Shown here: piece by piece, positions 1 through 64,000 of the stretch | How positions within the stretch are numbered: position 1 is the first letter of the stretch | Layout of the letters: each line of letters starts with the position of its first letter | Assembly (NCBI RefSeq): GCF_028290435.1 | Contig: NZ_JAQGJV010000051.1 | Location: 1 to 64,000, forward strand | Origin: Devosia sp. | GTDB lineage: Bacteria; Pseudomonadota; Alphaproteobacteria; Rhizobiales; Devosiaceae | Length of the DNA stretch: 64,000 nucleotides | Reading direction: 5' to 3' | Position numbers and translations under genes: made by a program | The notes under the pieces: model-generated | Told to the model about the DNA's origin: nothing | Database searches by the model: none | The model's input: only the letters and a program-made list of their open reading frames with translations

Positions 1-261
1 CGCTGCAACCAGCCGAGCTCCGGCCTGCTGATGTTCGGCATCGGCGAGATAGACCTCACGCGCCTCAGCGTCGGCAAGGTCCATGATGAAACCGTCATTG
101 AAGCCCTGCCCGGCTCCCTCGGGCGAAGTGTTGGGGCCGAACTTTGCCGAAAGCAGCCCGGGAATGCGACCGACCAGGGCGCCCAGCCCCGCATAGATGG
201 CGGCGCGCTCGGCCTGTGGCACTTCAGGGCGGAAGCGGAAGAACACGCAGTGGCGGATCAT
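1..261 (-). CDS. Dabb (stress-responsive A/B barrel) domain protein, 3' end cut by window edge
   Basis: Reading the complement from an ATG at 261 gives 87 codons with no stop before the window edge. The product begins MIRHCVFFRFRPEV and contains the pattern of the Dabb family (small dimeric alpha/beta barrel proteins of about 100 residues): the early HCVFFRF strand, a conserved LPG-type helix end (RIPGLLSAKFGPNTS), and GFNDGFIMDFAD-like core. The exact biochemical role of this family is generally unknown. It lies 31 bp downstream of the parC stop on the same strand, so it may be co-transcribed with parC. The last residues of the domain are missing because of the window edge. Confidence 0.8.
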   Translation of the reverse strand, partial: MIRHCVFFRFRPEVPQAERAAIYAGLGALVGRIPGLLSAKFGPNTSPEGAGQGFNDGFIMDLADAEAREVYLADAEHQQAGARLVAA

Positions 262-292
262 GTGAGAGCTTTCAGAAGCAGATCGGACAGGG

Positions 293-2590
<2,298 letters not shown>

Positions 2591-2708
2591 GGGGAGAGGT
2601 CTCGTGAGAACGAATCAGGATTGGACTATAGCGGACGGGGCGTTGAGATACACGCCAAACGCCCGGATTATGGGGAGTTTCCCCCATTCTAAAGCGAGTT
2701 TGGACGGC

Positions 2709-3419
2709 TCAATCGTGGTGCTTGGTCAGGCTGACGATCAGTGCGTCGCGCACTGAAGGGGCCGCGATATCGCGAGGGCCCCAGACGTGCATCTCGAGGA
2801 AATGGCCGGTGAGGCGGAAGGCATTGCTGATGTCGTCGGGGGAGGCGTTGCCGCGGTGGGTGAGGCAGGCGGCGAGTGGCAGGAGGCGGTCGAGGTAAGG
2901 CTGGGCGGCGCCGCGGGAGACGGCGCGGCCGGATTTGGGGGAGACGTGGGTCAGGTCGGTGGTGACACCGGTGGCGGCGCAGCTGGTGAGATCAAGGCCG
3001 AAGCCCAGTTCGTCGAGCACGGCGAGTTCGAAGCGGGCGATGGCGGCGCCGTCGGGGGCCGAATCCAGCAGGTTAAGGGCCATGCCGAGGAGGCGGTCGT
3101 GGGGATCGCGTTCGGGGAGCAGGTGAAGGAGTTCGCAGATCAGCTGGCTGGCGTAGAGGCGGGTCCGGTCGGCAATGAGGTCGGCGGCCCGGGCGGTGAG
3201 CAGTTCGGTTGAAAAGGTGCCGAGGTGATCTTCGAGGCGGGCGCGCCAAACCAGTTGGACAGTGTTGCCGGGCTGGAAGATGGCGGCGGTCTTGGGGGCG
3301 CGGCCACCGCGCACGAGGCCGAGCCAGCGGCCGCGGCCAACCACCATGGCCTCGGCGATAAGGCTGGTTTCACCGTGGCGGCGCACACCGATCAGCAGGC
3401 CTTCGCCGGTCCATTCCAT
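2709..3419 (-). CDS. recO: DNA repair protein RecO
   Basis: The 236-residue product has the RecO layout: an N-terminal OB fold (MEWTGEGLLIGVRRHGE, then VRGGRAPKTAAIFQPG), and a helical C-terminal half with LYASQLICELLHLLPERDPHDRL and ELAVLDELGFGLDL. RecO loads RecA onto SSB-coated single-stranded DNA together with RecR in the RecFOR pathway. In related genomes recO directly follows era; here a two-gene cassette separates them. The ATG at 3419 is immediately adjacent to the TGA of the upstream marR gene (3422-3420). No good Shine-Dalgarno sequence precedes it, so recO is probably translated by coupling to marR and may now depend on the marR promoter. Confidence 0.93.
   Translation of the reverse strand: MEWTGEGLLIGVRRHGETSLIAEAMVVGRGRWLGLVRGGRAPKTAAIFQPGNTVQLVWRARLEDHLGTFSTELLTARAADLIADRTRLYASQLICELLHLLPERDPHDRLLGMALNLLDSAPDGAAIARFELAVLDELGFGLDLTSCAATGVTTDLTHVSPKSGRAVSRGAAQPYLDRLLPLAACLTHRGNASPDDISNAFRLTGHFLEMHVWGPRDIAAPSVRDALIVSLTKHHD
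3383..3419 (-). repeat. Direct repeat, copy 1: first codons of intact recO
   Basis: These 37 bp (the first 12 codons of recO) recur at 4356-4392 with three mismatches. The two copies flank the marR/monooxygenase cassette. Confidence 0.9.
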
Positions 3420-3905
3420 TCAGTCTTGCTCGAGCGTTCCGTCAACGCCCGGCTCCTCATCCAGCCGGTTCCACAGTGCTTTTAGGACCTCGGCGGCAAT
3501 TGCGATCTTGCCCGCATCAAGGTCTGCGGCGAGGTCGTCCACCCACGGCCTCTGCACCTTGGCCGCCGCGGCCATGATCGCTTTTCCGTCGGCGGTAAGC
3601 TGGACGAGCTTGGCGCGCCGATGGCGCGGATTATCCTCAAAGGCGAGCAAGCCCTGGTCGGCCAATTCATTGACGATCCGCTGCACACCCTGCCGAGCCA
3701 ATCCCATATCGCCGGCAAGGTGGGCGACCGGCTGCGGGGCGCTAGACATGGCTACCGCCCCGAGCACTTGCCACCGTGCGCTGGTCAGACCCAGAGGGGA
3801 GACCAGCTTGTCGCCCGCAGCAACAAGCCTTCCATTGGCACGGAAGATTTCCAGAAACAGACCACTCAAGGCCATCGATGTTGCATGCGCTGCATCGGAT
3901 TTCAT
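3420..3905 (-). CDS. MarR-family transcriptional regulator
   Basis: The 161-residue product is a winged-helix MarR protein. The N-terminal dimerisation helix is followed by LTSARWQVLGAVA, the recognition helix region (HLAGDMGLARQGVQRIVNELADQGLLAFEDN), the wing with PRHRRAKLVQLTADG, and a C-terminal helix. MarR proteins are usually dimeric repressors released by small phenolic or oxidant ligands. It is divergent from the monooxygenase-like gene at 4005, the usual arrangement for a MarR repressor and its target. A near-consensus promoter and a palindrome lie just upstream (3915-3943). The ATG at 3905 is only a few bases from the predicted transcription start, so the mRNA may be nearly leaderless. 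Its TGA is directly followed by the recO ATG. Confidence 0.9.
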   Translation of the reverse strand: MKSDAAHATSMALSGLFLEIFRANGRLVAAGDKLVSPLGLTSARWQVLGAVAMSSAPQPVAHLAGDMGLARQGVQRIVNELADQGLLAFEDNPRHRRAKLVQLTADGKAIMAAAAKVQRPWVDDLAADLDAGKIAIAAEVLKALWNRLDEEPGVDGTLEQD

Positions 3906-3914
3906 ATTGACAAT

Positions 3915-3943
3915 ATATTACCAATAAGACAACTTGTTGTCAA
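3915..3943 (-). promoter_or_regulatory. marR promoter with embedded palindromic operator
   Basis: On the complement, TTGACA (3943-3938) and TAATAT (3920-3915) are separated by exactly 17 bp, a near-perfect sigma-70-type promoter. The palindrome GACAAC-TT-GTTGTC (3928-3941) overlaps the -35 box and spacer and is a likely MarR operator. A second TTGACA on the plus strand (3907-3912) lies in the same intergenic region and could serve the divergent gene. Operator assignment is inference from position and symmetry. Confidence 0.7.
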
Positions 3944-4004
3944 TTAAATACTCTTGGGGACGGTATCGAACTGCCCAAGTGCCACTTTAACGGATGGAGA
4001 CACC

Positions 4005-4349
4005 ATGAAGACGCCCTCACAACTACACTACGGCTCGATCTATCGCATCGACAAGTTCAGCGTGCCAGACGCCGCGCGCCAGCAATTCCTCAACCAGCTC
4101 AACGAGACCAAGGATTTCCTCGATGGCCAGGCCGGATGCCGACAAAACCTGGTGCTGGAGGTTCAATCAGGGTCCGACCGCTTCAACTTCGTTACAATAG
4201 TGGAATGGGACAATGTCGAGGCTTTCCAGAACGCCAAGGCGGCAATGCAGGAGGAGCGCCGTGCCAGCGGGTTCAACCCGCAAGAGTTTATCGCCCGGTT
4301 GGGAATTGAGGCCGATATGGCCAATTACGGACCAGTCGGGACGATATGA
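4005..4349 (+). CDS. Antibiotic biosynthesis monooxygenase (ABM) domain protein
   Basis: The 114-residue product begins MKTPSQLHYGSIYRIDKFSV and has the small ferredoxin-like ABM pattern: a first strand, DAARQQFLNQLNETKDFLDGQAGCRQNLVLE, then FNFVTIVEWDNVEAFQNAKAAM. Members are cofactor-free quinone-type or haem-degrading monooxygenases, or just dimeric folds of unknown use; the substrate cannot be told here. The start at 4005 is chosen because CGGATGGAGACACC supplies a ribosome-binding site; an in-frame upstream start at 3954 would run into the control region. It is divergent from marR and is the likely target of that regulator. Confidence 0.8.
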   Translation: MKTPSQLHYGSIYRIDKFSVPDAARQQFLNQLNETKDFLDGQAGCRQNLVLEVQSGSDRFNFVTIVEWDNVEAFQNAKAAMQEERRASGFNPQEFIARLGIEADMANYGPVGTI

Positions 4350-4355
4350 GGGGCG

Positions 4356-4392
4356 GCACACCGGTCAACAGGCTTTCGCCGGTCCATTCCAT
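4356..4392 (-). repeat. Direct repeat, copy 2: orphan recO 5' fragment
   Basis: 34 of 37 bases match the first codons of recO (3383-3419). Read on the complement it still encodes MEWTGESLLTGV, against MEWTGEGLLIGV in the real gene, and then degenerates. It sits between the monooxygenase gene and the palindromic repeat downstream of era, which is where recO would begin if the cassette were absent. Confidence 0.88.
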
Positions 4393-4397
4393 CTATT

Positions 4398-4541
4398 CTT
4401 CTCCCCATCGGGGAGAAGGTGGCGCGAAGCGCCGGATGAGGGGGAGCGTGGGGCACTCACAGGGTTTATGGGTGTGGAGAGATTCCCCCTCACCCAGATC
4501 GGCTGTGCCGATCCGACCTCTCCCCGATGGGGAGAGGAATA
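4398..4541. repeat. Palindromic intergenic repeat, family B
   Basis: The element starts with CTTCTCCCCATCGGGGAGAAG and ends with an opposed CTCTCCCCGATGGGGAGAGG, enclosing GGTGGCGCGAAGCGCCGGATGAGG-type sequence and CCCTCACCC. The same parts recur at 25,937-26,073 in a different order. It lies between the recO fragment and the end of era and could form strong hairpins in RNA. An apparent ORF across it is a by-product of its GC-rich composition. Confidence 0.8.
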
Positions 4542-4556
4542 GGAAGAGCAGCTCGC

Positions 4557-5483
4557 TCAATTCTTTCCGTGTGGGTATTCAAGCCCCATTTCGCGGTAGC
4601 GTTCGGGGTCGTCGCCCCACTTTTCGCGGACCTTGACGAAGAGGAAGAGGTGGATGGGGACTTCGTACATCTCCATCAGTTCCTTGCGGGATTCCTGGCC
4701 TATGGTTTTGATGGTCTGGCCGCCGGCGCCGAGCACGATCTTTTTGTGAGTGTCGCGGGTGACGTAGATGACCTGGTCGATCTTGTAGGAGCCGTCCTTC
4801 TGGATCTTGAAGCTCTCGGTCTCGACGGTGGAATTGTAGGGAATTTCGTCGTGGATGCGCAGGAACAGCTTTTCGCGCGTAATCTCGGCGGCGGTGATGG
4901 CCATGGTGAGATCGGTCAGGTGATCCTCGGGGAAATGCCAGGGGCCGGGCGGGATGTGCTTGACGCACCAATCCATGAAGTCCGGCACGCCGTCGCCCTT
5001 GAGCGCCGAAATCATGAAGGTGGCTTCGAAGCGCAGCTTGGCATTGATGGTCTCGGAGAGCTTGAGCAGGTGCTCGCGCTTGACCGCATCGACCTTGTTG
5101 AGGATGAGAATTTTGGGATGGTTGACGTTGGCCAGACCTTCCAGAAGAGATTCCAGATCCGGGCCCAAACCCCTTTCGGCATCAAGGATAAAGGCGACGA
5201 TGTCGGCATCCCCTGCCCCACCCCAGGCGCTATCCACCATGGCGCGATCGAGCCGCCGCTTGGGCGCGAAAATGCCGGGCGTGTCGATGAAGACGAGCTG
5301 GGCCTTTTTGTCCTCAAGGGTGACGACGCCGCGGACCTGGCTGCGGGTGGTCTGCGCCTTGTGGGTGACGATCGAGACCTTGGTGCCCACGAGAGAATTG
5401 AGCAGCGTCGACTTGCCGGCATTGGGCGCCCCGACGAGGGCGATAAAGCCACAGGAGGTTTCGACGAGAGGTAATTGGTTCAT
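4557..5483 (-). CDS. era: GTPase Era
   Basis: The 308-residue product is Era, which binds the 3' end of 16S rRNA and helps mature the small ribosomal subunit. Visible motifs: G1 GAPNAGKST, G2 region with TTRSQVRGVV, G3 DTPG (FIDTPGIFAPKRRLDRAM), G4 NKVD, and a C-terminal KH domain with VIYVTRDTHKKIVLGAGGQTIKTIG. The start MNQLPLVETSCGF at 5483 is used because its ATG overlaps the rnc stop by 4 bp (ATGA), as in other coupled gene pairs of this operon; a longer frame to 5684 is only rnc read out of frame. Confidence 0.96.
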   Translation of the reverse strand: MNQLPLVETSCGFIALVGAPNAGKSTLLNSLVGTKVSIVTHKAQTTRSQVRGVVTLEDKKAQLVFIDTPGIFAPKRRLDRAMVDSAWGGAGDADIVAFILDAERGLGPDLESLLEGLANVNHPKILILNKVDAVKREHLLKLSETINAKLRFEATFMISALKGDGVPDFMDWCVKHIPPGPWHFPEDHLTDLTMAITAAEITREKLFLRIHDEIPYNSTVETESFKIQKDGSYKIDQVIYVTRDTHKKIVLGAGGQTIKTIGQESRKELMEMYEVPIHLFLFVKVREKWGDDPERYREMGLEYPHGKN

Positions 5484-6187
5484 GCGGGGGTTTTCCAGAC
5501 GTTTTGAGCGATGAGGAAGGCCTCGGCGGCCTTGTGTTCGGCAATCTTCTTGGACGGACCGCTGGCGCTGAGCGGGGGAAACTCGCCGAGCGCTACGGTA
5601 ATGGTGAATTCGGGCGCGTGGTCGGGGCCGGTGCGGGCCGACTGGATATAGGCGGGCGGTTCGAGACCGCGGGCCTGGGCCCATTCCTGCAGCGTGGTCT
5701 TGGCATCGGCGCGGTCGGGCTGGCCTTCAAGCAGCTGGTCGCCGAACATGCGCTCGACGAACTCATAGGCCTTGCCCAGACCACCATCGCAATAGATGGC
5801 CCCGATGACGGCTTCGGCCACGTCGCCCAGAATGGCTTCCTTTTCGGCGCCGCCGGTGCGTGCTTCGCTGGTACCGAGGATCATGGCCGCGCCGAGATTG
5901 AGCTGGCGGGCGATGATGGCGCAGGTTTCCTTGCGCACCAGGGTGTTGAGGGTGCGCGAGAGTTCGCCCTCATTGGCCTTGGGCAGGCGGCGATAGAGCA
6001 TATCGGCGACGACGAGGCCAAGCACGCGGTCGCCGAGGAATTCGAGGCGCTGGTAGGAGCGCTCGATGCGCTTGGCGGGCGAGAGAGCGCTGGAATGGGT
6101 CAGCGCGCGGTCAAGCAGGTCCGGGTCGGCAAAGCGATAGCCTAGCCGTTGTTCCAGACCTGAATGGGACCGGGCGCGCTGGCTCAC
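5480..6187 (-). CDS. rnc: Ribonuclease III
   Basis: The 235-residue product cuts double-stranded RNA in rRNA processing and antisense regulation. The catalytic signature RLEFLGDRVLGLVVADMLY is in the first third, with the second acidic cluster in AILGDVAEAVIGAIYCDGG. A C-terminal dsRNA-binding domain runs from DAKTTLQEWAQ to KKIAEHKAAEAFLI. The start chosen is GTG at 6187 (VSQRARSHSGLEQRLGYRF), which overlaps the lepB stop as GTGA. An ATG-like longer frame to 6259 would extend 24 residues into lepB without family support. It is translationally coupled to era downstream. Confidence 0.94.
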   Translation of the reverse strand: MSQRARSHSGLEQRLGYRFADPDLLDRALTHSSALSPAKRIERSYQRLEFLGDRVLGLVVADMLYRRLPKANEGELSRTLNTLVRKETCAIIARQLNLGAAMILGTSEARTGGAEKEAILGDVAEAVIGAIYCDGGLGKAYEFVERMFGDQLLEGQPDRADAKTTLQEWAQARGLEPPAYIQSARTGPDHAPEFTITVALGEFPPLSASGPSKKIAEHKAAEAFLIAQNVWKTPA

Positions 6188-7002
6188 TGCCCGGTAACGC
6201 GTGGGGTGTAGTTGTTGACGTTCTGGAACATACGGTCCCAGCGGACGTTGGCGGGCCACTGCCAGATCTGCCAGGGTGGAATATTGTTGGTGATGGAGAA
6301 GAAGGTGGCTTCGGCTTTCGCGATCAGGTTGGTGGCGGGGACATAGCCAACCGACTGCAGCACGCGGCTATCGGCGGAGCGGTCCCGATTGTCGCCCATC
6401 ATGAAGAAATGGCCGGCGGGGACGACGTATTCCTGGGTATTGTCGAGCTGAGCGTCGTCGGAGATTTCCTGGATGATGTGGGTCGTGCCTTCCGGGAAGG
6501 TTTCCTTATAAACGGTCACTTGGCGGTCGTCGCCGGTGCTATCGGTATCGATGATGGTGCCGACCTTCTCGCGCTCGACCATGACGTCGTTGATGTAGAG
6601 ACGGCCGGCCTTCATCTGGATGCGATCGCCGGGAAGGCCGACAACGCGCTTGATGTATTCGATGTTCTGCGGCACCGGGCGGAACACGGCGACGTCGCCG
6701 CGGTTTGGGTCGCGGCCAAAGATGCGCCCATTGATGGGGAGTTCAAAATCCAGCAGCGTGAAATCGCCGTAGCGGCCGAGCGAGAACGAGTGCTTGCCAT
6801 AGCCCCAGACCCACTTATTGGCGACGAAGTAGTCGCCGATCATCAGGGTCTGCTGCATCGAGCCGGTGGGGATCGAGAACGGCTGGTAGAGGAAGGAGCG
6901 CAGCACGATGGCGATCAGCAGCGCCTCGACCACGACCACGATGGTATCCCACCACTCGTTAGTCGCGGACTTCTTGCTGGTTTTTGGTGCGGACTGGCTC
7001 AT
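6184..7002 (-). CDS. lepB: Signal peptidase I
   Basis: The 272-residue inner-membrane protease removes signal peptides from exported proteins. A single N-terminal membrane segment (about residues 19-37, TIVVVVEALLIAIVLRSFL) precedes the catalytic serine S48 in SIPTGSM. The general-base lysine is K118 in YIKRVVGLPGD. The substrate-binding GDNRDRSADSR box is near the C-terminus. It overlaps rnc by 4 bp and follows acpS by 30 bp; acpS-lepB-rnc-era is a standard rhizobial arrangement. Confidence 0.96.
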   Translation of the reverse strand: MSQSAPKTSKKSATNEWWDTIVVVVEALLIAIVLRSFLYQPFSIPTGSMQQTLMIGDYFVANKWVWGYGKHSFSLGRYGDFTLLDFELPINGRIFGRDPNRGDVAVFRPVPQNIEYIKRVVGLPGDRIQMKAGRLYINDVMVEREKVGTIIDTDSTGDDRQVTVYKETFPEGTTHIIQEISDDAQLDNTQEYVVPAGHFFMMGDNRDRSADSRVLQSVGYVPATNLIAKAEATFFSITNNIPPWQIWQWPANVRWDRMFQNVNNYTPRVTGQ

Positions 7003-7032
7003 TGATATCCCCGAAACGGTGCTTGCAGACGG

Positions 7033-7452
7033 TTAGAGCGTTGCGGGGGTCTGGTCAATTGGCAGCGCTTCGATGATCACGAACGCTTGCGCGAGGCCGG
7101 CGTCGTCGGTGATGGTCAGGTGAATGTGGGGAACATGGCCGGGCGGCACAAGGCGGGCGAGCGCTTTGGCCGCGCCATTGGTCAGATGCATGGTCGGTTT
7201 GCCCGATGGCAGGTTTACGACGCCCATGTCGCGCCAATAAACGCCAAAACTAAGGCCGGTGCCGAGGGCCTTGGAGCAGGCCTCCTTGGCGGCGAAGCGC
7301 TTGGCATAGGAGGCGGCGCGCTGGGCGCGGCGATCGGACTTGCGGCGCTCGATCTCGGTAAAGCAGCGCTGAGTGAAGCGCTCGCCGTAGCGTTCGAGCG
7401 TTTTTTCCACGCGGCCGATCTGGCAGAGGTCGGAGCCGAAGCCGATGATCAT
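7033..7452 (-). CDS. acpS: Holo-[acyl-carrier-protein] synthase
   Basis: The 139-residue product transfers 4'-phosphopantetheine from CoA to acyl carrier protein. It has the AcpS motifs [14 protein letters not shown] near the N-terminus (metal-binding Asp) and [16 protein letters not shown] in the middle (catalytic Glu/Lys). The start at 7452 is used because its ATG overlaps the pyrE stop (ATGA). The upstream part of the open frame to 7659 is pyrE in another frame. Confidence 0.95.
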
Positions 7453-8042
7453 TTGACCCCCTGAATGCCGCGACTGCCGGGTTTGACGGGGGGGATGGCG
7501 GCGAGTTCGGGTGGGAGCTGGTCGGCGGGGTAAGCGGGGACCTTGAACTGGATCAGTGAGACCAGCGGCACACCGACATCGGCTTCGCCGCCGGAGCGGT
7601 CGATGAGGCAGGCGGCGGCGATGACGTTGGCGCCGATGGCACGCAGGGCCGCGACGCATTCGCGGATGGACAGGCCGGTGGAGACGATATCCTCGACGAC
7701 GATAACCTTGTCATCGGCGGAGATTTCGAAGCCGCGACGCAGCTCGAACTTGCCGTCGACGCGCTCGGTGTAGAGCGCGGGGACATTGAGGTGGCGGGAG
7801 GTTTCGTAGCCGGGGATGATGCCGCCGATGGCGGGGGAGACGACTTTGGTGACGTCGCCGTAGCCTTCGGCATGGATTTTTTCGGCCAGTGCCTTGCAGA
7901 GCTTTTCGGTCTGGGCGGCGTATTGGAAAACCTTGGCCTTTTGCAGGAAGACCGGCGAGCGCAGGCCGGACGACAGGATGAAGTGACCCTCCAGCATGGC
8001 GCCGCAGTCGCGGAAGATGGCGAGCACTTCGTCTTTATTCAT
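7449..8042 (-). CDS. pyrE: Orotate phosphoribosyltransferase
   Basis: The 197-residue product converts orotate and PRPP to OMP in pyrimidine synthesis. The PRPP-binding motif [13 protein letters not shown] is clear, and [21 protein letters not shown] plus [15 protein letters not shown] match the bacterial long-form PyrE. It overlaps the end of rsh by 8 bp and the start of acpS by 4 bp, so it is inside the rsh-pyrE-acpS-lepB-rnc-era operon. Confidence 0.95.
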
Positions 8043-10311
8043 TGTCGTCTCTCCGTTCGACCTGACCGTCCCATTCCAGCGTCGAAATCATGCCGGCTTC
8101 GCGCACGCCGGCACGTTGGACGGAGGAAAGGCCGGGGCTGCGCTTGAGCGTTGCCAGAACATCGGTCAGTTGCGCAAGGTCGCGGACCTCGATTTCAAAG
8201 ATCATCTGGTGGAAATCGGGCGAAATCATCCGCATCACTAGATTATTGATGTTGGCGTCGCAGGCGGCGATGGCGGAAGTGATCTGCGCTAGTGAGCCGG
8301 GCTTGTTGACGGACTCCATGGTGATGACGGTGGCATAGAGCTTGTCCTCACTGCTCGGATGCCAGCGGACATCGACCCAGGCGACGTCCTGGTCGTGCAT
8401 CTCGTTGAGGGCGTCCGAATGGATCGGATAGACCAGCATGGGCATATCCGGCTGCATGATGCCGACGAGGCGATCACCGGGAACGACGCCCTCGCTGGAG
8501 ACCTGCACCTCGGTGTGGAAATCGAGCTGGCGCATGGCCAGCTTGGCGCGCGGACCGGGCTTCTGGCCGCCGGGAACCCGGAAGCGAAACAGGTCGGTCG
8601 AGCGCAACGCGAACCAGCCGTCGGCGGTGTCGGCGACGGGTAGTTCCAGCTTGCGGCGGCGCTTGCGCAGGCCCTTGATGCGCGCCAGCTCATTGGCCAG
8701 TGGCTCGCTGCCGATCTTGCCCTCGCCAACGGCCATCAGCAGTTCGCGGCGGCTGGTGACGCCGAGCGACTCGGCGAGCGCTTTGGCCTCGCTGTCGTCG
8801 AGGGAAACGCCTTCGCGCTCTAGCATCATCGAGAGGACGTGCTCGCCCAGAGCAAAAGCGCGCTGATTGGCGGCGTTGCGGACCGAGCGGCGGATGGCGG
8901 CGCGGGCCTTGCCGGTGGCGGCGATGCCGATCCAGTTGCTGGGGGGCAAGTGGTTCTGGTCGCGGATGATTTCGACTTCGTCGCCGCTGCGGAGCTGGGT
9001 GACCAGCGGCAGGATAGCGCCGTTGATCTTGGCGCCGACGGTGGTGTCGCCGATATCAGTGTGCAGGGCGTAGGCGAAATCGATGGGCGTGGCGCCGCGT
9101 GGCAGCGCAATGAGGCGGCCGCGCGGGGTGAAGCAGAACACCTGGTCCTGGAACAGCTCCAGCTTGGTATATTCGAGGAAATCCTCGGTGGATGAGCCGG
9201 CGGTCAGGTGGCCGATGGTGGTGCGCAGCGAGCCGTAGGCTTGGGATTCGTTCTCAAGGCGATTAAGATCGGCGGAGGCGCCGTCCTTGTAGAGGGCGTG
9301 GGCGGCGATGCCGTATTCGGCGATCTTGTCCATTTCCTCGGTGCGAATCTGCAGTTCGGCGCGCTGGCGGCCGGGGCCGACGATCGTCGTGTGAATGGAG
9401 CGGTAATCGTTGTGCTTGGGGACCGAGATATAGTCCTTGAAGCGGTTGGGCACGACTTTCCACTTGGTGTGGACGACGCCGACAGTGCGGTAGCATTCCT
9501 CGACCGAGCCGACGATGACGCGGAAACCGATCATGTCGGAGAGTTGTTCCAGCGCGATGGATTTGCGCTCGATCTTGTTGAAGATGGAATAGGGCGACTT
9601 CACGCGCGCCTTGACCCGGGCCGAGATGCCTTCGGTAGCGAGGCGTTCACTGAGTTCGGTCGAAATTGTCGAGATGGTTTCGCGATATTCGGCCTGCATC
9701 TCGTCGAGACGCTCGGTGATGGCATTGTAGTGATCGGGCTGCAGGATCCTGAAGGAGATGTCCTCAAGCTCGTTGCGCATGTCCTGCATACCCATGCGGC
9801 CGGCGAGCGGGGCATAGATATCCATGGTTTCCTGGGCAATGCGGGTGCGCTTTTCGGGCGGCATGTATTGCAGGGTGCGCATGTTGTGGAGGCGATCGGC
9901 GAGCTTGACCAGGAGGACGCGGACATCCTGGGAAATGGCCAGCAGCAGCTTGCGCAAGTTCTCGGCCTGGGCCTCCTCGCGGGAGACCAGGTTGAGGCGC
10001 TCGATCTTGGTCAGGCCATCGACGATGGCGCCGATCTCGGGGCCGAAGAGCTGGTCGATTTCGGCGCGGGTGGCGTCGGTGTCCTCGATGGTGTCGTGCA
10101 GCAGGCCCACGGCGATGGAGGCGTCATCGAGTTTCAGCTCGGTTAGAATGGCGGCAACTTCAAGGGGATGGTTGAAGTAGGGGTCGCCCGAGGCACGCTT
10201 TTGCGAGCCATGCTTCTGCATGGCGTAAACATAGGCTTTGTTCAAAAGGTCTTCGTCGACGTCCGGGTTATACGCCTGGACGCGTTCGACGAGTTCGTAC
10301 TGACGCATCAT
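8035..10311 (-). CDS. rsh: Bifunctional (p)ppGpp synthetase/hydrolase (RelA/SpoT homologue)
   Basis: The 758-residue product makes and degrades the stringent-response alarmone. The HD hydrolase domain is intact (H48 in [12 protein letters not shown] at 72-73 in LLHDTIEDT). The synthetase domain has [15 protein letters not shown] and [18 protein letters not shown], a TGS domain follows ([24 protein letters not shown]), and a C-terminal ACT domain ends the protein. Intact HD and synthetase motifs make it the single bifunctional Rsh usual in Alphaproteobacteria. It leads the operon running to era. Confidence 0.96.
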
Positions 10312-10427
10312 GGGATTGGGTGCCGCTCACTCTTGGAACGAGCTTAGCGCTTTGGGAAAACAGTGGGAAGGGCGGGAATTGAGTTAGCCGCCCTGTGGGG
10401 TGTTACGGGTGGATTGTAGCTAACCGG

Positions 10428-10546
10428 TCACCCCCTCCCTGCCTCCCCCATCAAGGGGGAGGTGTCTCTCCACACTAGTGACTCTATGGAGTTCAACACG
10501 CCAGACGGCACCTCCCCCATGATGGGGGAGGATGGGTGGGGGTGCG
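10428..10546. repeat. Palindromic intergenic repeat, family A (full element)
   Basis: Opposed arms (CACCCCCTCCCTGCCTCCCCC followed by ATCAAGGGGGAGGTGTCTC, then CACCTCCCCCATGATGGGGGAGG with a GGGTGGGGGTG end) enclose a central TCTCCACAC..GTTCAACAC spacer. The same element is at 48,239-48,369, and half elements are at 30,302, 45,011 and 45,858. Together with the rpoZ terminator it fills the 307-bp gap between rsh and rpoZ. Confidence 0.85.
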
Positions 10547-10560
10547 CGGAGCAACCGGCC

Positions 10561-10596
10561 AAAAACAAAACACCCCCGGCCGAGGCCGAGGGTGTT
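10561..10596 (-). terminator. Rho-independent terminator downstream of rpoZ
   Basis: On the complement, ACACCCTCGGCC / GGCCGGGGGTGT form a GC-rich stem, followed by a TTTGTTTTT tract. It lies 23 bp after the rpoZ stop and probably separates rpoZ from rsh transcription. Confidence 0.85.
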
Positions 10597-10618
10597 GATT
10601 TCAACAGACTGCAAAAAA

Positions 10619-10987
10619 TCAGTCGTCGCGACGTTCCGGTGGCGCGAGGCTTTCGATGCCGCGCAGGAGTTCGTCTTCGCTCATGGTGTCGAAGCTCAGC
10701 GAATCGTCGTTGCTGTCGTTTTCGATCATTGGCGCGGCGTGCTGTTCGGGCTCATCGACCTCGACATATTTCTGCAGCGAGTGGATCAGATCCTCGTGCA
10801 GGTCATCGGGGGAAATGGCGCCATCGCCGATTTCGCGCAGGGCGACAACGGGATTCTTGTCGTTATCGCGCGACACGGTGATCTGGGCGCCGGACGAAAT
10901 CATGCGCGCGCGATGGGCGGCCATGAGTACGAGATCGAAACGGTTTTCGATCTTTTCAATGCAGTCTTCAACGGTGACGCGGGCCAC
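10619..10987 (-). CDS. rpoZ: RNA polymerase omega subunit
   Basis: The 122-residue product begins (M)[27 protein letters not shown], the diagnostic omega N-terminus that binds the beta' subunit and aids polymerase assembly. The C-terminal extension is acidic, as in other Alphaproteobacteria. Two GTG codons are possible starts. The one at 10987 is preferred because GGAG lies six bases before it and because the family starts with ARVTVEDC; the upstream GTG at 10999 has no such site. It is upstream of rsh on the same strand, but a terminator lies between. Confidence 0.94.
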
Positions 10988-11241
10988 GGACGTCTCCACA
11001 CTTTGGGGGATGAAGGGTTCCCTTACACGAGGGAGCCGACAGACACAAGGTTTGGCTTAACCGGTGATGATGCCCCTGCCCTGCGTCAGAGGCGTGACAC
11101 CCTATCGCGGAGTTAACTTGCGTAGAATGGTTCAAATGTGCCAATACCAATAGCCAGTTAAAGTCTTCTGCGGAATTTATTACGGCACAAGGCATTGTTG
11201 CCATTGAGTTTTTGGACCCGCAGGGCCGTTTAGGAGTTCGT

Positions 11242-11832
11242 ATGGCGATCGATCCCCGCGAAAAAATCGTGTTATTCATCGATGGGGCCAATCTGTACGC
11301 GACCTCCAAGGCCATCGGCGTGGACATCGACTATCGCCGACTTCTGGCCGAATTCAGCGCTAAGGCGTATCTGCTGCGGGCCAATTATTACACCGCGCTG
11401 GTCGAAGACCAGGAATACTCGTCAATTCGCCCGCTGATCGACTGGCTGGATTATAACGGCTTCACCGTAGTGACCAAGCCTGCCAAGGAATTCACCGACG
11501 CCAGTGGCCGCCGCAAGATCAAGGGCAATATGGACATCGAACTGTGTGTCGATGCCTTGGAGCTGGCCCCGTTCTACGATCACATGGTGTTGTTTTCGGG
11601 CGATGGCGACTTCACTGCGCTGGTGGCGGCGCTGCAGCGCAAGGGCAAGCGCGTGACCGTGGTGTCGACGCTGACCAGCTCGACGCCGATGATTTCCGAT
11701 GACCTGCGGCGGCAGGCGGACTTTTTCATGGATGTCGCGGAACTGGCGAAATCTGTGGGGCGGCCGCCGAGCACGCGGCCGGTGGTGGCGCCGGTCTCGC
11801 CTGTAGCGCCTGTGGTTCCGGACGAGGAATAA
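11242..11832 (+). CDS. NYN-domain (LabA/DUF88-like) protein
   Basis: The 196-residue product has the NYN/PIN-like nuclease fold: VLFIDGANLYA with the first metal-binding Asp near the N-terminus, GNMDIELCVDALELA in the middle, and MVLFSGDGDFTALVAAL with further acidic residues. NYN proteins are predicted RNases; this subtype is common in Alphaproteobacteria and often called LabA-like. A Pro/Val-rich tail ends the protein. The ATG at 11242 has TAGGAG upstream. It is divergent from rpoZ. Confidence 0.88.
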   Translation: MAIDPREKIVLFIDGANLYATSKAIGVDIDYRRLLAEFSAKAYLLRANYYTALVEDQEYSSIRPLIDWLDYNGFTVVTKPAKEFTDASGRRKIKGNMDIELCVDALELAPFYDHMVLFSGDGDFTALVAALQRKGKRVTVVSTLTSSTPMISDDLRRQADFFMDVAELAKSVGRPPSTRPVVAPVSPVAPVVPDEE

Positions 11833-11865
11833 ACTTTCCTCTTCGCGGCTTCTACGATTTGATAC

Positions 11866-11962
11866 TCCATCCACCCACGGACTTGATCCGCGGGTCTCTC
11901 GCAACACAATGCGAATGGAGAAAGGCCCGCGGATCAAGTCCGCGGGAAGGGCCGGTGGTGGG
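11866..11962. repeat. Palindromic intergenic repeat, family C
   Basis: Opposed copies of GACTTGATCCGCGGG(TC) and (GGCCC)GCGGATCAAGTCCGCGGGAA surround about 35 bp. Part of the element recurs at 15,771-15,845, and a fragment is at 45,921-45,949. It lies between the NYN gene and smpB; no gene is seen in this gap. Confidence 0.85.
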
Positions 11963-12036
11963 AAAGCGGGTTGGCTCGTTAATGTCTCAGGGTGACATGC
12001 AAGCGTTGCGAGCCTCTAGCCACGAGAGTAAGTCCC

Positions 12037-12102
12037 CTACTCCCGCGCACCATTCTTCATGATGCGGGATTTGTCGCGATTCCAGTCGCGGTCGCGTTCG
12101 GT
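12037..12102 (-). pseudogene. smpB: Detached C-terminal tail of SmpB behind an in-frame stop
   Basis: Directly after the smpB TAA the same frame continues for 21 sense codons to a TAG (12039-12037). It encodes TERDRDWNRDKSRIMKNGARE, which is the expected SmpB C-terminal tail (family pattern KR-x-TE-x-x-RDWxRxKxRIMK). The tail is therefore present and undecayed but separated by one stop codon. It would be expressed only by readthrough, or if the stop is a sequence error. Confidence 0.85.
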
Positions 12103-12537
12103 TTAGCGCTTGTCGTAGTTCTTCTTGCCCTTGCCGATGCCGATCAGGACCTTGGCGCGGCCCTGGTCGTTGAAGAACAGCTTGAGCGGCACGATGGTGT
12201 TGCCGGCACGCGAAACTTCCTCGCCCAGCTGGGCGAGTTGCTTCTTGGAAACAAGGAGTTTGCGCGGACGCCTTTCCTCGTGGTTGAAGCGATTGGCCTG
12301 CAGATATTCCGGGATATGGGCGTTGATCAGCCACAACTCGCCCTTTTCGGGCGAGGCATAGGACTCGGTGATCTGCGCCTTGCCCAGGCGCAGGGATTTG
12401 ACCTCGGTGCCGGTCAGCACGAGACCGGCTTCCATGGTCTCGCCGATGGCATAATCGTAGCGCGAGCGGCGGTTTTCAGCCACGAGACCGTGGCTGATGA
12501 CGCCGTTCTTGGCTTTGTCGTTCTTGGGACCGGCCAT
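12103..12537 (-). CDS. smpB: SsrA-binding protein SmpB, truncated by an in-frame TAA
   Basis: The 144-residue product has the SmpB core: [44 protein letters not shown] and RPRKLL. SmpB binds tmRNA and delivers it to stalled ribosomes. The frame stops with GKKNYDKR at 12105-12103, just where family members go on for about 20 basic residues. That tail fits in the empty mRNA channel and is known to be required for trans-translation but not for tmRNA binding. A single C-to-T or G-to-T change of a CAA or GAA codon would explain the TAA. It is 7 bp downstream of dapA, so the two form an operon. Confidence 0.93.
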
Positions 12538-12544
12538 ACTCTAC

Positions 12545-13420
12545 CTAGATCAGCCCCGCATGGGCCATTGCAAAATCCATCGCGTCGCGAGTCGCCTTGC
12601 CAATCGGCACCAGCGGCAGGCGCAGTTCGTTGGCACACAGGTTCAACCGGTTGGCGACGTACTTTGCCGGCGCCGGATTGGGCTCCATGAACAAGTCCTT
12701 GTGCAGGTAGGCCAGCTTGTCATTGATGGCGCGCGCACCGACGAAGTCACCGGCCAGCGACAGCTCCTGCAGCTGCGAGCACAAGCGTGGCGCCACGTTG
12801 GCGGTCACCGAGATACAGCCATGGCCGCCATGGGCGTTGAAACCCAGGGCGGTACTGTCGTCGCCGGACAGCAGGATGAAGTCCTTGCCCAGCTTGTTGC
12901 GCTGCGCGGTCGTCCGCTCAAGGCTGCCGGTGGCGTCCTTGACGCCAACAATGTTGTCATGCGCTTCGGCCAGACGCGCAATGGTATCGACGGTGAGATC
13001 GACGATGGTGCGGCTCGGGACGCTATAGAGAATGATCGGAATGCCCACGGCGCCGGCGATGGCCGAGAAGTGCTGGAACAGCCCTTCTTGGTTGGGCTTG
13101 TTGTAGTAGGGCACGACGGACAGCACGGCATCGGCACCGGTCTCTTCGGCGAAGCGGGCCAGCGCGACGGCTTCTGCAGTGGAATTGGAGCCGGCCCCGG
13201 CGATCACCGGAACGCGCTTGTTGGTGACTTCGACGCAGATTTCGACGACGCGGCGATGCTCCTCATGGGACACGGTGGGGCTTTCGCCCGTCGTTCCCAT
13301 TGGCACGAGGCCATGGCTGCCTTCGGTGATCTGCCAATCGACAAAGGCCGAGAAGGCTTTCTCATCCACCGCTCCGTTGACGAAGGGGGTCATGAGCGCC
13401 GTGATAGAGCCTCTCAGCAT
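12545..13420 (-). CDS. dapA: 4-hydroxy-tetrahydrodipicolinate synthase
   Basis: The 291-residue product condenses pyruvate with aspartate semialdehyde in lysine and diaminopimelate synthesis. The Schiff-base lysine is K161 in GVKDATG, and the catalytic tyrosine is Y132 in [17 protein letters not shown] and [10 protein letters not shown] are the other pocket motifs. The ATG at 13420 is preceded by TGAGGATTTTCCGACC. A longer frame to 13588 has no family support at its N-terminus. smpB follows closely. Confidence 0.95.
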
Positions 13421-13667
13421 GGTCGGAAAATCCTCATTGAATATGCCACAGTTCAGCCGTGGCGGGATGGCAGAACCCAGTGATGGGCCGCCGATTAACG
13501 CGGCGCACCATACTTTTTGTTGGACGCCATCACAAGGACAAGCACGCCACAGCCAGCACGGATCATCGGCGCGAAACCTATTGTTCACCTAGATAGGGTA
13601 ACTTTGGGTTAACCGCAAGGATGGGGCCCTTGCTGGATGACGTAACGAGTACCAGCAGGACGGCACT

Positions 13668-15689
13668 ATGGACACTCGCCTTCGGGCCAGCGTGTTCGCT
13701 GCGGTTTTGGGCTTCCTGAGTATTGCCCCACTCACGCATGCGGTCACTGACGACCCTGTCGACATGACCACCACCGGCTCGATCAGGGCCGCGAGCGTCG
13801 TTGTGCCCGACGCTGCGGGATCGCCGGAATTCAGGGCGGCGCTGGCCGTGTTGGATGGTGGCAAGGCGGCGGATGCCTATGTGCTGGCGCGGGCATTGCC
13901 CAATGACACCGAGCGCCGGGCGCTGCAGTGGGCGGCGATCTATTTTCATGGCGGGGACATTGATTATTCCAGCATTGCGCGCTTTGCCGCGGATGCGCCG
14001 GGCTTTGCCTCGGCCGAGATCTACAAGACGCGGCTGGAGCAGTCGCTAACCAAGGCGAAGCCGGCGGGCGCAGAGGTCATTGCGCAACTGGGTGGGGCGG
14101 TGCCCAATACGGTCGATGCGCAGATCATGCTGGCGCAGGCCTATGTCGCCAGCGGGCAGACGGCGCGGGCCACGACGCTAGCGCGCAGCCTGTGGGTGGA
14201 TAATTTCCTGACGGTGGAACAGGAAAAACTGGCGCTGGATAGCCTGGGCGGCCTGTTGGATCGCGACACGCATTGGGCGCGGGCGGTGCACCTGATGATG
14301 AATGATCGGGCGGCGGCCAGCGAGCGGCTGTTGCCGTTCCTGACGGCGGCGCAAAAGAGCTTGGTGGTGGCGCGGGCGGCGGTATCGCGCAACGACGCGG
14401 ACGCCAAGAAGCTGCTGGATAATGTCGATCCGGCAATGCAAAGCCACCCGGTGTTCATTTTTTCGCGGGCGCAAAGAGCGCGGCAGTTCGAGCTGTGGGA
14501 CAGCGCGGTGGACTGGCTCGCCAAGGCCAAGGGCGAACTGCCCGACGCCGCCGAGTGGTGGTATGAGCGGCGGACGCTGACGCGGGCACTGCTCAATGTG
14601 GGCAAGCCGGAACTCGCCTACAAAGCGGCGGCGGGGTACACGAACGGGCCTGAGGGCCGAATGGTTGAAGCGCATTTCCACGCGGGCTTCATCGCCCTGT
14701 CCTTTCTCAAGGATGCGGCGAGCGCCAAGGCGCATTTTACCCAGATGGCGTCGCATTCGACGCTGCCCGATACGGTGTCGCAGGCCAATTACTGGCTGGC
14801 GCGGGCCGATCTGGCGCTGGGCGATGCCATTGGCGCCAAGGCGGCGTATGCCGCGGCGGCGGAGCATGGCACGGTTTATTACGGTTTGCTGGCGCGGACG
14901 GCTTTGGGCGAAACCGGGGCGGGCATCAGGCCCCTGCCCGCCTGGCAGGATAGCGAGACACTGTTTTCGGCCAACGAGGTGGTGCGGGCCGTGAAGCTGC
15001 TGGCGGCCAATGGGCACGGCATCTGGGCGGTGCCGCTGTTGCGCAACCATGCGGCGGGGCTGAAAAGCGGCGGCGAATTGCTGCTGGCGGCGCGGCTGGC
15101 CCAGGAAATCGGCGCGCATCATCTGGCCATCGCCATAGCCAGTGATGCTGACAAGCAAGGCTTTGCCCTCGACCTGTTCAGCTTTCCCAAGGATGGGTTG
15201 GCGGCAGACGTTCCCCTAAACGCTGATCGGGCGGCGGTTTACGCGATTACCCGGCAAGAATCGATGTTCCAGATCGATGCGGTTTCGGTATCGGGAGCGA
15301 TGGGGCTGATGCAATTAATGCCGGGCACCGCCAAGGACACGGCCCGCGATGTCGGCGTCGACTACTCGGCGGCGCGGCTGACCAGCGATCCGGCCTACAA
15401 TGCGCTGCTGGGATCGACCTATCTCGGCAAGCAATTGCAGCGCTATGAGGGATCGCTGCTATTGGCGGCGGCGGCCTATAATGCCGGGCCGGGCAATGCC
15501 AGCAAATGGATTGCCGCCTATGGCGACCCGCGCGCCGACAATGTCGATCCGGTGGTCTGGGTTGAGCTGATCCCGTTCCAGGAAACGCGCAAATATGTGC
15601 AGCGGGTGCTGGGGAATTATCTGGTGTACCGGCAGCGGCTTGGCGACACCGGGATGACGATGACGCAGGCGTTGCGGACGATTGAGTGA
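13668..15689 (+). CDS. slt: Soluble lytic murein transglycosylase
   Basis: The 673-residue product has an N-terminal signal peptide (about residues 1-25, VFAAVLGFLSIAPLTHA). It continues with a long alpha-helical superhelix of repeats rich in Ala and Leu, then a C-terminal SLT domain. The catalytic glutamate is in ITRQESMFQIDAVS, followed by GAMGLMQLMPGTAKDTA and AAAAYNAGPGNASKW. It cleaves the MurNAc-GlcNAc bond in periplasmic peptidoglycan, releasing anhydro-muropeptides. dapA is divergent; a family C repeat lies downstream. Confidence 0.94.
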   Translation: MDTRLRASVFAAVLGFLSIAPLTHAVTDDPVDMTTTGSIRAASVVVPDAAGSPEFRAALAVLDGGKAADAYVLARALPNDTERRALQWAAIYFHGGDIDYSSIARFAADAPGFASAEIYKTRLEQSLTKAKPAGAEVIAQLGGAVPNTVDAQIMLAQAYVASGQTARATTLARSLWVDNFLTVEQEKLALDSLGGLLDRDTHWARAVHLMMNDRAAASERLLPFLTAAQKSLVVARAAVSRNDADAKKLLDNVDPAMQSHPVFIFSRAQRARQFELWDSAVDWLAKAKGELPDAAEWWYERRTLTRALLNVGKPELAYKAAAGYTNGPEGRMVEAHFHAGFIALSFLKDAASAKAHFTQMASHSTLPDTVSQANYWLARADLALGDAIGAKAAYAAAAEHGTVYYGLLARTALGETGAGIRPLPAWQDSETLFSANEVVRAVKLLAANGHGIWAVPLLRNHAAGLKSGGELLLAARLAQEIGAHHLAIAIASDADKQGFALDLFSFPKDGLAADVPLNADRAAVYAITRQESMFQIDAVSVSGAMGLMQLMPGTAKDTARDVGVDYSAARLTSDPAYNALLGSTYLGKQLQRYEGSLLLAAAAYNAGPGNASKWIAAYGDPRADNVDPVVWVELIPFQETRKYVQRVLGNYLVYRQRLGDTGMTMTQALRTIE

Positions 15690-15770
15690 AGGTGGGTTCC
15701 TCGGCTGGCTGAACGGTCTGCTGCTTCGCCTATTTGCTTAATTCACCGTGGCTTTATCCCTCCCCATCCA

Positions 15771-15845
15771 CCGACCTTCCCGCGGGCCACGGGCCGCTTG
15801 TGCCATGCTGATAGTGGCCCGCGGATCAAGTCCGCGGGAAGGACA
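15771..15845. repeat. Palindromic intergenic repeat, family C
   Basis: The right arm GGCCCGCGGATCAAGTCCGCGGGAAGG matches the element at 11,866-11,962, and the left arm begins CCGACCTTCCCGCGGG. It occupies the middle of the gap between slt and the hydrolase-like gene; nothing else is recognised there. Confidence 0.8.
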
Positions 15846-15962
15846 GCGGGGTGAGAGGCCCGTGCGTCCAACATCGGGTATGAGAAGAGCTTGCAAACAC
15901 AGTTTGCGCTTGAGGACCGATGCCCGCTGCCGGTAAATGGCGGGGCAATCGAGTGTTCGCCT

Positions 15963-16904
15963 ATGTTCAAGACACGCAAATTTCCGGCCGATCATCCGAG
16001 CTTTGCGGCACTGCCGGTGCGGATGGTGACGCTGGGGGACGGCGGCCTGCAGGCGGCCGTGCATGTGAGCGGGACGCTGTCGAGCCGGCGAATACCGGTG
16101 ATCTGCGTGCCGGGCTATCAGCGAAATATGACGGATTTTGCCGAATTTACCGACTATTTTCAGCGTGTTGGCGGTGGCAACTGGCCGGTCGTGTTGATCG
16201 ACCTGCCCGGACGCGGGCGCAGCAGCGACCGGGCCAGCGCCGACGATTACGGCTCCCCGCGCGATTCTCGCAATGTGGCATCAGTGCTGATGGCGCTGGG
16301 TATCGAGCGGGCAACGTTCATCGGCCAGGGCTATGGTGGGCAGGTGACCATGACCCTCGCGGCGGCGCATCCGCTACTGGTCGCGGGCGTGGTACTGCTC
16401 GATGCTGGGCCGGTCACAGATTCACGCGGCATCGTGCGGCTGCGCAATAATCTCAAGCATGTCGAGAGCCTGCGGGGCGCCAAGGCGGTGACGGCGGGGT
16501 TCCGCAAAATGCTGCTGGGCGATTATCCCGGCAGCAGTGAAAGCCAGCTCGATAGAATGATGGCGCGCAGCCATTTTCTCGACAAGCGCGGTCGGGCATG
16601 GCCGTTGCACGATCAACGGCTGATCGACGCGCTCGAGGCTTTCAGTTTCGACGATGTGCTGACGGCGCAATGGCCATTGTTCGACGCGCTCGAAGGGACG
16701 CCGCTGATGCTGCTGCGCACGCAACTGACCGATCAAGTGCGACGCGAGACTTTTGAGGAAATGGTGCGGCGCCGGCCGGACGCGGTAGCCCTGACCATCG
16801 CCGGCCAAGGCTCGCCGGCACTGTTCGACCAGCATGAAGAAATCGAGGCCGTGGCGGAATTCGCCATGGCGGTCAGCAGCAAGAGGCTGGGCAAGGCGGC
16901 CTAG
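15963..16904 (+). CDS. Alpha/beta-hydrolase-fold protein lacking the catalytic Ser and His
   Basis: The 313-residue product follows the alpha/beta-hydrolase order: VICVPGYQRN (oxyanion region), VVLIDLPGRGRSSD, the nucleophile elbow, LLVAGVVLLDAGP, then a cap and the C-terminal strand. The elbow reads FIGQGYGGQ, so the residue at the nucleophile position (G123) is glycine where family members have Ser, Asp or Cys. The usual C-terminal GH(S)P motif reads GQGSP, so the histidine is missing as well. It is therefore probably non-catalytic, acting as a binding or regulatory protein. The ATG at 15963 is chosen; an upstream in-frame start at 15891 reads into intergenic sequence. Confidence 0.8.
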   Translation: MFKTRKFPADHPSFAALPVRMVTLGDGGLQAAVHVSGTLSSRRIPVICVPGYQRNMTDFAEFTDYFQRVGGGNWPVVLIDLPGRGRSSDRASADDYGSPRDSRNVASVLMALGIERATFIGQGYGGQVTMTLAAAHPLLVAGVVLLDAGPVTDSRGIVRLRNNLKHVESLRGAKAVTAGFRKMLLGDYPGSSESQLDRMMARSHFLDKRGRAWPLHDQRLIDALEAFSFDDVLTAQWPLFDALEGTPLMLLRTQLTDQVRRETFEEMVRRRPDAVALTIAGQGSPALFDQHEEIEAVAEFAMAVSSKRLGKAA

Positions 16905-16924
16905 CCGCCGCCTTGCCTTCATCA

Positions 16925-18748
16925 TTAATCCACGTGGTGCTCGAGCACCTTGATGACGATGCGGCGGTTCAGCCGTTTGCCCGCGCTGGTGTCGTTATCG
17001 GCGATGGGTTGGGATTCGCCATAGCCAACTGCGTAGAGCCGCTCGGGCGCGATCTTGCGGGCGATCAGCGCATCGATCACCGCCTCGGCGCGAGCCACCG
17101 ATAGCGCCAGATTGAGCTGATCGTCGCCATCGGCATCGGTGTGACCCTCGATATCGACATCTGCCGCTGGGCAAAGGGCCAGGTAACCGGCCAATTCGTC
17201 CAGAGGCGCGGAGGATTCAGGCGCAAGCACGGCGGCGCCGGACTGGAACAGGATGGCGTTGCGCGTCGAGAATTCGGCGACGCTGGCCTGGCAGGCATCG
17301 AGTGGCGGTGGCGCGGAAATGTTCAACGTCCAGGATGCGCCGGCGGGCAATGCGGCAACGCTGGCCATGACGGCATCGCGGGCGGCATTGGTCTGGGCCT
17401 TGCCGGACAGGCTCCACTTGCCGGTGGCGAAGCTCAACTGCCCGTTTTCCAGCTCCATCAGGCCGCGAATGCCCGTCTCGGCGTTGATGATGAAGTCATC
17501 GGGTGCACCGACGGCAATGGTGACGCCGGTGGTCGGCGCGCCGGTGATGACGCCGAAGAAGCGCAAAGCCGGATCGGCAGGGAGCTGGCCGCTGAGCGTA
17601 ACGGCTCCCCCTGCTCCGCGACTAGCGGCGAAAGTGTAGGCGGGGTCGACCTTGGCGGTGACGGGTTCGGTGACCGGTGGCTTGGTGACTTCAGGCGCGG
17701 CGACGGGGGGCGTCAGTTCGCTCGGCTCGGGCTTTGCGACGGGCTCAACGGGTTTGGGCTCGGCGGGTGTCGTTTCGGCGGGCAGCGGCAGCGGCTTGGT
17801 GGTGTCCGGCTCCACGGCAGGCTCGGTGACAGTCGCCGCCGGCTTGGTTTTTGGGGGCGGGTTGGCGGCGGCAGCGACGTCGACATTAAGCGTCCAGCCG
17901 GACGCCGAGAGCCGCCTGGTGGTGAAGGCGGCCTCGATCGCGGTTTTGGCGGCAGCCGTGGCGGCGGTGCCGGACACGGTCCAGTCGGTGCCGTTAAAGG
18001 CTGCGGTGCCGGTGTCCAGCCATTTCAGCAGCCCCAGCGCTGTGGTGGCGGAGACGATGAGGTCGTCGGGCTCGCCAGAGGCATAAGTCACTGCGGCGAC
18101 AGAGGGATTTCCTTCCGCAACGGCCAGGCTGGCCTTGGCGGCGACGTTGGGCAGCATGCCGGTCAGGGCGACCGAGCCATCTGCCGTTTTGGTTGCCGAC
18201 AGCAGGTAGGGCGCGGCGGGCGGCGCCTGGATTTCGTTGCGGGCCAGAAGGAGGCCTTGGGGCGAACCGGCGGCAATCAGTTCGGATAGCGCTGTGTAAT
18301 CCGCGCTGGAACGGGCGACGCCAGCCAGAGTGACGTTCTGGCCATCCAGGGCGAAGCGGCCTTCGCTCAAACGCGCGAGTATCGCGAGGCCAAAGTCGAC
18401 AGCGGCCTGGTAATTTTCAGGCGCGCCGCGGCCCAGCTTGAGGAAATTGGTATCAGCGCCCTCGGTCTCAGAGAGGCGCTTGCGGGTGGCGTCGTCGGGG
18501 GCATAGCCATCGAAGACGATGACACCACCGGACTGTCGGGTGGCGCTCATCCAGTAATCGGAGATCATGGGCGACTGGACCGTGACGATGGAGCCGGCCT
18601 GGGCCAGTTCGAGGGTCGCCGGTGCCGCGATTGTTCGCGCATCGCCATCCGACGCAGCATTGGCGCCGCTGATGGTAGCGGCAAGCGCGGCTCCACCCAG
18701 AACCGTTATCAGGCCAGGCGTAACCCACTTCACAACGAGCTTGATCAT
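16925..18748 (-). CDS. OmpA-family outer-membrane/peptidoglycan-binding protein with internal repeats
   Basis: The 607-residue product starts with a signal sequence or anchor (PGLITVLGGAALAATISGANA). Three similar modules of roughly 110-130 residues follow, each with a GxVxLxGxxP strand, a GAPxxF or GEPDDL turn, GLxxL, then WxLSGxA or WTVSGTA. A Pro/Glu/Thr-rich linker lies between modules two and three. A C-terminal OmpA domain has LFQSGAAVL, DVDIEGHTDADGDD, ALSVARAEAVIDAL and GYGESQPIADN with KRLNRRI, the peptidoglycan-binding signature. The ATG at 18748 has GGAATCGGA before it; a GTG at 18772 is the alternative start (615 residues). It probably tethers the envelope. Confidence 0.85.
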   Translation of the reverse strand: MIKLVVKWVTPGLITVLGGAALAATISGANAASDGDARTIAAPATLELAQAGSIVTVQSPMISDYWMSATRQSGGVIVFDGYAPDDATRKRLSETEGADTNFLKLGRGAPENYQAAVDFGLAILARLSEGRFALDGQNVTLAGVARSSADYTALSELIAAGSPQGLLLARNEIQAPPAAPYLLSATKTADGSVALTGMLPNVAAKASLAVAEGNPSVAAVTYASGEPDDLIVSATTALGLLKWLDTGTAAFNGTDWTVSGTAATAAAKTAIEAAFTTRRLSASGWTLNVDVAAAANPPPKTKPAATVTEPAVEPDTTKPLPLPAETTPAEPKPVEPVAKPEPSELTPPVAAPEVTKPPVTEPVTAKVDPAYTFAASRGAGGAVTLSGQLPADPALRFFGVITGAPTTGVTIAVGAPDDFIINAETGIRGLMELENGQLSFATGKWSLSGKAQTNAARDAVMASVAALPAGASWTLNISAPPPLDACQASVAEFSTRNAILFQSGAAVLAPESSAPLDELAGYLALCPAADVDIEGHTDADGDDQLNLALSVARAEAVIDALIARKIAPERLYAVGYGESQPIADNDTSAGKRLNRRIVIKVLEHHVD

Positions 18749-18968
18749 TCCGATTCCAGGCCTTTTCCGCACTGGCCGGAAGCTAGAGCATTTCGGGCCG
18801 CGATGGAACGGAAATGGACGGGTTAAAGCATCGCAGATTCATGGATTGCCGGGCTTGTCCGGGCAATTCAACGATCTCGCAAAGACCCTGGAGGGCCCGG
18901 TGGTGACGGTGGGGAGCGAACGGGATTCAACGGAAAGTGCCGTGCCCAAAATCCGGCTTCAGAACAAA

Positions 18969-18998
18969 AGAAAAGGCCCGGCGTGAGCCGGGCCTTTC
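18969..18998 (-). terminator. Rho-independent terminator downstream of the porin
   Basis: GGCCCGGC-TCAC-GCCGGGCC on the complement is followed by TTTTCTTTT. The stem is symmetrical but a T-tract is present only on the minus side. It lies 20 bp after the porin stop. Confidence 0.9.
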
Positions 18999-19020
18999 CG
19001 TAGAAGGAGCTTTAGAAGAC

Positions 19021-20490
19021 TTATTCGAAGGTCTTCGCAGCCTTGTAGGTTGCGCGGTAAGCGCCTTCCGAAGTGGCCTGGCCCTTGATCGAGGAGGTGA
19101 AACCACCGCCCGGAGCCCAAGCCAGTTCAGCCGAACCGTAAACCACTGCATCGTTGAAATCGAACACGGTGACAGCAGTCGTATCGCGCCAGTAAGCGCC
19201 AACTTCGCCGGTGACCTTGATGGTCTCGGAGACAGCAGCGACCAGCTGAGCAGCAACCTGGAGGGTGTTCTCATCACCAACGGTGAGGTCGTTGTTGAAG
19301 TAACGAGCGCCGAGGTTGATCTTTACGCCATCAGTGATAGCAGCACCGATCGAGCCACCGATACCGAAGCCGTTGCTTTCAGTGCCAGCAGTCGTGTTCT
19401 CGGCGCGAGCATATTCACCCGACAGAGCAACGGTGAACATGTCGAAGGTTGCTTCGCCAGTCAGCATTGCGTGAAGGGTGTTGGACTCATCACCGCCGAA
19501 GCTGGTGTAGTCCTTGCCGAGGTAGCCAACAGCCGCACGGACGCGGAAGTTGTCGAAGGTGCCGGTTGCGCCAGCGTGGACGCCCCAAGCATCAACCTGA
19601 CCGTCGAGAACGCCGATAGCAAGACCAGTGACGTGGGCAGTGATGCCTTCGCCAGCATAGCTCAGCACGCCAACCAGGGTGCCAGCGCCATGTGCGTTGG
19701 TCAGAAGGCCATCAGCATCCGCGCCATTGAGGTTTTCGAGGCCAACGCCAACGTTCAGGCCATTGCCGAGGTCGGAAACGACCTGGATGACATGCTCGCC
19801 AGTGAAGTTAACACGATCGCCATCGGCGTCGAAGCCAACGCCGTCATCGACAGCGTCCCAAGCAAACAGCTTGGTGAAGTTGAAGGGCTCGCTGTCGCCG
19901 AAGTTAGCAATCGAGGACTTCTTACCAGCCATGATGACGGTCGAGTCACCGATGGAGACGTAACCTTCGTCGATGTAGAAGTCGCGGTTGTCGACTTCGC
20001 CAATGCTCGTTGCGGTCAGGGCAGCGCCGCCAAGCTGAACGCCATCGGCACCAACTTCGCCTTCGTTGATGTAACGGGTCTGGCTAACCGACTTGATCTT
20101 GAGAACTGCCTTGGCAGGACCGAAGTCGCTGTCGGCGGTGCCAACAAACTTCAGCCAAGCTTCGACCTTGCTGTCATAGTCGGTCTCAAAACCATCGGCA
20201 CCGACAACGTCGCCGCTCGAACCAATGATGCCATAGGAACCAACTGGCGTCACAGCAACGATCAGATCGCTACCGATAGTATTGCCCTGGCGGTAGTCGC
20301 CCCAGTTGAATTCATACGAAACGCCGCCCGAGATCTGCAGGCAGTTGGTGTCGGACGAGATCGTCAGGCCGGAAATGCCAAGCGCGTCGCAAACGTCAAG
20401 CGACGTCAGCACGCCCAGATCGGCAGCGAAAGCACCGGTCGAGAGACCAGCGGCAGCAACGGTACCGAGGATAAGGCTCTTGAGTTTCAT
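19021..20490 (-). CDS. Outer-membrane porin (rhizobial type)
   Basis: The 489-residue product begins with a clear signal peptide (MKLKSLILGTVAAAGLSTGAFA), then ADLGVLTSLDVCDALGISG and NCLQISGGVSYEFNWGDYRQG, typical of the alphaproteobacterial porin family. The rest alternates short amphipathic strands with acidic loops, as in a 16-stranded trimeric barrel, and ends with FE (terminal Phe-Glu rather than bare Phe). The GC content is lower and the codon choice more restricted than in neighbours, as expected for a highly expressed gene. The start at 20490 has a strong GGAGG eight bases upstream. A long hairpin lies in its leader and a strong terminator follows. Confidence 0.92.
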   Translation of the reverse strand: MKLKSLILGTVAAAGLSTGAFAADLGVLTSLDVCDALGISGLTISSDTNCLQISGGVSYEFNWGDYRQGNTIGSDLIVAVTPVGSYGIIGSSGDVVGADGFETDYDSKVEAWLKFVGTADSDFGPAKAVLKIKSVSQTRYINEGEVGADGVQLGGAALTATSIGEVDNRDFYIDEGYVSIGDSTVIMAGKKSSIANFGDSEPFNFTKLFAWDAVDDGVGFDADGDRVNFTGEHVIQVVSDLGNGLNVGVGLENLNGADADGLLTNAHGAGTLVGVLSYAGEGITAHVTGLAIGVLDGQVDAWGVHAGATGTFDNFRVRAAVGYLGKDYTSFGGDESNTLHAMLTGEATFDMFTVALSGEYARAENTTAGTESNGFGIGGSIGAAITDGVKINLGARYFNNDLTVGDENTLQVAAQLVAAVSETIKVTGEVGAYWRDTTAVTVFDFNDAVVYGSAELAWAPGGGFTSSIKGQATSEGAYRATYKAAKTFE

Positions 20491-20536
20491 TATTTGACCT
20501 CCAAAGTCAGTCATTCTTGGTGCCGGTTACCCGGCG

Positions 20537-20601
20537 GTTTGTCGAAACGCGACCACACTATCGTGGTGCAGTGTGTTGCCGTCGCGTTGCGACCGACAAA
20601 C
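20537..20601 (-). promoter_or_regulatory. Long imperfect hairpin in the porin leader
   Basis: GTTTGTCG..AACGCGAC..CACACT on one side pairs with AGTGTG..GTCGCGTT..CGACAAAC on the other, leaving about a 10-base loop and small bulges. It ends 47 bp before the porin ATG. If transcribed it would form a stable 5'-UTR structure, possibly an mRNA-stabilising element or a site for small-RNA control. No riboswitch class was recognised. Confidence 0.5.
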
Positions 20602-20721
20602 GATCCCATGCATGGATTCGCAAGACCCACTCTACGCATGCCTACCGAGGACGCAATCATGCAAAAGCCCTTTTGGCGCCGCCACAATATGGTTGCAGGG
20701 TTGTTGTTGCAGATTCAGCAC

Positions 20722-20764
20722 AGGTTTCGAAACCTCTTGTTAACCCGGCTGAACGAGGGGTTAA
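20722..20764. promoter_or_regulatory. Palindromes in the porin / SDR divergent region
   Basis: AGGTTTCGAAACCT (20722-20735) is a perfect 14-bp palindrome. It is directly followed by an inverted repeat TTAACCC-N11-GGGTTAA (20740-20764). They lie midway in the 439-bp gap between the porin and the SDR gene. They are likely protein-binding sites; which gene they control is not clear. No gene is seen in the rest of this gap. Confidence 0.45.
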
Positions 20765-20929
20765 ATATTGCGCGTTCGCAAGGCCTTAGCAGTTAACCAG
20801 CACGGTAAACACACGGTTTTGCCGCGCATTATCGAATTCTGATGCTATGGCATTGGTGGCGACAAACGGCGCAATTGCGTCGGGATAGTGGACCGAAAGC
20901 GGCGAAAAGCGCCCAAGGGAGAGACAAGA

Positions 20930-21670
20930 ATGACAGCGACCAAGGTGGCGGTAATAACAGGCGGCGGCTCGGGAATCGGCCGTGCGGCGGCGCTGGGTTT
21001 CGCGGGCGCGGGCTACAAAACCGCCATTTGCGGGCGCCGCACCGAGGCACTGGAAGCGGTCAGCGCAGAGACCGGCGGATATTGGGGACAGTGCGACGTC
21101 ACCGATCCGGCCGAGGTCGCCAAGTTTTTCGCGGGCGTAAAGGCGGAGTTCGGCCAGATCGACGTGGTGTTCAACAATGCGGGGCGATCGGCGCCGGCGG
21201 TGTCGTTTGGCGATGTCGACGTGGTGACCTGGCGGGACATGATCGATACCAATCTCAACGGCGCCTTCTATGTGGCGCGCGAGGCGTTCCGGATCATGCG
21301 GGACCAGACGCCACAGGGCGGCCGCATCATCAACAATGGCTCGATCTCGGCCGATGTGCCCCGGCCGGGCGCCGCCGCCTATAATGCATCCAAGCACGCG
21401 ATCACGGGGCTGACCAAGACCATCTCGCTGGACGGACGCGCCTTCAATATCGCCTGCGGGCAGATCGATATCGGCAATGCGGCGACGGATATGACCAGCA
21501 AGATGAGCGGCGGCGTGCTGCAGGCCAATGGCACGATCATGCCGGAGCCGCGCATGGACGTGGTTAATGTGGTGGATGGGTTGTTGTATATGGCCGGGTT
21601 GCCGCTGAGCGCCAATGTGCAGTTCATGACAGTCATGGCCACCACCATGCCCTACATCGGTCGCGGCTAA
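20930..21670 (+). CDS. Short-chain dehydrogenase/reductase
   Basis: The 246-residue product is a classical SDR. The NAD(P)-binding motif is TGGGSGIG near the N-terminus, NNAG follows in VVFNNAGRSA, and the active-site set is Ser in NNGSISADVP with YNASK (AAYNASKHAITGLTK). The substrate cannot be inferred. The start at 20930 has AGGGAGAG upstream; an earlier in-frame ATG at 20888 is less likely. It does not appear to be part of an operon. Confidence 0.88.
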   Translation: MTATKVAVITGGGSGIGRAAALGFAGAGYKTAICGRRTEALEAVSAETGGYWGQCDVTDPAEVAKFFAGVKAEFGQIDVVFNNAGRSAPAVSFGDVDVVTWRDMIDTNLNGAFYVAREAFRIMRDQTPQGGRIINNGSISADVPRPGAAAYNASKHAITGLTKTISLDGRAFNIACGQIDIGNAATDMTSKMSGGVLQANGTIMPEPRMDVVNVVDGLLYMAGLPLSANVQFMTVMATTMPYIGRG

Positions 21671-21706
21671 CCAATTGGCTGAGGCCGGTCTGCAAACGGC
21701 GGTTCT

Positions 21707-21770
21707 CTCCGCTTCCGGTCCTCACGTACAGAAGTACGCTCCGGTCCGGTTCTCGAACACCGACATTTTC
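21707..21770. repeat. Imperfect palindromic element between convergent genes
   Basis: CCGGTCCTCACGTAC-AGAA-GTACGCTCCGGTCCGG forms an imperfect hairpin between the ends of the SDR and nagA genes. It could act as a bidirectional transcription barrier or be a dispersed repeat; no second copy was noticed in this window. Confidence 0.4.
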
Positions 21771-21803
21771 GACTCGGCCTGAGCTGATCTCGATCGCACC
21801 TAA

Positions 21804-22964
21804 CTAGGCGCGGAAAACCTCGACGCCGTCGATCCAGGTGGCGCGGACTTTTCGGTCGTCGGACAGGTGCACGAAGCTGGCTGAGGCATTGGCCATCAGG
21901 TGTCCGTGGCTCGCTGTCAGGCCCATGGCTTCGGCGGGATAGAACGAGGCCATGCGGATCGCTTCGTCCAGCTCGAGGCCGATGCGGTCCACCATGAAAT
22001 TGACGGCGTCGATCATGTCGAGATCGGCGCCGGCCAGCGTTCCATCGGCGGTGCGCAGGGCGCCGTCGCTGCGGGTAATGGTGCGGCCATTCAGGGTGAA
22101 GGATGTCAGGTCGGTGCCAGTCTGCGACATGGCGTCGGTGACGAGGAAGATCCGGCCGGGACCACGCTTGGCGCGCAGGGCGCTGCCGATGGTGGCTGGG
22201 TGGACATGGATGCCATCGGCGATCAAGCCGGCAAAGACCGCGGGCCGATCCAGTACGGCGCCAGCCACGCCGGGCTCGCGGTTGCCCAATTGGCTCATGG
22301 CGTTGAAAAGGTGCGTTGCCATGCTGGCGCCGGCATCGAAGGCACGTGATGCGACGTCATAGGACGCGTCCGAGTGGCCAATGCTGACGACGATGCCGGC
22401 GGCAGTGAGTTTGGCGATCTGTGCGGGCGTGACGGTTTCCGGTGCAATCGTGCAAATGAGATTGGGCACGAGGTCTTTGGCGGCGATGATGCGGGCCATG
22501 TCGGCGTCGTCCATGGGGCGGATCAAGGCGGGGTCGTGCGTGCCCTTGCGGGCAACCGACAGGTGCGGACCCTCCAGATGCAGGCCGATGAAGCCGGGGA
22601 CGCGCTCGCGATAAGCCGCCGCGCCCGCCGCTATGGCGGCAATGTTGACCTCGACGGTGTCGGTAATCAGCGTGGGCAGGAGTGCAGTCGTGCCGAATTG
22701 CGCGTGGGCGGCGCAGATGGTGCGGATGCCGTCGAGCGACGGATCGTTATTGAACAGGACGCCGCCGCCGCCATTGACCTGCAGGTCGACAAAGCCGGGG
22801 ACGATCATGCCGCCGTCGAGCACGACACGGCGGGCATTGTCCGGCACTGCATCGGCCGGGGAGATGCCGGTGACGTAGCCGAACTCGGCTAGCAGCGCCG
22901 CATCGTCGTGCCAGGCTTGCCCGTCAAAGATGCGGGCGCCGGAAATGGCGAGAAGATCGCTCAT
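21804..22964 (-). CDS. nagA: N-acetylglucosamine-6-phosphate deacetylase
   Basis: The 386-residue amidohydrolase converts GlcNAc-6-P to glucosamine-6-P plus acetate in the cytosol. Metal and catalytic motifs are GFVDLQVNGGGG, GLHLEGPHLS (metal Glu), SIGHSDASYD (His), ATHLFNAMSQ (His) and LVTDAMSQTGTD (catalytic Asp). Its ATG overlaps the stop of the upstream SIS gene by 4 bp, so GntR-SIS-nagA are one coupled operon. Confidence 0.94.
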   Translation of the reverse strand: MSDLLAISGARIFDGQAWHDDAALLAEFGYVTGISPADAVPDNARRVVLDGGMIVPGFVDLQVNGGGGVLFNNDPSLDGIRTICAAHAQFGTTALLPTLITDTVEVNIAAIAAGAAAYRERVPGFIGLHLEGPHLSVARKGTHDPALIRPMDDADMARIIAAKDLVPNLICTIAPETVTPAQIAKLTAAGIVVSIGHSDASYDVASRAFDAGASMATHLFNAMSQLGNREPGVAGAVLDRPAVFAGLIADGIHVHPATIGSALRAKRGPGRIFLVTDAMSQTGTDLTSFTLNGRTITRSDGALRTADGTLAGADLDMIDAVNFMVDRIGLELDEAIRMASFYPAEAMGLTASHGHLMANASASFVHLSDDRKVRATWIDGVEVFRA

Positions 22965-23995
22965 ATGGTTTCCGTGACTTTCTTGAGGGCCGGTGGAACG
23001 TCGGGGTTGAGGCCGCGATGGCGCGACAGCGCCTCGACAAATCCATAGAATGACACGATCAGCGCCAGCGGATCGGTTATCGGGTGGCCAGTGGCAGCAA
23101 AGGGTAGCGCCTTGGCGGCGCCAGGACGCTCGCTGGTCAGGAAGGCCAGGGCGCCCTGCCCGGCCAGCTTGTGGGCCATGTCGGCCACCGATGCCTCGGC
23201 GGCATCACGCGCGGCCAGACCCAGAACCGGGTAGCCGGGCGTCACAATGGCCACGGGTCCGTGCATCACTTCGGCGGCGCTGTAGGACTCGGCCTGGATG
23301 TTGCACGTTTCCTTGAACTTGAGTGCAGCTTCGTTGGCAATGGCCCAGCCGGGACCGCGGCCGAGGACGTAAAGGGCGTTGTGGCCATCGAGCGCGGTGA
23401 CCATCTCGGACCAGTCGCAGGCAACGGCTTTGGCCAGAGATTCGGGGAGCGCATGGACGGCAGTATTCAAGGCCTTGTCGCCGCTCCATTCGGCGAGCAG
23501 GGCCAGCCCCGCAACGATCGAAGTGGCAAAGGTTTTGGTGGCGGCGACGCTCTTTTCGAGGCCGGCATGCAGGTCGATGGTGAAATCCGAGGCTTCAGCC
23601 AAGGGCGAGGCGGCGGTGTTGGTGATGCTGATCAGGGTGGCGCCGCTGCGGCGGGCGGACTGCGCCATGCCGACGATATCGGGGCTTTTGCCGGATTGAG
23701 AGATGGCTATGGCGGCGGCGCTATCGAGCTTGAGGTCGCGGCCATAGATCGAGGCTATGGAGGGGCCGATGGAGGCGACCGGTAGGCCCAGGGTCAGCTC
23801 GATGGCGTATTTGAGATAGGCGCAGGCGTGGTCGGACGAACCGCGCGCGACAGTGACCACGATGGAGGGGTCTTTTTCGCGCAACGCCGCGGCCGCGGCG
23901 GACAACGTGCCGGCGCTCTGGGTGAGGAAGTTGGCGACGACGTGGGGGATCTGCTCGATCTCGGCGCGCATATGGGTCTGGTTGGTCAGGGTCAA
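22961..23995 (-). CDS. SIS-domain aminosugar-phosphate deaminase/isomerase (NagB-II/GlmS C-terminal type)
   Basis: The 344-residue product has two SIS domains, like the isomerase half of GlmS but without the glutaminase domain. Motifs include VTVARGSSDHA, AIAISQSGKSPD (phosphosugar-binding Ser cluster) and LISITNTAASPLAEASD. KSVAATKTFATS and ALKFKETCNIQAESYSAAEVMHGP with the catalytic Glu are also present. Next to nagA it most likely deaminates glucosamine-6-P to fructose-6-P (NagB-II). The start is TTG at 23995: GGAGG lies nine bases before it and it overlaps the GntR stop as TTGA; the ATG at 23971 has no ribosome-binding site. Confidence 0.85.
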   Translation of the reverse strand: MTLTNQTHMRAEIEQIPHVVANFLTQSAGTLSAAAAALREKDPSIVVTVARGSSDHACAYLKYAIELTLGLPVASIGPSIASIYGRDLKLDSAAAIAISQSGKSPDIVGMAQSARRSGATLISITNTAASPLAEASDFTIDLHAGLEKSVAATKTFATSIVAGLALLAEWSGDKALNTAVHALPESLAKAVACDWSEMVTALDGHNALYVLGRGPGWAIANEAALKFKETCNIQAESYSAAEVMHGPVAIVTPGYPVLGLAARDAAEASVADMAHKLAGQGALAFLTSERPGAAKALPFAATGHPITDPLALIVSFYGFVEALSRHRGLNPDVPPALKKVTETI

Positions 23996-24774
23996 GGCTT
24001 GGTGCCTCCGGAACTGTCGCCGAGCCGCAACTCGGCGACGAAATCATAGGTATCGCCGCGATAAATCGAGCGGGTGAATTCGATGACACGACCGGACGCC
24101 AGATAGGACGTCCGCTCGATATTGAGGCCGGCCGAGCCCTCGGGGACCTGGAGCAGGCCGGCATCCTCTGCGCCGAGATTGGCGGCGCGAATGCGCTGGA
24201 TGGCGCGAACCGGGCGATTGCCGCTTTTGTCGAGATGCTTATAGAGCGAGTCGACGATGGCGAGGGGTTCGGGCAGAATTTCGCTGGAGAGACTGGCGCG
24301 CTCGATGGCAAGCGGCGTATCGCCGGTGAGGCGCAGGCGCGAAATGCGGGCGACGCGGTCAGACGCGGTCAGGCCCAGAATCAGCATTTCATCGGGCGAT
24401 GGCAGATAGAGCCCGCGATCCAGCCATTGGGCGCGAACAACCATGCCGCGCCGGGCCATGTCGTCGGTGAATGAAGTGAGCTGCGACAGCGATTGTTCGA
24501 CACGCTGCGTGCGTGGGGCGACGAAGGTGCCTGAGCCGTGGCGCTGCACCAGGATGCCATCGCGCACCAATTGCAGCACGGCCTTGCGCACCGTCACGCG
24601 GGAGACATCGACTTTTTGCGCGAGATCGCGCTCGGAGGGCAGCGCATCGCCGGGATTGATCTGGCCTGAGTGGATGGCGTCTTCGATCCAGCGCTTGAGC
24701 TGCAGATATAGGGGCCCGCCGGAGGGCAGAACCACACTCTGATCGGCAAAAAAACGCTCGGACAGATCAGCCAA
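23992..24774 (-). CDS. GntR/HutC-family regulator of aminosugar genes
   Basis: The 260-residue product has an N-terminal winged helix (PLYLQLKRWIEDAIHSGQI, PSERDLAQKVDVSRVTVRKA, GILVQRHGSGTFVAP) and a C-terminal UTRA ligand domain (RVARISRLRLTGDTPLAIERAS, FTRSIYRGDTYDF). HutC-type regulators of this kind next to nagA typically sense GlcNAc-6-P or GlcN-6-P. It is the first gene of the operon with the SIS enzyme and nagA and is divergent from murQ. ATACCA direct repeats inside its own promoter suggest autoregulation. Confidence 0.9.
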   Translation of the reverse strand: MADLSERFFADQSVVLPSGGPLYLQLKRWIEDAIHSGQINPGDALPSERDLAQKVDVSRVTVRKAVLQLVRDGILVQRHGSGTFVAPRTQRVEQSLSQLTSFTDDMARRGMVVRAQWLDRGLYLPSPDEMLILGLTASDRVARISRLRLTGDTPLAIERASLSSEILPEPLAIVDSLYKHLDKSGNRPVRAIQRIRAANLGAEDAGLLQVPEGSAGLNIERTSYLASGRVIEFTRSIYRGDTYDFVAELRLGDSSGGTKP

Positions 24775-24861
24775 AACTCTTCAACCCCGCTCCAACGCCA
24801 AACTACTAAGAGGCGTAACCGTCGCATGGCAATGCGTCCAATGGAAAATTGGGCGCCACTT

Positions 24862-24889
24862 ATAATACCAATAAAATACCATTCACCAA
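24862..24889 (-). promoter_or_regulatory. GntR operon promoter with ATACCA direct repeats
   Basis: On the complement, TTGGTG (24889-24884) and TATTAT (24867-24862) with a 16-bp spacer make a plausible promoter. Two ATACCA half-sites (24865-24870 and 24876-24881) are spaced 11 bp apart and fill the spacer and -10 region, a good position for repression. A further TGGTAT is at 24996-25001, before murQ. The operator role is inferred. The rest of the gap (24,775-25,034) shows no gene. Confidence 0.5.
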
Positions 24890-25034
24890 GTGCAAAAGGA
24901 AGATTTCTGCACAGCGTCACAAAGCATGGGCCGCCTCACATTTCTGGAGAGTTTGGTCGGATTATCGCACCGAAAAGCGGCAGCCGGTGGACAAGTGGTA
25001 TTTTTTTGGCATTATCGGCGAGAAGGAGTTTCGC

Positions 25035-25934
25035 ATGGCCACAGCACAAACGGAAATGACCCATGGCAGCGCCAAGGGGCTAGATTTGCTCGCCCCGCAT
25101 GACGCTTTGCGGATTCTGGCCGTGGCACAAGCCGAGGCGGCTCGCGTCGTGGAAACAGCAATCCCCGAGATCGCCGCTGCGGCGCAATTGGCGGCTGATT
25201 GCGTGGCGGCCGGCGGGCAGTTGATTTATGCGGCGGCTGGCAGTTCGGGTTTGATGGCACTGGCGGACGGGCTGGAATTGCCGGGGACTTACGGCATCCC
25301 CAACGCGCGGATCAAGATTCTGCTGGCGGGCGGCGTTGCCGGGCTATCCGACATGGCGGGCGCGCCGGAGGATGACGAAGACGAGGCGCGGGCAGCCATG
25401 GAAGGCGCCGGCGTCAAGGCCGGCGACTGCGTGATCGCGGTGACGGCGAGTGGGCGGACACCGTTTCCGCTGACGGCGGTGCGGGTGGCGCGGGCGGCAG
25501 GCGCGAAAACCATCGGTATCGCCAACAATGCTGGTGCGGCGCTGTTCGAACTGGTGGACGTGGCGATTTGCCTGCCGACGCCGCCGGAGGTGATCGCCGG
25601 CTCGACGCGCATGGGCGCGGGCACGGCACAGAAGATCGCGCTCAATATGCTGTCGACCATGATGGCGATCCATCTCGGCCATGTGCATGACGGCTATATG
25701 GTCAACGTACTGGCGGACAATATCAAGCTGAAGGATCGGGCCAGGCGGATTGTGATGGCGGTGACCGGGGTTTCGGAGGACGTAGCCGCGCAAGCGTTGG
25801 ACGCGGCGGATGGGCGCGTGAAGGTGGCGATAGTGTTGGCTGCTGGAGCGGAGAATGTGTCGAGGGCGGCCGGGCTGTTGGCACAGAGCGAAGGCAAGTT
25901 ACGGCCAGCACTTGCAATTCTGGGCAAGCGGTAA
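25035..25934 (+). CDS. murQ: N-acetylmuramic acid 6-phosphate etherase
   Basis: The 299-residue SIS protein removes D-lactate from MurNAc-6-P to give GlcNAc-6-P, which NagA then uses. Diagnostic parts are YAAAGSSGLMALADGLELPGTYG (the Glu aligned with E. coli MurQ Glu83 is E81), then an acidic stretch APEDDEDEA in the second catalytic-Glu region, and GSTRMGAGTAQKIALNMLST (MurQ signature). The ATG at 25035 has AGAAGGAG nearby; upstream in-frame sequence is the divergent control region. The pairing with nagA and GntR points to recovery of peptidoglycan sugars. Confidence 0.9.
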   Translation: MATAQTEMTHGSAKGLDLLAPHDALRILAVAQAEAARVVETAIPEIAAAAQLAADCVAAGGQLIYAAAGSSGLMALADGLELPGTYGIPNARIKILLAGGVAGLSDMAGAPEDDEDEARAAMEGAGVKAGDCVIAVTASGRTPFPLTAVRVARAAGAKTIGIANNAGAALFELVDVAICLPTPPEVIAGSTRMGAGTAQKIALNMLSTMMAIHLGHVHDGYMVNVLADNIKLKDRARRIVMAVTGVSEDVAAQALDAADGRVKVAIVLAAGAENVSRAAGLLAQSEGKLRPALAILGKR

Positions 25935-25936
25935 GA

Positions 25937-26073
25937 ATCCCCCTCACCCGGCCTCCGCTTCGCTCGGCCACCCTCTCCCCGACGGGGAGAGGAATCCTGA
26001 GAAATCGGCGCTTCTTATTCTTCTCGCCGTCGGGGAGAAGGTGGCCCGGCGCAGCCGGGACGGATGAGGGCGT
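25937..26073. repeat. Palindromic intergenic repeat, family B
   Basis: CCCTCACCCGGCC, CTCTCCCCGACGGGGAGAGG, then CTTCTCGCCGTCGGGGAGAAGG and TGGCCCGGCGCAGCCGGGACGG are the parts shared with 4,398-4,541. It separates the convergent murQ and aldolase-like genes. Confidence 0.82.
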
Positions 26074-26080
26074 CTGCCCG

Positions 26081-27142
26081 TCAGTCCACCCTGCCCCGCG
26101 CGGCCACCGGCGCGCGCTCAACGAGCTTGCCACCCGAAATCAAATTGACCTCGTCAAACAGGTTGCTGACTACGCAGGCGTGGTTGGGGATGACTCGGAG
26201 TTTTTCGCCGATGGCGGGCTTTTGGGCGCAGTTGGTCAGGTCGATATGGCCGTGCTCTTCGCTGAGGCCGGTGATGACGGCGTCGGGATAGGCTTCGATA
26301 TAGCCGAAGCCGACCATGCCGAGGGTGTCGCTGGTGAGGGATTTGGAGCCGGCGTCGATGATGGCGCGGTTTTCGGTGGGGCGGCTGACGACGGTGGCGA
26401 GAACGGTCAGCGCGCAGTCGTCGAAGGTGCCGACGTTCCGCGCCACTTGGGAGCGGTCCATGTAGATGTAGGTGCCGGGGCGGTGCTCGGTGGCGGCGGT
26501 CACTTCGTGGGCGCGCCATAGATCGGGCGAGCCGCCATTGGAGATGATGCGGGCGGGCAGATTGGCGGCGATCAGCGCATCGCGCGCGGAGGCCAGCCAG
26601 GCGGCGTTGGCTTCGACCTGGCCGGCGGCCGGATAGGTCATCAGGCCGTCGAAGACGAGGCCGGGCGCGGCGGAGATGTATTGGGCGAGAATGACGGCGT
26701 CCGCAGGTGACTGGACGCCGCAGCGGCCCATGCCGGTGTCGCATTCGACTAGGACGCGGAGCGGTTTTTCGGCATTGGCGAAGGTGGCGGACAGGCCATC
26801 GACGGTGATGGTGCTATCGGCTGTGGCAGCGATAGTGATGCGCTCGTTGAGGGCGCGCAGGCGGGCGAGTTTTTCGGCGCCGAGAATGTTGTAGGGCAGG
26901 AAGATATCGGTGATGCCGGCATCGGCCATGACTTCGGCTTCGCCGAGCTTTTGCACGGTGATGCCGATGGCGCCGAGTTCGATCGCGCGCTTGGCGAAGC
27001 GCGGCAGCTTGTGGGTTTTGATGTGGGGGCGTAGCGGCAGGCCATGTGCATCGGCATAGGCTTGGGCGCGGGACAGATTGGCCTCGACGCGATCTATATC
27101 GATGAGGACGGCGGGGGTGTCGATGTCGGTGAAATCGGTCAT
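26081..27142 (-). CDS. D-threonine aldolase-like / alanine racemase-fold PLP enzyme
   Basis: The 353-residue product has the fold-type III barrel start (TPAVLIDIDRVEANL) and the PLP lysine in LRPHIKTHKLP. A C-terminal D-serine dehydratase-like domain carries the metal-ligand pattern EEHGHIDLT and IPNHACVV. Enzymes of this family act on D-3-hydroxy-amino acids (D-threonine aldolase, D-serine dehydratase) with PLP and a divalent metal. The exact substrate is unknown. Its start overlaps the stop of the upstream SDR by 4 bp. Confidence 0.87.
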   Translation of the reverse strand: MTDFTDIDTPAVLIDIDRVEANLSRAQAYADAHGLPLRPHIKTHKLPRFAKRAIELGAIGITVQKLGEAEVMADAGITDIFLPYNILGAEKLARLRALNERITIAATADSTITVDGLSATFANAEKPLRVLVECDTGMGRCGVQSPADAVILAQYISAAPGLVFDGLMTYPAAGQVEANAAWLASARDALIAANLPARIISNGGSPDLWRAHEVTAATEHRPGTYIYMDRSQVARNVGTFDDCALTVLATVVSRPTENRAIIDAGSKSLTSDTLGMVGFGYIEAYPDAVITGLSEEHGHIDLTNCAQKPAIGEKLRVIPNHACVVSNLFDEVNLISGGKLVERAPVAARGRVD

Positions 27143-27915
27143 TTTGGAGCTTTCAGCACATCATTGACGAAGCGGAGATTGCCGGCGGTGAGGCCTGCAT
27201 CGACCGGGAGCACGGTGCCGGTAATGCCGGAGGCGGCGGGCGAGGCAAGGAAGGCTACGGCGTCGGCGACCTCCGTGGGCGAGACCAGGCGGCCGAGCGG
27301 ATAGTGGGGCAGCACGTTATCCAGCAGGTTCGGATTGGCGGCGAGGCGGTGATCCCAGGCGGGAGTGCGGACCGAGCCGGGGGCGACGACATTGGCGCGG
27401 ACGCCTTGCCCGCCGCGCTCAAGCGCGATGGCCTTGGCATAGGCGATGAGGCCGGCCTTGGCAGCGGAATAGGCCGGATTGCCGTAATGCGCGATTCCAT
27501 TGACCGAGGAGATGAACACCAAGCTGCCGGAGCCGCGGGCCGCCATGGCTTCGATGATCGGGGCAGTCAGCGCGTAGGCGCCGTTGAGGTTGATGGCGAC
27601 TTCGGATGCCCAGACTGCGGGATCGACCTGATCGAGGATTTCGGCGCGGGTGAAGCCGGCATTGGAGACGACGACGTCAGGGACGCCGTGTTCGGCGATG
27701 TAGGCGGTGACCGCCGCGGTGGTCGCGGCCATGTCGGCGAGGTCGCAGACCAGGGTGTGGTCGAGGCCGAGGTCGGCGAGCAGAGCCGGATCGCGATCGG
27801 CGCCGGAGACCTGGGCGCCAGCGGCCTTGAAGGCAGCGACCAGAGCGTGGCCGATGCCGCCGCCGGCGCCGGTGATGAGGACGGTCTGGCCGTCGAGGCG
27901 GAGGAACGCGTTCAT
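27139..27915 (-). CDS. Short-chain dehydrogenase/reductase
   Basis: The 258-residue classical SDR has TGAGGGIGHAL (cofactor), VSNAGF (NNAG equivalent), and SSVNGIAHYGNPAYSAAKAG (Ser and YxxxK active site). It lies in a three-gene operon: RidA, this SDR, then the D-threonine-aldolase-like gene, with 1-bp and 4-bp junctions. A role in oxidising or reducing a hydroxy or keto acid in that pathway is likely but not proven. Confidence 0.88.
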   Translation of the reverse strand: MNAFLRLDGQTVLITGAGGGIGHALVAAFKAAGAQVSGADRDPALLADLGLDHTLVCDLADMAATTAAVTAYIAEHGVPDVVVSNAGFTRAEILDQVDPAVWASEVAINLNGAYALTAPIIEAMAARGSGSLVFISSVNGIAHYGNPAYSAAKAGLIAYAKAIALERGGQGVRANVVAPGSVRTPAWDHRLAANPNLLDNVLPHYPLGRLVSPTEVADAVAFLASPAASGITGTVLPVDAGLTAGNLRFVNDVLKAPK

Positions 27916-27916
27916 A

Positions 27917-28300
27917 TCATGGTGCCTTATAGGCGGTGCATTCGATCTCGACCTTGCAGTCGACCATCATGTGGGCCTGAACGGCAGCGCGGGCCGGCGG
28001 GTTCTCGCCAAAATAGCTCTTGTAGACGGCATTGAAGCTCCAGAAATCGCGCGGATCATCGAGCCAGACGCCGCAGCGGACGACGTGTTCGAGGCCGTAG
28101 CCGGCTTCCTCGAGGATGGCGACGAGGTTGGCGATGGTCTTGTGGGTCTGCTCGACAATGCCGCCATTGATGATCTCGCCGTTTTCCATAGCTACCTGCC
28201 CGGAAACGAAGAGAAAGCCGCCGGCTTCGACGGCGCGGGCAAAGGGCAAGTTCTGGCCGCCGGCACCGGATTTTTCGGCTCCATAACGCTTGATCGACAT
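27917..28300 (-). CDS. RidA family (reactive imine deaminase-like) protein
   Basis: The 127-residue product matches the RidA/YjgF fold: LPFARAVEAGGFLFVSGQVAMENGEI, IVEQTHKTIANLVAILEEAGYGLEHVVRCGVWLDD, PPARAAVQAHMMVDCKVEIECTAYK. The conserved substrate Arg is in PARAAV. RidA proteins hydrolyse enamines or imines released by PLP enzymes, which fits the PLP aldolase-like gene in the same operon. The start at 28300 has GGAGGTCCG upstream; a longer frame to 28378 reads promoter sequence. Confidence 0.9.
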   Translation of the reverse strand: MSIKRYGAEKSGAGGQNLPFARAVEAGGFLFVSGQVAMENGEIINGGIVEQTHKTIANLVAILEEAGYGLEHVVRCGVWLDDPRDFWSFNAVYKSYFGENPPARAAVQAHMMVDCKVEIECTAYKAP

Positions 28301-28493
28301 CGGACCTCCATGGGATTTCTGAAAGGGAATTTCGTAGATGATAGCTATATCGTGGCTTGGCTGGCTTTTCTTCCCCAAAATGGGGTGATTTTTGTAAATT
28401 CCTTACGTGATTGGCCTAGTTTGGCTGTGGTATCGTGACGCCACGACGCATTGTCGCCAAGCTCTATTTGATCCCCAATTGTGAGTTCATCCG

Positions 28494-29954
28494 TTGCGCA
28501 TTTTTACCGCCGCCCTGGCCACGGAAACCAATACGTTTTCACCCATCAGCATCGACAAGCGCGCGTTCGAGGCGTCGCTGTATGCGCGGCCGGGCGAGCA
28601 CCCCGCGACGCCGACACTGTGCACGGCGCCGATCACGGTGGGGCGCGAAGTTTGCGCTCGCGAGGGGTGGGAGCTAATTGAGGGAACCGCGACTTGGGCC
28701 GATCCAGCGGGGCTGATCAACCGGGCGACCTATGAGGAATTGCGTGACGAGATTCTCGGGCAGTTGCGCGCGGCCATGCCGGTGGATGGCGTAGTGCTGG
28801 GCCTGCATGGGGCGATGGTGGCGCAGGGGTACGATGACCCCGAGGGCGATTTTCTGAGCCAAGTGCGGGAAATTGTCGGGCCGGATGTGCTGGTGTGCGC
28901 GGAGCTTGATCCGCACAGTCATCTGACGGCCAAGCGGGTGGCGGCGGCGAATTTCTTCGTGGTGTTCAAGGAGTTTCCGCATACGGACTTCGTGGATCGG
29001 GCGCGGGACTTGTGGGCCATCGCGGTGCGGGCGCTGAAGGGCGAGATCAAGCCGGTGATGTCTGTGTTCGATTGCCGGATGATCGATGTGTTTCCGACGA
29101 GCAAGGACCCAATGCGCAGCTTTGTGGACCGATTGTTCGTGCTGGAGAAGAGCGATCCGGCGATCCTGTCGATTTCGGTAATCCATGGCTTCATGGCGGC
29201 GGACGTACCGGAGCTGGGCACGCGGATGCTGGTGGTCACGGATGACCGTGCGGATCTAGGCGATGCACTGGCGGAAAAGCTGGGGCGTGAGCTGTTCGCG
29301 ATGCGCGGCACGTTCATGGTCAAGCAGGTGGACGAGGTTGTGGCGGTCGAGCAGGCGATGGCGGCGAGCGCTGGGCCGGTGGTGATCGCGGATGTGTGGG
29401 ACAATCCGGGCGGCGGGACGGCGGGCGATGCGACGGTGTTGCTGGCGGAACTGATCCGGCGCGGGGCGACGGATGTCGCGGTGGGGACAATCTGGGACCC
29501 GATTGCGGTGCAGATCTGTTTTGCCGCTGGAGAGGGCGGGGAAATTCCGCTGAGGTTCGGGGCGAAGTCAGCGCCGGAGACGGGGTCGCCGATCGACAAG
29601 CGCGTGACTGTGCGCAAGCTGGTCAAGGATGCGCAGATGCGGTTTGGGGAGAGCTTTGCGCCGTTCGGGGATGCGGCTTGGGTGAGTTTTGATGGGATCG
29701 ATGTGATCTTGAATTCAACACGGGCGCAGAGTTTTGACCCGAGCCTGTTTTCGGCGCTGGGGATCGATCCGAAATCGCGCAAGATTTTGCTGATTAAATC
29801 GACGAACCATTTTTATGACTCGTTTTCGAAGATCGCGAGCGAGATTGTGTATTGCTCGGCGGGGCGGCCCTATCCCAATACGCCGGCGACGACGGATTAT
29901 CGCAAGGCAAGACGGACGATCTGGCCGATGGTGGAGAATCCTTGGGCGGACTGA
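28494..29954 (+). CDS. M81 family metallohydrolase (MlrC-type), paralogue 1
   Basis: The 486-residue product starts MRIFTAALATETNTFSP and has the M81/MlrC N-terminal domain: VLGLHGAMVAQGYDDPEGD, a D139-x-H141 pair in ELDPHSHLT and an H163-x-D165 pair in FPHTDF, matching the zinc site. It also has the C-terminal MlrC domain (DVWDNPGGGTAGDAT). MlrC from microcystin degraders cleaves the linear tetrapeptide with D-residues; most relatives are uncharacterised. The start codon is TTG at 28494, fixed by the family N-terminus. The position after H141 is Ser-His where the second paralogue has Gly-Asn. It is divergent from RidA. Confidence 0.88.
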   Translation: MRIFTAALATETNTFSPISIDKRAFEASLYARPGEHPATPTLCTAPITVGREVCAREGWELIEGTATWADPAGLINRATYEELRDEILGQLRAAMPVDGVVLGLHGAMVAQGYDDPEGDFLSQVREIVGPDVLVCAELDPHSHLTAKRVAAANFFVVFKEFPHTDFVDRARDLWAIAVRALKGEIKPVMSVFDCRMIDVFPTSKDPMRSFVDRLFVLEKSDPAILSISVIHGFMAADVPELGTRMLVVTDDRADLGDALAEKLGRELFAMRGTFMVKQVDEVVAVEQAMAASAGPVVIADVWDNPGGGTAGDATVLLAELIRRGATDVAVGTIWDPIAVQICFAAGEGGEIPLRFGAKSAPETGSPIDKRVTVRKLVKDAQMRFGESFAPFGDAAWVSFDGIDVILNSTRAQSFDPSLFSALGIDPKSRKILLIKSTNHFYDSFSKIASEIVYCSAGRPYPNTPATTDYRKARRTIWPMVENPWAD

Positions 29955-29960
29955 AGGCGG

Positions 29961-30233
29961 CTAGTGGTTGATGAAGTTCACGTACTGAATGATTTCCCCA
30001 GCACGAACCAAAGCCACTCCCCTGTGTCCATATAGGGGGCCGATTCGACGGCTTCGGCAGAGCCATAATTCATCTTGGCCCAGCATCTGATCCGTCAGTG
30101 GCAGCAGCTTTTTAGGCGTCTCGCGTGTAATAAGTTCGGCCTCGAAGTTCCGAGTGAGCTCCAATAGCCACGTAATCACACCGTCGACGGACGTGCGCTC
30201 AAGAAGCACCAAATTATCGGTCTGCGGTTCCAA
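29961..30233 (-). CDS. Small hypothetical protein with atypical codon use
   Basis: A 90-residue frame from TTG (30233) encodes a soluble-looking protein with LVLLERTSVDGVITWLLELTRNFEAELI and WLCRSRRIGPLYGHRGVALV. No family is recognised. It uses codons such as TTA, CTA, ACA, AGG and GGA that neighbours avoid, so it may be foreign or not a gene. No clear ribosome-binding site precedes the start. If it is not a gene, 29,955-30,369 holds only this sequence and the family A half repeat. Confidence 0.4.
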   Translation of the reverse strand: MEPQTDNLVLLERTSVDGVITWLLELTRNFEAELITRETPKKLLPLTDQMLGQDELWLCRSRRIGPLYGHRGVALVRAGEIIQYVNFINH

Positions 30234-30301
30234 GAGTACGGTCCGTTGTATCCTTCCGATAGACTAGCACAGTCGATTGAGCGCGGATATCGTGGCTCCG
30301 A

Positions 30302-30338
30302 ACACCCCCACCCCGCCTCCCCCGTCAAGGGGGAGGAG
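30302..30338. repeat. Half element of palindromic repeat family A
   Basis: ACACCCCCACCCCGCCTCCC then CCGTCAAGGGGGAGGAGTC matches one arm of the full element at 10,428 and 48,239. It lies between the GH20 gene end and the small frame upstream. Confidence 0.75.
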
Positions 30339-30369
30339 TCGGTGCGGTGGATGTGGCGAGTAGGGCGCC

Positions 30370-32385
30370 CTACTCCGCGGCCCAGTTGCCGTACATGATG
30401 GGCATCATGCCGGCGAAGGCCTTGAACCGGGTCCAGGACTTGCGTTCCGGGAGCGTCCACCCGGCTTCGGCGATGGCGGAGATGCGGGGGAAGACCAGGC
30501 GGTCGAAGATGGCGCGGTCGGTCATGGATTCGGACCAGATGCACGACTGCACGCCCAGCAGGTGCTGGAGCGCCTCGGTCGTCATGCCCTCGCGAGCTTC
30601 GAACATGTAGGTTTCCTCGGGGCCGGACCAGCCGGCCCAGCCGGCGCCGGGCTCGGACCAAGACACGGAATTGGCCATGTCGAGGTAGTAACGCTGGGCC
30701 GGCGAGGCGACGATGTCGTAGCCTTGCGCTGCCAGGGCGGCGTTGATTTCAACATTGCGCCAGCCGACGAGATAGGAACTGGCCTTGTCGACGGCGTCGC
30801 CATGGGCGGCTTCTTCCCAGCCGCCGGTGATGGCGCCCTTGGACGCGATGATGGCGTGGACGCGCTTGACGAAATAGCCCTGCAGGATCGCGGTGGGGGA
30901 GTCTTCGATTTCGTCGGCGCCACCGTGATTACCGAGCTGGTTGAGCTGGGCCTCATGCTTCTTGCGCATTTCGGGGCCGGCGAGCTTTTCGAGCAGGTCG
31001 AGCGCCAAAGGTGAACCGGACCAGGCGGCAAGCGGGACTTCATCGGCGCCGAGGTGAAAAATGCCGCCGGGGAAGAGTTCCAACATCTCGGTGATGACGG
31101 TTTCCAGGAAGGTGTAGGTCGCTTCCATGGCGGGGTTCAGGCAGTTGTTCGGGAAGCCCTGAACCGACTGGTATTCGCCGATCTCGTTGGGATCGCGCAG
31201 TTGCGGCAGCGATTGCAGCAGGGCGTAGCAATGGCCGGGCATGTCGATTTCGGGGACGACCTGAATGCCCAGGCTATCGGCCAGGGCGACGATCTGGCGG
31301 ATCACCGGCTTGGAGTAATAGCCGCCGGTGGGGTGCGGGCCGCTGCCGAGCATGGGCGGAAGGGCCTTGCCATGGCCGCGCCAGGCGCCGATTTCGGTCA
31401 GCTCAGGATAGGCGTCGATTTCGACGCGCCAGGCCTCGTCCTCCGACAGGTGCCAGTGGAAGCGGTTCATCTTGTTCCAGGCGATCAGCTTGAGCAGGCG
31501 ACTGACTTCGGCGCCGGTATAGAACTGGCGGGCGACGTCGAGATGGGTGCCGCGCCAGACCAGGCCGGGCTCGTCGCTGATGGTGCCGCCGGACGGGAAG
31601 ACGAGGGTGTTCGGATGTTGCTTGGCGCCGCGCAGAATTTGGCCGGTGGTGATCAAGCCGTAGAGGAAGCCGGCGCGGGCGGTGGCGGAGATGGTGACGG
31701 CGTCTTCGGCGAAGGCGATTTCGTAGGCTTCGGCGCCGAGGCCGGATTTGGCCCTCAAGTAAACTGGTATGCCGCCTTCGGAGGCGGGGCGGACGAGGGC
31801 TTCGACGGGGAAGAGATCGTCGACCAGCTTGGCGAAAGCTGCTGCGGCCTTGGTGGCATCGTCGCCTTCAGGGAGCGGGTTGAGGCCTTGCGGAACGGCG
31901 CGGGCGCCGGTGACGGAGACGTTTTTGGGCCAGGGAATGATCGAGACCGAGACGGGTGCCTTGGCGGGCATTGGGAAGCGTGCGGCGCCCTTCAGCAGCG
32001 GGGCATTGCCGGCGGTGGAATGGGTTGGCGTGGTGATGACGGACAGAATAGTGCCGTCGGCCAGGGTCACATACGACGAATTGGCGCCATCGCTCCAGTG
32101 GCGCAGGCCGTAGGACAGGCCGCGGGCGGTGACGGTCCAGGTTTCGCCGGGGGCGAGGACGTAGCCGGCTGGTGGGGCAAACAGCGAATGGTTGGAGAGG
32201 CGCTTTTCGAGCACGCCGCCCTCGACTTCCGCCTGTGGATCGATGCGGGCGGGGCCGCTGAGGCCGAGCTTGAAATTGCTGATCGGGGCCGTGCCGTTGT
32301 TGGTCAGCTTGATCGTATAGGACAAAGGCTCGGTAGCGGTAGCCGGGGTCCAGATGGTGGCGAGATTCAACACGGGGACGGTCAT
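30370..32385 (-). CDS. Beta-N-acetylhexosaminidase, GH20, cytoplasmic
   Basis: The 671-residue product has an N-terminal beta-rich domain (1-140), a GH20 domain 2 (about 145-270), and the catalytic barrel. The barrel carries RGTHLDVARQF, MNRFHWHLSEDEAWR, VVPEIDMPGHCYA and the catalytic pair D448-E449 in HLGADEVP. GH20 enzymes remove terminal GlcNAc or GalNAc by substrate-assisted catalysis. There is no signal peptide, so it should act inside the cell on imported disaccharides. It is downstream of the RpiR regulator and the ABC importer on the same strand. Confidence 0.92.
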   Translation of the reverse strand: MTVPVLNLATIWTPATATEPLSYTIKLTNNGTAPISNFKLGLSGPARIDPQAEVEGGVLEKRLSNHSLFAPPAGYVLAPGETWTVTARGLSYGLRHWSDGANSSYVTLADGTILSVITTPTHSTAGNAPLLKGAARFPMPAKAPVSVSIIPWPKNVSVTGARAVPQGLNPLPEGDDATKAAAAFAKLVDDLFPVEALVRPASEGGIPVYLRAKSGLGAEAYEIAFAEDAVTISATARAGFLYGLITTGQILRGAKQHPNTLVFPSGGTISDEPGLVWRGTHLDVARQFYTGAEVSRLLKLIAWNKMNRFHWHLSEDEAWRVEIDAYPELTEIGAWRGHGKALPPMLGSGPHPTGGYYSKPVIRQIVALADSLGIQVVPEIDMPGHCYALLQSLPQLRDPNEIGEYQSVQGFPNNCLNPAMEATYTFLETVITEMLELFPGGIFHLGADEVPLAAWSGSPLALDLLEKLAGPEMRKKHEAQLNQLGNHGGADEIEDSPTAILQGYFVKRVHAIIASKGAITGGWEEAAHGDAVDKASSYLVGWRNVEINAALAAQGYDIVASPAQRYYLDMANSVSWSEPGAGWAGWSGPEETYMFEAREGMTTEALQHLLGVQSCIWSESMTDRAIFDRLVFPRISAIAEAGWTLPERKSWTRFKAFAGMMPIMYGNWAAE

Positions 32386-32411
32386 GATCGAATTCCTGGA
32401 TAAGGTTTTAG

Positions 32412-33311
32412 TCAGTCCCCGAGGGGCTGGGAGTCGTCGCCGTCGCGGTTGACGACGAGCTGGTGCTTGATGCGCCGCATGCTGGCGACGGCGGGAGGGC
32501 CGAGGCGGGTGGCGATGGTCTGGGACAGGATATCGACCATGGACAGGAACGCGTAGCGGCCGGTGGTGGGCTGGAAAATGTCGGCGTTTTCGGCGCGGTC
32601 GATCGGCAGGAGCACGTCGGCGCGCTCAGCCATGGGTGAGCGCGAGCGGGTGATCACGATGCGCGGCAGGCCATATTCACCGGCCGCCGTGAGCGCCTTG
32701 ACTAGCGGCAGGTTATTGCCGCTGAGCGAGAAGGCGATGATCACGGTGCCGGCAGGGGCGCTGGCGGCGCGCATCAACTGGGCCTGGTGATCGATCGACG
32801 AGGCCACCTTGAGGCCGAGGCGGAACAGGCGCATTTCCGTCTCCGTGGCCACCATCGAGGACGAGCCGCCAGAGCCGAAGGTGAGCACGAAGCTGGATTT
32901 GATGATGGTTTCGGCGGCGCGTTCGATGGCGTCGAAATCGAGGTGGTCGAAGGTGTCGTAAATGGTGGACTGGATACCGTTGACTACGCCCTGGGCGATT
33001 TCGCGCACGCTTTTGGGGCCGTTGGCGGGCACAACATAGCGTTGGCCGACGAAGCGGCTCTGCGCCAAGCGGACCTTGAAATCAGCATAGCTATCGCAAC
33101 CGAGCCGGCGGCAGAAACGGGTGACGGTGGGCGGGGAGACTTCGGCCTGAGCGGCGAGGTCGACGATGGACATTTTCAGCACGGATTCGACATCGAGCAA
33201 GATGATGTCGGTCAGCACACGCTCGGACCGGGTGAACTCGCTCTTTTCGGACTGCAGGACGCCGACGATATCGAGCATGGTTTTGGTCTCTGAAACTGGG
33301 ATCGATACCAT
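32412..33311 (-). CDS. RpiR-family regulator (HTH plus SIS)
   Basis: The 299-residue product has an N-terminal RpiR HTH (MSIVDLAAQAEVSPPTVTRFCRRLGCDSYADFKVRLAQ) and a C-terminal SIS domain (VLTFGSGGSSSMVATETEMRLFRLG, IIAFSLSGNNLPLVKALTAAGEYG). Such regulators sense sugar phosphates. It sits between the ABC transporter genes and GH20, so it most likely controls them. The start used is ATG at 33311; ATG at 33278 (MLDIVGVLQ) is an alternative. Confidence 0.9.
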   Translation of the reverse strand: MVSIPVSETKTMLDIVGVLQSEKSEFTRSERVLTDIILLDVESVLKMSIVDLAAQAEVSPPTVTRFCRRLGCDSYADFKVRLAQSRFVGQRYVVPANGPKSVREIAQGVVNGIQSTIYDTFDHLDFDAIERAAETIIKSSFVLTFGSGGSSSMVATETEMRLFRLGLKVASSIDHQAQLMRAASAPAGTVIIAFSLSGNNLPLVKALTAAGEYGLPRIVITRSRSPMAERADVLLPIDRAENADIFQPTTGRYAFLSMVDILSQTIATRLGPPAVASMRRIKHQLVVNRDGDDSQPLGD

Positions 33312-33400
33312 AGTCTACAAAGCCGCCCACCCCGGCCCTCCCCGGAGAGGGAGGGATAGATCGGGACTCTCGAAACGAGGGCGTCTAGTCTCTGCTCGCG

Positions 33401-34477
33401 TTAATAGACCGCCAGGCCGGCCGTGTCGAACAGGTGGGCGGAGGAGAGTTTGAAGCCGAGTTCAAGGGGAACGCCTTCGGAGATATCGGGCGCGCCTTCG
33501 AACAGCGCGATGAAGGTCTCGCCGCCGGGGAGATCGGCGTAGAGCACGGTGTGGATGCCCAGGTGTTCAACGATCTTGGGGGTGACAGTGAGGGTGAAAT
33601 CGCTCTTGCCGAGGACGAGATGCTCGGGGCGAATGCCCAGGGTGACAGTGTCGCCGGCAACACGCTTGGTGGCGCGCGGCAGGGTGATGGTGCCGAGACT
33701 GCCGAGATCAACGGTGACATTGGTGCCGTCGGAGGTCGTGGCCTTGCCGCTGATGAAATTCATCTTGGGGCTGCCGATGAAGCTGGCGACGAACTTGTTG
33801 TCGGGCTTGTGGTAGAGCTCGAGCGGCGAGCCGATCTGCTCGATCAGGCCGGCATTCATCACCACGATCTTGTCGGCCATGGTCATGGCTTCGACCTGGT
33901 CATGGGTGACGTAGATCATGGTGGAGCCGAGCTTTTTGTGCAGTTCCATCAGCTCGATGCGCATCTCGGAGCGGAGCGCGGCGTCGAGGTTGGACAGGGG
34001 CTCGTCGAACAGGAAAATCTGGGGCTGGCGCACGATGGCGCGGCCGATGGCGACGCGCTGGCGCTGACCACCGCTGAGGGTGCCGGGGCGCTGTTCGAGG
34101 CGGGCATCGAGCTGCAGGACCTTGGCGGCGCGGGCGACGCGCTCCTTGACCTGGTCATTGGGCAGCTTCTCGACGCGCAGCGGGAAGGCGATATTTTCGA
34201 ACACGGTCATATGCGGATAGAGCGCATAAGACTGGAACACCATGGCTATGCCGCGCTTGACGGGTGGCAGGTCGTTGACCACCTTGCCCGCAATGTTGAT
34301 CTCGCCGCTGGTGACATCTTCCAGCCCAGCAATCATGCGCAGCAGGGTGGACTTGCCGCAGCCGGAGGGCCCGACAAAGACCACGAACTCACCCTGGGAC
34401 ACTTCCAGGTCGATGCCCTTGATGATCTGGGTATCGCCGAAGGATTTTTCGAGGTGCTTGAGGCTGAGCTGGGACAT
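33401..34477 (-). CDS. Sugar ABC transporter ATP-binding protein (UgpC/MsmK type)
   Basis: The 358-residue ATPase has Walker A GPSGCGKST, signature TLSGGQRQRVAIGRA, Walker B IFLFDEPLSNLD and the H-loop VTHDQVEAM, followed by the CUT1-type regulatory OB domain. It energises the permease pair 2.3 kb upstream in the same operon. CUT1 ATPases usually serve oligosaccharide importers. Confidence 0.94.
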   Translation of the reverse strand: MSQLSLKHLEKSFGDTQIIKGIDLEVSQGEFVVFVGPSGCGKSTLLRMIAGLEDVTSGEINIAGKVVNDLPPVKRGIAMVFQSYALYPHMTVFENIAFPLRVEKLPNDQVKERVARAAKVLQLDARLEQRPGTLSGGQRQRVAIGRAIVRQPQIFLFDEPLSNLDAALRSEMRIELMELHKKLGSTMIYVTHDQVEAMTMADKIVVMNAGLIEQIGSPLELYHKPDNKFVASFIGSPKMNFISGKATTSDGTNVTVDLGSLGTITLPRATKRVAGDTVTLGIRPEHLVLGKSDFTLTVTPKIVEHLGIHTVLYADLPGGETFIALFEGAPDISEGVPLELGFKLSSAHLFDTAGLAVY

Positions 34478-34561
34478 GGGCGCAGAGTCTCCGGTCGGGT
34501 GTGCCGACAGTTCAAAATGAGGTCCGCTGCCGCCCGGAGGCGGCAGCGGGAAGCGAAAGGC

Positions 34562-35776
34562 TTACTTGTACTGCTCGAGATCGGCAGCGGCCTTGGTGAG
34601 GGCAGCCTGAGGTTCGGCAGCGCCGGTGACGACGGACTGAACCATTTCGATCATGACGTTCTGCAGGCCGAGATAGTCGGTCAGCAGCGGCTCTGGGCCA
34701 CCATAAGCGATGCCGTCGAAGAACGGCTTCCAGTTGGGATCGGCAGCGACGATGGCGTCGGCAGCGGCACCCGGACGCAGCGGGGTCAGACCCTGCTCGG
34801 CTTCATAGGCGGTCTGGTTTTCATCGTTGGTGATGAACTTGGCCAGATCGATGGCCTTTTCTTCAACGCCAGTGCCCTTGAACACAGCCATCGAGTCGGT
34901 GATCAGCAGCGTGCCGGGACCCTTGGCAGATGGGCCCTGGGGCAGAGTGGTGACACCCCACTTGAAGGGCGAGTCCTTGAGCAGGTTGATCGCGCCGGAG
35001 GCGGCCTGGATCATGCCCAGCTTGCCATCGAGGAAGATGGCGCGCACTTCGTTCTGTTCGTAGGCGGTCGGGCCTTCTTCGGCATAAGGAACGATGTCCT
35101 TGAGCGCGGTGAGGGCTTCCAGGTTCTGCGGGCTGTCCAGAACGATCTTGCCATCGGCATCGATGACCTGGCCGTTATTGGAATAAACCCAATGGAGGAA
35201 CTGGTGCATGGTGTTGTCGAAGGTCTTGGCGACAACGCCAAAGCCGGCTGCGTCGGTCTTTTCGGAGATTGCCTTGGCGTCGGCGATTTCCTCGGCGAAC
35301 GTGGTCGGTGGCTTCTCGGGATCGAGGCCCGCTGCGGTGAACAGGTCCTTGTTCCAGTACAGGGCCTTGGTGGAGAATGCGACCGGACGGCCCCACTGCT
35401 TACCATCGAACGTCACCGTGTCGGCGACGTAAGGATAGTAGCCGGCCTTTTCTTCGTCGGTCATCGGAATGTCGACGATGAGATCGTTCGAAGCGAGCTG
35501 CTTGAGCGCGCGCGAACCGATATAGGCGAGACCCACGGGGGTGCCGGCAACGGCAAGCGTGGTCACCTTATCCTGGCACTGGCCCCAGCCAACGACCTCG
35601 GGAGCAACCTTCCAACCTGGATTGGCGGCTTCCCACTTGGCGATGGTGGCGACGTGGACGGCGCTGAGCGTATCGCCGCATTCCACGAAGCTGATGGTCT
35701 GGTCCTGCGCGGCGGCATAAGCCGTCGACGCAAGCAGTGCGAGCATCGCACCACCCAGAATCCTGGTATTTTTCAT
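34562..35776 (-). CDS. Sugar ABC transporter substrate-binding protein
   Basis: The 404-residue periplasmic protein begins with a signal peptide (MKNTRILGGAMLALLASTAYA). It has the family 1 solute-binding layout (TIAKWEAANPGWKVAPE, YIGSRALKQLASND, KALYWNKDLFTAAGLDPEKPPTT-type pocket strand, MIQAASGAINLL). The ligand cannot be read from sequence; the gene setting suggests an aminosugar di- or oligosaccharide. The start at 35776 has GGGAAGG upstream; in-frame sequence up to 35848 is intergenic. Confidence 0.92.
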   Translation of the reverse strand: MKNTRILGGAMLALLASTAYAAAQDQTISFVECGDTLSAVHVATIAKWEAANPGWKVAPEVVGWGQCQDKVTTLAVAGTPVGLAYIGSRALKQLASNDLIVDIPMTDEEKAGYYPYVADTVTFDGKQWGRPVAFSTKALYWNKDLFTAAGLDPEKPPTTFAEEIADAKAISEKTDAAGFGVVAKTFDNTMHQFLHWVYSNNGQVIDADGKIVLDSPQNLEALTALKDIVPYAEEGPTAYEQNEVRAIFLDGKLGMIQAASGAINLLKDSPFKWGVTTLPQGPSAKGPGTLLITDSMAVFKGTGVEEKAIDLAKFITNDENQTAYEAEQGLTPLRPGAAADAIVAADPNWKPFFDGIAYGGPEPLLTDYLGLQNVMIEMVQSVVTGAAEPQAALTKAAADLEQYK

Positions 35777-35851
35777 TGTTATTACCTTCCCTTGCTTTAC
35801 TGGCTCCCGAAGGAGCGAGTCCTTTGTCGAACGCGGCTTTGACACCACGCC

Positions 35852-36799
35852 CTATGTCTTGACGGCACCGGCGGTGAGGCCAGCGACGAGATAGCGCTGT
35901 AGAAATACGATCAGAATGAGCACTGGGCTGATGCCAACGAAGCTGGCAGCCATGAGCTCGTTCCACACTACTTCCTGTCGGCCAAAATAGGCGAACAGCC
36001 CGATCGGAAGCGGCATGAACTCGGTCTTGGAGTTGAATGTCAGCGCGAAGATGAACTGCTGCGCGTAGGCTCCAATGAATGTGGTGATGGCGACGACGGA
36101 AATGCCGGGCATGGCGATCGGCAGGATGACGCGGCGCAGAGTGTAAAGGCGGCTGGCGCCATCGACCCATGCGGCTTCATCCAGTTCGCGCGGAATGCGC
36201 ATCATGTAGGTGCGCAGCAGCCAGATGGCCGAGGGGATGAGGAAGGCCACGCCGGGCACGATCATGGCGAAGTAGGTATTGAGAAAGCCCAGCGAGCGCA
36301 TCAGCCGGTAGAGCGGGATGAGCAGCACGGCGCCGGAGAACATGTTCACCGCCAGGAACCCGGCCAGCATGATGCCACGGCCTTTGAACGGGAAGCGGGC
36401 GAAAGCGTAGGCGGCGGGGACCACCATGATCAGCACGACGACGGTGATGACGGTGGAAAGGCCGAGCGAGTTGAGAATGTAGCGCCAGAAGCCCGGCACG
36501 CTCTGCCACATGGTGAAATAGGCGGTGAGTGAGCCTTGCTCCGGCCAGAAGCTGTAGGGCGTCGAGAACAGGCGCGACAGCGGCTTCAGCGAGACCATGA
36601 AGCCTTCGATGAAGGGCGCCAGCACGAAAAACAGGAAGACGAAGATGCCGGCGTAGATCGCGACGTATTCGTACCACGTATAGCGGTCGATCATCGCCCG
36701 GACGGCCTTGGCAGGCTTCTTGACGGCGGGAACCACGGCCAGATCGTCGGCAGGATGGGCGGTCTTTTCGGCAGCTATGTTGAGGGGCTGGTCGGTCAT
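35852..36799 (-). CDS. Sugar ABC transporter permease (MalG/UgpE type)
   Basis: The 315-residue inner-membrane protein has a cytoplasmic N-terminal stretch of about 45 residues and six membrane segments. The EAA loop (ELDEAAWVDGASRLYTLRRVILPIAMPG) contacts the ATPase. Its ATG overlaps the stop of the partner permease by 4 bp (36796-36799). Confidence 0.94.
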   Translation of the reverse strand: MTDQPLNIAAEKTAHPADDLAVVPAVKKPAKAVRAMIDRYTWYEYVAIYAGIFVFLFFVLAPFIEGFMVSLKPLSRLFSTPYSFWPEQGSLTAYFTMWQSVPGFWRYILNSLGLSTVITVVVLIMVVPAAYAFARFPFKGRGIMLAGFLAVNMFSGAVLLIPLYRLMRSLGFLNTYFAMIVPGVAFLIPSAIWLLRTYMMRIPRELDEAAWVDGASRLYTLRRVILPIAMPGISVVAITTFIGAYAQQFIFALTFNSKTEFMPLPIGLFAYFGRQEVVWNELMAASFVGISPVLILIVFLQRYLVAGLTAGAVKT

Positions 36800-37680
36800 G
36801 CCTTTTCTCCCGTGTTAATCTTTCCGACGACGCGGAAATAGGCCAGGCAGAACAGGGACAGGAAGATGCAGATCATCACCGCGCGGGCGGCGCCTTCACC
36901 GTATTTGTAGGAGCCGATGGCGGTCTTGTAGGTGTCAATGATCATGGTGGTGGTGGAGCCCGAGGGACCACCGCGGGTCAGGATCCAGATGATGTCGAAC
37001 GAATTGAAGGTGGCGATCAGCGACAGCAGCGACATGGTCACCAAAGCTGGGATGATCATGGGGAAGGTGATGCGGCGGAAGCGGTAGAAGCGCCCTGCCC
37101 CATCGGTCCAGGCGGCTTCGTAGAGATCGCGCGGGATCGATTGCATGGCGGCCAGCAGGTAGATGGTGACCAGCGGGACGCCGATCCATACGTCGGTGAC
37201 GATGGTGGCCCAGAACGCGGTATTGCCATAGGCCAACCATGCAATGGGGCCGTCCACGATGTGGAAATTCTGCAGCAGGCCGGAAATCATGCCGAACTGG
37301 CCATTATACATCCAGCCCCACATGAAAATGCCGATGGCCATGGGCACGACCCAAGGCGGCATGGTCAGGATGCGGAACAGCGCGCGACCGGGCACGGCGG
37401 CATTGAGCAACACGGCGCCGAAGGTGCCGACGATCATCTTGATGGAGACCGAAAAGAAGGTCCAGACGAACGTGCGGACGATCACATCGTTGAAGTTGTT
37501 CTTGAAGATTTTTTCGTAGTTCGCCCAGCCGACGAACTCGTAAGTCTTTTTCAACGCCGCATTGGTGAAGCTGAGATTGATGGTATCGACCAGCGGATAG
37601 GCGACGATTCCGATGATATAGAGAAGGGCCGGAGCCAGCAGAGCGAGAGCGAACAGGGTAGCGTTTCGAGTGCTGGTCAT
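36796..37680 (-). CDS. Sugar ABC transporter permease (MalF/UgpA type)
   Basis: The 294-residue protein has six membrane segments, the EAA loop (DLYEAAWTDGAGRFYRFRRITFPMIIP) and the typical late WILTRGGPSGSTT segment of CUT1 MalF-type permeases. It pairs with the overlapping permease gene downstream and follows the dehydrogenase gene by 11 bp. Confidence 0.94.
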   Translation of the reverse strand: MTSTRNATLFALALLAPALLYIIGIVAYPLVDTINLSFTNAALKKTYEFVGWANYEKIFKNNFNDVIVRTFVWTFFSVSIKMIVGTFGAVLLNAAVPGRALFRILTMPPWVVPMAIGIFMWGWMYNGQFGMISGLLQNFHIVDGPIAWLAYGNTAFWATIVTDVWIGVPLVTIYLLAAMQSIPRDLYEAAWTDGAGRFYRFRRITFPMIIPALVTMSLLSLIATFNSFDIIWILTRGGPSGSTTTMIIDTYKTAIGSYKYGEGAARAVMICIFLSLFCLAYFRVVGKINTGEKA

Positions 37681-37691
37681 GGTCTATCCCC

Positions 37692-38846
37692 TCAGCTGGT
37701 TCGGCCGAGCGCAGCATCGAACTGCTGCCAGATCGGGGCCATGTCGATGACCGATTTGGTGCGCATGGCCTGGTCCATGGTGAGAGCCAGCAGGCCTGCT
37801 TCGAGCGCATCGACCACCGAAACCGGCAGCGGAACGCCATCAACCATGTGGCTGAGGATATCGGCGGCCATCTGCTCGTCGGCGCCGTAATGCTGGCTGA
37901 GGCCGCTTGTTTTGTAAGTGGTGTCGACCAGGCGGTCCGACGTACGACTATCGGTGACGCGCAGGAAATTGCGGATGAAGTCGCCCTCGGCCATGCCCTT
38001 GGCACCCATCACCGCAAAGCGGCGGAAATCGTCAGGAACGTTGAGATTGGTGTGGAAGGTGAGCGCGGCGCCGTTTTCGTACTGCACCATGGCGGTCTGG
38101 AAATCGATGATGTCGCCGTCGCTGTCGAACACCTTTTCGCTGCCCATCCAGCCGCTCGGCTTGCGATGGTAGACTTCCATATCGTTGATGCCGGTGGCAG
38201 CGGGGGCATTCTTGGGCACGAAGGTGCGTCGGCCGCCGAAGCTGGAAACGTAGCGGGGGCGACAGCCCATTACGCCGTTATAGAGATCCAGATCGTGGCA
38301 GCATTTTTCGAGCATGAAGCTGCCCGAATACTTCTCGTAGCGGCGCCAATCGCGCATGAAGAAAGCGCCGTGATAGGGCGGGATATGCTCTGAAGCCTCG
38401 ATCGAGGTGATGTCGCCAAGCTGGCCTTCGGCCTGGGCTTTGCGCAGATCGACATAGAGCGGGGCGTAGCGCAGCACCAGGCCAACCATGAGGTTGTCCG
38501 AGCCGTATTGAGCGATCAACTCGGCCAGCGCCATGGTGTCCTCGACGGAGGTCACGACCGGCTTTTCGGTGAAAATCTTGAGGCCGCGTTCCAGCCCGAT
38601 GCGGATGTATTCGAGGTGGGTGTGGTTGGGCGAGCCCACCATCAGCAGGTCGAGCTGTTCGCCATCCAGCATGGTTTCGAGCGTCGGGTATTCCTTACCG
38701 ACAGAAACGCCATGTTCCTTGGTGTAGTCGAGGCCCGCAGGCGCGTCATCGACGTAAGCGACGACAGAAAAGTCATCCCGGGCAGCGGAGAACACCCGCG
38801 CCAGATAACCAAGACGATAGCCGAGGCCAATAATGCCAACCCGCAT
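37692..38846 (-). CDS. Gfo/Idh/MocA-family oxidoreductase
   Basis: The 384-residue product has an N-terminal Rossmann motif GIIGLGYRLGYLAR and the family EKPVVTSVEDT motif with the conserved lysine. The C-terminal sugar-binding domain carries the EKCCHDLDLY helix with its His and Asp. These enzymes oxidise or reduce sugars or sugar acids with NAD(P). It heads the ABC importer operon, so it probably acts on the imported sugar. Confidence 0.9.
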   Translation of the reverse strand: MRVGIIGLGYRLGYLARVFSAARDDFSVVAYVDDAPAGLDYTKEHGVSVGKEYPTLETMLDGEQLDLLMVGSPNHTHLEYIRIGLERGLKIFTEKPVVTSVEDTMALAELIAQYGSDNLMVGLVLRYAPLYVDLRKAQAEGQLGDITSIEASEHIPPYHGAFFMRDWRRYEKYSGSFMLEKCCHDLDLYNGVMGCRPRYVSSFGGRRTFVPKNAPAATGINDMEVYHRKPSGWMGSEKVFDSDGDIIDFQTAMVQYENGAALTFHTNLNVPDDFRRFAVMGAKGMAEGDFIRNFLRVTDSRTSDRLVDTTYKTSGLSQHYGADEQMAADILSHMVDGVPLPVSVVDALEAGLLALTMDQAMRTKSVIDMAPIWQQFDAALGRTS

Positions 38847-38916
38847 GAATGCCGTAACCCTGTTGCCCCGCCATTCTCTTAAACGGAATGGTAAGGAATT
38901 CTGTAAACTATTTTCA

Positions 38917-38946
38917 AGACTAGGATTGTCTCAAGTGTCATGTCAA
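38917..38946 (-). promoter_or_regulatory. Candidate promoter of the dehydrogenase-ABC importer operon
   Basis: On the complement, a perfect TTGACA (38946-38941) is followed 18 bp later by TAGTCT (38922-38917). The -10 is weak. The start codon is about 70 bp downstream. Confidence 0.4.
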
Positions 38947-38967
38947 CACGAAAACAAACCAACTTCA

Positions 38968-39103
38968 ATACCAATTTAAGCCACCCCGAAAAACGGCGCA
39001 CTTTTGCGCAAAGTGCCGAAAAACTGGGCGGTTTTTGACGCTTCATTGCACAAATGGATGTGGACAAGTCGGCGACGACGCCGAATGATGCTTGAATTGG
39101 TAT
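38968..39103. promoter_or_regulatory. Inverted ATACCAATT-type sites and a small hairpin before the importer operon / MFS gene
   Basis: ATACCAATTTAAG (38968-38980) and CTTGAATTGGTAT (39091-39103) are inverted copies with one mismatch, 110 bp apart. Between them lies a hairpin GCACTTT-TGCGC-AAAGTGC (38998-39016). The ATACCA core also occurs in the GntR/murQ control region. The 444-bp divergent gap (38,847-39,290) contains no recognisable gene; these are candidate regulator sites. Confidence 0.4.
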
Positions 39104-39290
39104 CGATGTGGGCTCTTCATCGGGAGACGACGATGCTGTCACTAATGAAAATTTGCAACACAACGGCCGGGCCGGCGACGCTGCAGGCGCGCCGGAGAAT
39201 TGTGGTTTCCGAAGCCTACCGGCCATTCAACTCCAAACATGCGTGAAAGCCCAGTCAGATCGTGCTCGCTGGAAATGCAGGGATAAGTAG

Positions 39291-40484
39291 ATGTCGTTCT
39301 TGAGTGTCCAGCGCCTGACCATGCTGGTGTTTTTCCTGCAGCCGGTGGCATTCGGCAGTTGGCTGCCGCGGATTCCAGATGTGCAGGAAATGCTGGGACT
39401 AGGGCCGGCGGGACTGGCCTGGGCGCTGTTGGGATTGCCGTGTGGCACGCTGCTGACGCTGCCATTCGCCGGACCGATCGTCGGCAAGATCGGGCCGCGC
39501 CGGACACTGCTGATCGGCTTCGTGCTCTATACCATTGCGGTGAGCCTACCGGCGTTGGCGATGACGCCGATCATCCTGTTCCTCTGCCTGATGCTGGCGG
39601 GCGGGGCGATTTCCTTCACCGAGCTGGGACTGAATGTTCAGGCCGACGCGGTGGAGAAATCCACCGGCTCGCTGATCATGAGCACGTCGCATGGTTTCTG
39701 GTCGCTCGGCATCATGACCGGCAGCCTGATCGGTTCGGCGCTGGCGGCGATTGGGCTGGAAGCGCGCTGGGCGATTCCACTGGTGGCGATTGTCGTGCTG
39801 CCGATTGCGCTGCTGGCGTCGCGGCAATTGCCGGATGCGGCGCCGGAGCCGCATCACAGCGAGACCGGCAAGCGCTCGGCCTGGAGCCTGCCGAGCCTGG
39901 CCCTGTTGGGAATATGCTTCTTTGTATTCGGCATCACCATGACCGAGGGGGCGATGGCCGATTGGTCGGCGGTATTCCTGCGCAAGGTGTTCGGCGCCGA
40001 TGGCGGCACGGCGGGGCTGGGCTATTCGGTGTTCGCCATGATGGTGGCGGCCGGCCGGTTTGGCGGCGATCGGCTCAAAGCGCGATTCGGCGCGGTGCCG
40101 CTGGCGCGTGGCGCGGGCCTGCTGGGGCTGCTCGGCGTTGCCATCCTGCTCGTGGCATCCAATACGGCCCTGGCGCTGGTCGGCTTTGCGGTGATTGGCC
40201 TCGGCGTATCGGTGGGCTTCCCGCTGGCGGTGACGGCGGCCGCGAGCCTGACCGACCGGTCGAGTTCGGCCAATGTGGCGATCCTGAGTTTCGTGGCGCT
40301 GCTGGGTTTTCTGATCGGGCCGCCGGTGATCGGCTTCATCGCTGAGCATGTGGAAATGCGGATCGGGCTGGCGGCGCTGCTGCCGGTACTGGCAATTAGC
40401 CTGGCGCTGACAGGCCGACTGGCGATCAAGCCCACGGCCAAACGAGTGGGCGATCCGGAAGCTGAAATTCCAGGAGTGTATTGA
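39291..40484 (+). CDS. MFS transporter
   Basis: The 397-residue inner-membrane protein has about 12 membrane segments and the MFS loop motif region GKIGPRRTLLIGF after helix 2. It also has MTEGAMADWSAVFLRKVFG, a pattern of the YbjJ-like MFS subgroup. The substrate is unknown. Its TGA is directly followed by the ATG of the second M81 gene, so the two are one operon and may handle the same compound. Confidence 0.87.
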   Translation: MSFLSVQRLTMLVFFLQPVAFGSWLPRIPDVQEMLGLGPAGLAWALLGLPCGTLLTLPFAGPIVGKIGPRRTLLIGFVLYTIAVSLPALAMTPIILFLCLMLAGGAISFTELGLNVQADAVEKSTGSLIMSTSHGFWSLGIMTGSLIGSALAAIGLEARWAIPLVAIVVLPIALLASRQLPDAAPEPHHSETGKRSAWSLPSLALLGICFFVFGITMTEGAMADWSAVFLRKVFGADGGTAGLGYSVFAMMVAAGRFGGDRLKARFGAVPLARGAGLLGLLGVAILLVASNTALALVGFAVIGLGVSVGFPLAVTAAASLTDRSSSANVAILSFVALLGFLIGPPVIGFIAEHVEMRIGLAALLPVLAISLALTGRLAIKPTAKRVGDPEAEIPGVY

Positions 40485-41921
40485 ATGCGCATTGCCGTTG
40501 CCGGACTACACACCGAATGCAGCACCTATAATCCGGTGCTGGCGCGCGAGGCCGATTTCCGCGTACTGCGCGGGCCGAGGATGCTCAAGGATGCCTATTT
40601 CGATTTCCTGACCCATTTTCCGGCCGAGTTCGTCACCATCCTGCATGCCAGGGCGATTGCCGGCGGGCCGGTGGAGCGGGCGATCTACGAGCGCTGGAAA
40701 GCGGAAATACTCGATGGCCTCAAGGCCGCGGGAAAGCTGGACGGGGTTTATCTGGCGCTGCATGGCGCGATGTATGTGGAAGGCATGTTCGACGCCGAGG
40801 GCGACTTGATCGCGGCGGTGCGCGGCGTGGTCGGGCCGGATGTGCTGATCGCGGCAAGCTACGATCTGCATGGCAATATCAGCCAGCGGATCGTCGACAA
40901 CCTCGACATGTTCTCGACCTATCGGACGGCGCCGCATATCGACATCCAGGACACGATGCGGCGCTCCGTGACCATGCTGGTGCGGGCGCTGCGGACAGGC
41001 GTGCGGCCGTTCCTGGTGTGGGCGCCGGTGCCGGTGCTGCTGCCAGGCGAGCGGACCAGCACTCAGGATGAACCGGCGCGGACGTTTTACACCACCATTC
41101 ACGAGGCTGAAGAGCCGACCGGCATCTGGGATGCGTCGTTTCAGGTGGGTTATGTGTGGGCGGACGAGCCGCGCGCGACAGCCTGTGCGCTGGTGACGGG
41201 GACGGATCGTGCGGCGATGGACGCGGCGGCGAAGCGGCTGGCGCAGGGCTATTGGGATGTCCGGGAGCAGTTTGTGTTCGGGCCCCAGACCGGTACCATT
41301 GAGGAATGCGTGGATTGGGCGATGGCGGCAGCTACGGGGCCGGCGGTGATTGCCGAATCGGGGGACAATCCGACGGGTGGCGGAGTCGGTGATCGGGCCG
41401 AGGTGCTGAGCACACTGCTGGCCAAGGGCGCGCAGGGCGTGGTGTTCGCCGGGATCATGGATGCGGCGGCGACCGAGGCGGCTTATGCCGCTGGAGTCGG
41501 CGGGACCATTGAGGCGAGCATCGGGGGGAGTCTGGATCCATCGAGTACGCCTGCACAGGTGACGGCGGAGGTGGTGTTCCTGCTGGATGCGCCGGAGCCG
41601 CGACTGCGCGAGGCGGTGTTGCGCATCGACGGTGTCGAGCTGGTGGTGACAGCGCGACGGCGGCCGTTTCACAATCTGGTGGACTTTGCCCGGCTGGGGC
41701 TCGATCCGAAAGCGGCGAAAATCCTCGTGGTCAAATCGGGCTATCTGTCGCCGGACCTGGGGCCACTAGCCAATCCGAGCCTGATGGCGCTGTCGCCGGG
41801 CGTTGTGGATCAGTTCGTCGAGCGGCTGGAGCGCCAGCACAAGTCCGTGCCGCAATATCCGTTCGACAAGGATTTCGCCTGGTCGCCGGCGGTGATTGGC
41901 TCGGCGCGAGCGAAGGGCTGA
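40485..41921 (+). CDS. M81 family metallohydrolase (MlrC-type), paralogue 2
   Basis: The 478-residue product starts MRIAVAGLHTECSTYNP and has LALHGAMYVEGMFDAEGD, D127-x-H129 in SYDLHGNIS and H151-x-D153 in APHIDIQDT. It also has the MlrC C-terminal domain (AESGDNPTGGGVGDRAEV). It differs from the M81 protein at 28,494 in most positions, so it is an old paralogue rather than a recent copy. AGGAGTG lies at the start of the gene, overlapping the MFS end. Confidence 0.9.
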   Translation: MRIAVAGLHTECSTYNPVLAREADFRVLRGPRMLKDAYFDFLTHFPAEFVTILHARAIAGGPVERAIYERWKAEILDGLKAAGKLDGVYLALHGAMYVEGMFDAEGDLIAAVRGVVGPDVLIAASYDLHGNISQRIVDNLDMFSTYRTAPHIDIQDTMRRSVTMLVRALRTGVRPFLVWAPVPVLLPGERTSTQDEPARTFYTTIHEAEEPTGIWDASFQVGYVWADEPRATACALVTGTDRAAMDAAAKRLAQGYWDVREQFVFGPQTGTIEECVDWAMAAATGPAVIAESGDNPTGGGVGDRAEVLSTLLAKGAQGVVFAGIMDAAATEAAYAAGVGGTIEASIGGSLDPSSTPAQVTAEVVFLLDAPEPRLREAVLRIDGVELVVTARRRPFHNLVDFARLGLDPKAAKILVVKSGYLSPDLGPLANPSLMALSPGVVDQFVERLERQHKSVPQYPFDKDFAWSPAVIGSARAKG

Positions 41922-42003
41922 AAATTTTGACTGGCGTGTCGAATGGCACTTGGCCTGTTCGTTGTAAGGATGAAACAACGATCCAGCGAACAGGAAAGCC
42001 AAA

Positions 42004-42474
42004 ATGACCGATACTGAAGACGAAAGCCGCGAACTCAGCCTCACCCGCCTGATCGATGCTCCGCGCGAGAAAGTCTATCGCGCCTGGACGCAGCCGGACC
42101 TGCTGGTGCAATGGTTTACGCCCAAGCCTTGGACTACGCTGCGAGCAGATATGGACGTGCGGCCCGGCGGCGCCAGTATGGTGGTGATGGCCGACCCCGA
42201 CGGCAACGAATACCCCAATCCGGGGCAGTATCTGGAAGTGGTGCCGAACGAGAAACTGGTGTTCACCGATGCCTATATCGGCGGCTGGGTGCCCTCCCCC
42301 AAGCCTTTCATGACTGGAACTCTCACCTTCGCGGATGAAGGCGGCAAGACGCGCTACACGGCCGTAGTGCGACACTGGACAGTTGAAGATCGCAAGGCGC
42401 ATGAAGCCATGGGCTTTTACACAGGCTGGGGCTTGGCGACCGATCAACTGGAAGCGTTGGTCAAGACGCTCTGA
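42004..42474 (+). CDS. SRPBCC (AHSA1-like) domain protein
   Basis: The 156-residue product has the START-like AHSA1 pattern: RLIDAPREKVYRAWTQPDLLVQWF, DVRPGGASMVVMADPDGNEY, EVVPNEKLVFTDAY and a C-terminal GWGLATDQLEALV helix. Proteins of this type bind small hydrophobic ligands; the role is unknown. A strong terminator follows. Confidence 0.88.
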   Translation: MTDTEDESRELSLTRLIDAPREKVYRAWTQPDLLVQWFTPKPWTTLRADMDVRPGGASMVVMADPDGNEYPNPGQYLEVVPNEKLVFTDAYIGGWVPSPKPFMTGTLTFADEGGKTRYTAVVRHWTVEDRKAHEAMGFYTGWGLATDQLEALVKTL

Positions 42475-42495
42475 GCGCCCTACCCGCACGCATCA

Positions 42496-42523
42496 AAGGC
42501 TGGCGCCAAGGCGCCAGCTTTTT
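42496..42523 (+). terminator. Rho-independent terminator after the AHSA1-like gene
   Basis: GCTGGCGCC-AA-GGCGCCAGC with an A-rich 5' flank is followed by TTTTTCG on the plus strand. The printed two-base loop would open by a pair or two. Confidence 0.88.
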
Positions 42524-42603
42524 CGTTTATGTGCAGTGACTTGGGCGCCTGGGTAACACCGCAGCGAGAACCGAATTGTGGTCGACCGGTTCGCTGGGGT
42601 GAA

Positions 42604-42696
42604 TGGCGGAGAAGAAGGGATTCGAACCCTCGAGACAGTTTTTGACCATCTGCGCCCTTAGCAGGGGCGTGCCTTCGACCACTCGGCCACCTCTCC
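42604..42696 (-). tRNA. tRNA-Ser (anticodon GCU)
   Basis: On the complement the gene runs GGAGAGG (acceptor) to CTTCTCC, discriminator G and encoded CCA (42606-42604). The anticodon arm is CGCCC-CTGCTAA-GGGCG with GCT at 42662-42660. A long variable arm of the class II type follows, and the T arm is GAGGGTTCGAATCCC-like. The long variable arm and GCU anticodon identify serine AGC/AGU decoding. Confidence 0.96.
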
Positions 42697-42931
42697 AAGA
42701 CGGGCTGGTACATGAGAACCTAGCGGGTGTGCAAGAGCTTTTCTCGGGGCAAGGTGTTTTCCTTGGGAGACGGGGCGGTGGAGCGCCGGATTGCTGGTGC
42801 TGTGCGTCGTGGATCGGCGCGGCAGGAGACCTGCTGCTGCAATTTTCTTTGTTCCGAGGCGATCCTGGGCATAATCGCGGGACAATATTCACGCGGTCGA
42901 ATCGGCGTGGTCCGGCAAGGGGGGGGTTGGC

Positions 42932-43462
42932 ATGGCGCACACGGGACTTCTGGCCGGGTTGAGGGTGGCGGCGCTGGCGCTGCTCATTCAGGCCGTGGGA
43001 ATGGCAGGCGCCATGGCGCAAGCGCCAACCGAGGGCGTGGTTGCGCCGGACCCGATCGAGGGGGCGTGGCAGACCGTGCTGCTCTCGGAAATCACCATTG
43101 CGGCCTGTCCCGAGGGCTTTTGCGGCGCGCTGAGCAAGATTATCGTGCCGAGCGAGGGGCTGACGCCGGAAGAGCTGGCGGCGGCGCAGGCGATGGACCC
43201 CGCGACGTTTACCGACATGCGCAACAAGGATCCGGAATTGCGAAATCGGCCGATGCTGGGGCTGCAAATCCTGACGCTGTTGCCCAGCACCAAGCCGAAT
43301 ATCTATGACGGGGAAATCTATAACCCTCAGGACGGAAACATGTATTCGGGCTATGTCGAGATGACCGGCCCGGACGTGGCGCGGCTCAATGGCTGCGTGC
43401 TGTTCAACGTGGTGTGCAAGGGCGAAGACTGGGTGCGAGTGCCGCCGGTCGCAGAGGAATAA
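42932..43462 (+). CDS. DUF2147-family exported protein
   Basis: The 176-residue product has an N-terminal signal peptide (about 1-29, VAALALLIQAVGMAGAMAQA). Then comes the DUF2147 pattern: IEGAWQTVLLSEITIAACPEGFCGALSKI, RNRPMLGLQIL, YDGEIYNPQDGNMYSGYVEM and LNGCVLFNVVCKGEDWVRV. The function of the family is unknown; the fold is lipocalin-like. The C..C pairs may form disulfides in the periplasm. Confidence 0.88.
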   Translation: MAHTGLLAGLRVAALALLIQAVGMAGAMAQAPTEGVVAPDPIEGAWQTVLLSEITIAACPEGFCGALSKIIVPSEGLTPEELAAAQAMDPATFTDMRNKDPELRNRPMLGLQILTLLPSTKPNIYDGEIYNPQDGNMYSGYVEMTGPDVARLNGCVLFNVVCKGEDWVRVPPVAEE

Positions 43463-43484
43463 AAGCCGCGCCCGTAGGCGCGGC
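43461..43484 (-). terminator. Terminator between convergent DUF2147 and GST genes
   Basis: GCCGCGCC-CGTA-GGCGCGGC stem; on the complement it is followed by TTTT, so it mainly serves the GST gene. Confidence 0.75.
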
Positions 43485-43491
43485 GACTGGA

Positions 43492-44196
43492 CTAGCGAGC
43501 GCGTTGATTAAAAAGGATTTTCTGGGCTTCCTTGTCGTCGGCCAAGCTGGTGGCCTGTGGGATTTTGCCGATCTCGAGGCCTTTGGCGACTGCGGGGCGG
43601 GCGTTGAGGCGATCGAACCAGGCATAGAAATGAGGGAACTCGGTGCGGGTAATGCCGTAGCGTTCGGCGCTCTGGGCCCAGCCGATGGCGGCGATATCGG
43701 CGATGGAATAGTCGTCGGCAATGTAGTCGCGACCGGCGAGGCGCTTGTCGAGAACGCCGAAAAGGCGATGCGTTTCATCGCTGTAGCGCTTGATGGCGTA
43801 GGGAATTTTCTCGGGGGCGTAGACCGAGAAGTGATTGTTTTGTCCCAGCATGGGACCGAAACCGCCGACCTGCCAGAACAGCCATTCATCGACCGTGACC
43901 TGCTGGCGCGGATCGGTGGGGTAGAGTTTGCCGAACTTGAGGGCGAGGTATTTGAGGATGGCGCCGGATTCGAAGACCGAGATCGGAGTGCCGCCGGGGC
44001 CTTCGGGATCGACGATGGCGGGGATCTTGTTGTTCGGCGAAATGGCGAGGAACTCGGGCGTGAATTGTTCGCCCTTGCCGATGTCGATGCGGTGGTAAGT
44101 GTACGGAACGCCTAGCTCTTCCAGCATGATATGCAGCTTTTGCCCGTTCGGCGTCGGCAGGGAATAGGCTTCTATCGGCTTGGTCTGGGTGGTCAT
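43492..44196 (-). CDS. Glutathione S-transferase (YfcG/Ure2p-like)
   Basis: The 234-residue product has the GST N-domain (SLPTPNGQKLHIMLEELGVPYTYHRIDIGKGEQ, NNKIPAIVDPEG, VFESGAILKYLA) and a helical C-domain with the N-capping DYSIADIAAIGWA. The TPNGQK segment is typical of the YfcG/Ure2p subgroup, which often have disulfide reductase activity. The start at 44196 (MTTQTKPIEAYS) is preferred; TTG at 44208 is an alternative. Confidence 0.9.
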   Translation of the reverse strand: MTTQTKPIEAYSLPTPNGQKLHIMLEELGVPYTYHRIDIGKGEQFTPEFLAISPNNKIPAIVDPEGPGGTPISVFESGAILKYLALKFGKLYPTDPRQQVTVDEWLFWQVGGFGPMLGQNNHFSVYAPEKIPYAIKRYSDETHRLFGVLDKRLAGRDYIADDYSIADIAAIGWAQSAERYGITRTEFPHFYAWFDRLNARPAVAKGLEIGKIPQATSLADDKEAQKILFNQRAR

Positions 44197-44280
44197 GGCG
44201 CGGTCCAATTCGGTGGGAGTGCAGGCAGTCTATCGGCAAATGACGATGGAGGGCAAGGCGGGTGCCCTGCCCGCCGGTTT

Positions 44281-44721
44281 CTACTCCCGCGTGAGCCGCA
44301 TTTGGGGCTGGCCATCGCCGGTGCGCGCGGGAGAAACGCCATAGATATCAAGGGTTGAGGTTAGTCTTTTGCGGAAGGCGGAGAAAAGCTGGGAGGTGAC
44401 GACGTCGACGGGTTCGTCCAGTTTCACGCTGACCTTGTGGTGTTGCATGTCGGACATGAGCTGCACGGCGACGACGAGGCCCTTGATGGGATGGCTGAGA
44501 TAGGTGCCTTTGACGCGCCAGCCGACCTGGAACGGGGTGGCGACGCGCTCGGGCAGCATGGCGCGGGCGGTGTTCCAATCGCAAAATCCGTGAGCTTTTG
44601 CAATGACTTCGAGGGCGGCGCCGTGGGTCAGCGGGGTGCCGGCCTTGGCGCGTTCGTCGCGCAGGGCCTTGGCTTCGGATTTGAGGGTGAGAATGCTTGG
44701 GGTGTCGAGGGAAAACGACAT
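44281..44721 (-). CDS. Glyoxalase-superfamily-associated small protein
   Basis: The 146-residue product has LKSEAKALRDERAKAGTPLTHGAALEVIAKAHGFCDWNTARAML, a conserved helical segment seen in proteins annotated as glyoxalase-superfamily, followed by a basic beta-rich part (GWRVKGTYLSHPIKGLVVAV). No metal-binding glyoxalase residues are evident, so no activity is assigned. The ATG at 44721 follows AAGGACCTCGTC. Confidence 0.65.
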   Translation of the reverse strand: MSFSLDTPSILTLKSEAKALRDERAKAGTPLTHGAALEVIAKAHGFCDWNTARAMLPERVATPFQVGWRVKGTYLSHPIKGLVVAVQLMSDMQHHKVSVKLDEPVDVVTSQLFSAFRKRLTSTLDIYGVSPARTGDGQPQMRLTRE

Positions 44722-45010
44722 GACGAGGTCCTTCACAATGCGTGAGGCGTCAAATCCATGGGGCTCGCCTTGCCATGAAACGCCTCGCAAAGGGAACCAG
44801 CATGCTGGACTTCTTGCTCAACGAACTGGCTTCACCATCGGGATTGCTCCCGGCGAGCGGCGGGTGCCAGTAACCTGGGTGGGGTAATGAGCGCGGCGAC
44901 GGAATTTGTCAACGGGGCGGTATCAGGGTGGGTGATGGGGCAATCAGGGAAATGCGTTGGGCGGGGGGTGGATTAAAAGGATAAGCAGTTGAGGCGTTTC
45001 GGACCAGCCG

Positions 45011-45050
45011 AACAACCCCCACCCCCGCCCCTCAAGGGGGAGGGGAGCCG
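45011..45050. repeat. Half element of palindromic repeat family A
   Basis: AACAACCCCCACCCCCGCCC then CTCAAGGGGGAGGGGAGCCG matches one arm of the family. The rest of the 353-bp gap (44,722-45,074) shows no gene or other recognisable element. Confidence 0.7.
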
Positions 45051-45074
45051 ACGAGCGGCGCTTAAGGATAAGAG

Positions 45075-45842
45075 ATGACTGAACTGCTGTTGCTGATCGC
45101 GGGGTTGTTGGGTGGGGCGGTGAACTCGCTCGCTGGGGGCGGCTCGTTCATCGTGTTTCCGGCGCTGCTGGCGGTGGGCGTGCCGCCGGTGATCGCCAAT
45201 GCGTCCAATACATATGCCGCCCTGCCCGGCTATGTCAGCGGGGCGGCGGGCTACTGGTCGGGGATCTGGGCGCACAAGCATCTGCTGCCGCTCTATTCCA
45301 TCGTGGCGCTGATCTTCGGCTATGTCGGGGCGGAACTGCTGCTGGTGGTTTCGGACGCGCAGTTTTCGGTGATCGTGCCGTGGCTGATGCTGTTCGCAGT
45401 GGTGCTGTTCGCGTTCGGCAACCGGATCAATGCGTGGATGGCGCAGCGCGGTGGTGGACGGCGCGGCATGAAGCTGGTGGGCGGCGTGCTGCTGCTGGCG
45501 TTCCTGGCGCTGGTTTGCATCTATGGCGGGTTCTTCAATGCGGGGCTGGGGATTTTGACGCTGGCGTTCCTGGCAACGGCGGGGCTGAGCGATATTCACG
45601 CCATGAACGGGCTCAAGATGTGGATCGCCGCCGTTGTGGCGATCGTGGCGGTGGCGCGGTTTGCGCTGAGCGGGTCGATCGACTGGTATCATGGCTCGAT
45701 TGCCATGGTGGGCGTGACGGTGGGCGCCTATGTGGCGGCGCGGAATGCGCACCGGTTTCCGAGGGAGGCGATCCGGGCGGGCGTGATTATTTATGGGATC
45801 GGGATGACGGGGTGGTTTTTCTGGAAGGCTTATGCGGCCTAG
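45075..45842 (+). CDS. TSUP family (TauE/SafE-like) membrane permease
   Basis: The 255-residue protein has about eight membrane segments and the TSUP repeat motif LLGGAVNSLAGGGSFIVFPALLAVGVPPVIANASNT in the first half, with its partner GGFFNAGLGILTLAFLATAGLSDIHAMNGLK in the second. Members export sulfite, sulfoacetate or other small anions; no substrate is implied here. GGATAAGAG precedes the ATG. Confidence 0.9.
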   Translation: MTELLLLIAGLLGGAVNSLAGGGSFIVFPALLAVGVPPVIANASNTYAALPGYVSGAAGYWSGIWAHKHLLPLYSIVALIFGYVGAELLLVVSDAQFSVIVPWLMLFAVVLFAFGNRINAWMAQRGGGRRGMKLVGGVLLLAFLALVCIYGGFFNAGLGILTLAFLATAGLSDIHAMNGLKMWIAAVVAIVAVARFALSGSIDWYHGSIAMVGVTVGAYVAARNAHRFPREAIRAGVIIYGIGMTGWFFWKAYAA

Positions 45843-45857
45843 CCCCTAGTCCGGTGC

Positions 45858-45949
45858 GTCACCCCCTCCTACCTCCCCCATCAAGGGGGAGGTTTCTCTC
45901 CACTCGTTAAACTCGAGCCAGTCCACCCACCGGCCTTCCCGCGGGAAGA
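45858..45949. repeat. Composite repeat: family A half element joined to a family C fragment
   Basis: GTCACCCCCTCCTACCTCCC then CCATCAAGGGGGAGGTTTCTCTCCAC is a family A arm. It is followed after 15 bp by CCACCCACCGGCCTTCCCGCGGGAAG, the end of family C. It lies between the convergent TSUP and oxidoreductase genes. Confidence 0.72.
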
Positions 45950-46016
45950 TCGAGTGGGGGGACAGTGCGGGGCAAGCATAAGTGGGCGGCGAGCGGTAAG
46001 CGGTGCTCGCTTCCCC

Positions 46017-48110
46017 TCAGTCGGCCTTCCTTAGCCACACCGCGGCATCATGAAACGACGCCCCACCAAACGGTGGCGCGGGGGCGGCGCTTGTTAGCGT
46101 GTTGATGCCTTGGCCGCGGCGGTGGGCTTTGTTGGGGTGGAGGCCTTCGGCGACGAGGACGCCGAGCGACATGCCGGTGGAGATGCGGGCGATCAGGTCG
46201 ACGGAGCCGCGAGCGTTGCCGAGGGTAACGTAGTCGCCGTCGGCGATGGCATTGGCTGCCGCGTCGTCGGGGTGGATGAAGACCGAGGGTGGGCCCTCGC
46301 GGCGCTGGCTGCCGGGGGTTTCGTTGAAGGTTGAGTTGAGGAAGCCGCGCGCCGGGCTGGTGGCGAGGCGGAAGGGATGCTCGGGGGTGGCGTTCTCGAT
46401 GATGTCCCAGTGGTCGGCGAAGCGGGGCATGTCGGCCGGGTCGCAGGTCCAGAGATAGCCCTTCTTGTCGGCGGTGCCTTGCCAGTTGGGGGCAAAGCGA
46501 TAGCGCTTGTCGGGCCAGGCGAAGCCGGTGGCGAAGCGGGCAACATCGTCGGGGCGCTCGCGATCGACGAAGCCGACTTTTTCGATGTCGTCGAGATTGC
46601 CGTAATTGGAGCGGCGGAAGGTTTCGGCGACGACGTCGCGGTCGACGGTGCGGAAAATGTCGTCGTCGAGGCCGAGGCGCAAGGCCAGGGCGTTGATGAC
46701 TTCATGGTTGGACCAGGTCTGGCCGGGGCGTTCGATGACCTTTGGGCCGTAGAGCACGCGGGTGTGGCCGCCACGGGTGTAATAATCGTTGTGTTCAAGG
46801 AACATGGTGGCGGGCAGGACGATATCGGCCATTTCGGCCGTTTCGGTCATGAACTGCTCGTGGACGACGAGGAACAGGTCCTCGCGGGCGAAGCCTTGAC
46901 GGGTCAGGTTCTGGTTGGGGGCGACGCTGGCGGGATTGGTGTTTTGCACGATCATCGCCTTGACCGGGCCGCCATGCTTGAGGGCCTTGGCGTCGCCGGT
47001 CAGGATGGGGCCGATCTCGGACATGTCGAGTTCGCGCGGCGCGCCCTTTTGCAGGTGGGGGCCAGTGATGCGGGATTTGTCTAGCGCCCAGGTGCCGGAA
47101 TTGGAATGGAAAGCGCCACCGCCGCGATGCTGCCAGGCGCCGGTCATGGCGGGGATGCTCAGCGCCGCATGCATGGCGGTGGCGCCGTTGCGCTGGCGGG
47201 TAAAGCCATAGCCAAGGCGGAAATAGGTGCGCGGCGTGGTGCCGACGAGGCGGGCGAAGGTTTCGATTTCGATTGTGGTGAGGCCCGTGATGGCGGCGGC
47301 CCATTCTGGGGTTTTGGTCGCCAGATGGGCTTCGAAGTCGGTGCCGAAATCGGTGTATTTTTCCATGTAGGCGCGGTCGGCCAGATTATCGCGTAGCAGC
47401 ACGTGCATGACGGCGACGGCGAGCGCGCCATCGGTGCCGGGGCGCAGGATGAGGCCGAGATCGGCCTGGGCCATGGTGGCGGTGCGGTAGATGTCGATGA
47501 CGACGATCTTGGCGCTGCGCTCCTTTTTGGCGCGCATGGCGTGGGTCATGACGTTGACCTGGGTGTGCACGGCATTGGTGCCCCAGATGACGACGCAGTC
47601 GCTTTCGGCCATCTGTTCGGGATTGACGCCGCCGAGCATGCCGGTGCCGGCGATGTAGCCGGGCCATGACGTGCCGGTGCAGATGGTGTCGTATTGGTTG
47701 GAATAGCCTTTAGCGGCGCGCAGGCGATCGATGCCGTCGCGGTGCACGTGGCCCATGGTGCCGGCGTAGTAGTAGGGCCAGATGGCTTCGGCGCCGTGTT
47801 CGGCTTCGATGGCGGTGAAGCGGGCGGCGATCTCGTCGAGGGCGTCGTCCCATGAGATGGGGGCCCACTGCCCTGCCCCTTTGGGGCCGATGCGGCGGAG
47901 CGGCTGGGTCAGGCGGTCTGGGTGGTGAACGCGCTCGGCGTAGCGGGCGACTTTTTCGCAGATGACGCCGGCGGTGTAGGGATCGTCCTTGGCGCCACGG
48001 ACGCGGCCGATGGTGTGGTTGTCGATGATTTCAACATCGAGGGCACAGGCCGACGGGCAATCGTGCGGACAGACCGAACGGGCGATGCGGGCGACGACGG
48101 GCTTGTTCAT
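46017..48110 (-). CDS. Molybdopterin-dependent oxidoreductase
   Basis: The 697-residue product is a DMSO-reductase-family catalytic subunit. The N-terminus has a [4Fe-4S] site (C14, C18, C22 in CPHDCPSAC and C51 in GVICEK). Next come the molybdopterin domains with SWDDALDEIA, VIWGTNAVHTQVN and LILRPGTDGALA, and a C-terminal cofactor-binding domain (VFIHPDDAAANAIADGDYVTL). There is no twin-arginine signal, so it is cytoplasmic. No partner electron-transfer subunit is adjacent. The substrate is unknown. Confidence 0.9.
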   Translation of the reverse strand: MNKPVVARIARSVCPHDCPSACALDVEIIDNHTIGRVRGAKDDPYTAGVICEKVARYAERVHHPDRLTQPLRRIGPKGAGQWAPISWDDALDEIAARFTAIEAEHGAEAIWPYYYAGTMGHVHRDGIDRLRAAKGYSNQYDTICTGTSWPGYIAGTGMLGGVNPEQMAESDCVVIWGTNAVHTQVNVMTHAMRAKKERSAKIVVIDIYRTATMAQADLGLILRPGTDGALAVAVMHVLLRDNLADRAYMEKYTDFGTDFEAHLATKTPEWAAAITGLTTIEIETFARLVGTTPRTYFRLGYGFTRQRNGATAMHAALSIPAMTGAWQHRGGGAFHSNSGTWALDKSRITGPHLQKGAPRELDMSEIGPILTGDAKALKHGGPVKAMIVQNTNPASVAPNQNLTRQGFAREDLFLVVHEQFMTETAEMADIVLPATMFLEHNDYYTRGGHTRVLYGPKVIERPGQTWSNHEVINALALRLGLDDDIFRTVDRDVVAETFRRSNYGNLDDIEKVGFVDRERPDDVARFATGFAWPDKRYRFAPNWQGTADKKGYLWTCDPADMPRFADHWDIIENATPEHPFRLATSPARGFLNSTFNETPGSQRREGPPSVFIHPDDAAANAIADGDYVTLGNARGSVDLIARISTGMSLGVLVAEGLHPNKAHRRGQGINTLTSAAPAPPFGGASFHDAAVWLRKAD

Positions 48111-48238
48111 GGGCGGCGGCTCGGGGCTTGCTGTGGGGGCAAGGTACGCGAGGGCGGTCAGGGGGTAAATGTGATTGTGGTGATGGGTGGGATGAAGAGG
48201 AGTGATGGGCCGGGCTTATCGACAGATCGGGGCTAAAC

Positions 48239-48369
48239 GGTCACCCCCTCCCAGCCTCCCCCATCAAGGGGGAGGTGTCTGCCGGTGGGTTGAACTGGAT
48301 CGAGTCCAAAGAGTGGAGAGACACCTCCCCCTTGATGGGGGAGGCTGGGAGGGGGTGGGCAGGCGGTGA
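48239..48369. repeat. Palindromic intergenic repeat, family A (longest, near-perfect element)
   Basis: The left arm (48239-48279) and right arm (48319-48369) are inverted copies of GGTCACCCCCTCCCAGCCTC CCCC..AAGGGGGAGGTGTCT, with about 40 bp between. Each arm itself contains a smaller CCTCCCCC/GGGGGAGG hairpin. Confidence 0.88.
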
Positions 48370-48377
48370 CCGATGGG

Positions 48378-49001
48378 CTAAAGCGCGAAAGCCTTCGTTG
48401 CCGTCTCGGCATTCCGCCGGGCCCGATTGGCCGCGTGCTTGGCCAATGCGGCCGCGCCCGAGTGGAACTGCGAGAAGGTGACCTTCTGGCGGTCGTGGGT
48501 CGCGACGGTGATGCCGCGCCAGTTGGGGCGGACGGAGCGGACGTCGGACCAGGCAATGGTGGTGGTCTTGCCGAAGGCGTTTTGGCGTTCGAGGGCGGAG
48601 TTGTTCCAGCGCACTTTTACGAAGAGGCCGCCAAGCCCGATGGAGACCGCGCCGGAGCCGAGGCTGATCGAGGCGATGAAAGCGGCGATCATCTGGGTGG
48701 GCGGGACGACACGGGTGCCGCCGATAACGATGACGGCGGACATCAGCACGATGGCAAGGGCAGCGGCGCCATAGCAGGCGAAATATTCGACCATGGAGGG
48801 GCGCAATTCGGCCCAGCCCTCGACCTGGATGGCCTCTTCGGACTGCACGATGCGCAGCGCCAGAAAGGCCGCATAGGCGAAGGCGACAACGCCGGCAGCG
48901 CGTGCCAGAGGCAGAGTTTCAAGGCCCGGAATGTGTTTGAGAATGAGAAGGGAAACGATCACGATCAGTGGCACAGCCACTTCCTGCCAGCGCAAGGGCA
49001 C
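48378..49001 (-). CDS. Four-helix membrane protein with C-terminal PH-like domain
   Basis: The 207-residue product has four hydrophobic segments (VAVPLIVIVSLLILKHI, AAGVVAFAYAAFLAL, AAALAIVLMSAVIVIGG, MIAAFIASISLGSGAVSIGL). A cytosolic beta-rich tail follows (FGKTTTIAWSDVRSVRPNWRGITVATHDRQKVTFSQF) resembling bacterial PH domains, which read as surface-exposed strands ended by a helix. The start is GTG at 49001, because GGAGAG lies seven bases before it; GTG at 49040 would add 13 residues without such a site. Function unknown. Confidence 0.7.
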   Translation of the reverse strand: MPLRWQEVAVPLIVIVSLLILKHIPGLETLPLARAAGVVAFAYAAFLALRIVQSEEAIQVEGWAELRPSMVEYFACYGAAALAIVLMSAVIVIGGTRVVPPTQMIAAFIASISLGSGAVSIGLGGLFVKVRWNNSALERQNAFGKTTTIAWSDVRSVRPNWRGITVATHDRQKVTFSQFHSGAAALAKHAANRARRNAETATKAFAL

Positions 49002-49228
49002 TATCTGCTCTCCAAAAATGAGGGCCGGTGACGCGAACACGGCATTCCAATGGACTGGAGGCTAACAAACTTTTTGAATCGGCCTACTAACATTTTCGGG
49101 AGCAGCGCAGATGGCGCGGAACCCGTACTTTTTTGTCACACCTTGGTGGCTCAGGTTTTGAATCAACTGGCTCGCGCAGTGATTCAACTGCCGCCGGAGT
49201 TGAATCCGACGGCCGCGCTAAGTCATTG

Positions 49229-49543
49229 TCAGGAAAACAGTTTTAGGCCCGCAATACCGGCAATGATCAGACCGATCGACACCAAGCGGGCCACGGTGGC
49301 GGCATCGCCGAACAGCATCATGCCGAGGATGGCGGTGCCGACTGTGCCGATGCCGGTCCAGACGGCGTAGCCGGTGCCGACGGGCAGGTCGCGCAGGGCG
49401 ATGCCGAGCAGCACCACGCTGATGATCATGGCACCGACGGTCAGGACGGTGGGGGTAAGGCGGGTAAAGCCGTCGGTATATTTGAGGCCGATCGCCCAGC
49501 CCATTTCAAACAGGCCGGCGATAACGAGATAGACCCAGGCCAT
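49229..49543 (-). CDS. gdx: SMR-family guanidinium exporter (SugE/Gdx)
   Basis: The 104-residue product has four membrane helices and the SMR core: [22 protein letters not shown] with the central Glu (E13), [20 protein letters not shown] and a last helix [15 protein letters not shown]. It matches the SugE/Gdx subgroup, which exports guanidinium in exchange for protons. A two-hairpin guanidine-II riboswitch precedes it, which strongly supports that substrate. The start is ATG at 49543 after ACGGAGCAATCC. Confidence 0.92.
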
Positions 49544-49560
49544 TGGATTGCTCCGTGGTT

Positions 49561-49604
49561 TCGGGTCGTCCCGAGGAAAAGATGAAAGTGCCTGGCCGTC
49601 CAGA
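49561..49604 (-). ncRNA. Guanidine-II (mini-ykkC) riboswitch
   Basis: On the complement two short hairpins follow each other: CTGG-ACGG-CCAG (49603-49592) and CGGG-ACGA-CCCG (49573-49562), with 18 bases between. Paired stem-loops with ACGR loops are the defining feature of this class. The second hairpin ends 18 bases before the gdx start, with the ribosome-binding site in between. Guanidine binding is expected to join the two loops and expose that site, raising Gdx synthesis. Confidence 0.88.
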
Positions 49605-49752
49605 CAGGTGCTAGATAGTCGCCATCGGGCCCATTGTGAAGAGGCGGCGAGGACCAGCAGATGGTCCCTGTTCGCATGACCGCGCGACCCCGGCAGCTTG
49701 ACCGGGACGGGAGGAGCCGCAATGAATGGCCATAGAACGAGGGGGTAACGCC

Positions 49753-50151
49753 ATGGATGCGGCGGTGGCGGCAGTATTGGACGGATATCCGATTGCAACG
49801 CGGGAACGGCTGCTGCGGTTGCGGGAGCTGATCATTGAGACGGCGGCCAGTACGGCTGGTGTCGGGGCGCTGGAGGAGACGCTGAAATGGGGTCAGGTGA
49901 GTTACCTGACGCCGCAGAGCGGCAGCGGGACGACGGTGCGGATCGATGTGGACAAGGCGAGCGGTCAGCCGGCGATTTATGTGAACTGCCAGACCAATCT
50001 GGTGGATGAGTATCGGCAGATTTATCCCGAGGCGTTCGCGTATCAGGGAACGCGGGCGGTGGTGATTGGGGATGCGCCGGACGAGGCGGCGTTGCGGCAT
50101 GTGATTGCGCAGGCGCTGACGTATCATTTGCGCAAGAAGCGGGTGGTGTGA
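49753..50151 (+). CDS. DUF1801 domain protein
   Basis: The 132-residue product has [50 protein letters not shown] and [11 protein letters not shown], the DUF1801 pattern (a small alpha/beta fold related to YdhG). Function unknown. GGGGGTAACGCC precedes the ATG at 49753; the in-frame ATG at 49726 lacks a site. Its TGA shares one base with the next gene (TGATG). Confidence 0.82.
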
Positions 50152-50486
50152 TGGCTGAGGTCGAGGGGAGTTGCCATTGCGGCGCGGTGCATTTTACGGC
50201 GGCCTATGCGCCGACCGATATCAACGATTGCCAATGTGATCATTGCCAGAAGCGCGGCGTGCTGTGGGCATATTACACGCCTAAGGACGTGACGGTGACG
50301 GGCGCCGGCTCCAGCTATGTGTGGGGCCACGAGCATACCCGTTTCCACTTTTGCACGGTGTGCGGATGCACGACGCATTGGACGGCGGTGGACCCGAAGC
50401 GGGATCGCATGGCCATCAATGCAAGGTTATTGCCGCGCGAGGCGGTGGCCGGGGCGAGTGTGAGGAAGTCGCCCGGGCCACGGTGA
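50151..50486 (+). CDS. GFA (glutathione-dependent formaldehyde-activating enzyme-like) zinc protein
   Basis: The 111-residue product has the GFA/CENP-V zinc-binding set: SCHCGAV near the N-terminus, CQCDHCQKRG, and HFCTVCGCTTHW. Members bind glutathione or small thiols; most are uncharacterised. It is translationally coupled to the DUF1801 gene. Confidence 0.88.
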   Translation: MAEVEGSCHCGAVHFTAAYAPTDINDCQCDHCQKRGVLWAYYTPKDVTVTGAGSSYVWGHEHTRFHFCTVCGCTTHWTAVDPKRDRMAINARLLPREAVAGASVRKSPGPR

Positions 50487-50494
50487 GCCGAGGA

Positions 50495-50863
50495 CTATGT
50501 TCGCCCGTAGGCGGCGAGCAGATCGCTGACCAGGATGCCGTTGATACGCATGCCGGTCAGGTCGGCGTCGTTGATCGAGGCATTGACCAGTGAGACGCCG
50601 GCGAAAGTGGCGTTGGACAGGTTGGCGTCCGTTACCACGATGCCGGAGAGATTGACGTTATTGAACGTCGCGCCGGCCAGATTGACGTCATCGAATACGG
50701 CATCGCCGAGGTTGGTATCGGTGAATGCCGCCCTCGTCAGCAGAGCGTGGAACCGGGCTTCGGTGAGGTTGACTGCGTCGAAGTTGGAGCCGGTCATGTC
50801 AGCGCGGCGGTAGTGGGTGTCGCGCAGGACCTGGCCGTCGAAAGGGGTGGCGTTCTCGCTCAT
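50495..50863 (-). CDS. Pentapeptide-repeat protein
   Basis: The 122-residue product has about ten A(D/N)LxX-type units in a row, for example ADMTG, SNFDA, VNLTE, ARFHA, AAFTD, TNLGD, AVFDD, VNLAG, ATFNN, VNLSG, ANLSN, ATFAG and ADLTG, forming a right-handed quadrilateral helix. Some such proteins mimic DNA and protect gyrase (Qnr-like), but this one lacks distinctive loops and its target is unknown. GGAGGATCACTG precedes the ATG at 50863. Confidence 0.9.
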   Translation of the reverse strand: MSENATPFDGQVLRDTHYRRADMTGSNFDAVNLTEARFHALLTRAAFTDTNLGDAVFDDVNLAGATFNNVNLSGIVVTDANLSNATFAGVSLVNASINDADLTGMRINGILVSDLLAAYGRT

Positions 50864-50932
50864 CAGTGATCCTCCAGAATGGCCAAGGCGATTAGCGATG
50901 GCCATTCTGGTCGGTTGTCCGGCTGATGGCAA

Positions 50933-52912
50933 CTAGACCTGCGGCTTGCGCTTGGCCTTGTGGTCCTTGGGCTTGAAGACCTTTTCCTTTTTCGGCGGGG
51001 CACCGGCAGCTTTGTCGGCGCTCCACTTTGGCTTGCCCTTGTCCTTGCTCGGCGGGGCCTTGGTCACCTTGGGGGGACGGGGCTTGTCGAAGTCGGGCTT
51101 GGGCGCACGCGGAGCTGCCGTTTCGGCGGCGGGGTTCCAGGCGCCAGTGGCGGGGGCAGCAAAATCGTCAGGCTGCAGGCCGCCCGAGCCGTAGCGGGAC
51201 TGACGATCGGCACGCTCTGGGCGTGGCGCGGACGGATCAAACCGCTCGATCGGACCTTCAGGGCGACGCTGGGCGGCCGGTGGGCGCGTGCGGCCTTCGG
51301 TGCGTTCGCCGGGGCCATCGATGGCGGTGATGAAGACGCCGCGTTCGCCGGAGCCATTCTTTTCAACGCTCTTGGCGAAGGCATCGGCCTTGCCGGCGGC
51401 GACTTCGAAGTGGCTTTCGGTATCGAAGATGCGGATCGAGCCGATGGCGACCTTGGTGACGTTGCCGGCCTTGCACAGCATGGGAAGGAGCCAGCGGGGT
51501 TCGGCCTTGTGCTTGCGGCCAACGGAGACCTTGAACCAGGTGCCGCCTTCGAATTTTTCACGGACGCGGGGATCGCTGTCGCCGGGCTTGCCGGGCTGAG
51601 CGTTTTCGGTGACTTCCTCGGGGGTTGGACGGGCGGCGAGCTGTTGGCGGAGGTAGGCCGCGGCGATGGCTTCCGGGGTGTAGCGCGACAGCAGTTCGGC
51701 GACGAAGGGTGCCTCCTCTTCGCCGATGGCGGCAGTCAGGGCGACGTCAGTCAGGATGGATTCGCGGTAGCGGGCATCGATATCGGCGCTGGTCGGGGGC
51801 GCCATATTGGTGACGTCGAGCTTGGCGAGCTTGAGGGTGCGCTGGACCGCGTTGCGGCGGTGCATTGGCACTATCAGAACGCAGGTGCCCTTGCGCCCTG
51901 CCCGGCCAGTGCGGCCCGAACGATGCAGGAGGGTATCGGGATTGGTGGGCATGTCGGCGTGGATGACGAGATCGAGATTGGGCAGATCGATACCGCGGGC
52001 AGCCACGTCGGTGGCGACGCAGATGCGGGCGCGACCATCGCGCATGGACTGTAGCGCGTTGGTGCGCTCGGCCTGGCTGAGTTCGCCCGAGAGGGTGACG
52101 ACGTCGAAGCCACGATTGTGCAGGCGCGAGGAGAGGTGTTTGACGCCTTCACGGGTCGAGGCGAAGACCAGGGTATTGGCGCTATCGAAATAGAGCAACG
52201 TGTTGATGATGGCGTTTTCGCGCTCGGCGGCGGGAACCAGCATCAGCTTGTAGTCGATGTCGGCATGCTGTTCGGCCGAGTTGGTGGCCGAGATGCGCAG
52301 GGCGTCGTTCTGGAAGGTTTTCGCCAGTTGGGCGATCTGCTTGGGAACGGTCGCGGAAAACAGCAGGGTGCGGCGATCTTCGGGGGCGGCGTCGAGGATG
52401 AATTCGAGGTCTTCGCGGAAGCCGAGGTCGAGCATTTCGTCGGCTTCGTCAAGGACGACAGCGCGCAGGGCGGACATGTCGAGCACGCCCTTGGTGATGT
52501 GATCGCGCAGACGGCCGGGCGTGCCGACGACGATGTGGGCACCGCGTTCGAGAGCACGGCGCTCGGTGCGCATATCCATGCCGCCAACGCAGGACGCGGT
52601 CTTGGCGCCGGCTTCGGCATAGAGCCAATCGAGTTCGCGCTGAACCTGGAGCGCCAGTTCGCGGGTGGGCGCGATGATCAACGCAAGGGGGGCGCCGAGT
52701 TCGGTGAAGCGTTCAGCGTCGCCCAGCAGCGTCGGGGCGATGGCCATGCCGAAGGCGACGGTCTTGCCGGAGCCGGTCTGGGCGGAAACGAGCAGATCGC
52801 GGCCAGCGGCGTCATCGGCGATGACAGCGTCCTGCACGGCGGTCAGGGTTTCATACCCCTTGGCGGCAAGGGCGCGGGCGAGTGGGGCGATGATAGTGTC
52901 GGGAAGTGACAA
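50933..52912 (-). CDS. DEAD-box RNA helicase
   Basis: The 659-residue product has all DEAD-box motifs: SAQTGSGKT (I), PTRELALQVQ (Ia), VVLDEADEMLD (II), LFSATVP (III), ATDVAARGIDLPNLDLVIHADMP (V) and HRSGRTGRAGRKG (VI). A DbpA/CsdA-like RNA-binding domain follows (FKVSVGRKHKAEPRWLLPMLCKAG), then a long basic Pro/Lys/Arg-rich tail. It probably works in ribosome assembly or cold adaptation. The likely start is TTG at 52912 (SLPDTIIAPLARALAAKGYETLT); a start at 53014 would include repeat-like intergenic sequence, so the start is uncertain. Confidence 0.9.
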   Translation of the reverse strand: MSLPDTIIAPLARALAAKGYETLTAVQDAVIADDAAGRDLLVSAQTGSGKTVAFGMAIAPTLLGDAERFTELGAPLALIIAPTRELALQVQRELDWLYAEAGAKTASCVGGMDMRTERRALERGAHIVVGTPGRLRDHITKGVLDMSALRAVVLDEADEMLDLGFREDLEFILDAAPEDRRTLLFSATVPKQIAQLAKTFQNDALRISATNSAEQHADIDYKLMLVPAAERENAIINTLLYFDSANTLVFASTREGVKHLSSRLHNRGFDVVTLSGELSQAERTNALQSMRDGRARICVATDVAARGIDLPNLDLVIHADMPTNPDTLLHRSGRTGRAGRKGTCVLIVPMHRRNAVQRTLKLAKLDVTNMAPPTSADIDARYRESILTDVALTAAIGEEEAPFVAELLSRYTPEAIAAAYLRQQLAARPTPEEVTENAQPGKPGDSDPRVREKFEGGTWFKVSVGRKHKAEPRWLLPMLCKAGNVTKVAIGSIRIFDTESHFEVAAGKADAFAKSVEKNGSGERGVFITAIDGPGERTEGRTRPPAAQRRPEGPIERFDPSAPRPERADRQSRYGSGGLQPDDFAAPATGAWNPAAETAAPRAPKPDFDKPRPPKVTKAPPSKDKGKPKWSADKAAGAPPKKEKVFKPKDHKAKRKPQV

Positions 52913-53016
52913 TGCAGTTCTTTCAGGTGGGGTGAGAACCCCTACCCGGCCCTCCCCTTTGTCGTCGGGAGGCAGCGAAGGAGCTCTGGATTGGGTGCAG
53001 TATAGCACAAACAAGC

Positions 53017-53041
53017 AAAAAGGCCGCCCGGCGGGCGGCCT
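53017..53041 (-). terminator. Terminator after the tautomerase gene
   Basis: AGGCCGCCC-GCC-GGGCGGCCT on the complement, followed by TTTTGCTTGTTTG. It ends the ndk-tautomerase unit. Confidence 0.9.
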
Positions 53042-53065
53042 TCCAAATTCAGCAGGTGAAATTAG

Positions 53066-53272
53066 TCAGGCCTTGGGCTGCTTCCGCAATTCGGCGATGG
53101 ACTTGCCCTTGTGGCCCCAGTTTTCCAACGGCACTTCATCGATGACGACGAAGGTGCTGTCGGGGTTCTTGCCGAGCACCTTGACCAGCACGTCAGTGAT
53201 GCCGGCGATCACGTCCGACTTCTGCTGGGCGGTGACGTTGTCATCGAGGATGCGAACGTTGACGTAGGGCAT
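53066..53272 (-). CDS. 4-oxalocrotonate tautomerase-family protein
   Basis: The 68-residue product starts MPYVNVRILDDNVTAQQKSDVIAGITDVLVKVLGKNPDSTFVVIDEVPLENWG. Pro2 becomes the N-terminal catalytic base after Met removal. The VIDEVPLENWG stretch is typical of the family, but the substrate is unknown. It starts 2 bp after the ndk stop and shares its transcript. Confidence 0.9.
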   Translation of the reverse strand: MPYVNVRILDDNVTAQQKSDVIAGITDVLVKVLGKNPDSTFVVIDEVPLENWGHKGKSIAELRKQPKA

Positions 53273-53274
53273 GA

Positions 53275-53697
53275 TCAGCCGACGATTTCGGCGTCGGTGA
53301 AGAAGAACTTGATCTCTTCGGCAGCGGTCTCGGGAGCGTCCGAACCGTGAACCGAGTTTTCGCCGATCGAGAGGGCGAATTCCTTGCGGATGGTGCCGTC
53401 AGCGGCGTTGGCCGGGTTGGTAGCGCCCATGACTTCGCGGTTCTTGAGAATGGCGTTTTCGCCTTCCAGGACCTGAACGACAACCGGCGAGGCGATCATC
53501 TGCTCGACCAGTTCGCCGAAGAAGGGGCGATCCTTATGGACGGCATAGAAGCCTTCGGCCTGAGCGCGGGTCATGTGGATTTTCTTGAGCGCGACGGGGC
53601 GCAGACCGGCTTCCTCGAACTTGGCGAGAACCTTGCCGATCAGATTGCGGCGGACGACGTCGGGCTTCAGAATGGAAAAGGTGCGTTCGAGAGCCAT
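53275..53697 (-). CDS. ndk: Nucleoside diphosphate kinase
   Basis: The 140-residue product exchanges phosphate between nucleoside di- and triphosphates. [18 protein letters not shown] opens the protein and the phosphorylated histidine is H117 in NSVHGSDA. Length and spacing are typical. The GC content is a little lower and the codons optimised, as for an abundant enzyme. Confidence 0.96.
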
Positions 53698-53855
53698 TGA
53701 AACTGGTCCTTGATTTTGGATTGATTTTTGTAAGGGTCGCGCCTTGTAGCGTCAGAGTTTGACAGAGGCAAGACTGGTGGATCGCATGGCTCACCGGCAT
53801 AGGCCGCTAAAATTGTGTTCAACAGCGGTCTTGCCAAAATCGCGCGGGCAATGGG

Positions 53856-54710
53856 ATGGCTGTCTCCATTGTCCGGTTTTCAATGGTCGAGTCTTTTCAT
53901 GAGCGATATTTCAAGCGCCTTTCCGACGCGGCCCCTGATGGTGGCGAAAAGCGGCATCGGATCGGCAAGGCCACTGTGGTGCTGGCGCTGTTCATGTTTG
54001 CGTTGGTGGTCGGTGGGGCCATCTGGGTTGGGCCCAATCTGGTGCGCGATTTCATTATCCAGGCCGACCCCGTGGAAGTGCCGGAGGCCGATATTCGCAA
54101 TGGCGAGTGCTCGACCTATCGCGGCTTCATGGAAAGCTGTGGCGCCGATATTTCTTATGAGATCAAGGGCAAGCACTTCGAGGCGTCACTGCATTATCTG
54201 TTTCTCGATCCGTCCAATGGGGACTATCAGGTCAGCGTCGTGCGCTCGGCCAGCCATCCGAGCATGGCCACGCTCAGCCTGGGGCTCGACATGCTGTGGA
54301 ATCGCGCCATCGTGGCGGCGGCCATCGGCGCCGGCTTCCTGGCATTGGGGCTGGGGCTGTTGAACAAGGCGCGACGCGATTCTCGTTTTGCGCGGACGCT
54401 GAGGGTGCCGGTGCAACTGGTGCCGGTGCCGGCGACAGTCGCCATTGCGCGCAAGCTGTTCTTCGGGCTGATGGGCACGACCTACACGGTCAAATACACG
54501 CTGGATGGTAAAAAGTACCAGGACGCCCATAGTGGGTTCAAGCGGGGCGAGCGGCCGTTCGTGCTGGGGATGAATGGCAAGAAGAGCGTGCTGTTGGGGG
54601 CCGTGCCCAGGCAGGGTGGGATGATGATCCTGCTGGATGCGGCGCTGGAGCGAGTCGAGTTCACGACCGCGGAACGGCAGGCGTTGGGCGCGGCGGTCAA
54701 CGCGGCTTGA
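53856..54710 (+). CDS. Hypothetical two-helix membrane protein
   Basis: The 284-residue product has a cytosolic N-terminus, a first membrane helix (ATVVLALFMFALVVGGAIWV), and a periplasmic part of about 90 residues with two cysteines (NGECSTYRGFMESCGADI). A second helix (AIVAAAIGAGFLALGLGLL) leads to a cytosolic beta-rich tail (TYTVKYTLDGKKYQD, GERPFVLGMNGKKSVLLGAV). No family is recognised. ATG at 53883 (MVESFHERYF) is an alternative start. Confidence 0.7.
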   Translation: MAVSIVRFSMVESFHERYFKRLSDAAPDGGEKRHRIGKATVVLALFMFALVVGGAIWVGPNLVRDFIIQADPVEVPEADIRNGECSTYRGFMESCGADISYEIKGKHFEASLHYLFLDPSNGDYQVSVVRSASHPSMATLSLGLDMLWNRAIVAAAIGAGFLALGLGLLNKARRDSRFARTLRVPVQLVPVPATVAIARKLFFGLMGTTYTVKYTLDGKKYQDAHSGFKRGERPFVLGMNGKKSVLLGAVPRQGGMMILLDAALERVEFTTAERQALGAAVNAA

Positions 54711-54814
54711 ATTTGCCGCCCTGCCCCGCCGGCGCGCATCTTGAGCAATGCGCCGGCTGGCAAATGAACCGCCCCTGAAAAGCATGCTAGGCATAAACGA
54801 AATGGAGGGCGGTT

Positions 54815-55408
54815 GTGGCTTTGGAAGCGGTGAGCCTGTCAGGCCAGTGGGCGGAGCTTGTTCCGCTGACGGCGGAACATCACGACGCTCTGGTCGAGGT
54901 GGTGCAGGACGGCAATCTTTGGGAGCTGTGGTATACGGGCGTGCCCAGGCCTGAGGCGGTGTCCGCCCATATCGATCGCCTGTTGGACCTTCAGGCGAAA
55001 GGGGCGGTGCTGCCGTTTGCGGTTTTCGACAAAGCGCGAAACCGGGTGGCGGGCATGACGACGTATATGAATATCGATCTCGACGCGCCGCGCCTTGAGA
55101 TCGGCGGCACCTGGTATGCGAAAAGCTCGCAGCGAAGCCCGTTGAATACGGAGGCCAAGCTGCTGTTGCTCAGCCATGCGTTCGAGCGGGTAAACTGCCT
55201 GGCCGTGGAATTTCGCACCCACTTCATGAACCACCAAAGCCGCCGCGCCATCGAGCGCCTGGGCGCCAAGCTCGACGGCGTCTTGCGCCAGCATATGCGG
55301 ATGCGTGATGGCACGCTGCGCGACACCTGCGTCTACAGCATTATCGCATCGGAATGGCCCGCCGTGCGGTCCAACCTGACATGGAAGTTGGCGCAGCCGC
55401 CAGCCTAG
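54815..55408 (+). CDS. GNAT-family N-acetyltransferase
   Basis: The 197-residue product fits the RimJ/RimL-like GNAT group: WAELVPLTAEHHDALVEVV, then AVFDKARNRVAGMTTYMNID, LEIGGTWYAKSSQRSPLNTEAKLLLLSHAFE and FRTHFMNHQSRRAIERLGAKLDGVLRQHM. The usual R/Q-x-x-G-x-A loop is replaced by the SPLNTEAK segment common in this subgroup. The start is GTG at 54815 with GGAGG upstream. The substrate is unknown. Confidence 0.85.
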   Translation: MALEAVSLSGQWAELVPLTAEHHDALVEVVQDGNLWELWYTGVPRPEAVSAHIDRLLDLQAKGAVLPFAVFDKARNRVAGMTTYMNIDLDAPRLEIGGTWYAKSSQRSPLNTEAKLLLLSHAFERVNCLAVEFRTHFMNHQSRRAIERLGAKLDGVLRQHMRMRDGTLRDTCVYSIIASEWPAVRSNLTWKLAQPPA

Positions 55409-55558
55409 CCTCGGCGCTGACCCGGTCGAACGAAGCAGCCATGTGCGGCGGGCGGTTGCCAAGGGCGCGTTGAAACTCTATCCAGCACGGTAATTCGCGA
55501 GCACGCGCGCTTTTTCGCTGCGGCTTCACCAATTTCCTCGTTTTCAGATCGTCTCGCC

Positions 55559-57418
55559 ATGCTGACCATCAATAATCTCATCTATCGCATCCAGGGCCGT
55601 GAATTGTTCGACGGCGCGTCGGTGACGCTGCCGACTGGCTCCAAGACCGGGTTCGTGGGCAAGAACGGCACGGGCAAGACCACGCTGTTCCACCTGATCC
55701 AGAACCATCTGGCGCCGGACGCGGGCAGTATCGAGCTGGTCAAGAAGGCGCGCATCGGCGCGGTGGCGCAGGAAGCGCCGGCCGGCAATGAGACCGTGCT
55801 GGAAGTGGTGATGGCCGCCGACAAGGAGCGCACCGCGCTGATGGCCGAGGCCGAGACGGCGACCGACCCGGAGCGGATCGGCGAAATCTATATGCGGCTG
55901 GCCGATATCGATGCGCATACCGCCGAAGCGCGGGCGTCGACGATTCTGAAGGGCCTTGGCTTCGAGCATGACCGGCAGAACGGGCCGACGCACGAGCTAT
56001 CGGGCGGCTGGCGCATGCGCGTGGCACTGGCCGGCGTGCTGTTCAGCCAGCCGGACCTGCTGCTGCTCGACGAGCCGACCAACTATCTGGATCTGGAAGG
56101 CACGCTGTGGCTGGAGAAGTATCTCGCCACCTATCCCTATACCGTGTTCATGATCAGCCATGACCGTGACCTGCTGAACAAGTCGGTCTCCTCAATCATC
56201 CATCTCGAGCACAAGCATTTGACCTTCTACAAGGGCAATTACGACACGTTCGAAGCCACGCGCCGCATGCAGATGGAGCTGAACAACAAGAGCCGCGAGA
56301 AGTCGCTGGATCAGGCTGCGCATATGCAAAAGTTCGTGGACCGGTTCCGCGCTTCCGCCACCAAGGCCAAACAGGCCCAGGCGCGCATCAAGATGATCGA
56401 GAAGCTGAAGCCGCCGGCGGCGATGTTCGACGAATATTCGGCGCCGTTCACCTTCCAGCAGCCCAAGGCGGAAGCGGCGACGCCGATGATTTCGCTGGAT
56501 GGCGTTTCGGCGGGCTATGGCGACAAGACCATTCTGCGCAACATCAACATGCGCATCGACCCGGAAGACCGGATCGCGCTGATCGGGGTCAACGGCAATG
56601 GCAAATCGACCTTCGCCAAGCTGTTGGCGGGCGATATCAAGCCGCTGAGCGGGACGTTCAACAAGGGCAAGAAGCTGGAGATCGCGCATTTTGCGCAGCA
56701 CCAGATGGATAAGCTCAAGCCGGAATGGACGCCGTTCGAGCACATTATCGAGCTGATGCCGACGGACCCCGAAAGCAAGCGCCGCTCGCGATTGAGCCAG
56801 ATGGGTCTGACCAAGTCGCGCATGGATACCCCGGCCAAGAACCTGAGCGGTGGCGAGCGGGCGCGGCTGCTGATGGGGCTGATCACGTTCGGCGGGCCGG
56901 GGATGATGATCCTCGACGAGCCGACCAACCATCTCGATATCGACAGCCGCGACGCGCTGGTGCATGCGCTGAACGATTATGAGGGCGCGGTGCTCATCAT
57001 CAGCCACGATCGCCATCTGGTCGAGGCGACCTGCGATACGCTGTGGATCGCCGAGGGCGGCACGATCAAGGTGCTGGACGAGGATCTGGACAGCTATCAG
57101 CGCAGCATCGTGGGCGGCAAGGAGCCCAAGGGCAGCAAGGAAGACCGCAAGGCGGCCAAGCAGGAGGCCGCGGCCAAGCGCGAGGCGATCGCACCGATCA
57201 AGGCGAGCATCAAGGACGCGGAAACCAAGATCGCGCGTTTGAAGGTGGAAATCGGGAAAATCCAGAACCAGTTGGACGACCCGAAGATCTACAACGGGCC
57301 GGCTGACCGGCTGATTGCGCTGGGCAAGGATAAGGCGCGGTTTGGCGCCGACCTCGACACGACCGAAGAGCAATGGCTGGCGCTGAGCGCCGAGCTGGAG
57401 AGCGCCGAAAACGCCTAG
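55559..57418 (+). CDS. ABC-F family ATPase
   Basis: The 619-residue soluble protein has two ABC domains joined by a helical linker, and no membrane segments. Walker A motifs are GKNGTGKTT and GVNGNGKST; signatures ELSGGWRMRVALAG and NLSGGERARLLMG; Walker B LLLLDEPTNYLD and MMILDEPTNHLD. A charged C-terminal coiled coil ends the protein. ABC-F proteins act on ribosomes; this one resembles the YheS/Uup side of the family. Its exact role is unclear. Confidence 0.92.
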   Translation: MLTINNLIYRIQGRELFDGASVTLPTGSKTGFVGKNGTGKTTLFHLIQNHLAPDAGSIELVKKARIGAVAQEAPAGNETVLEVVMAADKERTALMAEAETATDPERIGEIYMRLADIDAHTAEARASTILKGLGFEHDRQNGPTHELSGGWRMRVALAGVLFSQPDLLLLDEPTNYLDLEGTLWLEKYLATYPYTVFMISHDRDLLNKSVSSIIHLEHKHLTFYKGNYDTFEATRRMQMELNNKSREKSLDQAAHMQKFVDRFRASATKAKQAQARIKMIEKLKPPAAMFDEYSAPFTFQQPKAEAATPMISLDGVSAGYGDKTILRNINMRIDPEDRIALIGVNGNGKSTFAKLLAGDIKPLSGTFNKGKKLEIAHFAQHQMDKLKPEWTPFEHIIELMPTDPESKRRSRLSQMGLTKSRMDTPAKNLSGGERARLLMGLITFGGPGMMILDEPTNHLDIDSRDALVHALNDYEGAVLIISHDRHLVEATCDTLWIAEGGTIKVLDEDLDSYQRSIVGGKEPKGSKEDRKAAKQEAAAKREAIAPIKASIKDAETKIARLKVEIGKIQNQLDDPKIYNGPADRLIALGKDKARFGADLDTTEEQWLALSAELESAENA

Positions 57419-57558
57419 TGCAACTGGCCGCACGTGGCGCTATTCCGTGCGGACTAGTCTTGGCGAGAGCAGCGATTAACTGGGTGGCGTGACGTGAGTT
57501 GACACGAACGCCCGGTTGCACTTTGGTGGCGCCAGCTACTCCGGCTGAAAGTCAGTAC

Positions 57559-58452
57559 ATGCGCGCGTCACGCATCCGCCTGGTCCTCGTTCTCCTCGCG
57601 GTAATCCTTGGCGCTGGTTCGGTCGCTGCACAGCCGACGAGCAAGGCGCAACGCGCCACGATCAACCGTTTTGCCGCCAACAATAGCCTGTTCGTGCTGT
57701 ATCATGAGATCGGGCACATGCTGGTGCACCAGCTCAACCTGCCCGTGCTGGGCAAGGAAGAGGACGCGGCCGACAATATGGCGACCTGGACCCTGCTGCG
57801 CAAAGGCACGCCGGAGGCCGACCAGGCGCTGGCGGACGCGGCGTATGGCTGGCTGCTGTCGGGCCAGGCCTATGCCAGCACGATCGAAGACGAGGACCTT
57901 TACGGCAACCATAGCCTCGACCGACAAAGGGCCTTCCAGATCGTCTGCCTGATGGTGGGCAGCAATGAATCCGCGTTCCGGCCGATCGCCAACGAATATG
58001 CCATCGACAACGATCGCCAGACCAGTTGCGCCGACGATTATTATACCGTCAACCGAAGTCTGGAGGGTCTGCTCGGCTCGCGCGCGGGTAAGAACGGCCA
58101 CGGCACCAAGGTCACCGTGACTTATCACGATGCCGGCGGGCAGCTGAAAAAGGCGGCCGATGCCTTTCGCGCCAGCGGCGTGTTCGACCAGGTGGCCGAG
58201 GAAGTGCGCACCAATTACAGCATTTCCACCCCGCTCAAGTTCAATGCGGAGCGCTGTGGCGAGGCCAACGCGTTCTACGATCCGGACAATGACGAAGTGA
58301 TCTTCTGCTACGAGCTGATGCAGGACTATATCGACCTGTATTCGGCCGATATTCCGGCCAGCGACGTGTCGGCCGAACCGCGCCCTACGGGTACGGGCAA
58401 ATCGAAGAATCAGCCCACGTCGACGGGCACGAGCGTGTCGCAGAAGAATTAG
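57559..58452 (+). CDS. DUF4344 putative zinc metallopeptidase, paralogue 1
   Basis: The 297-residue product has a signal peptide (RIRLVLVLLAVILGAGSVAA), then the HExxH site at residues 49-53 (FVLYHEIGHML) followed by GKEEDAADNMA, a possible third-ligand Glu region. Further conserved parts are YGNHSLDRQRAFQIVCLMVG and NAFYDPDNDEVIFCYEL. The tail is Thr/Ser/Lys-rich. The family is predicted peptidases of unknown substrate; four or more cysteines suggest periplasmic disulfides. The ATG at 57559 is chosen because the signal peptide begins there. Confidence 0.85.
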   Translation: MRASRIRLVLVLLAVILGAGSVAAQPTSKAQRATINRFAANNSLFVLYHEIGHMLVHQLNLPVLGKEEDAADNMATWTLLRKGTPEADQALADAAYGWLLSGQAYASTIEDEDLYGNHSLDRQRAFQIVCLMVGSNESAFRPIANEYAIDNDRQTSCADDYYTVNRSLEGLLGSRAGKNGHGTKVTVTYHDAGGQLKKAADAFRASGVFDQVAEEVRTNYSISTPLKFNAERCGEANAFYDPDNDEVIFCYELMQDYIDLYSADIPASDVSAEPRPTGTGKSKNQPTSTGTSVSQKN

Positions 58453-58493
58453 ATTTCCGCGCTATGCGGGCCAGAAATACGGGGACTTGAGGG

Positions 58494-59378
58494 ATGGACT
58501 TGCTACGAACTGCTGCGGCGGCGCTGCTTTGCTGCGCCATGTGGACTGCCACCGCCATCGCGCAGGATGACCCCGAACAAGTCGAGTCAGACGCGATAGA
58601 CTTTGCCCTGCACGATGCCGAATACACAATGTATCATGAGATCGGGCATCTGTTGGTCAACGAGCTGGACCTGCCGGTGCTGGGCAAGGAGGAAGACGCG
58701 GCCGATGCGCTGGCCGTTATCCTGATGCTCAACGACACCGCGGACCTCGATGAGTCGGCCAACGCCTTGGTCGATAGCGCCGATGGCTGGTATTATAACG
58801 CGGTCAAGGCCAACCGGGCGACGGTGGAAGACCTGATGTATTACGACTCGCATAGCCTGGATATCCAGCGCGCCTATGCGATGGTCTGCATGATGGTGGG
58901 GGCCCAGCCCGAAGCGTTCAAGGAAACCGCCGACGGGTTCAACATGGACGCCGATGGGCAGGAGCAGTGTTCCTACACCTATTCGGATGCCGAGCGGGCG
59001 TGGAACAAACTGCTGGAGCCGTTCCTTGCGGTCGAGGGGGGACCGGTGGGCGAGCCGATCACTGTCGTCTATGAGGACGCGGCGCCGGGCTTCGAGCAGT
59101 ACAAGGACGAATTGCAGTCGCGCGCCATTTTGGACAATGCAGCGGCGCTGGTCTCGGCCAAGTTCGTATTGCCGCGGCCGATCACGTTCCTCGGAACGCA
59201 GTGCGATACGGCCAATGCCTGGTACAGCAATAGCGATGCGCAGATCACCTATTGCTACACGCTGACCGGCGACATGCACGACCTCTACGTCAATGACATC
59301 ATCGGCTCGGGCAGCGATGAGGACACCAGCGACGAGGATACCGGCGAGACCGACGACAGCGAGGAAGTGACCGAATAG
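58494..59378 (+). CDS. DUF4344 putative zinc metallopeptidase, paralogue 2
   Basis: The 294-residue product has the same order as the upstream gene: signal peptide (AAAALLCCAMWTATAIA), HEIGH at 48-52 (YTMYHEIGHLL), GKEEDAADALA, YYDSHSLDIQRAYAMVCMMVG, NAWYSNSDAQITYCYTL. It differs in a strongly acidic tail (about 24 residues of Asp, Glu, Ser, Thr). The 41-bp spacing suggests one transcript. It is an old tandem duplicate: motifs are kept but most other positions differ. Confidence 0.85.
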   Translation: MDLLRTAAAALLCCAMWTATAIAQDDPEQVESDAIDFALHDAEYTMYHEIGHLLVNELDLPVLGKEEDAADALAVILMLNDTADLDESANALVDSADGWYYNAVKANRATVEDLMYYDSHSLDIQRAYAMVCMMVGAQPEAFKETADGFNMDADGQEQCSYTYSDAERAWNKLLEPFLAVEGGPVGEPITVVYEDAAPGFEQYKDELQSRAILDNAAALVSAKFVLPRPITFLGTQCDTANAWYSNSDAQITYCYTLTGDMHDLYVNDIIGSGSDEDTSDEDTGETDDSEEVTE

Positions 59379-59409
59379 CGGGCGGCTTCAACCAACGGGA
59401 CCGCTGGCG

Positions 59410-59856
59410 TCAGGCCTTCTTGACCCAGCGGCCGTCGGGTTCTTGCTGCCAGTAGGTCAGGGTATTGCCGGGAAGCAGGTTGCGCCAGGCAATGCGGGCT
59501 TCGCTGACGGCGTCGGGGTCGTGGCCGGAGAACATGTAGACGATACGCTGGTAGCCCTCGGCGGTCTGGGGCACGGCGCGATCGATGAAGAAGCGGACGG
59601 CGGCGCCATTGGGATTGTCGTTCGCCGTGGTGATGAGGATGGGCTGGAGCGCGTCGGTGTCCTCGCCGGCCAGGCCATGGGCAAGGAAACTGTCGTCGCG
59701 ATAGGTCCATAGATGGGCATCGAGCGCTTCGGCCCGCTCGGTGCTGCCGACTTCGATCACGGCGCGCCAGCCGCGCTCCAGGGTCTTCTCCAGCAATTGG
59801 GGAATGACCGCTTCGAGCGGGCGCTGTTCGAGGTGATAGAAGAGAACGTCGGGCAT
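59410..59856 (-). CDS. holC: DNA polymerase III chi subunit
   Basis: The 148-residue product has the HolC pattern: VLFYHLEQRPLEAVIPQLLEKTLERGWRAVIEVGS, ALDAHLWTYRDDSFLAHGLAG and a late RIVYMFSGHDPDAVSEARIAWR. Chi links the clamp loader to SSB. It follows pepA by 8 bp, the usual pepA-holC operon. Confidence 0.92.
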   Translation of the reverse strand: MPDVLFYHLEQRPLEAVIPQLLEKTLERGWRAVIEVGSTERAEALDAHLWTYRDDSFLAHGLAGEDTDALQPILITTANDNPNGAAVRFFIDRAVPQTAEGYQRIVYMFSGHDPDAVSEARIAWRNLLPGNTLTYWQQEPDGRWVKKA

Positions 59857-59864
59857 AGCGTTCT

Positions 59865-61355
59865 TTAGCCCTGATAATAGTCCCTGACCAGCCGATCGAG
59901 CAGCGCGACGCCGTAGCCGGAGGCCCAGGAGGTGTTGATTTCGGTGGCGCTGGTGCCGAAGGCGGTGCCGGCGATATCGAGGTGGGCCCAGGGCACGCCA
60001 TTGACGAAGCGCTGCAGGAACTGGGCGGCGAGAATGGAGCCACCGGCGCGGCCGGCGGAATTCTTGATATCGGCGAAGCGCGACTCGATGATCTTGTCAT
60101 AGGCCGGCCCGAGCGGCATGCGCCAGAGCTTCTCGTTGGCGGCGATGCCGGCATTGAGGAGTTGGGCGGAGAGCTCGTCATTGTTGGAGAACAGCCCGCC
60201 GTGATCATGGCCGAGGGCCACGATGATGGCGCCGGTCAGGGTGGCGAGGTTGATCATGAATTTGGGCTTGAAGCGGTCCTGCGTGTACCAGAGCGCGTCG
60301 GCAAGCACGAGGCGGCCTTCTGCATCGGTATTGATCACCTCGATGGTGGTGCCGCTCATCGCCTTGACGATATCGCCCGGGCGAACGGCGTTGGCATCGG
60401 GCATGTTTTCGACGAGGCCAATGACGCCGACGGCGTTGACGGGGGCTTTTCGCGTGGCGAGGGCGAGCATCAGGCCGGTGACGGCCGCGGCGCCGCCCAT
60501 GTCGCCCTTCATATCTTCCATCGAGCCGGCGGGCTTGATGGAAATGCCGCCGGTATCGAAGACGACGCCCTTGCCGACAAAGGCAATCGGCTGCACGCCG
60601 GACTTGCCGCCGAGCCAGCGCATGACTACGAGGCGCGCCGGGCGGGAGGAGCCCTGGGCGACGCAGAGCAGCGAATTCATGCCGAGGCGCTGCATTTCCT
60701 CGGGTTCGAGGATTTCGACTTCGACACCGAGCTTACTGAGTTCGGCTGCCTTGGCGGCGAATTCCAGCGGGCCGAGGACGTTGGCGGGCTCGTTGATCAG
60801 GTCGCGGGCCAGTAATGTGCCCTCGACGGTGGCGGCACGGTCGGCGATGGCGGCATCGACGGCCGGCTGGTCATTAACCACGAGGGTGATGGTGAGTGTC
60901 GCCGGAGCGTCATCGGGCTTGGCGGACTTGTATTTGTCAAACCTGTAGTGGCGCAGGCGGAGGCCCGCGGCGAGTTCGGCCACGGCGGCCGGCGTGGCAT
61001 CGGCACCGTCGAGAATCACCGCAACGGTTTCGGCGCGCATTGGGCCGAGCTTGCCGAGGAGCGAGCCGCCGCGATCTGTCCAGGCATTGAGGGCCGCCCC
61101 CTCCCCGGCCTTGCCGGTGCCGAGCACCAGGAGGCGCGACGCGGCGACGCCATTGGGCGCCAGGAGGTCCAGCACCTGGCCTTGGCGACCCTTGAAGCCG
61201 GCGGTATTGGACACCGCCTGCCAATCCAGCCCCGTTGCAGACCAGATTTCCGCACCGGCGCCCGCAGGGGGAACGCCTTCGGCGGCGTAGATGACGGTCA
61301 GCGCTGCGCCCGCAGCCGACTGGGCGGCGGTGTGGATAATCAGACTTTGGGACAT
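59865..61355 (-). CDS. pepA: Leucyl aminopeptidase (M17)
   Basis: The 496-residue product has the M17 two-metal site: [20 protein letters not shown] (Lys/Asp), GDMGGAAAV, and the family signature [14 protein letters not shown]. The hexameric enzyme removes N-terminal Leu and similar residues, and in E. coli also acts in DNA recombination and transcription control. It is divergent from lptF. Confidence 0.95.
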
Positions 61356-61539
61356 GCAATGGGCCTTCTTGGGCAGTCTTCAGGTGGCTTGGGCAGGGTG
61401 TTCAGGATTGTTGGGTTTGCCGGCCGCGTCAATCCCGCAACACGGCAAAGGCAAATCCGCGCAGGCGTCTACGCGTCCTTGTTTGAGACGGCGAACTGGC
61501 CGAATGATGGCACGTCATATTGGGTACCATAGCGAGCAC

Positions 61540-62613
61540 ATGAGGCGACTGACCCGCTATCTGGCAAGATTGTTTGCCGTCGATGCGCTGATCCTGTTTG
61601 CGGTCGTGTGTGGACTGCTGTGGATGGTCAACTGCCTGCGCTCGTTCGACGTGGTTTCGGTCAAGGGCCAGGGCGTGCTGACGCTGGCCTATCAGGGCCT
61701 GCTGACCATGCCGCCGCTGGCGCTGGTTTTCTTCTATGTGTGTGTCGGCATCGGCATGGCGCGGGCCCTGCAGGCGCTCAAGACCAATCACGAATTGCAC
61801 ATTATCCACACCACCGACGGGTTGCGCAGCCTGTTCGGCGCGACCGCGACGGTGGCGACGATCGGCGTGCTGTGCGTGCTGGTGCTGTCCAACTTCCTCG
61901 ATCCGTGGGCCACGCGGGGCCTGAACCAGTTGACCGCCAGCGTGGCGGCGGACCTGGTGAGCTCGACGCTCAAGCCAAAGCGCTTCACCCAGGTGACGCC
62001 GGGCGTGGTGCTGCTGATCGGCGGGCGTTCAGGCGAGGGCGAAATCACCGAGTTTTTCGCCGACGACCGGCGCGACCCCGCCGTGCGGCGCACCTATATC
62101 GCCAAATCCGCGCGGATTTCGAGCGACGGTAAGAACTATGTGCTCGAGCTGCATGACGGGACATTGCAATATTCCGAGCAAGTCGGCCGGTTTTCGGAAA
62201 TTTCGTTCGCGCGCTATGACCTGAGCGTGGACCAATTGTCCCAGCCGCTGGCGCAGCCGGACCCGCTGGCGGAGCGCGATAGCCTGCAACTGGTCAGCGA
62301 TGCGCTGGCGAGCGGCGACTGGCCGGAGCCGGTGGTCGACAGATTGCTCAAGCGGATGAACGAAGCCCTCAGCGTTATCGGCATCTGCATGCTGGTGCTG
62401 GCGCTTTCGGGCTTTCCGAGCGGACGACGGGGCGGGCGGATCGCGGTGCCGATGGAAGTGGCGGTCCTGCTGCTGGCTTTCGCCGAGCGCGGGGTCAGTT
62501 CCTACAGTCCCCTTGGACCGGCGACCGGGGCGCTGCTGATGATGGGGGCCGCGGCGATCATCATCTTCGTACGTGCCCGCCCGCGCCGCATCCAATACGC
62601 GGTGATGGCATGA
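61540..62613 (+). CDS. lptF: LPS export ABC transporter permease LptF
   Basis: The 357-residue inner-membrane protein has N-terminal membrane helices (LTRYLARLFAVDALILFAVVCGLLWMV), a large periplasmic beta-jellyroll (about 130-270) and three C-terminal helices. With LptG and LptB it extracts LPS from the inner membrane. The start at 61540 (MRRLTRYLARLF) is chosen from the family N-terminus; an upstream open frame to 61291 is pepA leader. It is coupled to lptG (ATGA, 62610-62613). Confidence 0.92.
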   Translation: MRRLTRYLARLFAVDALILFAVVCGLLWMVNCLRSFDVVSVKGQGVLTLAYQGLLTMPPLALVFFYVCVGIGMARALQALKTNHELHIIHTTDGLRSLFGATATVATIGVLCVLVLSNFLDPWATRGLNQLTASVAADLVSSTLKPKRFTQVTPGVVLLIGGRSGEGEITEFFADDRRDPAVRRTYIAKSARISSDGKNYVLELHDGTLQYSEQVGRFSEISFARYDLSVDQLSQPLAQPDPLAERDSLQLVSDALASGDWPEPVVDRLLKRMNEALSVIGICMLVLALSGFPSGRRGGRIAVPMEVAVLLLAFAERGVSSYSPLGPATGALLMMGAAAIIIFVRARPRRIQYAVMA

Positions 62614-63680
62614 CCAGAATCGACTGGCTGGTGCTGAAGCGGGTGATGAGCCGGATCGCGGTGACGCTGATCGTGTTCTACGGGATCATTGCGCTAGTGG
62701 AATCGCTGGATACCTGGCGGTTCAACTTCATCGCCCAAAACAGCGGCGTCGGCATGGCGATCCTCAGCGTGGTGGCCAGCGGCATGCGCTGGACCATCAA
62801 GACGCTGCCGGTGACGGTGCTGATGGGGGCGATTCTCGGCCTCATCGACCTTAAGGCCAAGCATGAGCTGACCATCATCAAGGCCAGCGGGATCTCGATA
62901 TGGCGGGTGGTTCGCGCGCCAACCGTGGCGCTGTTGATCGCCAGTTTCGGCATTTCGCTGGGGGCGGAGACGGCCAGCACGCTAGTGGTGCGGGAGCTGG
63001 TCCCCACACCACCGGGCGAAGCAGCGCTGTTGACTCCGCCGGGCGAAATCTGGCTGGAGCAGCGCAGCGGCGATCAGCATTACGTGATGATGGCGACCGG
63101 CATGCAGACAGGTGGCGCCGTGCTGGGCGGGGTGACGGTGTTCCAGATCGGCGGCACCACCGGGCGCCGGATCGAGGCCGAACAAGCGATTCTCAAGCCG
63201 GGGCACTGGGTGTTGCCGGTAGCGATTTTCCGCAGCCCGGATGCGCCGGCGCGCATGGTGGAAAACTACGAACTCTCGACCTCATCGACCGCGGCGGAGC
63301 TGGATCTGCGCCTATCCTCGACGGAAGACATGACGTTTTTTGAACTGGCAGCGCTGTTGAAGGCGGGCGTTTCGGACAATGCCATCAAGTCGGCGGCGAC
63401 GATGCGGCTGATCAAGCTGCTGGCCATGCCGCTGGTGCTAACCGGTTCGCTGTTCATTGCATTTGCATTTACCGCAGGTTATCGAAGGTCCGATAAATAT
63501 GGTCGGGCGGTCCTTTATGGGATCGTGCTGGGTTTTGTCGTGTTTGTGATTACCGAGATGGCTGACCGGGCTGGGTCTGCCGGCGTTCTCGATCCGACAT
63601 TCGCGGCAATCGGACCTGCATTTGTGGCCATCGTCATCGGCGTGACGGTGCTGCTCTACAAAGAAGACGGGCGTACGTGA
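62610..63680 (+). CDS. lptG: LPS export ABC transporter permease LptG
   Basis: The 356-residue protein shares the LptF layout: TM helices at both ends and a periplasmic jellyroll, with the coupling helix region LKAKHELTIIKASGISIWRVV typical of LptF/G. It overlaps both neighbours by 4 bp (ATGA with lptF; GTGA with lptD). Confidence 0.93.
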   Translation: MTRIDWLVLKRVMSRIAVTLIVFYGIIALVESLDTWRFNFIAQNSGVGMAILSVVASGMRWTIKTLPVTVLMGAILGLIDLKAKHELTIIKASGISIWRVVRAPTVALLIASFGISLGAETASTLVVRELVPTPPGEAALLTPPGEIWLEQRSGDQHYVMMATGMQTGGAVLGGVTVFQIGGTTGRRIEAEQAILKPGHWVLPVAIFRSPDAPARMVENYELSTSSTAAELDLRLSSTEDMTFFELAALLKAGVSDNAIKSAATMRLIKLLAMPLVLTGSLFIAFAFTAGYRRSDKYGRAVLYGIVLGFVVFVITEMADRAGSAGVLDPTFAAIGPAFVAIVIGVTVLLYKEDGRT

Positions 63681-64000
63681 GTAAACGGGGCTGGGCAAGC
63701 ATCAAGAGTACGTTGCGCCTGGCCGTTGCCAGTGCCGTGGCGCTGTGCATGCTTGGCAGCGTCGCCATGGCCCAATTGGTTCCCGCTGACTTTTTCAATG
63801 CGCCGGTCGATCCCAAAGCACCGACTTCGGTGGAAGCCGACGATCTGCAGGTCGATGCGCCCACCAGCATCATCACCGCCACGGGCGACGTGGTGCTGGG
63901 CTATGGCGGCTACGTCATCAAGGGGCAGAAGCTGGTGTTCAACCGCAGCACCCAGGATGCCCATTTCATCGGCGCGGTGACCATCACCGACCCATCCGGC
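63677..64000 (+). CDS. lptD: LPS-assembly outer-membrane protein LptD, N-terminal part
   Basis: From the GTG at 63677, 108 codons remain open to the window edge. The product has a signal peptide (TLRLAVASAVALCMLGSVAMA) and then the OstA-like jellyroll start: SVEADDLQVDAPTSIITATGDVVL and VIKGQKLVFNRSTQDAHFIG. Position after lptF-lptG and the long leader fit LptD, the outer-membrane LPS insertase. LptA has the same fold but is normally elsewhere and shorter; the 3' part is needed to decide fully. Confidence 0.85.
   Translation, partial: MSKRGWASIKSTLRLAVASAVALCMLGSVAMAQLVPADFFNAPVDPKAPTSVEADDLQVDAPTSIITATGDVVLGYGGYVIKGQKLVFNRSTQDAHFIGAVTITDPSG

Follow-up and report, generated by a model that had tools for sequence, protein, structure and literature searches.

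An in-frame stop codon in the smpB gene of one draft Devosia genome, with an undecayed tail sequence behind it

Introduction

Damaged smpB genes have been described before. 'Ends of the line for tmRNA-SmpB' (2014, PMC4131195) reports, in the portion of its text available to us, pseudogenised, frameshifted and truncated smpB genes; the damage there occurs in single strains, mostly as frameshifts or in reduced symbiont genomes, and sequencing error is often possible. The same portion describes the SmpB of Carsonella, an extremely reduced endosymbiont, as a body from which the tail sequence is gone. The tail has also been shortened in the laboratory. According to the accessible sections of PMC4151336, accommodation and tagging depend on it, mutants altered in the tail retain their binding to tmRNA and ribosomes, and in E. 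coli the activation of EF-Tu is little or not affected by losing the last 20 SmpB residues. In E. coli, too, an excerpt of PMC8363625 gives the last five residues as dispensable, with tagging severely reduced once two more are removed.

Here we analyse an smpB gene from Devosia that lies within a 64,000-nucleotide stretch of one contig (the window). Like the genes of PMC4131195, as far as its available text describes them, it is damaged in a single strain and a sequencing error is possible; unlike most of them, it carries one in-frame stop, exactly at the boundary between body and tail, in a genome of 4.6 Mb. It shares with Carsonella SmpB, as portrayed in that text, a body without a tail, and differs in that intact tail codons still follow the stop. 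The E. coli mutants in the consulted parts of PMC4151336 and PMC8363625 likewise keep the body with the tail helix wholly or partly removed, although they were made in the laboratory whereas the Devosia form is known from sequence alone. The Devosia gene is one more case of damaged smpB, in which the break falls with unusual precision between body and tail. Literature searches for premature stops or nonsense mutations in smpB and for Devosia SmpB returned, by titles and the first lines of abstracts, nothing on the Devosia stop. PMC3598801 was set aside as a precedent for a nonsense mutation in smpB; in its accessible text, the nonsense mutation is in agrA.

Results

A stop codon at the base of the SmpB tail

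Translation of positions 12037–12537 on the minus strand gives a 144-residue SmpB, a TAA stop, then TERDRDWNRDKSRIMKNGARE and a TAG (Table 1). The codons behind the TAA match the tail of SmpB from the nearest genome in our set (G003) at 20 of 21 residues, and are therefore not random sequence.

Table 1. Features of the smpB locus, with positions counted from the first base of the window
Feature	Position	Strand	Remarks
smpB reading frame as it stands	12103–12537	minus	TAA after 144 codons; intact SmpB body and GKKNYDKR motif
In-frame TAA at codon 145	12103–12105	minus	Stop absent in the other 72 matching same-genus genomes
21 intact tail codons, TERDRDWNRDKSRIMKNGARE	12040–12102	minus	From translation and comparison with G003
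TAG terminator behind the tail	12037–12039	minus	Same place as the end of smpB in G003 (TAA there)

The 144-residue part is readily recognised as SmpB, scoring 180.7 bits (cut-off 130) and 161.3 bits (cut-off 119.1) against the NCBIfam SmpB equivalog models. Its matches end at position 137 of 156 in NF003843 and at position 127 of 144 in TIGR00086, 19 and 17 positions short, respectively; the full SmpB of G003 reaches 155 of 156 and 144 of 144. The GKK…DKR motif at the base of the tail is retained in the translated frame. Missing from it is the C-terminal helical tail with its conserved basic residues and the counterpart of tryptophan W147, the codons for which lie behind the TAA. In an alignment, query residues 17–164 pair with residues 12–159 of a solved 160-residue SmpB chain, 6q98_5, which we take to be that of E. 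coli, and the last SmpB residue before the stop corresponds to E. coli Arg139. The original prediction, that an in-frame stop cuts off the conserved tail of SmpB while leaving its codons intact, is thus upheld by the translation, the match to the G003 tail and the unreached profile ends. A second, intact smpB copy was considered and rejected, as a genome-wide search found a single smpB match.

The stop is private to one genome

The host genome comprises 4,578,634 bases in 99 contigs and is 99.99% complete with 3.18% contamination. The closest named loci are from Devosia and the tmRNA is of alphaproteobacterial type, on which grounds we assign the window to Devosia. G003 aligns to the contig at mostly 88–96% DNA identity, with one 744-base piece at 84%. 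In G003, all 144 SmpB residues are identical to those of the host, codon 145 encodes Glu and the tail is complete.

We matched smpB in 73 of the 75 genomes from the genus, the two others being 74% and 78% complete, and among the 73 only the host genome has a stop before the tail. The wider order yielded smpB matches in 388 of 397 genomes. Ten other matches were flagged for a stop, three in the genus (G429, G434 and G021) and seven in the order among the matches listed, and in each of the ten the tail extends to query position 163; the genus three are read that far with no stop, and the stop at position 164 in two of the ten is therefore a natural end. A stop common to relatives, or programmed in them, was rejected on the G003 sequence and the genus comparison. 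Two further genus matches are irregular. The start of smpB in G450 is clipped by a contig edge, and in G447 the gene (G447:C1:3167100-3167900) lies in two frames with a switch near codon 25 and the tail present; as that genome consists of 2 contigs and is 84% complete, its split smpB is probably a sequencing error.

Named loci point the same way. We kept 80 of 563 confirmed loci, a set from which same-species records were possibly excluded; 77 of the 80 have 19–22 residues after the motif, and the other three show no stop, their alignments covering the tail as far as position 161 or further. The comparison with close relatives that the original prediction had called for therefore places the stop in one genome, with the tail kept in the relatives examined.

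The last residues of the tail vary within the genus. The SmpB ending MKNGAR(E/D), at 12040–12060 in the window, is common to the host and G003, and other Devosia loci, among those listed, end in MKEGGRG or LKEGGRG, unlike these two.

The tail shows constraint behind the stop

Between the host and G003, the 144-residue core has 22 synonymous and no amino-acid changes. The tail codons that follow the stop, with 50 nonsynonymous sites, have five synonymous changes and one amino-acid change, a Glu/Asp difference at the last residue. Taking the host branch as half of the host–G003 divergence, with a gene-wide dS of 0.28, a tail left unconstrained for the whole branch would be expected to show about 7.0 amino-acid changes (P = 0.007 for at most one); for three quarters and half of the branch, P is 0.033 and 0.136, respectively. 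By these counts the tail appears to have been constrained for much of the host branch. The stop is therefore probably younger than the split from G003, with an age that is loosely bounded and compatible with zero, as it would be for a wrong base. At this locus a private stop is followed by constrained sequence, the pattern sought in a pseudogene made by recent nonsense mutation. The earlier reading that the tail is undecayed and that the change is either recent or a wrong base call is supported.

Soundness of the assembly

We compared 199 gene-like open reading frames (68,634 codons) with G003 on three contigs: C94 whole, the first 120 kb of C33 and the first 140 kb of C72, part of which is covered by the counterpart. 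At the internal stop in smpB, the share of changes that fall at third codon positions is 0.90. Under the same rule, four further internal stops were flagged in the host genome, with shares of 0.65–0.70, and eight in G003 in the reverse comparison, with shares of 0.65–0.86; these others are probably over-extended starts or wrong-frame reading frames. The rule is noisy and neither count nor share alone sets smpB apart: because other stops were flagged in both the host and G003, the flag count and share prove little. The smpB stop stands out in that it lies in a recognised gene family and ahead of a conserved tail.

None of the frameshift candidates examined in the compared contigs (three in the host, four in reverse) lies inside a gene, their frame changes preceding likely gene starts; one host candidate, of 398 residues on C33, was missed by the frameshift rule. 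The compared stretches hold no N bases. A generally error-ridden assembly, which we considered, was not seen across the 199 reading frames.

tmRNA and ArfB are intact

tmRNA and ArfB were both recovered in searches that the original prediction had proposed for ssrA and ArfB. The genome has an intact tmRNA gene, as trans-translation requires, matching the alpha_tmRNA model at 277.5 bits over its full length; the general Rfam tmRNA model gave sub-threshold hits only, so that the alpha model was needed. The encoded tag, ANDNHKAPVALAA, is the same in G003.

Three genes with an RF-1 domain are present in the genome. One is an intact ArfB of 143 residues (NF006718, 176.8 bits, cut-off 100) with GGQ and a basic C terminus; the other two frames, of 354 and 364 residues, are of release-factor size. 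An arfB match occurs in 73 of 75 same-genus genomes. According to the consulted part of PMC11633108, arfA is present in none of 2,376 alphaproteobacterial genomes, and ArfB is essential in Caulobacter without trans-translation. By analogy, ArfB could cover a loss of trans-translation here, and because of the Caulobacter result it is the likely survival route.

In two of these 73 genomes, G427 (contig C2) and G025 (contig C1), each 90–91% complete, arfB is in two pieces, by either sequencing error or loss.

Origin and consequence of the stop

We think it probable, with modest confidence, that the stop is a recent nonsense allele, private to one Devosia genome, that ends SmpB after DKR and has largely cost the cell trans-translation. 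The shortened protein would still fold and bind tmRNA, and may still trigger EF-Tu delivery; with no helix to occupy the vacant mRNA channel, accommodation and tagging would fail, trans-translation would be largely lost, stalled ribosomes would be released by ArfB and the cell would survive at a fitness cost. These steps follow from an end equivalent to Arg139 when set beside the published truncations, and the mutants in the accessible portions of PMC4151336 and PMC8363625 agree with the earlier claim that a tail-less SmpB binds tmRNA but fails in trans-translation. A loss of the main rescue route would hold if the stop is real, and the allele is known from one draft consensus in 99 contigs. 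Such a loss should be costly, and an undecayed tail is equally explained by a single wrong base in that consensus, in an organism with an ordinary full-length SmpB. We regard this second account as a serious possibility, though short of probable. It draws on the privacy of the change in a gene that was matched in 73 of the 75 genomes of the genus, on the draft state of the assembly, on the resemblance to a sequencing error of the frame change near codon 25 in G447, and on the frameshifted smpB genes already published, all but one of which are possibly sequencing errors in the available text of PMC4131195. The clean appearance of the assembly, with no N and with frameshift candidates that precede gene starts, weighs against it, yet leaves room for a single base.

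The remaining accounts accept the stop and keep SmpB useful. Readthrough of the TAA, whether regulated or constitutive, to make both a 144-residue form and one of 165 residues or more would explain the intact codons behind it. Same-genus relatives, however, have no stop there, whereas a readthrough gene would be expected to share its stop, with a coding extension, among relatives; programmed readthrough and a changed code are therefore without support. TAA is generally the least leaky of the stop codons, and it ends 57 of 201 gene-like reading frames in the host (17 of 59, 17 of 63 and 23 of 79 per contig), where it is an ordinary terminator; two RF-1-domain frames of release-factor size are present as well. 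A suppressor tRNA was rejected, as none of 44 tRNA matches (ARAGORN) carries an anticodon that reads TAA, TAG or TGA in a list that is probably incomplete, Ile-GAT and Ala-TGC being unseen, possibly owing to the absence of rRNA operons from the assembly. The regulated readthrough offered in the original prediction is not borne out by this evidence, and we consider readthrough of either kind very improbable. A tail-less SmpB might instead work well enough, either because DKR and the tmRNA contacts suffice or because another role is kept, such as protecting tmRNA while ArfB rescues; taken jointly, these variants are distinctly unlikely. The unchanged amino acids of the core would fit them but are equally expected from a young stop. 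The near-normal EF-Tu activation of the 20-residue truncation (PMC4151336) and the weak function that Carsonella SmpB may keep (PMC4131195), both from partial texts, speak for such activity; the same partial text of PMC4151336, with that of PMC8363625, has tail truncations abolishing or severely reducing tagging, and the tail is kept in all 80 named loci and in each of the other 72 genomes of the genus with a match. It is likewise unlikely that a free-living alphaproteobacterium has shed SmpB tagging, with the body keeping tmRNA bound or protected and rescue left to ArfB alone, which would make this a natural separation-of-function allele.

If the stop is real, the strain offers a natural test of whether a cell is fit when a tail-less SmpB is accompanied by tmRNA and ArfB, and of the extent to which ArfB can stand in for trans-translation in a full-sized alphaproteobacterial genome. 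If the base is wrong, the case is one more warning that smpB losses seen in single genomes need reads before they are believed.

Repeats elsewhere in the window

The interval separating the smpB end from the plus-strand reading frame that precedes it holds an inverted repeat (11874–11946) with 27-nt arms, 89% complementary and 19 nt apart, which is possibly a dispersed palindromic element or a terminator. Its 16-base core, CGGACTTGATCCGCGG, recurs at 15819–15834 and occurs three times in the window against 0.12 expected. A separate dispersed repeat, at 10429–10549, 30303–30336, 45857–45893 and 48242–48358, is related to an element on contig C33, with six matches in the window; the C33 query that holds this element has 28 secondary matches in G003.
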